In this document: positions 1 to 43,958 of the stretch, piece by piece
Position numbering within the stretch: the stretch's first letter is position 1
How the letters are laid out: the number at the start of each line of letters is the position of its first letter
Source of the DNA: Clostridiaceae bacterium
GTDB lineage: Bacteria > Bacillota > Clostridia > Acetivibrionales > DTU013
Reading direction: 5' to 3'
Length of the DNA stretch: 43,958 nt
NCBI GenBank assembly: GCA_012730015.1
Contig: JAAYBT010000214.1
Location: 1-43,958 of the forward strand
The notes under the pieces: generated by a model
What the model was told of the DNA's origin: nothing
Seen by the model: only the letters and a program-made list of their open reading frames with translations
The model's database searches: none
Translations under genes and position numbers: made by a program

Positions 1-108
1 TTATCAAATGCTCTTAAGACCCCTGCCTCTATAGGCGGGGGATAAACAGATTCACACTTCAGTGGTGGGTTTCAATCCCCCTCTGAAGGAGCATTTGATA
101 AAATGCTC
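1..108. repeat. Palindromic, highly structured intergenic element (possible MITE/IS-end relic or structured RNA)
   Basis: TTATCAAATGCTC (1-13) is the exact reverse complement of GAGCATTTGATAA (89-101). Internal hairpins: CCCCTGCC-TCTATA-GGCGGGGG (20-41) and CTTCAG...CTGAAG (57-62/83-88). Overlapping hairpin GAGCATTT-GATA-AAATGCTC (89-108). May extend left of the window. Confidence 0.7.
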
Positions 109-156
109 GCGGCGCGATACACACAAAACGCATAAGGAAGGCGCTAAAGCGCCCGC

Positions 157-187
157 GGTTTGGCGTACAATTCGCGCAAGCGCTCAT
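157..187 (-). repeat. 31-nt dispersed repeat, copy A, followed by hairpin 140-153
   Basis: Reverse complement ATGAGCGCTTGCGCGAATTGTACGCCAAACC matches 15340-15370 at 29/31 positions. Next to it is the perfect hairpin GGCGCT-AA-AGCGCC (140-153). Confidence 0.8.
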
Positions 188-191
188 AGAA

Positions 192-419
192 TTAGATGAT
201 GAAGGGTTCTATTTCCTCACAAAAGCGTTCACAGTCGTTTGAATGTATCTCTACCCTGATGGGCTTGTTGAAGTCAAGGCTGAAAATCCCCATGATGGAT
301 TTTGCGTCAACCACATAGCGCCCGGATGTTAAATCCACGTCAAAGTCATATTTGTTTGCGATGTTCACGAAATCCTTGACATCATTAATCGTCTTTAGCA
401 TGATATTTACTGCTCTCAT
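192..419 (-). CDS. HPr family phosphocarrier-like protein
   Basis: 75 aa ORF; HPr-like size and pattern (DVDLTSGRYVVDAKSIMGIFSLD); the usual catalytic His motif is not evident. Confidence 0.65.
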   Translation of the reverse strand: MRAVNIMLKTINDVKDFVNIANKYDFDVDLTSGRYVVDAKSIMGIFSLDFNKPIRVEIHSNDCERFCEEIEPFII

Positions 420-536
420 ATATAGGACCTCCGTTCCTTTTGTTATTGCTATTCTTGCAATTCAATAAATCGACAATTAGTATTTCATTACCTTAATCAA
501 TAATATCCTGTATTTGGTAACAAGTCAATTACAAGC

Positions 537-565
537 TTGTTAAAAAAATATTAATTCATTATAAT
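537..565 (+). promoter_or_regulatory. Predicted sigma-A promoter for mtaB
   Basis: TTGTTA (537-542), 17-nt spacer, TATAAT (560-565). Confidence 0.6.
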
Positions 566-635
566 GGTTATCACATATAAGATTGTCAGTTAGAGGGCAA
601 GCTTGCTATTATGCCGGACTGTGTTTGGAGGAATT

Positions 636-1949
636 GTGAAAAAGGTTGCTTTTTATACTTTAGGCTGCAAGGTAAATCAATATGAGACTGAAGCTATGGC
701 GGAAGCCTTTGAAAATGCGGGCTATGAGCAGGTCGACTTTGATAGGCAGGCTGATGTTTATGTAATCAATACATGTACGGTGACGGGCCTGAGTTCCAGG
801 AAATCGCGTCAGGCCATTCGCAAGGCAAGGCAGTTGAATGAAGATGCCATTGTCGCAGCAGTGGGCTGCTATCCGCAGACGGCAAAGGAAGAGGTAGAAA
901 GCCTTCCGGAGGTGGATATTATTGCCGGGACTGCTGATAGAATTAAGGTGCCGGAATATGTCGAAGCATTTATGACAGAAAAGCTTAGCAGAGGGAAGGA
1001 TAAGTTTTCTAGTGTTGATAACATCATGAAAAAACGTGACTTCGAGGACTTGAAAATTGAGCGATACAAAGACAGGACACGGGCTTTTCTGAAGGTGCAG
1101 GAGGGCTGTAGTCAATTTTGCTCCTATTGCATCATTCCCTATGCAAGAGGTCCAATTCGCAGCAGGGCCGCGGAAGATGTGGTTAGTGAGGTACACAAGC
1201 TGGTGAAGGCCGGCTTCAAGGAGGCAGTGCTGACAGGAATTCATATAGCATCCTATGGAAGGGACTTAGGGGAGCTAAGGCTAATAGACCTTATCCGCCT
1301 AATTCATGATGTGGATGGGATAGAGAGGATAAGAATCGGATCGATTGAACCAACTCTTGTGACGCCGGAGTTTGTCAGCTCAGTATCGAAGATGAAAAAG
1401 CTCTGCCCTCATTATCACATATCCTTGCAGAGCGGCTGTGATGAGACTCTGGCCAGAATGAACAGGCGGTATACCACGGCGCAATACAGGAAGGCCGTGG
1501 AGCTTTTGAGAGAGCAGATACCTGATGTGGCGGTGACAACGGATGTGATGGTTGGTTTTCCGGGAGAGACGGATGAAGAATTCGAAAAGACCTATGAATT
1601 TTTAAATGATATACAGTTTTCCAAAATGCACGTATTCAAGTTTTCTCCGAGGAAAGGGACCCCTGCTGCTACCTTCGCAGGTCAGATAGGCGGTTCGGTG
1701 AAGGAAGAAAGAAGTCGGCGCGTGATTGAATTATCGGATCGATGTTCAAAGGCCTTTTATAATAAATTCTTAGGAAGGGAAATACCGGTGCTATATGAAC
1801 AGGAGGTCAAGGGCAAAGGCGGCATGTATGAAGGATTAACACCCAATTACATAAGGGTCTTGGCAAAAGGGGATAATAGCCTTGTGGGAAATATTGTGGA
1901 AACAAGGCTGATAAGTTTGGAAGATGAATATGTTATAGGGGATATTTGA
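636..1949 (+). CDS. mtaB: tRNA (N6-L-threonylcarbamoyladenosine(37)-C2)-methylthiotransferase MtaB
   Basis: FYTLGCKVNQYETEAM N-terminus, radical SAM motif CSQFCSYCIIPYARG, TRAM-like C-terminus; probable GTG start at 636 after GGAGG. Confidence 0.92.
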   Translation: MKKVAFYTLGCKVNQYETEAMAEAFENAGYEQVDFDRQADVYVINTCTVTGLSSRKSRQAIRKARQLNEDAIVAAVGCYPQTAKEEVESLPEVDIIAGTADRIKVPEYVEAFMTEKLSRGKDKFSSVDNIMKKRDFEDLKIERYKDRTRAFLKVQEGCSQFCSYCIIPYARGPIRSRAAEDVVSEVHKLVKAGFKEAVLTGIHIASYGRDLGELRLIDLIRLIHDVDGIERIRIGSIEPTLVTPEFVSSVSKMKKLCPHYHISLQSGCDETLARMNRRYTTAQYRKAVELLREQIPDVAVTTDVMVGFPGETDEEFEKTYEFLNDIQFSKMHVFKFSPRKGTPAATFAGQIGGSVKEERSRRVIELSDRCSKAFYNKFLGREIPVLYEQEVKGKGGMYEGLTPNYIRVLAKGDNSLVGNIVETRLISLEDEYVIGDI

Positions 1950-2054
1950 TATTGCATAATGATTCCATCTATATTATTATATAGGTAGGGCAAACATGTG
2001 TTTTGCAAAGTAGATCGTTGATTTGAACGTTACTTGCGGGCAGGAGAGTGTGAT

Positions 2055-2309
2055 ATGGCTAATAGTGAGACCATGATGTTTAAAATGGATAAGGACAGGG
2101 AGAATGAAGCCCGGGATATTTTATTTACGGTATACGAGGCTTTAAACGAGAAGGGATACAACCCGATTAATCAGCTTGTAGGATATATTCTTTCAGGCGA
2201 CCCTACCTATATTACTAATCACCAGAATGCAAGGAGCGTTATTCGAAGACTTGAACGGGATGAGCTGCTTGAAGAGATTGTCAATTTCTATCTAGAGAAT
2301 AAAAAATGA
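2055..2309 (+). CDS. ireB: IreB family regulatory phosphoprotein (UPF0297)
   Basis: [60 protein letters not shown] is characteristic; ATG at 2055 after AGGAG. Confidence 0.9.
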
Positions 2310-2314
2310 GACTG

Positions 2315-2341
2315 ACCCCGACAAGCTCGGGGTTTATTTTT
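2315..2341 (+). terminator. Rho-independent terminator after ireB
   Basis: ACCCCGA-CAAGC-TCGGGGT followed by TTATTTTT. Confidence 0.8.
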
Positions 2342-2367
2342 GAGGCAAAAGCCTCTGATGAGGATTT

Positions 2368-3315
2368 ATGGAATATACACAGCTTGGGAAAACAGGAATA
2401 ACAGTGTCGAGGATGTGCTTCGGAGCACTTATAATTGGCCCCTTGCAGGTAAATCTACCTGTAGCTGATGGTGCCCGCGTCATTCGCGCGGCCCTTGACA
2501 GAGGGGTCAACTTTATTGATACGGCAGAGCTTTACGGGACCTATGATCATATCCGTGAAGCATCAAGGGGCATGGATAAAAAACCGGTGGTCGCTACTAA
2601 ATGCTATGCCTGGAATAAGGAAGAGGCTGCAAAAAGTGTTGAGGATGCCAGAAAGGGCTTGGATATCGACGTCATTGACATTTTTATGATGCATGAGCAG
2701 GAAAGCAAACTGACACTACGCGGACACCGTGAAGCGCTGGAATACTATCTCAACGAGCGTGAAAAGGGCAGGATAAGGGCTGTTGGGGTTTCAACGCACA
2801 ATGTTGAGGTAGTAAGAGCAATATGTGATATGCCGGAAATAGATGTTGTCCATCCCCTGGTAAACAAGGCTGGTATCGGTATTGGAGACGGCACAATAGA
2901 TGACATGCTGGATGCAGTTCAACAGGCATACGAAGCCGGAAAAGGCGTGTATAGCATGAAGCCGCTGGGCGGAGGCAATCTATTGCACTCCTACGATGAG
3001 TGTATCGATTTTGTTCTGAATATACCCTATATTCACTCCATTGCCATAGGCATGCAAAGTGTAGAGGAAGTGGAGATGAATATTCTTCGGTTTGAAGGCA
3101 AAAGAATACCGGAGGGGCTGAAGAAATCGGCATCCATCACTCAAAAGCAGCTTCATATAGACTACTGGTGTGAGGCATGCGGCAGGTGTGTCGAAAGATG
3201 CAAACAGGGTGCCTTGTCGCTAGTCGACGGAAGGGTGAAGGTGGAAAAGGGCAAATGCGTTTTATGCGGATATTGCGGTAGTGTTTGCCCACAGTTTGCG
3301 ATTAAAATATGTTGA
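2368..3315 (+). CDS. Aldo/keto reductase with C-terminal 2x[4Fe-4S] ferredoxin-like domain
   Basis: MEYTQLGKTGITVSRMCFG...IDTAELYG AKR motifs; CEACGRCVERCKQGAL and CVLCGYCGSVCPQFA iron-sulfur motifs. Confidence 0.9.
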   Translation: MEYTQLGKTGITVSRMCFGALIIGPLQVNLPVADGARVIRAALDRGVNFIDTAELYGTYDHIREASRGMDKKPVVATKCYAWNKEEAAKSVEDARKGLDIDVIDIFMMHEQESKLTLRGHREALEYYLNEREKGRIRAVGVSTHNVEVVRAICDMPEIDVVHPLVNKAGIGIGDGTIDDMLDAVQQAYEAGKGVYSMKPLGGGNLLHSYDECIDFVLNIPYIHSIAIGMQSVEEVEMNILRFEGKRIPEGLKKSASITQKQLHIDYWCEACGRCVERCKQGALSLVDGRVKVEKGKCVLCGYCGSVCPQFAIKIC

Positions 3316-3332
3316 CTATATCGGAGGCAGTT

Positions 3333-3749
3333 ATGCGCATAATGGGGATTGATTTTGGAGACAGTAGAATCGGTGTAGCTGTGAGCGATCCACTTGGATG
3401 GACGGCACAGGGACTTGAGACAATCCATTGGAGAGGCTCTATTGAAAAGCCTGCGCAAAAGATTAAGGAGTTGGCGTCTTTTTATCAGGTCGAAAAATTT
3501 GTGGTTGGATTGCCCAAAAATATGAATGGTAGTCTTGGGCCGAGTGCAGAAAAAGCAATAGAGTTTGGCGATCTTTTGCACGAAATCACAGGCATAGAGG
3601 TGGTCAAATGGGACGAGCGTCTTACAACTGTAGCCGCAAGTCGCACTATGCATGAGGTGGGTATGAAAACCTCAAAAAAGAAGGATTCAGTCGACAAAAT
3701 AGCGGCTGTATTAATATTGCAGGGATATCTTGACAGTGGAGCAAAATAA
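3333..3749 (+). CDS. ruvX: Holliday junction resolvase RuvX (YqgF family)
   Basis: MRIMGIDFGDSRIGVAVSDPLGWTAQ, WDERLTTVAA, DSVDKIAAVLILQGYLD motifs. Confidence 0.93.
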   Translation: MRIMGIDFGDSRIGVAVSDPLGWTAQGLETIHWRGSIEKPAQKIKELASFYQVEKFVVGLPKNMNGSLGPSAEKAIEFGDLLHEITGIEVVKWDERLTTVAASRTMHEVGMKTSKKKDSVDKIAAVLILQGYLDSGAK

Positions 3750-3788
3750 GGTTATTGTATTTATTACAAGGAAAGAGGAGGTGTTCCT

Positions 3789-4079
3789 ATGGACGTTGAA
3801 AGAGATGACATCGTTGTTTTAGTTGATGAAAACGGCGAGGAAGTTGAATTTGAACACATTGATACGATTGAAATGAACAATAGTGAGTATGTTGTCCTGG
3901 CACCAATGGACAAGATTGATCCTGACCAGGAGGACGAGGAAGTTATCATATTGAAGGTTGAACATAGTGAAGACGGAGAAGATTCATTTATTACAATAGA
4001 TGATGATGACGAATTGGATGATGTCTTCAATGAATTCCAAAACAGAATGGAAGAGGAGTTTGGCCTGGAAGATGATTAA
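3789..4079 (+). CDS. DUF1292 domain-containing acidic protein
   Basis: DIVVLVDENGEEVEFEHIDTIEMNNSEYVVLAP; position downstream of ruvX. Confidence 0.88.
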   Translation: MDVERDDIVVLVDENGEEVEFEHIDTIEMNNSEYVVLAPMDKIDPDQEDEEVIILKVEHSEDGEDSFITIDDDDELDDVFNEFQNRMEEEFGLEDD

Positions 4080-4119
4080 GCATTTCCCGGACAGATAAAC
4101 GTTTCTCGAAAATACAATC

Positions 4120-4156
4120 TCGAAGGTGAAGATTAGCGCCTTCGGGATTTATTTTT
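4120..4156. terminator. Probable bidirectional terminator between convergent DUF1292 and PilZ genes
   Basis: AATCTCGAAGG...CCTTCGGGATT stem followed by TATTTTT. Confidence 0.6.
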
Positions 4157-4835
4157 CTCTTTTCAGCTGCAGTCTTTGTTGGTCGAAAATAAACCTGATC
4201 AGGGACTCCTGATCTTTCTTATCAATATGTATGAAACGCATGCCCAGCTCAAATGCTTTTCTTTTTCTTATTTCTGTTGGGGCTACTCTCAGAACTATGC
4301 TTCTTACGATGATAGCCAGGTCATCCTTAAGCCGTATCTCGACCTTCGTTTCAACGCCCTTTGTCACTTCAACATCTGAAACAAGGCATATGCCTGACCC
4401 GCTCAAGTTTTTACTGAATACCTTAATAGGCTCTGTGTCAAAGGATTCTGTGCCATTTAAATCAGGAAGCCACATTTGTGCATTCAGAACAATATCTAAT
4501 CTATAGTCCATTCTCCTTTGAATTTTTTCAATTTCACCCTCGGGCTCAATAATATATACCGCAATATTTCCCCTGTATTCTTTAGCTTTTATCAAGGCAG
4601 TAAAGGCAAGTAAGCTTACCAGATTGCGCTGATGATGCAAAAATGTCAGATTTATTCGCATGCCATCGGGAATGTAGATAATTCGGGATTCATGTATAGG
4701 AGCTGAAATAACCAGCATATCTCTGCCGTGATGTTCCAATATCTGGCTGACATAGGTGTCGCCCTGCACATCACCCAAACTATTTAGTCTGTTGAGCTCA
4801 AGCCTAGTGCCAATTTTTATATCTCGTACGAACAT
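4149..4835 (-). CDS. PilZ domain protein, YcgR/flagellar brake-like
   Basis: N-terminal YcgR-like segment plus RRMDYRLDI...NLSGSGICLVSD, the PilZ RxxxR and (D/N)xSxxG motifs. Confidence 0.85.
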   Translation of the reverse strand: MFVRDIKIGTRLELNRLNSLGDVQGDTYVSQILEHHGRDMLVISAPIHESRIIYIPDGMRINLTFLHHQRNLVSLLAFTALIKAKEYRGNIAVYIIEPEGEIEKIQRRMDYRLDIVLNAQMWLPDLNGTESFDTEPIKVFSKNLSGSGICLVSDVEVTKGVETKVEIRLKDDLAIIVRSIVLRVAPTEIRKRKAFELGMRFIHIDKKDQESLIRFIFDQQRLQLKREK

Positions 4836-5117
4836 AGCGCCCCCCTAAATAAGCATTTTGTTACCTGAGGCATAATATCAAGGACTGTCCTATTGCATAG
4901 AAACAATCCTATTATATTATACTTGTATTTGCGATATTCTCCAAGCCCATTTCAAGCTTCTATTGGTTTTTATACCTGCAGCCGGTAATTTTTCTTGTAA
5001 ATAATTATAGAGGATTTCGGTCAATTAGCTAGAATATATATATGTGAATTCTTACACAAGGCTTTTGTGATCTAGCGTCGCGAAATGCCTACTCAGATAA
5101 AACGGGGGGTTTGACAC

Positions 5118-6197
5118 ATGCAAAGAAGACTAAAGCTTTGCCTGGCATTATACACTGCATTGTGCCTAATGATTTTTCTTTTCACAGCTTGCGGGAATAG
5201 TGAAGATAGTACTGAGCCTGTGCCTGTCGTTGCGCAGACTACCACGGTTGAACCGAAAATAACGATTCCGGTAACGCCGGAGCCTGTTGTGGTTGAAGAA
5301 CCGGTTGAGATAGAGGACGATTTTTCACTCCCTGGGAAGGGAATTCGGCCGATGGCGGTCATGATTGATAATGAGGGCACAAGAGTATTGCCCCAGGGAG
5401 GCCTTGACAAGGCGCAGATAGTTTATGAAATAATCGTAGAGGGCGGCTTGACTAGATTAATGCCTGTGTTTTGGGGTACGGAACCCGAAATGATTGGCCC
5501 AGTTAGAAGTGCCAGGGACTATTTCCTCGACTACAGCATGGAATTTGATGCGATCTATGTGCATTTTGGCGGCAGTCCTCAGGCCGGTAAGGACATAAAA
5601 AAATATAAGATCAACGAGATTGACGGGCTTTATCTGGGGCCTGATGTTTTCTGGGATCTAACTAAAGATAGGGGTAATTGGCAGGATTCCTATACTTCTA
5701 TGGAAAAGCTTAAGGCCTATGCGCAGAAGAAAAAGTTTAGTGAGACGCCACAGGCACAGTTCCCTTTTACATACAACCAGAAGGACGAGGCTCTCGGGGC
5801 AGGCAAGGATGCCTCCGTGATTACGCTAAAGTACCCTTCTATGACATCGAAGTATGAGTATGACAGCACAACAGGGCTTTATAAGCGCTTCAGGTATGGC
5901 AAGGAGCACATGGAAAGAGTCACGGAAAAGCAGTTTACAGCAAAGAACATAATAGTACAATATGTGCCCAACTATGATATAAAGGGTGACTCTGCAGGCC
6001 GCCAAAGCATGACTACAACCGGATCGGGCAAGGGCTATTTTATTACGGGCGGCAAAGTAATTGATTTGAAATGGTCCAAGGAGTCCAGAACGGCTCAGAC
6101 GAAATATACTGATGATACGGGTAATCCAATAACGCTCAACCGCGGCCAAACCTGGATACAGATCATGCCGATGGCTGCGAAGGTAACAATTGAGTAA
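5118..6197 (+). CDS. DUF3048 domain-containing lipoprotein (YerB-like)
   Basis: Signal peptide with lipobox LFTACG; GIRPMAVMIDNEGTRVLPQGGLDKAQIVYEIIVEGGLTRLMPVF; C-terminal RGQTWIQIMP. Confidence 0.88.
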   Translation: MQRRLKLCLALYTALCLMIFLFTACGNSEDSTEPVPVVAQTTTVEPKITIPVTPEPVVVEEPVEIEDDFSLPGKGIRPMAVMIDNEGTRVLPQGGLDKAQIVYEIIVEGGLTRLMPVFWGTEPEMIGPVRSARDYFLDYSMEFDAIYVHFGGSPQAGKDIKKYKINEIDGLYLGPDVFWDLTKDRGNWQDSYTSMEKLKAYAQKKKFSETPQAQFPFTYNQKDEALGAGKDASVITLKYPSMTSKYEYDSTTGLYKRFRYGKEHMERVTEKQFTAKNIIVQYVPNYDIKGDSAGRQSMTTTGSGKGYFITGGKVIDLKWSKESRTAQTKYTDDTGNPITLNRGQTWIQIMPMAAKVTIE

Positions 6198-6235
6198 GGC
6201 AATTGACAATATTTGAAGTGCTGAGGGAGGCAGAG

Positions 6236-8311
6236 ATGAAGATTCAAAGATATGAACCGATTAGTAAAAAATGCAGAGAGCTGCTTCACGGGGCGGATTA
6301 CAATCCGGATCAATGGATGAAAACGCCTGAAATCTGGGACGAGGACATGAGACTGATGAAGCTTGCCGGATGTAATGTTATGTCGGTTGGCATTTTCTCC
6401 TGGTCCTCTCTGGAGCCTGAGGAGGGCAGATTTGAATTTGACTGGCTGGATACAATACTTGACAAGATGGCCGAAAACAAGGTCTACGCTATTCTTGCCA
6501 CACCCACCGGTTCAAAACCGGCCTGGATGTCACAAAAATATCCTGAGATATTGCGAGTGCAGGAAAATAGACAGAGAAATCTTCATGGACAAAGGCATAA
6601 TCACTGCTTCACATCGCCCCTATACCGTGAAAAGGCTTCGATAATCAACCGCAAGCTGGCTGAACGATATAAGGATCATCCTGCCCTTATTGCATGGCAT
6701 ATATCAAATGAATATGGCGGTGAGTGCCACTGTGAGCTTTGCCAGGAGGCATTCAGGAGTTGGCTTAAGAATAAGTATCATAACGATCTAGAGGGATTGA
6801 ATCATGCCTGGTGGACAGGTTTCTGGAGCCATCGCTTCAATGACTGGTCACAGTTGGAATCCCCCTCGCCACATGGAGAAAACCTGGTACATGGTCACAA
6901 TCTGGACTGGAAGCGTTTTGTTACCGACCAGACTATTGACTTCTATAAAAATGAAATAAAGCCCCTTAGAGAGCTAACGCCGGATATCCCGGTAACCACT
7001 AACTTCATGGGTACCTACACGGGTTTAAATTACTGGAAGTTTGCCAAGGAAGTGGATGTTGTGTCCTGGGACAGTTATCCCAGCTGGCACAACGATTATG
7101 ACAAGGCGTGGGAGTTGGCTTCTGACATATCCTTCGTGCAGGACATAAATCGTTCATTAAAGGGCGGAAAGCCCTTCATGCTTATGGAAAGCACGCCAAG
7201 CCTGGTAAACTGGCAGCCGACATGCAAGCTGAAGAGGCCCGGCATGCATCTCTTGTCATCTATTCAGGCGCTTGCCCATGGCTCCGATACGGTGCAGTAC
7301 TTCCAATGGAGAAAGGGCCGCGGATCCTCCGAGAAGTTCCACGGTGCGGTGGTGGATCATTGCGGGCATGAGAATACACGGGTATTCGGAGATGTTGCCC
7401 AGGTGGGACTGGCATTGAAGAAGCTGGAGGATGTAGTCGGTACAACTGTCAGGCCAGAGGTTGCCATCATATATGACTGGGAGAATCGCTGGGCTATAGA
7501 TGATGCCCAGGGTTTTTCAAAGGATAGAAGAAACTATGAGCAGACTTGTAAGGTGCATTACAGGACCTTCTGGAACAAGGGAGTCCCAGTCGATGTTATT
7601 GACATGGACTGCGATTTCTCGAATTACAAGCTGCTTGTGGCACCGATGCTTTATATGGTAAGGCCGGGTGTGGGAGAAAGAATCGAGGAGTTTGTCAAAA
7701 GCGGAGGAAGCTTTGTCACTACCTACGCCAGCGGATATGTGGATGAAAATGATTTGTGCTTCCTCGGAGGCTTTCCCGGACCACTGCGCAAGGTAACGGG
7801 TATATGGGCAGAGGAAATCGACAGCCTTTATCCGACAGACAGCAACGGCATTATATTGCCGGATGGCTGCATGCCCGGACTCAAGAGAGAGTATAAGGCA
7901 GTAGATTTCTGCGAGCTTATCCATGCCGAAACGGCGCAGACATTAGGTGTATACAGTAAGGATTTTTATGCGGGCAGGCCAGCCCTGACGGTGAACTCAT
8001 TTGGGCAGGGGAAGGCTTGGTATATGGCAGCCAGGTTTGATGAGGGCTTCTTAACAGACTTTTATTCATCGCTGATAGCGCAGCTTGAACTGAAGAAGGT
8101 GCTTGGGACCGAGCTGCCCCCCGGTGTCACAGCTCAAGTCCGATCCGATGGATTTAATGAATACATATTCGTGATGAACTTTTCCGAAGAGCAAAGGATT
8201 GTCGATTTTGGTGAAGACAAAGCGGAGGATATGTTAACCGGTGAAAAGGGCTTGGCAAGTGTATTACTAAAGCCCTATGGAGCCGCAGTTCTTAGAAGAG
8301 TGAATTGCTAA
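6236..8311 (+). CDS. Beta-galactosidase, GH42 family
   Basis: LLHGADYNPDQW, WHISNEYGGECHCELC (acid/base NE), trimerisation-like domain; ATG at 6236 after GGGAGG. Confidence 0.9.
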   Translation: MKIQRYEPISKKCRELLHGADYNPDQWMKTPEIWDEDMRLMKLAGCNVMSVGIFSWSSLEPEEGRFEFDWLDTILDKMAENKVYAILATPTGSKPAWMSQKYPEILRVQENRQRNLHGQRHNHCFTSPLYREKASIINRKLAERYKDHPALIAWHISNEYGGECHCELCQEAFRSWLKNKYHNDLEGLNHAWWTGFWSHRFNDWSQLESPSPHGENLVHGHNLDWKRFVTDQTIDFYKNEIKPLRELTPDIPVTTNFMGTYTGLNYWKFAKEVDVVSWDSYPSWHNDYDKAWELASDISFVQDINRSLKGGKPFMLMESTPSLVNWQPTCKLKRPGMHLLSSIQALAHGSDTVQYFQWRKGRGSSEKFHGAVVDHCGHENTRVFGDVAQVGLALKKLEDVVGTTVRPEVAIIYDWENRWAIDDAQGFSKDRRNYEQTCKVHYRTFWNKGVPVDVIDMDCDFSNYKLLVAPMLYMVRPGVGERIEEFVKSGGSFVTTYASGYVDENDLCFLGGFPGPLRKVTGIWAEEIDSLYPTDSNGIILPDGCMPGLKREYKAVDFCELIHAETAQTLGVYSKDFYAGRPALTVNSFGQGKAWYMAARFDEGFLTDFYSSLIAQLELKKVLGTELPPGVTAQVRSDGFNEYIFVMNFSEEQRIVDFGEDKAEDMLTGEKGLASVLLKPYGAAVLRRVNC

Positions 8312-8338
8312 AGACTACGTTATTTAGTATAAATGGAA

Positions 8339-8426
8339 CACCCCCAACTACAAGCTCGACTGCGTATGCTCGAGAAGTAACAAACTCTAGAGCCATCAAG
8401 CTCTTAGGTGGCTGGGGGTTTCTTTT
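8339..8426. ncRNA. Three-branched structured element; likely terminator, possible uncharacterised RNA or IS-end relic
   Basis: Outer stem CCCCCAACTAC (8341-8351)/GTGGCTGGGGG (8408-8418) encloses hairpins CTCGA/TCGAG (8355-8374) and AGAGC/GCTCT (8389-8404); TTTCTTTT follows. Confidence 0.5.
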
Positions 8427-8477
8427 GGCAAGATGAGGGGCAGATATAAAGAGAGGAAAAATGGTATCCTCTACCAA

Positions 8478-8999
8478 TCAGTGGTGATTTTCCTCTGCCA
8501 TAGCCTGTTGCTTTGTTTGCTGGACTGTGCCATACGGATGCTGGGGCGGTGCATAGATAGAATACAGTTTTATCGGCTTAATGCCGGTATTGACCAGATT
8601 ATGCCATTTGCCCGCGGGTATGATGATAATGAAGTCATCGCTTACGTGAGCCTGAATATCCAACCGGTCTTTCCTGTCTCCCATTAAAACAAGTCCCTGG
8701 CCCTCCTCGATACGTATAAACTGATCAAGGTTGGGATGGCTTTCCAGGCCAATATCTTCTCCGACGTTAATGCTCATCAGCGTAAGCTGCAGATGCTTTC
8801 CTGTCCATAGAGCGGTGCGGAATGTGGCATTTTGTTTTGTTGCGGCTTCAATATCCACAACAAAGGGATTGGGGCCATAGTCCCTTAATGGAATAGGGAG
8901 CCGGGCTTTTGCTTGCTTGGGATAGCAATCCATATTGGGTTGGAAGGCCGGCAGATTACCAAAGTATGGGCATTGGGGTACATTATTATAGTAATACAT
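8478..8999 (-). CDS. Cupin domain-containing protein
   Basis: LTLMSINVGEDIGLESHPNLDQFIRIEEGQGLVLMG...IIIPAGKWHNLVNTG, cupin motifs 1 and 2. Confidence 0.9.
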   Translation of the reverse strand: MYYYNNVPQCPYFGNLPAFQPNMDCYPKQAKARLPIPLRDYGPNPFVVDIEAATKQNATFRTALWTGKHLQLTLMSINVGEDIGLESHPNLDQFIRIEEGQGLVLMGDRKDRLDIQAHVSDDFIIIIPAGKWHNLVNTGIKPIKLYSIYAPPQHPYGTVQQTKQQAMAEENHH

Positions 9000-9107
9000 A
9001 TTGCACTCATTCCTTCTTAGTTGTTTACAATATTATACTGTTTATGTAAGGAAGATGTGCCAACTGCGCAAGAAAGTATTTGGTAATCGCCGGAGGTTGA
9101 CAATTTG

Positions 9108-9125
9108 TCAAATGCTCCTAAGACC
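9108..9125 (+). repeat. Partial copy of the left-edge palindromic element
   Basis: TCAAATGCTCCTAAGACC matches TCAAATGCTCTTAAGACC (4-21) at 17/18 positions. Confidence 0.6.
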
Positions 9126-9156
9126 TCGTATAAAACCCCCAAACCCCTTTGCTTTA

Positions 9157-9184
9157 TTGACATACAAGCTGTGGGTGATATACT
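9157..9184 (+). promoter_or_regulatory. Predicted sigma-A promoter for the CrtI-like operon
   Basis: TTGACA (9157-9162), 16-nt spacer, TATACT (9179-9184). Confidence 0.65.
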
Positions 9185-9223
9185 TTATGTGTATGTTAAT
9201 ACCAAGAATGGAGGAGGAAGCAT

Positions 9224-10741
9224 ATGGACAAGCGGTATGATGTAATCGTTGTCGGCGCAGGTAACGCAGGACTTGTTGCCGCCGCAACAACTGCCAAGAA
9301 CGGCCTAAAAACACTTTTGCTTGAAAAGCACAATCTGCCTGGAGGATGTGCAACGAGCTTTGTGCGCGGACGTTTTGAGTTTGAGCCATCGCTACACGAG
9401 CTTGCCAGCGTTGGTACTGAAAAGGCTCCCGACACCGTGTATAAGATCTTTAGCGAGCTTGGAGCAAAGGTAGACTGGCGCTATGAGCACAATATGTTTC
9501 GTGCAATTGTCAGGGGCGAGAATGGCTATGATGTAACCATGCAATCAGGCATCGAAAACTTTTGTGATTCTATGGAACGAGCTGTTCCAGGCTGCCGTGC
9601 AAGTGTTCGTGCTCTTTTCGATCTTGTCAAAAAGAACAATGAAGCCCTTGCGTACATAACCAAGATGAAGGGAAAGCCAAACGGACTGGTTATGGTGCTG
9701 AAGCATGGCGATTTCATGCGCGTTGCCTCGCATTCCGTAGAGGAAGTCATGATTGCGCTCGGAATGCCTGAAAAGGCACGAAACATAATATGTACATACT
9801 GGGGATATCTTGGCGTTCCTACTGATGAGCTAAATGCCATGCACTTCCTCAACATGCTCAACGCCTATGTAATCGATGGTGCCGCTATGCCGTACTTGCG
9901 TTCACATGAGCTTTCGCTGGCGTTGTGCAAGGTTATACAGGACGCCGGAGGTCAAATCTGCTATAACAGCGAAGTTACGGAGTTTCTCTACAATGATGAG
10001 GGTGCTGCCTGCGGAGTTGTGGCGAATGGACAGAAGCTCTATGCAAAAGAAATTATATCTAACGTAATACCCCACAACGTGTTCAATATGTCAGATCCGG
10101 AAAAGATTCCCGAAACAGATATGAAACTAGCTAATGCACGCGAGTTTGGTATTTCAGTTGCTACTGTGTATCTTGGTCTGGATCGTTCGATGGAGGAACT
10201 CGGCATCAAGGATTATACAGTATTCGTTATGGGTGATGCCAATCCACGCAAGCAGTATGAAAATCGTGAGACTGACGGCATCTATATTGTCAACTGCCTC
10301 AACAACGTCATACCGGACAGCTCTCCCGAGGGCACATGTACAATGTTCTTTACAATTCCGGTCTTCGGCTCCGATCTGCCGAAGGATCTGAAGCCCGAGG
10401 GCTACAAGAATTACAAGAATGGGATTGCTAAGAAGTATATTGAAGACTATGAAAAGCTGTCGGGCATATCCATTATGCCGTACATAGAGGAGATATCTGT
10501 TGCTACCCCCGTTACCTTTGCCCGGTATCTTGGCACTCCCGAAGGTACCATCTATGGTTACAAGCTGTCCGGTTGGGACAATCTCCTCTCCCGTATCTCC
10601 AATGAGAAGAACGAGTACACTATTCCAGGCCTTAGCTTCTGTGGCGGTCACGCATTCCGCGGGGACGGCTACAGCAGCGCTTATGTGACAGGGGATACTG
10701 TCGGCAAGCGCATTGTAAAGAAAATCAAAGGAGGGAACTGA
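9224..10741 (+). CDS. Phytoene desaturase/carotenoid isomerase-like FAD-dependent oxidoreductase
   Basis: KRYDVIVVGAGNAGLVAAATTAKNGLKTLLLEKHNLPGGCATSF dinucleotide-binding motif; C-terminal PGLSFCGGHAFRGDGYSSAYVTGDTVG. Confidence 0.85.
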   Translation: MDKRYDVIVVGAGNAGLVAAATTAKNGLKTLLLEKHNLPGGCATSFVRGRFEFEPSLHELASVGTEKAPDTVYKIFSELGAKVDWRYEHNMFRAIVRGENGYDVTMQSGIENFCDSMERAVPGCRASVRALFDLVKKNNEALAYITKMKGKPNGLVMVLKHGDFMRVASHSVEEVMIALGMPEKARNIICTYWGYLGVPTDELNAMHFLNMLNAYVIDGAAMPYLRSHELSLALCKVIQDAGGQICYNSEVTEFLYNDEGAACGVVANGQKLYAKEIISNVIPHNVFNMSDPEKIPETDMKLANAREFGISVATVYLGLDRSMEELGIKDYTVFVMGDANPRKQYENRETDGIYIVNCLNNVIPDSSPEGTCTMFFTIPVFGSDLPKDLKPEGYKNYKNGIAKKYIEDYEKLSGISIMPYIEEISVATPVTFARYLGTPEGTIYGYKLSGWDNLLSRISNEKNEYTIPGLSFCGGHAFRGDGYSSAYVTGDTVGKRIVKKIKGGN

Positions 10742-10742
10742 T

Positions 10743-11951
10743 ATGGCAAAACCGAATCTTCGTTCATTGGATAAAATGAAGTTTACTAAGGTCATACCCA
10801 CAAGAAATCAAAAAATCAGCGAAGCCCCGGCAAAGGTTCTGCCACCGCTTTCGTCCTACAAAGCGAATGAAATTGCTGCCGCTCTTCATCCTTCATGTCA
10901 GTATCTAAAGGTAGCCAGGGTCATTGATGAAATGCCTGATGTAAAGAGCTTTATACTTGTGCCTGATGCGGATAGTGGGACGCAAAGCCTGGCTTATTTC
11001 AGCGCGGGGAACTATCTTAGCATCAAGCTGACCATTGGCTCTTCTGTTATCACGCGCCCGTATTCGATTTCCTCCTCACCGAAGGAGTCGCTTGCAGGGG
11101 AGTATATGATAACGATAAAGCGCACAGAAGGCGGTTTAGCTTCGAACTTCATACTAGACTCATGGCAGGTCGGAACTAAGGTCACAGCCTCCGCACCGCT
11201 AGGAGATTTTACGTATGAACCATTGCGTGATGCAAAGCAAATCATTGGGCTTGCCGGCGGCAGTGGTATAACGCCTTTTCGCTCGCTTGCAAAAGCTATT
11301 GCCGACGGGGACGAGGATGCATATCTCACGCTTCTGTACGGCAGCTGTACCAAAGCCGAGGCGATATTCCAAGAGGAATTGGAAGCGCTGGCGAATTCCT
11401 GTGACCGCTTCCGCTTAGTCAACGTTCTAAGCGAACAACCTGCCGACGCCTGCGAACAAGGCTTTATCACTGCGGAGCTTATTGGCAAATACGCACCGAA
11501 ATCGGGCGAATATTCCATCTTTATGTGCGGTCCACAGGCGATGTATGAATTCGTTGATAAGGAGATTGCGACTCTTGGTCTGCGAAATAAGTTTGTACGC
11601 CGCGAACTGTTTGGCGAATACAGGCATCCGGAAAAAGACAAGGCTTATCCGGGCTGCAAGGATAGTTCATTCAAGCTGACTGTACGCATATGCGGCGAAG
11701 CTAAGGTGATTTCCTGTAGTGTTGATGATACCCTGCTTGTTGCAATGGAGAAGAACGGAATAGCTGCTCCGGCGCGCTGCCGTAGCGGTGTTTGCGGATG
11801 GTGCCATTCGCAGCTTGTAAGCGGCGATGTTTATGTTCCAAAGTCTGTTGACGGACGGCGTATGGCAGACCTGCAGTTTGGTTATATTCACCCCTGCTGC
11901 ACATTCCCGCTTTCCGACATTACCATCGATGTACCACTATTCCAGGCGTAA
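10743..11951 (+). CDS. FAD/NAD-binding reductase fused to C-terminal plant-type 2Fe-2S ferredoxin
   Basis: TRPYSISSSP (FAD), GLAGGSGITPFRSLAKAI (NAD), CRSGVCGWCHSQLVSG...HPCCTFP (2Fe-2S). Confidence 0.88.
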   Translation: MAKPNLRSLDKMKFTKVIPTRNQKISEAPAKVLPPLSSYKANEIAAALHPSCQYLKVARVIDEMPDVKSFILVPDADSGTQSLAYFSAGNYLSIKLTIGSSVITRPYSISSSPKESLAGEYMITIKRTEGGLASNFILDSWQVGTKVTASAPLGDFTYEPLRDAKQIIGLAGGSGITPFRSLAKAIADGDEDAYLTLLYGSCTKAEAIFQEELEALANSCDRFRLVNVLSEQPADACEQGFITAELIGKYAPKSGEYSIFMCGPQAMYEFVDKEIATLGLRNKFVRRELFGEYRHPEKDKAYPGCKDSSFKLTVRICGEAKVISCSVDDTLLVAMEKNGIAAPARCRSGVCGWCHSQLVSGDVYVPKSVDGRRMADLQFGYIHPCCTFPLSDITIDVPLFQA

Positions 11952-11989
11952 TATCATTCTAGACATAGTATCATTCCAGATATAATTTT

Positions 11990-12023
11990 AAAACCACCTG
12001 CTTAACTCAGCAGGTGGTTTTTA
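11990..12023. terminator. Rho-independent terminator
   Basis: AAAACCACCTGC-TTAACTCA-GCAGGTGGTTTTT. Confidence 0.85.
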
Positions 12024-12077
12024 TCAATTTTATCAATATTCTTAACCACCAATATTTTTAATCCACATCGGAGAGAA

Positions 12078-13619
12078 TCACATATCAATCTTGTCGCTAG
12101 TTTCACGGGAGGAAGACATCTGTGCTAAATTCTTTAGGGTGTAGGACATATTATAAAGATTCTCGGCAACAGAGCTTATTTCCTCGAGGGTTGCGCTTTG
12201 CTCTTCTGAAGCAGCCGCTACCTCTTGAGATGATTTAGAAATTAGCTCAGAGGTCTCTTTGGTTTTACTGATTGACGAAACAACACTCTGAGAGTTGCTG
12301 TAAATATCCTGGACATTTTCAGAGACGGAATCGGAATAGCTGGAAATTTCATTAACTTCTGATAGTATTTTGCCGAAGATTTCACCGGCGGACCTTATTA
12401 TTTCGATACCTTCGTTTACTGAACGGTTGCTTTCATTAGTAATGGTTAATGTATTTTTTACTTCGTTTTGAACCAGATTAATCACTTGATTAATTTCTAC
12501 TATGGCATTCTTCGATTGCTCTGCTAATGCCCGTATTTCAGACGCGACCACGGAGAAACCCTTGCCTGCTTCGCCGGCTCGTGACGCTTCGATGGAAGCA
12601 TTTAGTGAAAGAAGATTAGTTTGTTCGGCAATGGAGCTAATCATTGCAGTTATTTGACTTATTTGCGCAGATTTTTCTCCCAAGGTGTTTATTGCATTTG
12701 TGAGCTTGGTTGAGTTTTCATTTATAAGTTCTATTTGATCTATAGCAGAGGTTATAACCTGATTGCCTTCGTTTGTCATAGTAGAACAGTCTTTGGCATA
12801 CCTGGAAACAGTTGAAATGCGCTCGGCAATGTTCATCAGCTCATTGGATATATCACTGACAACGTTATAGGATTCCGTTGTTAAATCCCGTTGCGTTGAG
12901 GTGCTCTCAGCAATGTTGATAATTGATGTCATAGTTTGCTCTGCTGCCTTATTTGCCTCGTTTATCCCATGAGTAAGATTTTTTGCGACATTATGTAAAT
13001 TTTCAGAGCTATCTGCCGTGTCGTTGATTGATTTATTTAGTAATACGGTAAGCTCTTCACTTTCATTCTTTTTGCTTTCCATATCCAAGATCAACTTTTT
13101 TGATCGTTTGGATAATATAGTGGAAACAAAGACAGAAATTAAGAATGATATTCCAAAGGTAATCCAACTCACTGCATTCTTACCCGAACCGGAAGCTCCG
13201 GTGAATTCATTAGGGAAAGCGATAATTGCTCCTATATATAGTAACAGAGTAATTCCTGAATAGGATAAAACTATTCTCGGATTGTAATACATATTCGCAA
13301 CAAATACATAAGTGAAGCTAAAGGCTATGGATGGTAATCCAAAGCTTCCAAGGGTCTCCAGCATATAAAAAACAGCAAGAGGAGCAATCGCGAAAATCAT
13401 CAAGTATATATACTTTGAAATGCCTGTTAAAGAGTCGGATTTCTTTTCTATTACTCTTCCTATTATAGTGATAACGGTACAAAGAGAAATAATAAATGTA
13501 ATGGTTATGCTCGAAGATAAAAATAGAAAGCTTATACCGACACTTATACTACTTACTAAAGCACTGTAGAACGATACTGAGTTAGCGAACTTTTCCTGCT
13601 TTTTTAGGATTGAATTATG
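12078..13619 (-). CDS. Methyl-accepting chemotaxis protein with multi-TM N-terminus
   Basis: Signalling hairpin [40 protein letters not shown]; several hydrophobic N-terminal segments; start probably MHNSILKK. Confidence 0.88.
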
Positions 13620-13781
13620 CATATAATCAGAATCCTTTCTCAATAATTTTACAAAATGCTCTTTCTTAATAATACTTAGAAAGCTCATATACAAGCAAAT
13701 CAAGTATATATTATAGTTTATCAGAACACACATAACTTAGCAATGTTTGACTTTAAATGACAATGGAGTTATGACTCCTTA

Positions 13782-15236
13782 CTACTTAATAACACCTTGC
13801 AAGTTATCGCTGGAACTCTTAATGCCATGCATTAAATTGTACATATTTTCAATACTTGAATTATGTTCTTCCAATGTTGCTAACAACTCCTCTGTTGAAG
13901 AAGCCTGCACCTCGGATATGCTTGCAATGCTTTCCACCTCGACATGGATGTGTGAAAACAGATTAGCAATGTTTCCAATTCTGCTGATTTCATCAGATAT
14001 GTATCTGCCAATATCCTTAAAAGATACTTGAATCATTTCAAAGTTCTGATTAACAGCTTTGACAACTTTTTCCCCGTCCTGAGTCGCTATCTGTCCTCTG
14101 CTAACTTCATTGAGAACATTTTTGGTTTTATCCTTTATTTGTTGGATGATTTGATTAATCTGAGCTACGGTATTTGCACTTTGAACCGCCAAATTTCTAA
14201 CCTCTTCAGCCACAACTGCAAATCCTTTACCCGATTCTCCAGCTCTAGCGGCTTCGATAGCCGCATTTAGAGCAAGCATATTTGTCTGCTCTGCAATTTG
14301 CGTAATTCCAGAAAGAAAATTATTTACTTCATCCATATTTTCATTCAATTCATTAACGGTCTCCAAGGATTTTGTAACAGACTGGTTGATTATTGCCATT
14401 TGCTTATCCATGGTATTTATCTTTTCCGAACCTTCATCAACTACACCACTGGCGTTCGTTGAAACCGTGTCCAGCTGATCTGAGAACGCTGTCAGCTCAG
14501 ATATTTTCTGATCTGCTTCCTTAATTGCCTGATTAATCTGAGTAACGCTTTTGCTCTGATCAACAATACCCGTAGTAATTTCCTGAGTAGCTGATGTTAT
14601 TGAACTGCTTATTTCACGGACTACTTCAAGTTGCTCGTTGCCCTTTGAGATATCAACGTTTAAAGCTGATGTATTTGTCCTGATTGCATCCATCGTTTTA
14701 TGCAATTCATCTAAAAGCTCCTTGGCTTGTGCTTCTTTTTGATTCGCATTCAGTATAAGCTTTCCGCCCTCTTTTGCCAGAAAGAATATAACTATCGTTA
14801 TAATAATTTGGAAAATATCAGAAAACAAGTTAGCTGCCAGATCGAAATTTGGCGTTCCTAATTGATATATTATCACAGCAGCATTAATAATAATTCCAAC
14901 AACAATATAAAGCCGTTTATTAAAATATAGCGCAGCAATACTGATTGGCAGCATAGCTAAAAGGAAAGCACTACCTTCTGCTACTGGTAATAGAGGAATT
15001 ACTTGCGCCAGAGCTGATGCAACAAGAACATATGTAGCCGCAGTGTCCATCTTCTTTTGCCTTAAATATAAAGCGACGAAGGCTGAAACAATTGTCACCA
15101 AAAGAGCAATAATACTAGAAGCTATAGTTTTTGTGGCAATGCCTGCAATCAACATGATAAATGCCAGTATAAAATATACCCAGTTTAAAATCTTATTAAC
15201 CTTCCGTATGTGGTTCGTTAGCGAATTCTCTCTCAT
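13782..15236 (-). CDS. Methyl-accepting chemotaxis protein with multi-TM N-terminus
   Basis: [40 protein letters not shown]; about six hydrophobic N-terminal segments. Confidence 0.9.
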
Positions 15237-15339
15237 AATTCTTCTCCTATCTGCGGTTTCTTAGTTTATATTTAAATCTTGACATAATATTACCCATTCT
15301 TAACTAATACCAAACTATTTTTTTCTTATCCGTCATTCA

Positions 15340-15370
15340 ATGAGCGTTTGCGTGAATTGTACGCCAAACC
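15340..15370 (+). repeat. 31-nt dispersed repeat, copy B, followed by hairpin 15371-15392
   Basis: ATGAGCGTTTGCGTGAATTGTACGCCAAACC, 29/31 identical to copy A; then GTGTTTTTGCAAAGCAAAACAC hairpin. Confidence 0.8.
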
Positions 15371-15593
15371 GTGTTTTTGCAAAGCAAAACACGCTTCGGG
15401 CCCTTTAAGTACAGTGAAATGGTATAGCTTCGGGCATTATGTCTTATGCCGTGGAAAAGAAAAAGTCACAGCGGAACTCGGATTATGTTTTCTCGCCTTA
15501 TTGAGATTTCTGTTTTGTTTTTTCGAAAGCAGGTTGGATAATGTATTTAATTATGCCGAATACCCGCTAATTTAGCGGGTCTCGGACAATCTG

Positions 15594-15738
15594 TGGTCGG
15601 AGTGGCGGGATTTGACCATCTGCTTCACTTCGCTCGCATACTGCCGCCTCGACTTTAGTCTCGGCACACTCGCCTAAAAATGTGCATTTAGCACATTTTA
15701 TTAACGGCTTGTGCCCTCTCGGGTCCAAATCTCGCCTT
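15594..15738. repeat. Inverted-repeat element with tRNA-3'-end-like left arm
   Basis: Left GGCGGGATTTGACC (15604-15617) pairs with right GGGTCCAAATCTCGCC (15721-15736); internal hairpin AAAATGTGC-ATTTA-GCACATTTT (15677-15699); 15594-15615 identical to 15785-15806 in tRNA-Pro. Confidence 0.65.
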
Positions 15739-15749
15739 TAAACAAATAA

Positions 15750-15784
15750 AAAAACCTTCAGGACTAAAGTCCCCAAGGTTTTTT
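15750..15784 (-). terminator. Terminator downstream of tRNA-Pro
   Basis: On the minus strand AAAACCTT-GGGGACTTTAGTCCTG-AAGGTTTTTTT. Confidence 0.75.
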
Positions 15785-15860
15785 TGGTCGGAGTGGCGGG
15801 ATTTGAACCCACGGCCTCTTGGTCCCGAACCAAGCGCGCTACCATCTGCGCTACACCCCG
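15785..15860 (-). tRNA. tRNA-Pro (anticodon CGG), 3' CCA encoded
   Basis: Minus strand CGGGGTG TA GCGC AGATGGTA GCGC G CTTGG TTCGGGA CCAAG AGGCC GTGGG TTCAAAT CCCGC CACTCCG ACCA folds as a full cloverleaf. Confidence 0.95.
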
Positions 15861-16032
15861 ATGTATTTGAATTTGCGTTTATAATTCTAACATCAAAACA
15901 GGGAGAATGCAATGGGTAAAAACGAATCCATGGGAGATGACATTCTGCGTGACATTTTGACAATATGCTTATGGAATATGGTACAATATGATTGCTTAGA
16001 CAAATTACATTGTATTAGGATGACATTAGAAG

Positions 16033-17352
16033 ATGAAACGTCTTAAGAATAGAGATTTAGCGGCAATGTTCCTTATATTGGAGGGCGTTGTCTATACAAC
16101 TGTTTTTAACCTGTATAATCCTTTTATACAGATGTTTGCAAAGAGGATGGGCGGCAACGACCTGCATACTGCTCTGTTAAATGCTGCGCCGCCTCTTGTT
16201 GCTATTTTTACATTGATTCCCTTCGGCATGCTGATTGAACGCATTAATAAAAAAAAACATACGATTCTTGTATTGCTTTCTATAGTTGGCGTTTTTTATG
16301 CGGCTATTTCTCTTGTGCCTCAGATACCCCATGAATCAAAGGTGTTTGTTTATGTTATTTTAATAGGCTTCATGAATGGGCCGGGCTCTTTGTATCTTAC
16401 TACATGGCAGTCCTATTTTGCCGACAATTTCAAAGGGACCTATGCCAGCAGAGTCTATACAATCAGAAGCAAGTACAGCTCGCTCTTTGGCCTGCTTACG
16501 GTGCTGGGCACAGGGCTTATGCTTACATATATACCGAAGTCAGATGATGAGAGGCTTGTGCTGTACCAGATTTTCTATGGATTATGCTTTGCTTTAACAT
16601 TGCTGCAGATTTTCTTCTTTTCCAGAGTAAAGGTTCATAAAGAAAGGCATCATGATGAGAGAGGAAATGAACACCGGATACAACCTGCTAAGCGGTCCCG
16701 TTTGTTTAGCAGGGAAACCTTTGGTACGATAGTTAGAAATAAACCTTTTGTGATACTATGCATATGTGGTTTCTTTTATCATTTCACATGGCAGATGGCA
16801 TGGCCCGTATTCTTCATCTATAATACAGGATATGCACATCTGAACGAGCTGCAACTGGCTGCATTAAGCTTTGCCTCAGGAGCTGCACAGTTTCTTTCCT
16901 TTTCTTTGTGGAACAAGTTTCTTGCGAAGAGGGGGAACAGCTTTGGAGTGTTTATTGCTGCATTCGGGGTTGCTTTATCGCCTTTGCCCTATGTGATGCT
17001 TTTAAACTTCCCGCTATTAGTAATGGCTAATATACTCACGGGATTCGCACTTGCAGGCCTTAATCTTACATTATTTTTGAACCTGCTTGACACACTGCCG
17101 GAGGACAACAAGACTATACATATTTCCTTATTTAATACACTTACCAGTATTACCGGCTTTATTGCACCAATGGTAGGTTTATGGATATACGGCCAGACGA
17201 GTATTTTCTTGACAATGGGAATTGCAACGGCTGCCCGGCTTACTGCAAGTATGGGGTATTTTCTAAGATGGCGTTCTCAAAAGAAGATAAAAAGCAGTGA
17301 TAATGGCGATAATAGTATTGGCGATAAGTCAAAAGCTTCAGAGGTGAATTGA
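16033..17352 (+). CDS. MFS transporter
   Basis: 439 aa, about 12 hydrophobic segments, [21 protein letters not shown] loop. Confidence 0.85.
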
Positions 17353-18359
17353 TGACTAAACAGGTAATTGGTATACCATTGGGGGATCCGGCCGGAATAG
17401 GTCCGGAGATTGTTATAAAGGCTTTGAAGGAGAAAAGCATTTATGAAGCCTGCAAGCCTCTTGTAATAGGGAGCCTTGAGGTATTGAAGCAGATGGAGGA
17501 TATCCTTGGGACGGGTTGTACTTTCAATGTAGTAAGTGAGCCTTCCGACGGGCTTTACAAGCAGGGGACAATTGACCTGGTTGATTTGGGGAATGTTGAC
17601 ACTAAAGCGCTGCGCCCCGGTGAGGTTCAGGCTGAAGCCGGGAGAGCGGCCTATGAATATATTGCCTGTGTAACAAAGCTGGCTATGTCCGGGAAAGTCG
17701 CGGCAATTGCCACGACGCCGATTAACAAGGAGGCAATCAAGGCTGCTGGAATAGAACAGGCAGGACACACGGAGATACTTGCTGAGTTGACCGGCACCTA
17801 TGATCCCTTAACGATGTTTCAGGTGCGCGGTCTGAGAGTGTTTTTCCTTTCCAGGCATGTCCCGCTGAGAAGGGCTTGCGACATGGTGACTAGGGAGAGG
17901 CTGATAGAATATATAGAAAGATGCTCCCAGGCTATGAGGAGGCTGGGAATGCACGACTCAACGCTGGCTGTAGCGGGACTTAACCCGCATAATGGAGAGC
18001 ATGGGTTATTCGGTGATGAAGAGGGCAGCGAGATGGAGCCTGCTATTTGCGAGGCTGCGGCCAAGGGCATATCTGTCGTTGGCCCGGTACCCGCGGACTC
18101 AGTATTCCATCAGGCGTTACACGGAAAATATGGAGCGGTTCTATCGCTGTACCACGATCAGGGGCATATTGCCACAAAAACACTGGACTTTGAGAGAACG
18201 ATTTCGCTTACGATAGGAATGCCATTTTTAAGGACGTCCGTTGATCATGGCACGGCATTTGATATCGCCGGCAAGGGCATTGCGGGAGCTATTGGCATGC
18301 AGGAGGCCATCAGACTGGCAGCACTATATGCACCGGGGTATGGAACGGGCGGGAGCTGA
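17352..18359 (+). CDS. pdxA: PdxA family 4-hydroxythreonine-4-phosphate dehydrogenase (or PdxA2-like)
   Basis: [77 protein letters not shown]. Confidence 0.92.
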
Positions 18360-18598
18360 CCATCCCTACTATGGAACATTAGGTTGGAAAATGGAAGTGC
18401 CGCCTACCTGGGCATTTTGCGATGTCACATGTTTTGAGTTCCGCAGCACAAAATATTGCGGGTATTTGTGCAGCCAAGCTTTACAAAAGCCTTACCCGCT
18501 TGGAAACACATGCGCATTAAGCAGCACTGTCAGCATTTGCAAAAGGCAATTGTGCTTAGGTAGTGTCAGAACAGTATAAATTTAGGAGGAAAATCTAT

Positions 18599-20473
18599 TT
18601 GCAAGTTATTTTGAGAGACGAATTGCTTCAAAGCGTTGAAAAGCCTGCCAGATATACAGGAGGCGAGTTGAACGCTTTTGTAAAGAATCCGGCAGAGGTT
18701 GATATAAGGTTTGCCTTCTGTTTCCCGGATACCTACGAGGTAGGAATGTCCCATTTGGGCATGCGTATTCTATATGGGCTGCTTAACGAGAGAGTGGACA
18801 CCTATTGTGAGAGAGTTTTTGCGCCTTGGATTGATATGGAAGCAAGAATGCGCGAGAACAAGATTCCGCTTTTTTCCCTGGAATCTCGCGAACCGGTTGG
18901 CAACTTTGATTTTGTTGGATTTACTTTGCAATACGAGATGAGCTACACTAATGTTTTGAATATGTTGGATCTTGCAGGAATACCCCTGCTTCGAGATGAC
19001 AGGAAGGAAGGACAGCCCTTTGTATGTGCCGGCGGGCCATGCGCCTACAACCCTGAACCCCTCGCGGATTTCGTGGATTTTTTCATGATGGGTGAAGGCG
19101 AAGAAATCATCAATGAAGTGATGGACGCCTATAAGCAATGGAAAAGCGAAAAGGCAAGTCGGAATGATTTCCTGAATAGAATAGTTAGCATAGAGGGTAT
19201 TTATGTGCCCGGTTTCTATAGTTTCTCATACAATGAGGATGGGACGATAAAAGCTTTTGAAGCCTTGAGGGAGGGCTACCCGACCAAGATAAGGAAGCGG
19301 ATCATTGGCGATCTTGATAGTGTATATTACCCGGATAAAATGGTGGTACCCTATTTATCAATTGTGCATGACAGAACTACCCTGGAGCTGTTTAGGGGAT
19401 GCACCAGAGGATGTCGCTTCTGCCAGGCGGGGTTTGTGTATAGACCTGTACGGGAGAGGACCCCGGCGAGGCTCAAGGAAATGGCCAATAGGCTGCAGGA
19501 CAGTACGGGCTATGAGGAGATATCGCTTATTTCGCTTAGCACCAGCGATTATTCGGGCCTCCCGGAGTTGACCTCCAGCCTGCTCGATGATATGGAGGCC
19601 AAGAAGGTCAATCTTGCACTGCCTTCGCTTCGAATTGACTCTTTTTCTCTGGAGCTTATGGAAAAGGCCCAAAAGGTCAGGAAAAGCGGCTTGACATTTG
19701 CGCCGGAAGCCGGAACACAGAGGCTGAGGGATGTAATAAATAAAGGCGTTACCCAGGAGGATCTGCTCAACTCCGTAGGCCTCGCCTTCAAGGGCGGGTG
19801 GAACGGCGTGAAGCTTTATTTCATGATTGGGCTGCCCACTGAAACGATGGAGGACGTAGAAGGAATAGCCGTCCTTGGCAAAAAGGTAGTGGATGAATAT
19901 TATCAAGTACCAAAGGATTCTCGAAACAGGCGGCTGGAGGTGACAATCAGCACCTCATCTTTTGTGCCAAAGCCATTTACTCCCTTTCAATGGGAGCCTC
20001 AGGACAGCATGGACACACTTAGGGAAAAACAGAGCTATTTGAAGATGCGTATTAAGGATAAGCATTTGCGATACAACTGGCATGACCCGGAAACGAGCTT
20101 TTTGGAGGCCGTGTTTGCAAGAGGCGACAGGAGGACGGGAAGGGTGCTCCTAAGAGCTTGGGAGCTGGGCTGCAAGTTCGATAGCTGGAGGGAGCATTTC
20201 AAGTTCGATGAATGGATGAATGCCTTCGAGGACTGTGGTATTGACCCGGCTTTCTATGCTAACAGGAAAAGGGGCTATGATGAGGTGTTCCCCTGGGATC
20301 ATATAGATGTGGGCGTTTCGAAGGGATTTCTGCTTCGGGAGAATGGCAGGGCTCAACAGGAGGAGATTACACCAAATTGCATGACCTCCTGCTCCGGTTG
20401 TGGAGTCGCATCCTTTGGCTGTGGTATTTGTATTGATTACCAAGGCAGAAAGGGAGGGGATGGCGATGAATAG
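18599..20473 (+). CDS. TIGR03960 family B12-binding radical SAM protein
   Basis: LELFRGCTRGCRFCQAGFVYRPVRER; FCFPDTYEVGMSHLGMRILYGLLN; probable TTG start at 18599 after TAGGAGG. Confidence 0.9.
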   Translation: MQVILRDELLQSVEKPARYTGGELNAFVKNPAEVDIRFAFCFPDTYEVGMSHLGMRILYGLLNERVDTYCERVFAPWIDMEARMRENKIPLFSLESREPVGNFDFVGFTLQYEMSYTNVLNMLDLAGIPLLRDDRKEGQPFVCAGGPCAYNPEPLADFVDFFMMGEGEEIINEVMDAYKQWKSEKASRNDFLNRIVSIEGIYVPGFYSFSYNEDGTIKAFEALREGYPTKIRKRIIGDLDSVYYPDKMVVPYLSIVHDRTTLELFRGCTRGCRFCQAGFVYRPVRERTPARLKEMANRLQDSTGYEEISLISLSTSDYSGLPELTSSLLDDMEAKKVNLALPSLRIDSFSLELMEKAQKVRKSGLTFAPEAGTQRLRDVINKGVTQEDLLNSVGLAFKGGWNGVKLYFMIGLPTETMEDVEGIAVLGKKVVDEYYQVPKDSRNRRLEVTISTSSFVPKPFTPFQWEPQDSMDTLREKQSYLKMRIKDKHLRYNWHDPETSFLEAVFARGDRRTGRVLLRAWELGCKFDSWREHFKFDEWMNAFEDCGIDPAFYANRKRGYDEVFPWDHIDVGVSKGFLLRENGRAQQEEITPNCMTSCSGCGVASFGCGICIDYQGRKGGDGDE

Positions 20474-21209
20474 CCTGCGCATTGGATTTACACGCGGCGA
20501 AGGAGTCAAATTTATTTCTCATCTTGATCTAATGAAGGTTTTTGAACGGGCCATCAGGCGCTCCAATCTGCCGATTGCCTATTCTCAGGGCTTCAATCCG
20601 CATCCGCAGATGGTGTTTGGGCTTCCATTGGCGGTAGGGATGACAAGTGAGTGCGAGTGCGCCGATTTTGAACTTACTGAAGAGATTGCGCCGGGACAGT
20701 TTATGGAAAGGCTAAATAAATCCCTGCCGGAAGCCATACGGATAACTGCCGCAGCTCACAAAAGTTCAAAGAAGAACATTATGGCTTCTATTGCAGGGGC
20801 AGATTATGTTTTGGAGATTTTTTCGGATGAGGATATTTCCTTCCATACTGCCAAGCAAAGAGTGGGAAGCCTACTTAATAGGGAAAGCATTAAGGTATTG
20901 AAGGAAGCAAAGGGAAAGGATCGAAGTACAGCTTTTAGAGAAGTTGAAATTCGCCCTCTAATTCTGAATATTGAGCTTGAGCCAATAGAATGTCGCCCCG
21001 AGGGATATGAGATATTCCAATCGGCATTTGTAATCAAGGCCGGATTCAAAGCCGGAAGCGAAGCCAATCTGAGGCCGGAGCTTTTTATTAATGCCTTGTG
21101 CGAGCAGGCCAATATTTCTGTAGTGGCAAGCAGAATTCACCGTAAGGCGCTTTATGTTTGTGTGGGTGGAAGGATGATTGATCCAATGGACGAGGCGGCC
21201 TTGATATAG
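20460..21209 (+). CDS. TIGR03936 family radical SAM-associated protein (DUF2344)
   Basis: LRIGFTRGEGVKFISHLDLMKVFERAIRRSNLPIAYSQGFNPHPQMVFGLPLAVG; overlaps the upstream gene. Confidence 0.9.
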   Translation: MAMNSLRIGFTRGEGVKFISHLDLMKVFERAIRRSNLPIAYSQGFNPHPQMVFGLPLAVGMTSECECADFELTEEIAPGQFMERLNKSLPEAIRITAAAHKSSKKNIMASIAGADYVLEIFSDEDISFHTAKQRVGSLLNRESIKVLKEAKGKDRSTAFREVEIRPLILNIELEPIECRPEGYEIFQSAFVIKAGFKAGSEANLRPELFINALCEQANISVVASRIHRKALYVCVGGRMIDPMDEAALI

Positions 21210-21299
21210 CGGCGGATGCCGAAGAGGCTTGTTGTTGAATTGCATGATACTTTATTGCATTAATAAGCTGCATTATACATAGATTTGAGGTGCTGGGCA

Positions 21300-22685
21300 T
21301 TGAGTAACGAGTTAATTGTGGACATAGGAGCCGGTGAAAACAGGGTAGCTCTACTGGAAGACGGAGAGCTGTCGGAGATTTATATTGAAAGACCGGACAT
21401 GGAAAGAATGATTGGGAATATTTATAGAGGAAAGGTAAGCAGTGTGCTTCCGGGCATGCAGGCTGCCTTTATTGACATAGGCTATGAGAAAAACGCCTTT
21501 CTTTATGTAGGGGATGTGCTGGCAGGCAGGGATTATTCTGAAGATGACTTTGAGAATGGCAATGATGATAAAAGCTATGATGAGAAGGGTAATGAAGATA
21601 ATAGTCAGGATGATAAGGCATTTAACGGTACTAGTAGCACTAATGGCGCTAGTGGCTCGAAACCCTGCAATATCGCAGACCTGCTTAAACCCGGACAGGA
21701 GCTGACGGTTCAGGTCACAAAGGAGCCACTTGGTTCAAAGGGACCAAGGGTGACTACGAATATTACCTTGCCAGGCAGGTATTTGGTGCTGCTGCCTAAT
21801 GCAGATTATGTAGGGGTCTCAAGAAGAATTGAAAATGAGGGTGAACGCTCCAAGCTTAAGCAGATTGCTGAAGAATTGAAGCCTATAGGAATGGGGCTTA
21901 TTATAAGGACAGCTTCAGAAGGCAATGAGGGGCAGGATTTTGTTGAGGATTTGGAATTCCTTCTTAAACTGTGGGAAAGCATCCGTTTAGGTGAGCAAAG
22001 CGGTCCGGTTCCGCGATGCATTCACAGGGATTTAGGCCTTGTTTACAGGGCAGTGAGGGATTTATTCACCAAGGACATAGATAAGTTCATAATTAATGAT
22101 AAGGATCAATATGCTAAAGTGCTGGAGCTTGTGCAGATGCTATCTCCATCCTTGAAGCGCCGTGTAAAGTACTTCAGCGCAGATGGCGACATGTCTGAGC
22201 ATTACCAGCTTGACGCCAGAATACGTAAGGCACTTTCAAGGAAGATTTGGCTAAAATGCGGAGGCTATTTGGTAATTGACAGGACCGAGGCATTGACGGC
22301 AATTGATGTTAATACAGGCAAATATGTAGGTGCCAGAAACCTTGAGGATACCGTATTGAAGACCAATATTGAAGCTGCCGGTGAAATAGCCAAGCAGCTG
22401 AGGCTTCGTGATATCGGTGGGATTATTATTATAGATTTCATTGACATGAACGAGCAGGAGCATCAGCAGATGGTGCTTGATGCTTTGAGGCAGGCGCTTA
22501 AAAGGGACAGGACAAAGACTACGGTTGTTGGAATGACGGGGCTTGGGCTCATAGAAATGACAAGAAAAAAGGTGAAGCAGGAGCTGTCCACTGTGCTGCA
22601 CATTGCCTGTCCTCATTGCGAGGGTACTGGAAATATGTTGCCCTCCGCAGCAGTAAAGACAGAAGGCTTGGAGGCCGAGGCATAG
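21300..22685 (+). CDS. rng: Ribonuclease G (Rne/Rng family)
   Basis: IYRGKVSSVLPGMQAAFIDIGYEKNAFLYVGD; LTAIDVNTGKYVG; GGIIIIDFIDM; CPHCEGTG zinc-link; TTG start likely at 21300. Confidence 0.92.
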   Translation: MSNELIVDIGAGENRVALLEDGELSEIYIERPDMERMIGNIYRGKVSSVLPGMQAAFIDIGYEKNAFLYVGDVLAGRDYSEDDFENGNDDKSYDEKGNEDNSQDDKAFNGTSSTNGASGSKPCNIADLLKPGQELTVQVTKEPLGSKGPRVTTNITLPGRYLVLLPNADYVGVSRRIENEGERSKLKQIAEELKPIGMGLIIRTASEGNEGQDFVEDLEFLLKLWESIRLGEQSGPVPRCIHRDLGLVYRAVRDLFTKDIDKFIINDKDQYAKVLELVQMLSPSLKRRVKYFSADGDMSEHYQLDARIRKALSRKIWLKCGGYLVIDRTEALTAIDVNTGKYVGARNLEDTVLKTNIEAAGEIAKQLRLRDIGGIIIIDFIDMNEQEHQQMVLDALRQALKRDRTKTTVVGMTGLGLIEMTRKKVKQELSTVLHIACPHCEGTGNMLPSAAVKTEGLEAEA

Positions 22686-22802
22686 AAGACTTTTTAGCAG
22701 TGCCCTAGTAGACACCACGTCGTTTGAGTGGCGCCTTTTCACCGATTTTGGGCGGTCAAAATCGGCACTAATAGATATAAAACCTCAACAAAAAAAACGA
22801 AT

Positions 22803-22831
22803 TTGACATCGACACACTCCTGTGGTAAACT
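22803..22831 (+). promoter_or_regulatory. Predicted sigma-A promoter of the rplU operon
   Basis: TTGACA (22803-22808), 17-nt spacer, TAAACT (22826-22831). Confidence 0.75.
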
Positions 22832-22837
22832 ATTTCG

Positions 22838-22935
22838 GTAACCGCTCGGCTAAGGCTTTAAATGCAATGCTGGATCAATGCAAAGGAGTTTAGCATTATC
22901 CCATAGCTGCCTAGGGTTCGGCGAGTCTGATAGCA
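22838..22935 (+). ncRNA. Ribosomal protein L21 leader (Firmicutes-type autoregulatory leader)
   Basis: Promoter-proximal ~100-nt leader just upstream of rplU; position and composition fit the L21 leader family; not checked with a covariance model. Confidence 0.65.
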
Positions 22936-22948
22936 GGAGGTATAAACC

Positions 22949-23260
22949 ATGTACGCAGTAATTGAGACAGGCGGCAAACAGTACAAAGTACAGGAAGGTG
23001 ACGTGGTATTCATCGAGAAGCTTGATGCAGACGATGGAGCAACTGTGAATTTTGACAAAGTCCTTGCTGTTTCTAATGAAGGAAATGTTACTTTTGGTAA
23101 GCCGTTGGTGGAGAATGCAAGTGTATCGGCCAAGGTACTTGGGCAGGGTAAAAACAAGAAGATCATTGTTTTTAAGTTCAAGCCTAAGAAGAATTACAGA
23201 AGAAAGACCGGTCACAGGCAGCCATATACAAAGGTACAGATTGAAAAGATCAGTGTTTGA
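22949..23260 (+). CDS. rplU: 50S ribosomal protein L21
   Basis: [25 protein letters not shown]...[22 protein letters not shown]. Confidence 0.98.
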
Positions 23261-23265
23261 TTGAA

Positions 23266-23610
23266 ATGGTTAAGATTGTTGTTTCAAGGGACAAGACAGG
23301 TTCTATCAGAAGTTTGAAAATTGACGGGCATTCAGGCTATGACCGAGCAGGAAAGGACATAATCTGCGCGGCAGTGTCAGTAACAGCATATACGGCAGCC
23401 GGTTCGCTGGAAGATTTGGCGGGGCTGAAGGGCTGTTACGATGAAAGGGACGGGCATATGACAATCCGCTTGCCAGGCAGAATGTCAGAACAACAAGAAT
23501 CAACGGCAGGCATCATTCTTGAGGCGGCTGTGATTGGTTTCAAGCAGATAGAACTATCATACGGTAAATATGTTTTAGTAGTTGAAGAGGAGGTGGGTTC
23601 CGATGATTAA
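23266..23610 (+). CDS. prp: Ribosomal-processing cysteine protease Prp
   Basis: [31 protein letters not shown] with the catalytic His/Cys motif; between rplU and rpmA. Confidence 0.95.
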
Positions 23611-23881
23611 AATAAATCTCCAGCTGTTCGCTCACAAGAAGGGAGTCGGCAGCTCAAGAAACGGCCGTGACAGTACGGCGCAAAGACTTGGCGTCAAGAG
23701 AGGCGACGGACAGCACGTTCTGGCCGGTAACATTCTTGTAAGGCAGAGGGGCACAAGGATTCATCCTGGCAACAATGTAGGAAGAGGCAAGGATGACACG
23801 CTATTTGCCCTCGTTGACGGCAAGGTTAGCTTTGAAAGAATGGGCAAGGACAGGAAACAGGTAAGTATAATTTCAATGTAA
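23603..23881 (+). CDS. rpmA: 50S ribosomal protein L27 with Prp-cleaved N-terminal extension
   Basis: [37 protein letters not shown]. Confidence 0.98.
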
Positions 23882-23892
23882 TATAAGAAAGC

Positions 23893-23923
23893 AAAGTCCC
23901 GGCACATAAAGCTGGGACTTTTT
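23893..23923 (+). terminator. Rho-independent terminator after rpmA
   Basis: AAAGTCCCGGC-ACATAAA-GCTGGGACTTTTT. Confidence 0.85.
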
Positions 23924-24025
23924 GCATGGATGCTCAAATAGCTATACAGTGGGTTGACGAGCAATTTGAGGATGCTGCGAAGGCAGGTATCAGTAGTTAT
24001 GAAGGCAGTTTCGGAGGAGTAAAGC

Positions 24026-25303
24026 ATGCTAATAGATCGGGCAAAAATAAGTATTAAGGCCGGAGACGGCGGGAATGGAATGGTTTCCTTCCGCAGAGAG
24101 AAGTATATTGCAGCGGGAGGACCAAATGGCGGTGATGGCGGCAAGGGCGGAGATATAGTATTTGTCGTGGATGATAGTCTCAGGACTCTTGTGGATTTTA
24201 GATATAAGAGAAAATATGTTGCCCAATCCGGTGAGAAGGGCGGCACGTCCAACTGCTCGGGAAAGGGTGGAAAGGATTTGATTATCAAGGTTCCGCCCGG
24301 AACGATTATTAGGGACATGAGCAATGGGCGAATACTTGCCGATATGATAGAGCATGGGCAGAGCAATGTGATTGCAAAGGGAGGCAAGGGTGGTGCCGGC
24401 AACCAGCACTTCGCCTCTTCCACAAGGCAGATTCCCAGCTTTGCAAAGGCCGGAGATCCGGGGGAGGAATATCAGGTTGAGCTGGAGCTAAAGCTTATTG
24501 CGGATGTTGGACTGGTGGGCTTCCCAAATGCGGGAAAATCAACAATTTTGTCCATGACCTCTGCAGCAACTCCTAAAATAGCTGATTACCCCTTTACTAC
24601 CCTGGAGCCTAACCTTGGAGTGGTCAGTGTGGATGAAGGCAACAGCTTCGTACTGGCTGACATTCCCGGACTTATTGAGGGTGCGCATGAAGGAGTCGGA
24701 TTGGGCTTTGAGTTCCTGCGGCATGTGGAGAGGACAAAGCTGCTTGTGCATGTTGTAGACCTGGCCGGTGTTGATGGCAGTGACCCTCTTGACAGCTTCA
24801 GGACTATTAATGAAGAGCTTAGGCAATACAATCCAAGGCTTGCGCAAAGGCCCCAGGTGGTTGCAGCAAACAAAATAGATTTACCTGAAGGACATGAGAG
24901 GCTGGAGGGCTTTACCAAGGCGGTCGAAGAGATGGGCTATAAGGTGTTTCCCGTATCTGCAGCGACTAACAGTGGAATTAAGGAAATGATGTATCACGTT
25001 GCTTCACGGCTCAAAGAGTTGCCCGATTCTGCTCCCTTGACCGACGCACAGCCTGAGGTGGTCTATACAGTTCAGGAGGAAGAGGAGCCCTTTACGATAA
25101 GGAAGGAAGGCAAGGTCTACATTGTTGAAGGAAGCTGGGTTAATAAGGTGATAGGCTCAACAAACTTTGGAGTGTATGAGTCGCTGCAGTATTTTCAGAG
25201 AGCACTTAAGTCCAAGGGCGTTATTGAGGCACTGGAGGAGATGGGAATCCAGGAGGGCGACACGGTAAGGATAGACGATACCGAGTTCGATTATGTACCC
25301 TAG
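24026..25303 (+). CDS. obgE: GTPase ObgE/CgtA
   Basis: Gly-rich Obg domain, GFPNAGKST, DIPGLIEGAHEGVGLG, C-terminal OCT domain. Confidence 0.98.
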   Translation: MLIDRAKISIKAGDGGNGMVSFRREKYIAAGGPNGGDGGKGGDIVFVVDDSLRTLVDFRYKRKYVAQSGEKGGTSNCSGKGGKDLIIKVPPGTIIRDMSNGRILADMIEHGQSNVIAKGGKGGAGNQHFASSTRQIPSFAKAGDPGEEYQVELELKLIADVGLVGFPNAGKSTILSMTSAATPKIADYPFTTLEPNLGVVSVDEGNSFVLADIPGLIEGAHEGVGLGFEFLRHVERTKLLVHVVDLAGVDGSDPLDSFRTINEELRQYNPRLAQRPQVVAANKIDLPEGHERLEGFTKAVEEMGYKVFPVSAATNSGIKEMMYHVASRLKELPDSAPLTDAQPEVVYTVQEEEEPFTIRKEGKVYIVEGSWVNKVIGSTNFGVYESLQYFQRALKSKGVIEALEEMGIQEGDTVRIDDTEFDYVP

Positions 25304-25472
25304 GATATTTGCGGCTGGCTATCTGGGCTGGGTAATCTTGATATAGACTGCGCGATGTAGAGTAGAATCTTGTGTGCTGTAGACGACTTGCAGAGGTGAA
25401 TTATGCATAAAAATTATGTGCGATAGATTGTATAGATATGTGAAACTATGAGCTATAAGAAAGGAAAAAAGT

Positions 25473-25766
25473 ATGCTGACAAGCAAGCAAAGAAAATACC
25501 TGAAGGGCATGGCTAATACAATTGACCCTATTTTCCAAATTGGAAAGGGCGGCATCGGAGACAATCTGATAAAGCAGTTTAATGACGCGCTGGAGGCCAG
25601 GGAGTTGGTGAAGGCATCTGTACTTAAAAACGCTGAAACTGATGCCCGTGAGGTTAGCGAAGCAATAGCTGAGAGGATTGGCGCCGATGTGGTGCAGGTA
25701 ATCGGCAGCAAGTTTGTTCTTTATAAGGAGTCGCAAAAGCACAAGGATATCAGCCTGACGCTTTAG
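25473..25766 (+). CDS. yhbY: YhbY family ribosome assembly RNA-binding protein
   Basis: LTSKQRKYLKGMANTIDPIFQIGKGGIGDNLIKQFNDALEARELVKASVL. Confidence 0.95.
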   Translation: MLTSKQRKYLKGMANTIDPIFQIGKGGIGDNLIKQFNDALEARELVKASVLKNAETDAREVSEAIAERIGADVVQVIGSKFVLYKESQKHKDISLTL

Positions 25767-25800
25767 GGCAAAGCCTTACGTTACAGGGCAAAATTATCAA

Positions 25801-25835
25801 GCAAGATAATGGAAACCAAGACATTATCTTTTGCT
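25801..25835 (+). terminator. Likely terminator after yhbY
   Basis: AAGATAATG...CATTATCTTTT stem (25803-25811/25822-25830). Confidence 0.55.
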
Positions 25836-25954
25836 TATCAGGATTAGGTAATTCGCCGATATTATGCGGAAAATTTGGAGCAGGGGACTGATAAACATGC
25901 TTTTCTTGAACTATGTTAACTGATTTGAGCAAAAAAACATTGTCGGAGGATAAG

Positions 25955-26917
25955 ATGTGGAATAAGATTATTACATGTAGGATGCAGGAGTCAGACATCA
26001 CTCAAGCTTTAGGAATATGGCAGGAGCAGTATGAGCGTTACTGCAGTAGTGATGAGGCATATCCGGATTATTGGAAAAGCAACACAGGTGAACTAGAAGA
26101 GTTTCTTAGGAGCAAGGTACAAGACGCAACTGCTATAGTTGCTAAGCTTGATAAAGCCGTTATTGGCTTTATGGCATATGACCTGTTCCCCTTCAATGGT
26201 GAGAATTCAGTGTTTTGCCCGCCGACAGCACATGCTGCGGTTGAGGAATATAAGCAAGAGGCATACTTGTCCTTATATAAAAGCGTTTCTAAAGAGTGGG
26301 TAGATAGGGATATCTTTAACCATATGTGGATAATCAACTATAATGATCTTAAGCTCAGGGTTATTCTGTATGACCTGGGCTTTGGTTCGTATCTGGTTGA
26401 TGGGTTTACCTGCCCAAATATTGAAATAAATTGTACCTCCGGGTACCAAATCAGAAAAGCCGAATTACAAGACCTAGAAATATTATATAGTTTAGTTGAA
26501 GAGTCGAGGCAATATTATAGCTCTGCCCCGATTTTTCTAAAAAGAGACCTGTATTCAACAGACGACATATCAAAAGTCATTCGAAACAGCAATGTATTTA
26601 TTGCTTTTGATGGTAGTAAGGCTATAGGCCTTATTAACCTAAGTGTGTCTAAAGAGAACGACATTATCAATTTATCTGTCAGTAATAGTGGCCAAATTGA
26701 TGAGCTAGGCGCGTATATTAAACCTGAATTTAGAGGCAAAGGCTTAGGTAAAGAGTTGTTGAAGAGTGTCTTTGATTTTTGTAATAGCCAGGGAATAAAA
26801 AGCATACACGTTGATTTTGAAACAGCTAATTTGTTTGCAAACAAATTCTGGAAGAAATATTTTAATCCAATGCTTTTGTCGGTTAGAAGGACTATTAATA
26901 AGAACATTAATGATTAG
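25955..26917 (+). CDS. GNAT family N-acetyltransferase (probably bidomain)
   Basis: C-terminal LGAYIKPEFRGKGLGKELLKSVFDFCNSQGIKSIHVDFETAN; ATG after GGAGGATAAG. Confidence 0.8.
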   Translation: MWNKIITCRMQESDITQALGIWQEQYERYCSSDEAYPDYWKSNTGELEEFLRSKVQDATAIVAKLDKAVIGFMAYDLFPFNGENSVFCPPTAHAAVEEYKQEAYLSLYKSVSKEWVDRDIFNHMWIINYNDLKLRVILYDLGFGSYLVDGFTCPNIEINCTSGYQIRKAELQDLEILYSLVEESRQYYSSAPIFLKRDLYSTDDISKVIRNSNVFIAFDGSKAIGLINLSVSKENDIINLSVSNSGQIDELGAYIKPEFRGKGLGKELLKSVFDFCNSQGIKSIHVDFETANLFANKFWKKYFNPMLLSVRRTINKNIND

Positions 26918-26962
26918 CTGAGCAATGATTATTTATGAAATGCTCGCAAGAGGAGGGTTAAA

Positions 26963-27484
26963 TTGGAGGAGCCAAAAATCGTTATAAACACATCTATGAC
27001 AAAAGGAGATTATAGAAATTTTCTATATATCGCAACCTTTTTGAGGAATAAATTAGTTATTCCGCTTCTGGCCTTGATATCTTTGGCTGGCGGCCTGATA
27101 ATCGGCTTTGACAATGGTAGTTTCAGTTGGACACGGCTTATAATAAGCTGGATTCTACTGTTCGCACTGGCCGTTGCTGTTATTGTACTTAAAGTTGAAA
27201 GAAAGAATGCGCAAAGGGTAAAAACAGATAAAACAGGTGCTTTTGACAGCGTTAGTACTTTGAAATTCTACGATGATAGAATGGTAATGGAAAACGAATC
27301 CCTTAAATCATCGAGCGAATTGAAATATGATCAGTTTTTTGCCTTAATGGAGAGCAAGGACTACTTCATTTTTTACCTGACAGTAAATCAAGCGTCCTTG
27401 ATAAGGAAAAAGGATGTAGACAACCTCGAGGTTTTTAAGGTGTTTATTGTCGACAAATTTAACAGCAGGTACAAAAAGATATAA
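26963..27484 (+). CDS. YcxB-like membrane protein
   Basis: Two hydrophobic segments then LKFYDDRMVMENESLKSSSELKYDQFFALMESKDYFIFYL. Confidence 0.6.
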   Translation: MEEPKIVINTSMTKGDYRNFLYIATFLRNKLVIPLLALISLAGGLIIGFDNGSFSWTRLIISWILLFALAVAVIVLKVERKNAQRVKTDKTGAFDSVSTLKFYDDRMVMENESLKSSSELKYDQFFALMESKDYFIFYLTVNQASLIRKKDVDNLEVFKVFIVDKFNSRYKKI

Positions 27485-27506
27485 TCAGCGGCCTTGCAAG
27501 CTTTTT

Positions 27507-28034
27507 TCACTCCCGGTTTTTTGTAAGGGCTTCTATGATCTCCATATATATTTCGGAAGAGTGTTTTTTCCAGTTCTCGCAAACGGAGCGGGCCTCTTTC
27601 TTTGTGCCTACGGCTGCTTTCAATTCAATAAGGGCGAAATCATTCTCCTTAATACCACAAGAGACAGTGAACTTCACTTCGCTTTCAGGGATAAAATCGG
27701 CTGTGATAAGTGTCTCCTCGCGAATATCTTTGCGGTTGGAGGAGGCTACCTTGTCCAGCTGTTTTTTTATTCCCGGGGGAATAAGGTTGAGAAAATATTG
27801 CAGCGCCTTGGCACCTGCCCCGGTTAGGATATATTGGCCGTGACTAAGCGAAACAAGCTTGCCCTCATGAAGCTCGTTGAGGGATTGTTGGAGCATAAAG
27901 TAGTTCATCAGACGTGTTTCCAATATTAGCCTTGTGATGTGAATATTACTAACGGGCATATTGAGTCCCTGTATTATATACATGATTATCAGCTTGTTTT
28001 GAACAATCTCTTTATTGCTGCCCAGTGAATTCAT
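27507..28034 (-). CDS. DUF4364 family protein (winged-helix-like)
   Basis: NKLIIMYIIQGLNMPVSNIHITRLILETRLMNYFMLQQSLNEL. Confidence 0.8.
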   Translation of the reverse strand: MNSLGSNKEIVQNKLIIMYIIQGLNMPVSNIHITRLILETRLMNYFMLQQSLNELHEGKLVSLSHGQYILTGAGAKALQYFLNLIPPGIKKQLDKVASSNRKDIREETLITADFIPESEVKFTVSCGIKENDFALIELKAAVGTKKEARSVCENWKKHSSEIYMEIIEALTKNRE

Positions 28035-28329
28035 TTAAACCTCCGAGTTCATAGTGGCCCCAAGGTAATGCTTGTGTATGCAGGGGCATTTGACCTGAAC
28101 CAATTATAGCATAGTTACCTTTTTCAAAAAAGACAGGCTTCAAAAGTTATGGACATAAAGACAAATGAAAAAAATCTATGAAATAGAGATCAAGTAATAG
28201 TAGATAAGCTATTTCTGTGTTATCATTAGTATATAGTATCTCGAGTTATCAAATAGTAAAACTGAATACATATTTAAAAACAGCCAGACATAAAATTGAT
28301 AGGATGATGACAGGGAGGTGTCGACGGTG

Positions 28330-29607
28330 ATGAAGAAGGAAATTGCAGCACTTTTACTCGCCGGAGGACAGGGAAGCAGACTTGGTGTCCTGACAAAGAA
28401 AGCAGCTAAGCCTGCGGTTTTGTTCGGCGGGAAATACAGGATTATTGATTTCTCACTTAGTAATTGCATCAATTCCGGGATTGACACAGTTGGGGTCCTT
28501 ACGCAGTATCAGCCGCTGAAGTTGAACAACCACATTGGTATCGGAAAGCCCTGGGACTTAGATAGGATGAATGGTGGCCTTACTATCTTGTCGCCCTATA
28601 TGAAGGAGGATTCTGGAGAATGGTACAAAGGCACCGCCAATGCAATTGGACAGAATATCGATTATATCGATAAGGTCAATCCCGAATATGTCATTATTCT
28701 ATCGGGCGATCACATCTATAAGATGGACTACTCTGAAATGCTTACCTTCCACAAAAGGAACATGGCGGAGGCGACAATATCAGTTATTAGCGTCTCCTAT
28801 GAAGAAGCATCCAGATATGGAATAATGAACACTGATAATGATGGTAAGATATATGAATTCGAAGAAAAGCCGCAAAACCCTAAAAGTACTCTGGCTTCAA
28901 TGGGGGTTTACATTTTTACATGGAGTATTCTCAGAGAATATCTCATACGTGACGAGCAAAAGAAGGATTCTGACCATGATTTCGGAAAGGACATTATTCC
29001 TACGATGCTGGCTGACGGGCGCAGAATGTGGGCCTATAAATTTGTTGGCTACTGGAAGGATGTAGGGACAATACAGGCTTTTTGGGAGTCCAACATGGAT
29101 CTGGTGAAGAGGATCCCTGATTTCAACCTATATGATCCGGAGTGGAGGACATATACGCCAAACCCTGTCAAACCGCCCCATTACATTGGAGCGACGGGGA
29201 GTGTTAAGACCTCGGTTATTGCAGAGGGCTGTATGATTTATGGTACAGTGCGCAATTCCGTTTTGTTTCCGGGCGTAATCGTAGAAAATGGGACGCTTAT
29301 TGAAAACTCAATTGTTATGTCAAACTCACATGTGGGCGAGAATTGCCACCTTGACCAATGCATAATCAGTGAAGATGTCAGAATATATAACAATGTCACC
29401 ATCGGTCAGGGCGACAATCTTCCTAACGCAGACAAACCAAACATATATAATTCGGGGATTACTGTCGTGGGGGAAGGAGCCGAAATCCCGGAAGGCACAA
29501 CTATTGGGAAAAATGTCATGGTTGACATGGATGCTCGACAGGAGGACTTTTGTTCAAGCAAGATTTGCTCAGGTGCAAGTGTATACAAAGGGGGTATATG
29601 TGAATGA
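28330..29607 (+). CDS. glgC: Glucose-1-phosphate adenylyltransferase
   Basis: [56 protein letters not shown]. Confidence 0.95.
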
Positions 29608-30725
29608 CTAACACAATGGGATTAATCCTCTCCGGATGGAAGAAGCCCGCGTTGAAGGAATTGTCATCTATAAGATCGGTATCCGCCATTCCCTACGGAG
29701 GAAAATTTAGAGCAATCGATTTCATATTATCCAATATGGTGAACTCGGGTATAAAAAATGTTGGTGTACTGACGCAATACAGCTATCGCTCCTTGTTGGA
29801 TCATCTGGGTTCCGGCAAGGAATGGGATCTTGATAGAAAGACTGATGGCTTATTTCTTTTCCCGCCTTCTCTTTCGGAGGATGATATTGGCTGGTATAGA
29901 GGCAGTGCGGATGCCATGTACAATAATATGTCCTTTCTTAAACGAAGCAATGAGGAATATGTAGTAATTTCTCAGGGAAACAGCATCTTCAAAATGAAGC
30001 TTGATGGGATGCTGGATTACCATCTAATAAATAATGCAGATATTACGATAGCATATCGGAAGATGCATGATTATACCTCTGAAGAGTTGTCCGGACTCGG
30101 TATCATCACTCTTGATGAGAATAACAGGGTGATCGACCTGCAGGAGAAACCGATGAATCCTCAGACTAATCTGGGCTCCATAGGAATTTATATGATCAGG
30201 AGGACGCTTCTCATTTCTTTGTTGGAGGAATGTATCGCACATGGGCAATATGATTGGGTAAAGGATATACTCATCAAGAAGCTTGATGTGTTGAATATTT
30301 ACGGATACGAATTTTCCGGATACTGGCGCAATATTAGCACTGTCCAGTCTTACTATAAATGCAGCATGGATATGTTGAACCCGGACATTAGGAAAGAGCT
30401 GTTTATCAGCGGGGGGAAAATATATACAAAAGTTAAGGATGAGGCGCCCGCTAAGTACAATGAGGAGGCACAGGTTACCAATTCCATCGTTGCAGATGGC
30501 TGCTTCATTGAGGGAGTAGTAGAAAACAGTGTCCTGTTCAGGGGGGTCACAGTCGCTAAGGGAGCGGTTGTGAGAAATTGTATTGTCATGCAGGCTTCTG
30601 CGATTGGTGAGGGCGCTTCTGTTGAATATGTTATAATAGATAAGAATGTTGTTATGACCGAGGGGAAGCATCTCAAGGGAGAGGCCGATTACCCGATTGT
30701 TGTCAGTAAAAACTCAGTAGTGTAA
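29604..30725 (+). CDS. glgD: Glucose-1-phosphate adenylyltransferase regulatory subunit GlgD
   Basis: GlgC paralog lacking the catalytic Gly-rich motif; [51 protein letters not shown]. Confidence 0.93.
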
Positions 30726-30732
30726 ATGGAAA

Positions 30733-30823
30733 GGGGACAGTTCTGGAAAGTCCATTACGAGAACTGTCCCCAAATTGAGTGAAAGGGAACAGCTCTGGAA
30801 AGTCCATTACGAGAACTGTCCCC
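30733..30823. repeat. Tandem palindromic repeat (GGGGACAG-type), two 39-nt units at 52-bp period
   Basis: GGGGACAGTTCTGGAAAGTCCATTACGAGAACTGTCCCC (30733-30771) and GGGAACAGCTCTGGAAAGTCCATTACGAGAACTGTCCCC (30785-30823), 37/39 identical. Confidence 0.9.
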
Positions 30824-30874
30824 GGAATAAGCTAAAAAGGAACAAGAGTATTCTTGCAAAAGGTTCACTGGTAA

Positions 30875-31789
30875 ATGACTACAAAATTAAGGGCAGATTT
30901 ATTGCTGTTGGGAATAACTGTAGTTTGGGGCGCATCCTTTCCTCTGATGAAAATGGTTCTGGCATATATACCGGCATATGCCTACCTTTCAATTCGATTC
31001 TTACTTGCGGCCCTTGTCCTGGCCGTGATTTTCAATAAAAATTTGAGAAGAATAAATAAGCGGGCATTGCTATATGGAGGCATTATTGGGTTATTTATGT
31101 TCGGGGGAATGGCATTTCAGGTCGTTGGGCTATACACAACCTCCGCCTCTAACTCCGGATTTATTACCGGACTGAATGTAGTCATCGTGCCTGTAATTTC
31201 AGCCTTTTTACTTAAGAAGAGGCCTGACAGGGCTTCCACTATTGGTATTATCATTGCATTCATCGGACTGTTTTTTCTCTCGGGCGGACTGAACTTTGAC
31301 TTCAACTACGGTGATTTCTTAACCTTCCTGTGCGCCATTTGCTGGGCTTTTCAAATAATAGCCATAGATAGGTTCACGATGACGGAGGACGCGCCGCTAC
31401 TGGCTATTTTACAGTTGTTTTTTGTTGGAGCAGCAAGTACGGGACTCTGGCTCACAGTTGATGCGGGAAAGCCGCTGGAGATAAACGGTACTGTTATAGG
31501 GATAATTCTTTTTACGGCGGTCCTTGGCTCCGCGCTGGCCTTCGGTGGTCAGACAATCGCCCAGAAGCATACGACGCCAACTCATACGGCGCTGATACTT
31601 ACTGCGGAGCCGGTGTTTGCTGTTATCTTTGCCATGATTATTCCTAACGCTGAAGGTATTACTGAAATGCCCTCACTGAGTAAGGTCGTGGGCTGTCTGC
31701 TGATTTTAGCGGGGATGCTGGTATCGGAGCTAAAGCTGGGTGCGAAAAAGTCGAAGGATGAAACAGCGGAAAGGAAAGCATCAGCATGA
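30875..31789 (+). CDS. EamA/DMT family transporter
   Basis: LLLLGITVVWGASFPLMKMVLAYIPAYAYLSIRFLLAALVL; ten hydrophobic segments. Confidence 0.9.
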   Translation: MTTKLRADLLLLGITVVWGASFPLMKMVLAYIPAYAYLSIRFLLAALVLAVIFNKNLRRINKRALLYGGIIGLFMFGGMAFQVVGLYTTSASNSGFITGLNVVIVPVISAFLLKKRPDRASTIGIIIAFIGLFFLSGGLNFDFNYGDFLTFLCAICWAFQIIAIDRFTMTEDAPLLAILQLFFVGAASTGLWLTVDAGKPLEINGTVIGIILFTAVLGSALAFGGQTIAQKHTTPTHTALILTAEPVFAVIFAMIIPNAEGITEMPSLSKVVGCLLILAGMLVSELKLGAKKSKDETAERKASA

Positions 31790-31920
31790 TAAATGTTTTG
31801 GAATAGCATACGCTGAACGAATGTTTGATATTTGTGTTGTGCGTCAGCTTTTAAAGTCATAAAATGGATGTGTGCAATGTGTTCAGGTTAAAAAAATAGA
31901 TATTTAATAGGTGATAGTAA

Positions 31921-32859
31921 ATGGAGAATAGTAGAAAGTCTAATTTAATAATTTTTGCTTTGATAGTAATAGTAGGACTGCAGTTTTATCAAAATGTTAA
32001 GTTTAAGGGAGAAATGGAAAAACTGCAGAGCCGTATTTCGACTATGGAGTCAAGCATTAACAGCGGACTGAATCATTTACGCTATAGTATCTCAAATGAG
32101 ATGGAAATGCTTATAAATGAAAACCAAAGCATGGTGTCTGATTTCAAATTTACATATAGTGGCGTGGATACAAAAACGGGCATTGTAAAGGGGTTGGTTG
32201 AGTTTAGCCTAAAGCAGTCGGATGCCGCCTCAAAGGTTTACCTTAATGCATCTACACAGGGTAATGCAAAAGAAAATGATTATGAGTGCATATCTGCAAA
32301 TGGAATAAACTATACCTGCAAAGTAGAGCTACCCTGCAATGAGAACTATGAGCTTAATGTGTATCAAAAGTCTGCTGACGGAAGTCAGAAAAAGTTGAAT
32401 TCAAATGCATACTACCAAAATATTAAAGGTGAATTTGAGAACAGATTGAGTTTTATGGAAAGCGGTACAAGTACGAATGTGCAAAGGACAGACTACTCAT
32501 TTAGGTTTATAAATAGGACATTTGGCCAACAAGATTTTCGAATAAAAAAAGTAGTAGTTAAAGCATTTTACATGGATAAGGAAGTATTTTCCAAGGACGT
32601 TACCCATTACAATATAGTCAACTCAGAGGCCAGAGATAGAATGAATGTGATGATAGCAGCTGGTGAAATAAATGCTGAAAGTGCACCTGAACTAGAGTAT
32701 GGCGATATTTCTACAGACGAGGAAGGTTATGAGCATGGGGATTATTTGGTAAGTATTCTGCATTCACAAACAGGTGCACCTGTGAAGCTTAATAATTATC
32801 CGACCTACAGTTTCAAGGTTATTATTACTTTTAACAATGGCGAGGTCTATGAACTGTAA
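31921..32859 (+). CDS. Hypothetical membrane-anchored protein (single TM + coiled coil + probable beta-rich domain)
   Basis: N-terminal LIIFALIVIVGLQFYQNV, then EKLQSRISTMESSINSGL; no family recognised. Confidence 0.6.
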   Translation: MENSRKSNLIIFALIVIVGLQFYQNVKFKGEMEKLQSRISTMESSINSGLNHLRYSISNEMEMLINENQSMVSDFKFTYSGVDTKTGIVKGLVEFSLKQSDAASKVYLNASTQGNAKENDYECISANGINYTCKVELPCNENYELNVYQKSADGSQKKLNSNAYYQNIKGEFENRLSFMESGTSTNVQRTDYSFRFINRTFGQQDFRIKKVVVKAFYMDKEVFSKDVTHYNIVNSEARDRMNVMIAAGEINAESAPELEYGDISTDEEGYEHGDYLVSILHSQTGAPVKLNNYPTYSFKVIITFNNGEVYEL

Positions 32860-32958
32860 TAAAAGAGAAGGGCATGCTAAAAATAGCGATGCCCATGATG
32901 ATTAACAAAAGATTGAAATTTCATGCTGCCAGGCGTCTTCAGATAACCTTTGACTTAT

Positions 32959-34071
32959 TCAGATAGTCAAGTCAACATGTTGAATCGTCCCAGCAAGCCC
33001 ATTTTCCCTGAGAAAGACACCGCTTCGAGCTATGCTTCCAAGGGACTTATTTGCGGAAGTTTCTGCGCCTGATTGCTTTAGGTCGAAGGAAGTAGTTACA
33101 TTGCCCAGATATATTGCACCGATTCCTTTTGCACCAAGGGCAAACAGCTGGTCCTTGCCGTCCTCATCCTTTGTCCAGATACGCAGCTTGCTGTATATGT
33201 CATCATTCTCATCAATCCAGCCGTTCCTGTCCTCATCGTATTCGGCTAGATCAGAGAAGCCATTGCCGCTTTGTGGACCGAACAGCTCCATACCATTGTT
33301 TACTATGCCATCGTTATTGATGTCGAATGCCAGGAAGCCGCTGCCTTCACCTGTAAAGGATATCTGGTCTTTTGTGCCGTCCGCATCAATATCGAATTGG
33401 TACTTCTTATCGGTGAGTGATGCACTGGCGCTCCCAAAGTTTACTACAAGAGGATCTACCTTGATGGCAGCATCGCCGGCGCGTATGGATAGACTCCTTG
33501 TGGAAGCAAATTCTCTGCTCAGGTTCAAATCCAAATCAAAGTTGATTTTTCGTCCGTCAGAGGTTTTAACCGAGCCTTTGGCTGAGAATGACATTGTTTG
33601 CTTCTCATAATGGCTCTCGCGCATGTCGTACTCAATACCCCAGCCCTGACGCTGAGGAGCCTGCGCAGGCTGTGGTGTAGCATTTTGTGGCCTTGAGTCA
33701 TTCAGACGAATTTTCTTGGGTATTATGAGCTTAAGCCTCTTCCCGGTAAAATACTCAACCATTTTTTGCAGTAGATAGATTTTCATTTCATCCTCATCAC
33801 TGAGTGACAGCAAGTATTCGTCATCATCACAAGCTTTACAGGCTGAAGCTGAGCTCATTTGATCTTCCAGTGCCTTTATGCCTTCCTGAGAAAGCTGCAG
33901 CGGGTTTTCAGGCTGTGCAAATATAGGTGAGGTAAGAATACCGGTGTTATTTTCACCTTCAAAGACGGGTCTTGTCGTGCCTACCCATGCTTTTAAGGAT
34001 TCATCCTTTGTATGTCTTTCGACTGATGTGCTGCTGCCGTATAATGATACGGATGAGCTATCGATCCTCAT
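32959..34071 (-). CDS. Hypothetical protein with EF-hand/FG-GAP-like Asp-rich loops
   Basis: DIDADGTKDQISF, DINNDGIVNNGMELFG, DEDRNGWIDENDDIYSKLRIWTKDEDG; start MRIDSSSVSLYG. Confidence 0.65.
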   Translation of the reverse strand: MRIDSSSVSLYGSSTSVERHTKDESLKAWVGTTRPVFEGENNTGILTSPIFAQPENPLQLSQEGIKALEDQMSSASACKACDDDEYLLSLSDEDEMKIYLLQKMVEYFTGKRLKLIIPKKIRLNDSRPQNATPQPAQAPQRQGWGIEYDMRESHYEKQTMSFSAKGSVKTSDGRKINFDLDLNLSREFASTRSLSIRAGDAAIKVDPLVVNFGSASASLTDKKYQFDIDADGTKDQISFTGEGSGFLAFDINNDGIVNNGMELFGPQSGNGFSDLAEYDEDRNGWIDENDDIYSKLRIWTKDEDGKDQLFALGAKGIGAIYLGNVTTSFDLKQSGAETSANKSLGSIARSGVFLRENGLAGTIQHVDLTI

Positions 34072-34448
34072 AAATAACGCCTCCTTGCATACTATGAGCG
34101 AATGAGTAATCCGGTCTTCCATAACCGGATACGCTTATTATTGTGGGAAATGCGGCAATTCCTGAGCCAGGTGGAAAATGCAGCATATTACCGACCCTGA
34201 TGTAGTATATATCGGCATGTCTGAAGTGGAATGTGATAGGGCATTCGGATAAATGCTCAAAATTTAATGAATTGTGGTGTATATTTTTGATTATTTCTTC
34301 ATTTTGAGCCCAAAATGCAGTATTTTACTGAAAAAAGCACTACAATGGTCGAAAAATTGAGTAACATTTACTTTTATTTATAGCTAATGTATAATATCGT
34401 AAAACATGTGCTAGTTGACGCTTATTTTTGAGGAGGGATAAAAGCTTT

Positions 34449-34907
34449 ATGCTGATTGAAGGAGCTGTAAAGAATGACTTGGATGAGATCCTTGTATTGC
34501 AGAAATTAGCCTATCAGAGCGAGGCAGAGCTTTGTGATGATTATTCTATTCCTCCATTGACCCAGACGATGGAGAGCATGGAGGAAGATTTCAGCAGGAT
34601 GATTATCCTTAAAGCTGTTGAAGAAGGGAAAATTATTGGTTCGGTAAGAGCATTTGAAGAAAATGGGGTTTGTCATATTGGCAGACTGATGGTAGATCCG
34701 ACTCGTCAAAATAAAGGAATCGGTAGGATGCTCATGAAGCATATCGAGGCTTGTTTCCCTGATTGCAGGAGGTTTTCACTGTTCACAGGGAAAAATAGTC
34801 TGAAGAACTTGAGCTTTTACGGCAGGTTAGGATATCGGTCCGTCAAAGAAGAACAGGTCAATAAGAAGCTGACACTGGTATATCTCGATAAAGAAAGGGA
34901 CATGTAG
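34449..34907 (+). CDS. GNAT family N-acetyltransferase
   Basis: IGRLMVDPTRQNKGIGRMLMKHIEACFPDCRRFSLFTGKNSLKNLSFYGRLGY. Confidence 0.88.
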   Translation: MLIEGAVKNDLDEILVLQKLAYQSEAELCDDYSIPPLTQTMESMEEDFSRMIILKAVEEGKIIGSVRAFEENGVCHIGRLMVDPTRQNKGIGRMLMKHIEACFPDCRRFSLFTGKNSLKNLSFYGRLGYRSVKEEQVNKKLTLVYLDKERDM

Positions 34908-34934
34908 ATCCGGATTTGCCAGATACAAAGGGGC

Positions 34935-35396
34935 GTGTTGCTCGTGGAAAGCAAAGTGGTTGTGAGAAAAACCAGATACGAAGAGTTAAGAGATTTGCTG
35001 GACTTGTATAGGCATTTTGACAATGGGGATCCTGTTTTGCCTGATAGCCCTGAACTGAAAGAATTATGGGGTGAAATTTATAGCAACCCCAATTGGATAT
35101 ACCTGGTGTGTGAGGTGGACGGAAAGCTTGTCTCAACATGCACAATAAGCCTAATTAAAAATCTGACTCGGAGCGCAAGGCCTTATGCTTTGATTGAAAA
35201 TGTGGTTACGCATAGGGAATATAGAAATAAGGGTTATGGTAAAATGGTTCTGAAGAAGGCTCAGGATATAGCACGGGATTATAACTGCTATAAGGTTATG
35301 CTCATGACCGGCTCGAAGAAGGAGGAAACCTTGAAATTCTATGAAAGTGTCGGATTCCGAAAGGGCATCAAGACGGGATTTGTTATGAACATGTGA
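34935..35396 (+). CDS. GNAT family N-acetyltransferase
   Basis: IENVVTHREYRNKGYGKMVLKKAQDIARDYNCYKVMLMTGSKKEETLKFYESVGF. Confidence 0.9.
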   Translation: MLLVESKVVVRKTRYEELRDLLDLYRHFDNGDPVLPDSPELKELWGEIYSNPNWIYLVCEVDGKLVSTCTISLIKNLTRSARPYALIENVVTHREYRNKGYGKMVLKKAQDIARDYNCYKVMLMTGSKKEETLKFYESVGFRKGIKTGFVMNM

Positions 35397-35426
35397 GGAG
35401 TGGCAATTTAAGAGAGGAGATATATT

Positions 35427-36089
35427 GTGCTAAGGGATATGTATATTAAGATTGAGAATCACATGCTTTCGCTTATGAATGATGGTGCCCATGATTGTCA
35501 GCATATATATCGTGTTTTATATAATGCATTAGACATAGCAAGGGACTATGACATTGATAAAGATGTTCTTATTGCAGCTTCACTCTTACATGATATAGGG
35601 CGTGATGCTCAGTTTCGCGATCCGACGCTTGATCATGCGCTTGTTGGGGCGGATATGGCATATGAATTTCTACTGGATATTGGCTGGCCCGAGGTTAAGG
35701 CCCAACATGTGAAGGACTGCATTTCTACCCATAGATACAGGAATAGCAATCCCCCGGTTAGTATGGAAGCAAAAGTACTGTACGACTCTGATAAGCTTGA
35801 CGTAACAGGTGCATTAGGCATAGCGAGGACCTTGGCATATAAGGGGATTGTAGCAGAGCCCTTATACTGTGTTGATGAGGATGGTAGTGTGAATGATGAT
35901 GAAACATCCTTCTTCCGAGAGTATAATTGGAAGCTAAAGAATGTTTATGAAAAGTTCTTCACCGAGCGGGCTAGATTAATTGCCTTGGAACGTCGCAGTG
36001 CAAGCGTAAACTTTTATGAGAGTATGTATAGCGAAGTAGCTTCAACTCATAAAAACGGGCTGCCGTTATTAAGCAAGGAGTTAGAATGA
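35427..36089 (+). CDS. HD domain-containing phosphohydrolase
   Basis: HDCQHIYRVLYNALDIA...AASLLHDIGRDAQFRDPTLDHALVGADMA; DSDKLDVTGALGIAR. Confidence 0.88.
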   Translation: MLRDMYIKIENHMLSLMNDGAHDCQHIYRVLYNALDIARDYDIDKDVLIAASLLHDIGRDAQFRDPTLDHALVGADMAYEFLLDIGWPEVKAQHVKDCISTHRYRNSNPPVSMEAKVLYDSDKLDVTGALGIARTLAYKGIVAEPLYCVDEDGSVNDDETSFFREYNWKLKNVYEKFFTERARLIALERRSASVNFYESMYSEVASTHKNGLPLLSKELE

Positions 36090-36165
36090 AACTCGTTTTT
36101 AGTTCAATAGTCATCATTAGCCGCCATCCGTGCCAGCCTCTGAATTTTGGGGGGAGAAAATAGAA

Positions 36166-36768
36166 ATGATAAAATGTATAATATTTGATCTTGCAGATAC
36201 ATTAGTGAGAGGGCTCACAGGAATAGAAGAAAAATTGGTTCGTTATATACCTTTACCTAAAGAGCAAATTTTAACATATTTGCGAGGCGGTTGGTTTATT
36301 GAATTTCTGTTAGGTAATATATCTGAAGAGGATTACTTGCAAGAGTTAATTTGTAGAAATCAATGGAATGTAGATAAATCTATTTTGAAAAATATTATAA
36401 GGGAGAATTTTAATCATGATATTCCTGGAATGGCTGATATTGTGCAGCAATTATCAGGAAGATATCTATTAGTTCTGTTATCTAATCATGGTAAGGAATG
36501 GGCAGAATATATAGAAGCAGTACATGGCTTTTTAAAAATGTTCAAATACAGGTTTTATTCGTATGAAATGAAATGTGGTAAAGCTAATCCTGAAATTTAT
36601 TTGAGTCTACTTAAGAAAACAAACTTACCACCAAATAATTGCCTATTTATAGATGATAGGGAAAAGTTCCTTGAGATAGCTAAAAATGAAGGAATTCATA
36701 CTATAAAGTTTGAGAACTGTGAAAGGCTTAAGCTGTCGCTAAGAGAATTTGGGATAAAGATTAAATAA
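36166..36768 (+). CDS. HAD family hydrolase (divergent motif I)
   Basis: MIKCIIFDLADTLVRG, LLSNHG, KANPEIYLSLL, CLFIDDREK. Confidence 0.75.
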   Translation: MIKCIIFDLADTLVRGLTGIEEKLVRYIPLPKEQILTYLRGGWFIEFLLGNISEEDYLQELICRNQWNVDKSILKNIIRENFNHDIPGMADIVQQLSGRYLLVLLSNHGKEWAEYIEAVHGFLKMFKYRFYSYEMKCGKANPEIYLSLLKKTNLPPNNCLFIDDREKFLEIAKNEGIHTIKFENCERLKLSLREFGIKIK

Positions 36769-36823
36769 TCAGATACGTGACATGCTTTGAAGGGTATGGA
36801 ATTAATGTAGGGAGGATTGAGAT

Positions 36824-37429
36824 GTGAATATCTTCTTGATAAGGCATGGACAAAAAATGGAGGCAGACAAAAACCATGAAGCACTTGGATTGACTGAAGA
36901 AGGCTTTAAACAAGCAGACTTGGTCGGAAGGAGATTACAAAAGTACAGCATCGGAAAAATCTATTCTAGTAATATGAAAAGAGCAATCCAAACGGCAGAG
37001 GGAATAAATAAGTATTTAGGTGTAGAGATAATTACAAAACCTGAATTAAGAGAAATTCATATGGGGGACTGTGATTTATACGGATGGCGTTATTTAGAAG
37101 AAAATTATCCCCTTTTTATTGAAGAGTTTAGAAAACATAAATTTGATCTTCACTATCCACCAAATGGAGAATGTGGTGAGGATGTTTGGCAGAGGGCGAA
37201 GAATGTGATTTCCGAGATAATAAAAACTGATTTTAGAAATGTAGCAGTGGTTACACATGGAGGAGTGATTAGGTCATTGATTTGTGGGCTCCTAAAAATA
37301 GATCAAAATAAAAGGTTTTTTTTAGGATCTCCACCCGAGAATTGCAGCATAACTATGATAAAGTATAATAAAAGTGATAAAGAGTTTTACATACATAGCT
37401 TTAATGATTATGCGCATTTAGAAGTGTAG
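36824..37429 (+). CDS. Histidine phosphatase family protein
   Basis: IFLIRHGQKMEADKNHEALGLTEEGFKQADLVGRRL; VAVVTHGGVIRSLICG; probable GTG start. Confidence 0.9.
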   Translation: MNIFLIRHGQKMEADKNHEALGLTEEGFKQADLVGRRLQKYSIGKIYSSNMKRAIQTAEGINKYLGVEIITKPELREIHMGDCDLYGWRYLEENYPLFIEEFRKHKFDLHYPPNGECGEDVWQRAKNVISEIIKTDFRNVAVVTHGGVIRSLICGLLKIDQNKRFFLGSPPENCSITMIKYNKSDKEFYIHSFNDYAHLEV

Positions 37430-37469
37430 TGGGGAGCCCCATGCATTTGTAGGGGAAGTATGGTGCAGT

Positions 37470-38108
37470 ATGTTTATGAGCAAAAAGATTTTGACGCTAG
37501 CAAAAATAGTCGTTCTACTCATGTTTATACAAGGCATCAGAATTATTCTGAAGCTAAGTGTGTTTTGCTTTATTGAACAAACATTGCATACAGAAACCAT
37601 TGTATCTGCTCTACTTATGACTGTGATGACATTTGCAGGTATAATAATTGCAAAAAAGAAGGGCTTTTCACTTTCCGTATTTCCTACTAATCATAAAGCG
37701 ACTTATGCAATAGCGACCGCTTTTGCATTAACACTACTTATTTCGACTCCTTTTATTACAGGAGACAGCTCGCTCTATACTATTTCCTTGATGGTATATT
37801 CATCAGTGATAACACCTGTATTTGAAGAACTGATATTTAGAGGTTATGTTTGGAATAAGCTCGAAGAAGAGTATAGGAGAGGTCTCACTGTCTATTTACT
37901 AACAACGCTGTTGTTTGCAGTTTGGCATCTAGGTTATGTCGACTCAATCGCATCCAGAGTAGCTTCAGACAGATTGCCGTTTATAATGTTGATGAAAGCT
38001 GTTACAGGGCTTTGCTTTGGGGTTGTGTTGGGCATAGCCAGATACAAGACTAAAAATTGCTATTCAACTATTCTACTGCATGGTGTGATGAATATGTTTG
38101 GCAGATAG
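37470..38108 (+). CDS. CPBP family intramembrane glutamic endopeptidase
   Basis: TPVFEELIFRGYVWNKLEEEYRRG, FAVWHLGYVDS, STILLHGVMN. Confidence 0.9.
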   Translation: MFMSKKILTLAKIVVLLMFIQGIRIILKLSVFCFIEQTLHTETIVSALLMTVMTFAGIIIAKKKGFSLSVFPTNHKATYAIATAFALTLLISTPFITGDSSLYTISLMVYSSVITPVFEELIFRGYVWNKLEEEYRRGLTVYLLTTLLFAVWHLGYVDSIASRVASDRLPFIMLMKAVTGLCFGVVLGIARYKTKNCYSTILLHGVMNMFGR

Positions 38109-38112
38109 AATG

Positions 38113-38134
38113 AGGGACGGTGGATAACAGGGAC
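38113..38134. repeat. Possible degenerate GGGACRGT-type palindrome
   Basis: AGGGACGGTGGATAACAGGGACC followed by TTTTTT; resembles the elements after glgD. Confidence 0.3.
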
Positions 38135-38236
38135 CTTTTTTCGTGAATTTTAATTTGCCTTTGTGGAGATGGTTGATATACTAAATATAGAAATGTCAAG
38201 GTGTATGAATATTAATGTATGAGGAAAGGTGGATTT

Positions 38237-38680
38237 ATGGCAAAGATATCAGGGGAAAGGAAAGCAGCATACTATATTGGAATTGGGATGGCAATAGTGG
38301 GATTTATACTTTTTATTTCTGTATTCTTCTCCGTTGCAAGCTTTATGAATGAACCGTTTATGGGTAGAGAACCTTCATTTGTTAACGCAATATTGGGTAT
38401 GGTTTTGATGATAGCAGGATTTGTTGTTATGAATATCGGCGCTAAGGGAGCGGCCGGTTCCGGACTGCTGCTTGATCCGGAAAAGGCAAGGGAGGATCTG
38501 AAACCATTTAGTGAGGCTAAGGGCGGAATGATTAACGATGTTATCAGCAATATAGATGTTGTGGATAAGATAAGCAAGCCTCAGGAGGACAAAGAAGTAA
38601 TAAAAGTAAGGTGCAGAGGCTGTGATACCCTTAACGATGAGGATGCAAGATTCTGTAAGGGCTGTGGCGAAGAAATATAG
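38237..38680 (+). CDS. Membrane protein with C-terminal zinc ribbon
   Basis: Two hydrophobic segments; CRGCDTLNDEDARFCKGCGEEI. Confidence 0.75.
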   Translation: MAKISGERKAAYYIGIGMAIVGFILFISVFFSVASFMNEPFMGREPSFVNAILGMVLMIAGFVVMNIGAKGAAGSGLLLDPEKAREDLKPFSEAKGGMINDVISNIDVVDKISKPQEDKEVIKVRCRGCDTLNDEDARFCKGCGEEI

Positions 38681-38722
38681 TTGGCTATATTTTGATTTAT
38701 TTGCAGCTAAAAGGAGGCAACA

Positions 38723-39391
38723 ATGGTTAAGGCGGTTATTTTTGATATGGATGGTGTAATTGTAGATAGCGAGCCTATTCACTTTGAATCGGACAGGATG
38801 ACGATGAAGCATTATGGGAAGTATATTACGGATGAAGAACTGAGCCGCTATGTAGGAGTATCCAATCCGGATATGTGGGCAGAGCTCCGTGAGAAATACC
38901 AGCTGGAAGCAACAGTAGAGGAGTTGCTGGAGACACAATTCTCCTATAAAAAGCTGCTGATCGGCGACAGGAAGCTTGAGCCGATAGATGGTATCAGGGA
39001 ACTTTTGGAACAACTTAAGGGTGGCGAAGTGAGGATAGGGCTGGCATCCTCCTCCTCGAGAGAGTTTATCGAATTTATGCTTAGCAATCTTGGCCTAGCC
39101 GGGTATTTCGAGGTGGTTATCAGCGGGGAAGAGGTACAAAGGGGCAAACCATTTCCCGATATATTTCTTAAGGCGGCACAGGGACTGGGTGTCGAGCCTT
39201 CTGATTGCATGGTAATAGAGGACTCAGGGCATGGGGTCAAGGCTGCAAAGCGAGCCGGAATGCGATGTGTGGGATTTGTTAGTCCCAATTCCGGTAAGCA
39301 GGATTTATCATCGGCAGATGAGGTAGTTTGTTCAATAAGGCAGATAAATCACTGGGGAATATCTAAATGTGATAGAATAGAAGCAGAATAA
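38723..39391 (+). CDS. HAD family hydrolase, beta-phosphoglucomutase-like
   Basis: VKAVIFDMDGVIVDSEPIHFE...LASSSSREFIEFML...GKPFPDIFLKAAQGLGV...VIEDSGHGVKAAKRAGM. Confidence 0.92.
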   Translation: MVKAVIFDMDGVIVDSEPIHFESDRMTMKHYGKYITDEELSRYVGVSNPDMWAELREKYQLEATVEELLETQFSYKKLLIGDRKLEPIDGIRELLEQLKGGEVRIGLASSSSREFIEFMLSNLGLAGYFEVVISGEEVQRGKPFPDIFLKAAQGLGVEPSDCMVIEDSGHGVKAAKRAGMRCVGFVSPNSGKQDLSSADEVVCSIRQINHWGISKCDRIEAE

Positions 39392-39409
39392 AGATAAAGG
39401 GGAGTTTTT

Positions 39410-40177
39410 ATGCCTAATTTGGATGACCTTAGACTTGCGGTCCTAATAGATGCTGAGAACGTGCCATATAAGAACATCAAGGGGATATTAGAGGAGGTCG
39501 CAAAATACGGGACACCCACAATCAAGAGAATCTACGCAGATTGGACAAGCTCTGCACTGTCTGGCTGGAAGAATGCGATGCTGGAAAATGCGATTACGCC
39601 CATCCAGCAGTATAGCTATACTTATGGTAAGAATTCATCAGACTCTGCCTTGATTATTGATGCAATGGATATTCTGTATACCGAAAAGGTTGATGGTTTC
39701 TGCATCATATCAAGTGACAGTGACTTTACAAGGTTGGCTACAAGGCTGCGTGAGTCGGGGATGAAGGTAATCGGCATTGGTGAGAGGAAGACGCCCAGTG
39801 CCTTTATCGTAGCATGTGATAGGTTTATATATATTGAGATCATAAACACGCACATTAAGGGCAAGGAGAATGGTAACGGCTCAGGAAAGGATGCTTCAAG
39901 TGCCCAGGATACAAAAACCGGCGCAGTTGAGATTAATGAAGAGCTAATCAGCTTGATTGCTACATCTATCAATGATGTCGCAGATGATAGTGGGTGGGCC
40001 TTCCTTGGAGAGGTGGGGAACTTGATTTCCAAAAAACAGCCTGATTTTGACTCGAGAAACTATGGGTTTTCAAAGCTAACCCTTCTTATAAACAGTCTTG
40101 ACCGCTTTGAGGTTCAACAAAGAAAGACCAGCAATCGCAATATAAAGCATATTTTTGTAAGGAATAAGCACGCTTAA
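39410..40177 (+). CDS. NYN domain protein with C-terminal OST-HTH/LOTUS-like domain
   Basis: LAVLIDAENVPYKNIKGILEEVAKYGTPTIKRIYADW; SSDSDFTRLATRLRESGMKVIGIGERKTPSAF; C-terminal winged-helix-like region. Confidence 0.88.
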   Translation: MPNLDDLRLAVLIDAENVPYKNIKGILEEVAKYGTPTIKRIYADWTSSALSGWKNAMLENAITPIQQYSYTYGKNSSDSALIIDAMDILYTEKVDGFCIISSDSDFTRLATRLRESGMKVIGIGERKTPSAFIVACDRFIYIEIINTHIKGKENGNGSGKDASSAQDTKTGAVEINEELISLIATSINDVADDSGWAFLGEVGNLISKKQPDFDSRNYGFSKLTLLINSLDRFEVQQRKTSNRNIKHIFVRNKHA

Positions 40178-40239
40178 TAATATGAGCAGGCTTAGTTAAG
40201 AAATGGCAGTCCGGGTAGCATTTTCACGGTGGTGTATAT

Positions 40240-43200
40240 ATGGGACTTAGAATAGTGTATGGACGCGCAGGAAGCGGTAAATCGACCTTTTGCCTGCAGG
40301 AAATGAAGCTAAGGCTGGCATCTGGTGACAGACGACCTTTAGTGTTGATTGTCCCAGAGCAGTTTTCGCTTCAGGCTGAAAAGAGTCTTGCCAAAGTGTC
40401 CGGTTCATCGGGAGTATCGGTTGCTGAGGTTCTTAGCTTCAGAAGACTTGCATATAGAGTTTTCAGCGAGGTGGGGGGTATTGCCCGCCGCCATCTTAAT
40501 GCGGCAGGAAAGAGTATGCTGCTTTTTCGGATTATGGACAGTCTGGGGACCAAATTGAAGGTTTTTTCTAAAACAGCCCTCAAAAAGGGGTTAACACAAA
40601 CCTTATCCGATGCAATCACTGAGTTTAAGCGTTATGATATTTCCCCGGAGCAATTGATTGAGGCGACAGATAAATTACAGGAGGGTCTTGCTCTAAAGGA
40701 CAAGCTCGCTGATTTGTCATTGATTTATGCACGTTTCGAAGAATTGCTCCATCAAAATTATATGGATGCAGACGATGATTTAGTAGAGCTGTGCAACAAG
40801 CTGGATCAATCGAGGCAATTTGATGGTGCCGAAATATGGATAGATGAATTTTCCGGCTTCACGCCTCAGGAGTATAAGGTGATAGGCAAGCTCTTGAAAA
40901 AAGTGTCACGGGTAACGATTTCCCTTTGCACGGACTGTCTCTCATACGAACCTGGTGATGGTAGCCCGATGGTTTTTGAACCAGTGAGGAAAACAGCCAT
41001 TAAACTTTTGCGACTGGCCGCCGAGGAAGGGGTGGATGTAGAGAGCACCGTAAAGCTAGGCGGCGCATCCCTTGTCTCTCCTCGATTTTCAGACTCTGAA
41101 GAGCTTTGCCATCTGGAGAGGAACTTCTATAAATATCCCTATCAAAAGCTTGTGAGAAAATCAGGAGATGTCTGCATTTGGACATCGGCAAATCTGCATG
41201 GGGAAGTGGAGGATGCTGCCCGGGATATTATCAGGCTTTGCAGGGAGCAGGGCTTTCGCTACAGGGATATCGCCGTGACTATGAGAAATCCGGACAGCTA
41301 CAGCGGCATTGTAAAGAATATTTTTACTCGGTTTGGTATTCCCTTCTTTTTAGACGGAAAACGAGATATAGATGGTCACCCGCTGATTACATTCATATTG
41401 TCCGCACTTGATATCTTCTCGAACAATTGGTCCTATGAGTCTGTCTTCAGATACGCAAAAACAGGGTTCACAGGCATAGACACAAAAGAGCTGGACTTGC
41501 TGGAGAATTATGTGCTGGCAAATGGAATCAGGGGAAATGTTTGGCGTCGGCAGGATGATTGGGATTACCCGGTCGAGTATTCGGGTGAGTATTCAGGTGA
41601 GTATTCAGGCACAGCTGGGGAAGCTTCACAGCAGGAGATTGAGCTTCTCGCCAGGATTAATATATCCAGAAGGGCCCTGGCTGAGCCTCTTGAAGCCTTT
41701 AGAAATAAAACCAGAGGCGGCGTGAAGGCAATTGAATTTTGCACAGCTTTATTCGATTTGCTTTGTGAGGCCGGCGTTGATAAAAGAATTGAAGGCATGT
41801 CTCAGATGTTTATTTCTCAGGGCAAGCTGGATAAGGCAGATGAGTACCGTCAGGTATGGAATATCGTGATGGATGTCTTTTCACAAATCGTTGAGGTGCT
41901 TGGAGAAGAGACAATCGGAACGGAGCGCTTCTGTGAAATATTGTCAGCCGGATTCGCGGGACACAAGATGAAGATGATTCCACCGGCTCTTGACCAGGTG
42001 CTTGTAGGAAGTATTGAAAGGGCAAGGAGCCACGACGTTAAGGCAATGTATATTCTCGGCGTGAATGAGGGCGTTCTGCCTGGAACCGGAGGTAGCGAGG
42101 GCGTTTTGTCGCAGATGGATCGCGACAGCCTTGAGACGGTTGGGTTGGAGCTTGCGGGTAACTCTGCAAGCCGCTGTCTTGAGGAGAGATTCATGGTATA
42201 TATGGCCCTGGCGACACCGACGAGATATTTATGGCTCAGTTATCCTGCAGCTGATAGAGATGGCAGGGCTCTGAGGCCTTCGCGTATTCTTTCGGAAATA
42301 CGGAGGATTCTGCCTTGCGTCATGCAGAAGAGCTCAGTTGCAGGAACACTAGCAAATGAGATCCCTGAACCGGCTGCGCCGGAGCCCACCTTTGATGAGT
42401 TAGTCGCTCAGCTGCGTCGGCGTTATGATGGTGAGGCTGTGCATGACGAATGGAGGACTATTTTCAAATGGTTCGCCGGTCAGGAGGAGTGGAAGGATAA
42501 GTGCGACAGCATTATTGAAGGCTTAAGCTATACAAATCAGTCGCAAAGTCTCACGGGGGACAGAACTTCCAGACTTTATGGCAAGCCTGTATTTACGAGC
42601 ATTTCCCGGATGGAGACTTACTCATCCTGTCCCTTTTCATTCTATGTAAAGTATGGACTTAAGGCAAAGGAAAGAAGGATATTCGGCTTTGAATCTGTGG
42701 ATGCGGGAACCTTTATGCACAATATTATTGACGAATTTTCCCATGAGCTGGTTAAAAAAGATATTGGTTGGAAGGATCTGGATAGAGAATTGTGTGCTAA
42801 CCAGGTATCAAGGCTGGTTGATAAGCAGTTGACTGCGCAGGGAGGCAGAATTCTTAGCAGTAGCAAGCGCTACCTATATCTTTCGGGCAGGCTGAAGAAG
42901 ACAGTAGTGAAAGCGCTAATGCTTATTAGCAGGCACATTGGGATGGGCGATTTCAAGCCCTCCGGCTACGAGGTTGAGTTCGGGGAAAATGGCAGATACC
43001 CGCCTATAGAAATAGAGCTGCCCTCAGGCGAATGCATAAAAATGACGGGCAGGATAGATAGAATCGACTCTCTGAAAAGTGAGGATGGGACCTATCTGAG
43101 AATCATTGATTACAAGTCAGGCAACAGAGCATTGAAGCTGGGGGATGTTTATTATGGGCTGCAGCTGCAGCTTGTGACATATCTGGATGCCGTGCTGGGA

Positions 43201-43958
43201 ATTGAGAACAGGGAAGCGGACGAAGACGGGGCGATGGATGGAGGCAGCGAAACATATGCTTGCGAGAAAGGCTTTGGAAGCGAGAATGGAGGCAGAGTAG
43301 CAGGTGTGGGCGGCGAGGACGCAGCGTATGCAACAGGCAATGATGGTGCGATGCACGAAAGCTGTTTGGAGGATAAAGGTGTTGAAGGAGTTGGCATTAG
43401 AGGTGAGGACTCAGCTAGTGTGGGAAAGGCGGATGGAAGCAGCAAGGTGCTGCCGGCAGGAGTGCTTTATTTCAGGCTGAATGATCCGCTGATTCGCACT
43501 AGTCGGGGAACCACTAAGGAGGACATCGAGAAGGCCATCATGAAGGAATTGAGGATGAGAGGCCTTGTGCTGGCGGATGTGAAGCTGATAAAGGCCATGG
43601 ATAAGGAGTTGGAGGGCGATTCTCTGATTATACCGGCAAGAATAAATAAGGATGGGTCCCTTGGCAGGTCATCGGCTGCCACCAAGGAGCAGTTTAATAC
43701 TCTTCGCAGACATGTGAGGAAAATTCTCGCCGAGATCGGAAGCGGCATAATAGATGGGAGTGTTACCATCAGCCCATATAAAAGTAAGACTATGACTGCC
43801 TGCAAGTACTGTAGCTTTAGCCCTGTTTGTAAGTTCGATACATCTATCGCAGGAAATAGATACCGCATTTTGAACGATTATAAGGATGAGGAGCTATGGA
43901 GCCTTATGGGTGGACCGGCTCGCGAAGGAGATAAGCCCGGAGATAGTAGAGGAGGCAA
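40240..43958 (+). CDS. addB: ATP-dependent helicase/deoxyribonuclease subunit B AddB, 3'-truncated by the window end
   Basis: MGLRIVYGRAGSGKSTFCLQEMKLRL Walker A; nuclease RIIDYKSGNRALKL; C-terminal iron-sulfur CKYCSFSPVCKFD at 43801. No stop before the window end, so it is absent from the ORF track. Confidence 0.9.
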   Translation, partial: MGLRIVYGRAGSGKSTFCLQEMKLRLASGDRRPLVLIVPEQFSLQAEKSLAKVSGSSGVSVAEVLSFRRLAYRVFSEVGGIARRHLNAAGKSMLLFRIMDSLGTKLKVFSKTALKKGLTQTLSDAITEFKRYDISPEQLIEATDKLQEGLALKDKLADLSLIYARFEELLHQNYMDADDDLVELCNKLDQSRQFDGAEIWIDEFSGFTPQEYKVIGKLLKKVSRVTISLCTDCLSYEPGDGSPMVFEPVRKTAIKLLRLAAEEGVDVESTVKLGGASLVSPRFSDSEELCHLERNFYKYPYQKLVRKSGDVCIWTSANLHGEVEDAARDIIRLCREQGFRYRDIAVTMRNPDSYSGIVKNIFTRFGIPFFLDGKRDIDGHPLITFILSALDIFSNNWSYESVFRYAKTGFTGIDTKELDLLENYVLANGIRGNVWRRQDDWDYPVEYSGEYSGEYSGTAGEASQQEIELLARINISRRALAEPLEAFRNKTRGGVKAIEFCTALFDLLCEAGVDKRIEGMSQMFISQGKLDKADEYRQVWNIVMDVFSQIVEVLGEETIGTERFCEILSAGFAGHKMKMIPPALDQVLVGSIERARSHDVKAMYILGVNEGVLPGTGGSEGVLSQMDRDSLETVGLELAGNSASRCLEERFMVYMALATPTRYLWLSYPAADRDGRALRPSRILSEIRRILPCVMQKSSVAGTLANEIPEPAAPEPTFDELVAQLRRRYDGEAVHDEWRTIFKWFAGQEEWKDKCDSIIEGLSYTNQSQSLTGDRTSRLYGKPVFTSISRMETYSSCPFSFYVKYGLKAKERRIFGFESVDAGTFMHNIIDEFSHELVKKDIGWKDLDRELCANQVSRLVDKQLTAQGGRILSSSKRYLYLSGRLKKTVVKALMLISRHIGMGDFKPSGYEVEFGENGRYPPIEIELPSGECIKMTGRIDRIDSLKSEDGTYLRIIDYKSGNRALKLGDVYYGLQLQLVTYLDAVLGIENREADEDGAMDGGSETYACEKGFGSENGGRVAGVGGEDAAYATGNDGAMHESCLEDKGVEGVGIRGEDSASVGKADGSSKVLPAGVLYFRLNDPLIRTSRGTTKEDIEKAIMKELRMRGLVLADVKLIKAMDKELEGDSLIIPARINKDGSLGRSSAATKEQFNTLRRHVRKILAEIGSGIIDGSVTISPYKSKTMTACKYCSFSPVCKFDTSIAGNRYRILNDYKDEELWSLMGGPAREGDKPGDSRGG

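Follow-up and report, generated by a model that had tools for sequence, protein, structure and literature searches.

A hairpin-rich interspersed element of clostridia that inserts 3' of TTTAT and is probably moved as single-stranded DNA

The palindromic stretch at the start of the window (a complete contig of 43,958 nucleotides, G000:C159:1-43958, from a Clostridiaceae genome in 278 contigs) is the left half of an interspersed element of about 187 bp, located at window positions 5 to 191. The copies of the element have fixed ends and have been inserted exactly 3' of a pre-existing TTTAT word, with no duplication and with no bases lost or added. We consider it likely that the element is a transposase-less, PATE-like mobile DNA, which is moved as a single strand by a Y1/HUH transposase acting in trans. 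It is because the insertion after TTTAT is exact and lacks a duplication that we read it as transposition of the IS200/IS605 type.

The 8-mer AAATGCTC is located at positions 6-13 and 101-108, with its complement between them at 89-96. The arms at 1-13 and 89-101 are complementary at 13 of 13 positions, while 89-96 and 101-108 are complementary at 8 of 8 positions and enclose a 4-nt GATA loop. The 3 segments and the 13-bp stem were thus found where the earlier note had described them, and well beyond chance expectation. The RNA fold of 1-110 had an energy of -49.4 kcal/mol, which none of 200 shuffled sequences reached (z = -6.6), and the fold of 1-192 gave z-scores of -7.5 for RNA and -6.9 for DNA. 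The 8-mer matched the window 10 times against an expected 2.75, which on its own is weak evidence; the perfect 13-bp inverted repeat, taken together with its multicopy nature and the covariation described below, is not a product of chance. The unit does not end at position 108, as had been proposed, but runs on to 191, and the main partner of 101-108 is the right end of the second half. The structure starts at base 1 because the contig begins at the repeat, and the earlier note was right that DNA to the left would be needed to set the true boundary. The other copies identify bases 1-4 as the end of the flanking target.

The element (5-191, on the plus strand, as are all of its parts) consists of module A, with a closing stem (1-13/89-101) and 2 hairpins, and, to its right, module B, which folds as one long imperfect hairpin (103-187). 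Its ends, CAAATG...CATAGAA, were set from 55 copies and from the comparison of filled and empty sites; complete A+B copies, usually of the form CAAATG...CATTGAA, are about 190 to 340 bp long. TTAT at 1-4 is the 3' part of the flanking target TTTAT and lies outside the element, as empty sister sites keep TTTTAT and the 55 copies have T-T-T-A-T at the left boundary. In the stem described earlier, this TTAT pairs with ATAA at 98-101; GATAA at 97-101 would pair with the target, so that bases 1-4 would fall within that stem.

Module A (5-101) was delimited from the fold, an alignment of 23 sequences and pair counts, and contains the left end, the closing stem and hairpins 1 and 2. Hairpin 1 (20-41, 9 bp), the candidate left recognition hairpin, carries an extra hairpin in its tip in some copies, and directly 5' of it lies AAGA (16-19), a candidate guide for the TTTAT target that was placed by position as in IS608 (PMC5934647). 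Hairpin 2 (57-88) is imperfect, with about 11 bp, and like hairpin 1 it was drawn from the fold and the pair counts. The right arm of the closing stem, GAGCATTTGATAA (89-101), covaries with 1-13 through T-A/C-G exchanges. Module B (101-191) extends to the right end of the element, as defined by the fold, the alignment and copies that consist of module B only; the third AAATGCTC-type segment (101-108) is its left arm and at the same time a direct repeat of 6-13. The right terminus, CATAGAA (185-191), reads CATTGAA in nearly all other copies, and cleavage would occur after position 191.

A gene for a 75-amino-acid HPr-like protein (192-419, minus strand; PF00381, E = 2.4e-7) reads toward the element, and its stop codon (192-194, minus strand) directly adjoins the right end. 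A shortened second copy of module B was identified by blastn and nhmmer (E = 1.5e-9) at 15335-15406 on the minus strand. This remnant is located about 100 bp upstream of an ORF at 13782-15236 (minus strand), whose product we take, from its sequence, to resemble a methyl-accepting chemotaxis protein.

A blastn search with positions 1-300 gave 53 matches in the same genome, which were grouped into about 40 places. Among them are complete copies (1-191), copies reduced to module B (about 95-191) or to module A, and partial deletions. The other 59 genomes of the relatives search, including 7 from the same family, gave no match. Within the class, 10 of 391 genomes carried the element, including the genome studied here, and full-length matches in other families were 81% to 85% identical. 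The right-end pattern of module B was identified in 49 stretches of named clostridial genomes, labelled Ruminiclostridium, Thermoclostridium, Clostridiaceae, Syntrophomonas, Desulforamulus aeronauticus and others. This patchy presence suggests horizontal spread.

A left-end search of 398 genomes from the phylum, directed at longer, coding versions, recovered one further full copy (G762), a fold-back copy (G610) and 2 matches inside or beside coding sequence, and no autonomous element. In the fold-back copies L120 and L189, 2 left ends are joined head to head in a nearly perfect palindrome. The exact palindrome pattern had no match in the collection of genome contigs, and distant blastn searches of plasmids and phages gave no match. 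Neither the palindrome nor the right-end pattern matched the viral contigs; the left-end pattern matched them 3 times, without the remainder of the element, and these matches seem to be due to chance.

The boundaries were the same in 55 copies, TTTATC on the left and CATTGAA on the right, whereas the bases beyond the ends varied, T being overrepresented immediately outside the right end. The C was assigned to the element as its first base because it follows TTTAT in most copies, regardless of the sequence beyond the right end. The most informative empty site comes from another species than that of the window. Here, the copy L097 sits in an unrelated repeat, for which sister copies in the same genome (L159 to L163) and in genome G431 (L164) are empty. 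The empty sites read GTGTTTTAT^CTGAGCG, or a close variant (L159 to L164), and the filled site reads GTGTTTTAT^CAAATG...CATTGAA^CTGAGCG. The copy L113 was inserted at the same position in another copy of the target repeat, and a more diverged, probably orthologous empty site for L106 was found in L151. A scan of 48 copies for target duplications found none; the largest excesses (such as 9 where 4 were expected at k = 2) were taken as noise among several hundred tests. A DDE-type MITE was rejected, as no duplication was seen in the 48 copies or at the empty sites.

It was also noted that the repeat into which L097 and L113 were inserted represents a second, unrelated family, GGTATGTGTTTTAT(C)CTGAGCGTAGCGATGTCATCCTGAGCGCAGCGAAGGATC... 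(L159 to L165, L097, L113), in Ruminiclostridium and Thermoclostridium genomes, which has been a target of the element at least twice. The copies L004, L010, L087 and L125, noted outside any systematic count, are located in the T-run of apparent intrinsic terminators, which fits the TTTAT target.

Pairing is conserved in both modules. For module A, 90.8% of the cells paired across 23 sequences, 11 pairs had changed on both sides (5.8 on average after shuffling, with 11 or more in 1 of 500 shuffles), and double changes were seen in 22 cells (8.3 on average after shuffling, with 22 or more in 0 of 500 shuffles). The clearest exchanges in the closing stem were those between columns 9 and 98 (U-A to C-G) and between columns 12 and 95 (C-G to U-A). 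For module B, 90.6% of the cells paired across 22 sequences and 15 double-change cells were counted against 5.6 in the shuffles, whereas the count of double-change pairs and that of further pair types were not above the shuffles. RNAalifold alone gave a weak consensus for module A. The pair counts, which are inflated by related rows in both modules, mean that the strands stay complementary, equally for a fold formed in RNA or in DNA, and covariation is also expected of DNA hairpins that are required for transposition. The earlier note had named a single-copy locus with no conserved pairing in relatives as the result that would speak against it; the sequence is multicopy, and its pairing is conserved in relatives.

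Insertion strictly 3' of a fixed word of 4 to 5 nt, the lack of a duplication and subterminal hairpins are hallmarks of the IS200/IS605 family (PMC5934647, PMC7290912, PMC6006769). In the element studied here, hairpin 1 begins 15 nt from the left cut and the module B hairpin is located at the right end, with conserved pairs in both. According to the mechanism that we propose, the element would move as single-stranded DNA, and a Y1/HUH transposase provided in trans, a TnpA such as those of IS200/IS605, would bind the hairpins near each end and cut behind both the flanking TTTAT and the terminal TTGAA. A single-strand circle would be excised and pasted after another TTTAT, with the target probably recognized by pairing with an internal guide, for which AAGA at 16-19 is the candidate. 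In IS608, the guide AAAG occupies about +15 to +18, on the 5' side of the left hairpin's base (PMC5934647). Here, AAG(A) occupies +12 to +15 and directly precedes hairpin 1, with no variation at A16, A17 and G18 in 23 copies; by analogy with IS608, AAG(A) may act as the target guide.

Once the element has been inserted, the direct repeats (3-13 and 98-108), and other short repeats as well, would recombine and thereby delete module A or nearly everything, with B-only copies and 20-bp remnants as the products. The shorter forms look like such repeat-mediated deletions: B-only copies have C, T or A at the position that distinguishes the direct repeat 3-13 from 98-108, and the extreme deletion form is TTTATCAAATGCTCATTGAAT. 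Optional extra hairpin modules were observed in the hairpin tips of L082, L090, L094, L098, L115, L120, L123, L112 and L075, some of them common to distant genomes. These modules may be small mobile palindromes themselves.

Among known systems, the element resembles the PATEs, which are ends-only relatives of IS200/IS605 in Haloquadratum and Halanaerobium (PMC3119063, PMC7290912). Like these, it is short and non-coding, has palindromes near its ends, keeps a target word of 4 to 5 nt at its left end with no target duplication, shows repeat-mediated deletions of the core, and outnumbers any transposase. Core deletion and small palindromic repeats that land in palindromes have been described for the Haloquadratum PATEs (PMC3119063), and extra hairpins or small palindromes are likewise inserted in the hairpins of the element. 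Unlike the PATEs, it consists of 2 tandem structured modules, has a 13-bp inverted repeat, formed in part with the target, and had no gene-bearing IS200/IS605 transposon with related palindromes in the genomes searched. PATEs are defined as lacking terminal inverted repeats; the true ends of the element, CAAATG and CATTGAA, are weakly inverted, and the 13-bp repeat is half terminal and half internal.

The element shares with IS608 and ISDra2 insertion 3' of a fixed word (TTAC and TTGAT in these, TTTAT here) with no duplication, subterminal hairpins, and a candidate guide that directly precedes the left hairpin. It differs from them in having no tnpA or tnpB, a length of about 190 bp, and hairpins that are larger and modular. 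Like the REP/REPIN sequences associated with RAYTs, it is intergenic, forms hairpins, reaches a high copy number and has Y1 enzymes as suspects, but it is longer, common to several families, and absent from the flanks of the Y1 (RAYT-like) loci examined; the GTAG/GTGG foot of REP/RAYT systems was not noted in the element, outside any systematic scan. Compared by description rather than by sequence, the Haloquadratum SMRs (PMC3119063), of about 110 bp, also have inverted repeats, no target duplication and no known mobilizing enzyme, but SMR-A targets PATE palindromes, whereas the element uses TTTAT in intergenic DNA.

The element is non-coding and encodes no TnpA. The link to TnpB of IS200/IS605 elements that the earlier note had raised was not borne out, since neither TnpB (PF07282) nor Y1 (PF01797) genes were detected in the host assembly, which is 87% complete, and the end of a TnpB/omega-RNA element was rejected for want of PF07282 in this genome. 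No copies were found at the flanks of 30 Y1 loci in host genomes, none of the optional hairpin modules was seen near Y1 genes at the 10 loci checked, and neither an autonomous element nor an IS200/IS605 transposon with the same ends was found in the genomes searched. A Y1 gene was present in 14 of 16 host genomes, which is no more than the base rate in relatives (33 of 40), and this co-occurrence was dropped as support. It was also noted that RAYT-like Y1 genes encoding about 250 to 330 amino acids occur in these clostridia (L132 to L138, L171 to L186), many of them with a repeat of the AAAAGAACCGTCCCC type close downstream, which is presumably a REP-like sequence of their own. The case for an IS200/IS605 connection comes from the insertion signature only, from which we infer the mobilizing enzyme, and the element is classified here as working like IS200/IS605 and not as a proven member.

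A duplication-free element might also be moved by an enzyme other than Y1, such as an unrecognized recombinase acting on folded DNA in the manner of an integron integrase on attC sites. The genome's lack of a Y1 gene, the absence of a parent near any Y1 gene examined, and the shape of module B, which is one long imperfect hairpin, would all fit such an enzyme. Insertion strictly 3' of a 5-nt word without duplication is however textbook Y1 behaviour (PMC5934647), and the many scattered sites speak against a site-specific integrase, so that we regard this explanation as unlikely. Less probable still is a structured RNA or mRNA-processing element, with hairpins in 3' or 5' UTRs, that has been kept for its function and for which mobility was secondary or ancient. 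It would account for the covariation in both modules and for 2 biases, although these were calculated from simple ORF calls and non-independent copies: copies between co-directional genes are found 28 times in sense and 9 times in the opposite orientation (p = 0.003), and the right end is nearer to downstream starts (median 64) than the left end is to divergent starts (183; p = 0.006). The mild orientation bias is not predicted by the transposition model, and the biases in orientation and start distance leave room for an effect on mRNA. Many copies have however been shortened or deleted at will, the presence of the element is patchy, every gene context occurs with no common neighbour gene, and a search of Rfam at gathering and E-value thresholds gave no match, in agreement with the earlier statement that no structured RNA could be named.

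We find it very hard to believe in a conformational RNA switch, in which 89-96 would alternate between 6-13 and 101-108. The 3 mutually complementary segments do exist, and the second and third segments have both changed from ATG to the ACG form in L092, L109 and L122, but direct repeats can be homogenized by recombination. When the 89-108 hairpin is forced, the fold of 1-110 loses 5 kcal/mol and that of 1-192 loses 7.3 kcal/mol; the pair probability of this hairpin is about 4e-5. The first and second segments pair at 8 of 8 Watson-Crick positions in 18 of 28 copies, and the second and third segments in 2 of 28, a few palindrome-derived duplicate rows being included in both counts. The third segment is accounted for as the left arm of module B, and the contexts are scattered with no common downstream gene. 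The earlier suggestion of a switch or a hairpin-recognized mobile end thus holds for the mobile end, as indicated by the multiple copies, the fixed ends, the empty sites and the TTTAT insertion without duplication, and not for the switch.

Transposition by a Y1/HUH transposase in trans is accordingly the explanation that we prefer, and the copies probably represent a new clostridial family of ends-only single-strand elements; no description of it was found in the literature searched, which was covered in part. More tentatively, they could belong to a widely shared, transposase-orphan clostridial family of modular hairpin elements, which would transpose via folded single strands, depend on a new enzyme or on a resident Y1 enzyme wholly in trans, and grow by hairpins acquired at the tips.

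An unexplained palindrome has in this way become a defined mobile element with known ends, a target and empty sites, the mobility of which can be tested. The element also probably explains why contigs break at these repeats. To the ends-only single-strand elements it adds a clostridial case that spans multiple families and for which no parent transposon was found, with hairpins inserted into hairpins and stepwise deletions that leave as little as 20 bp.
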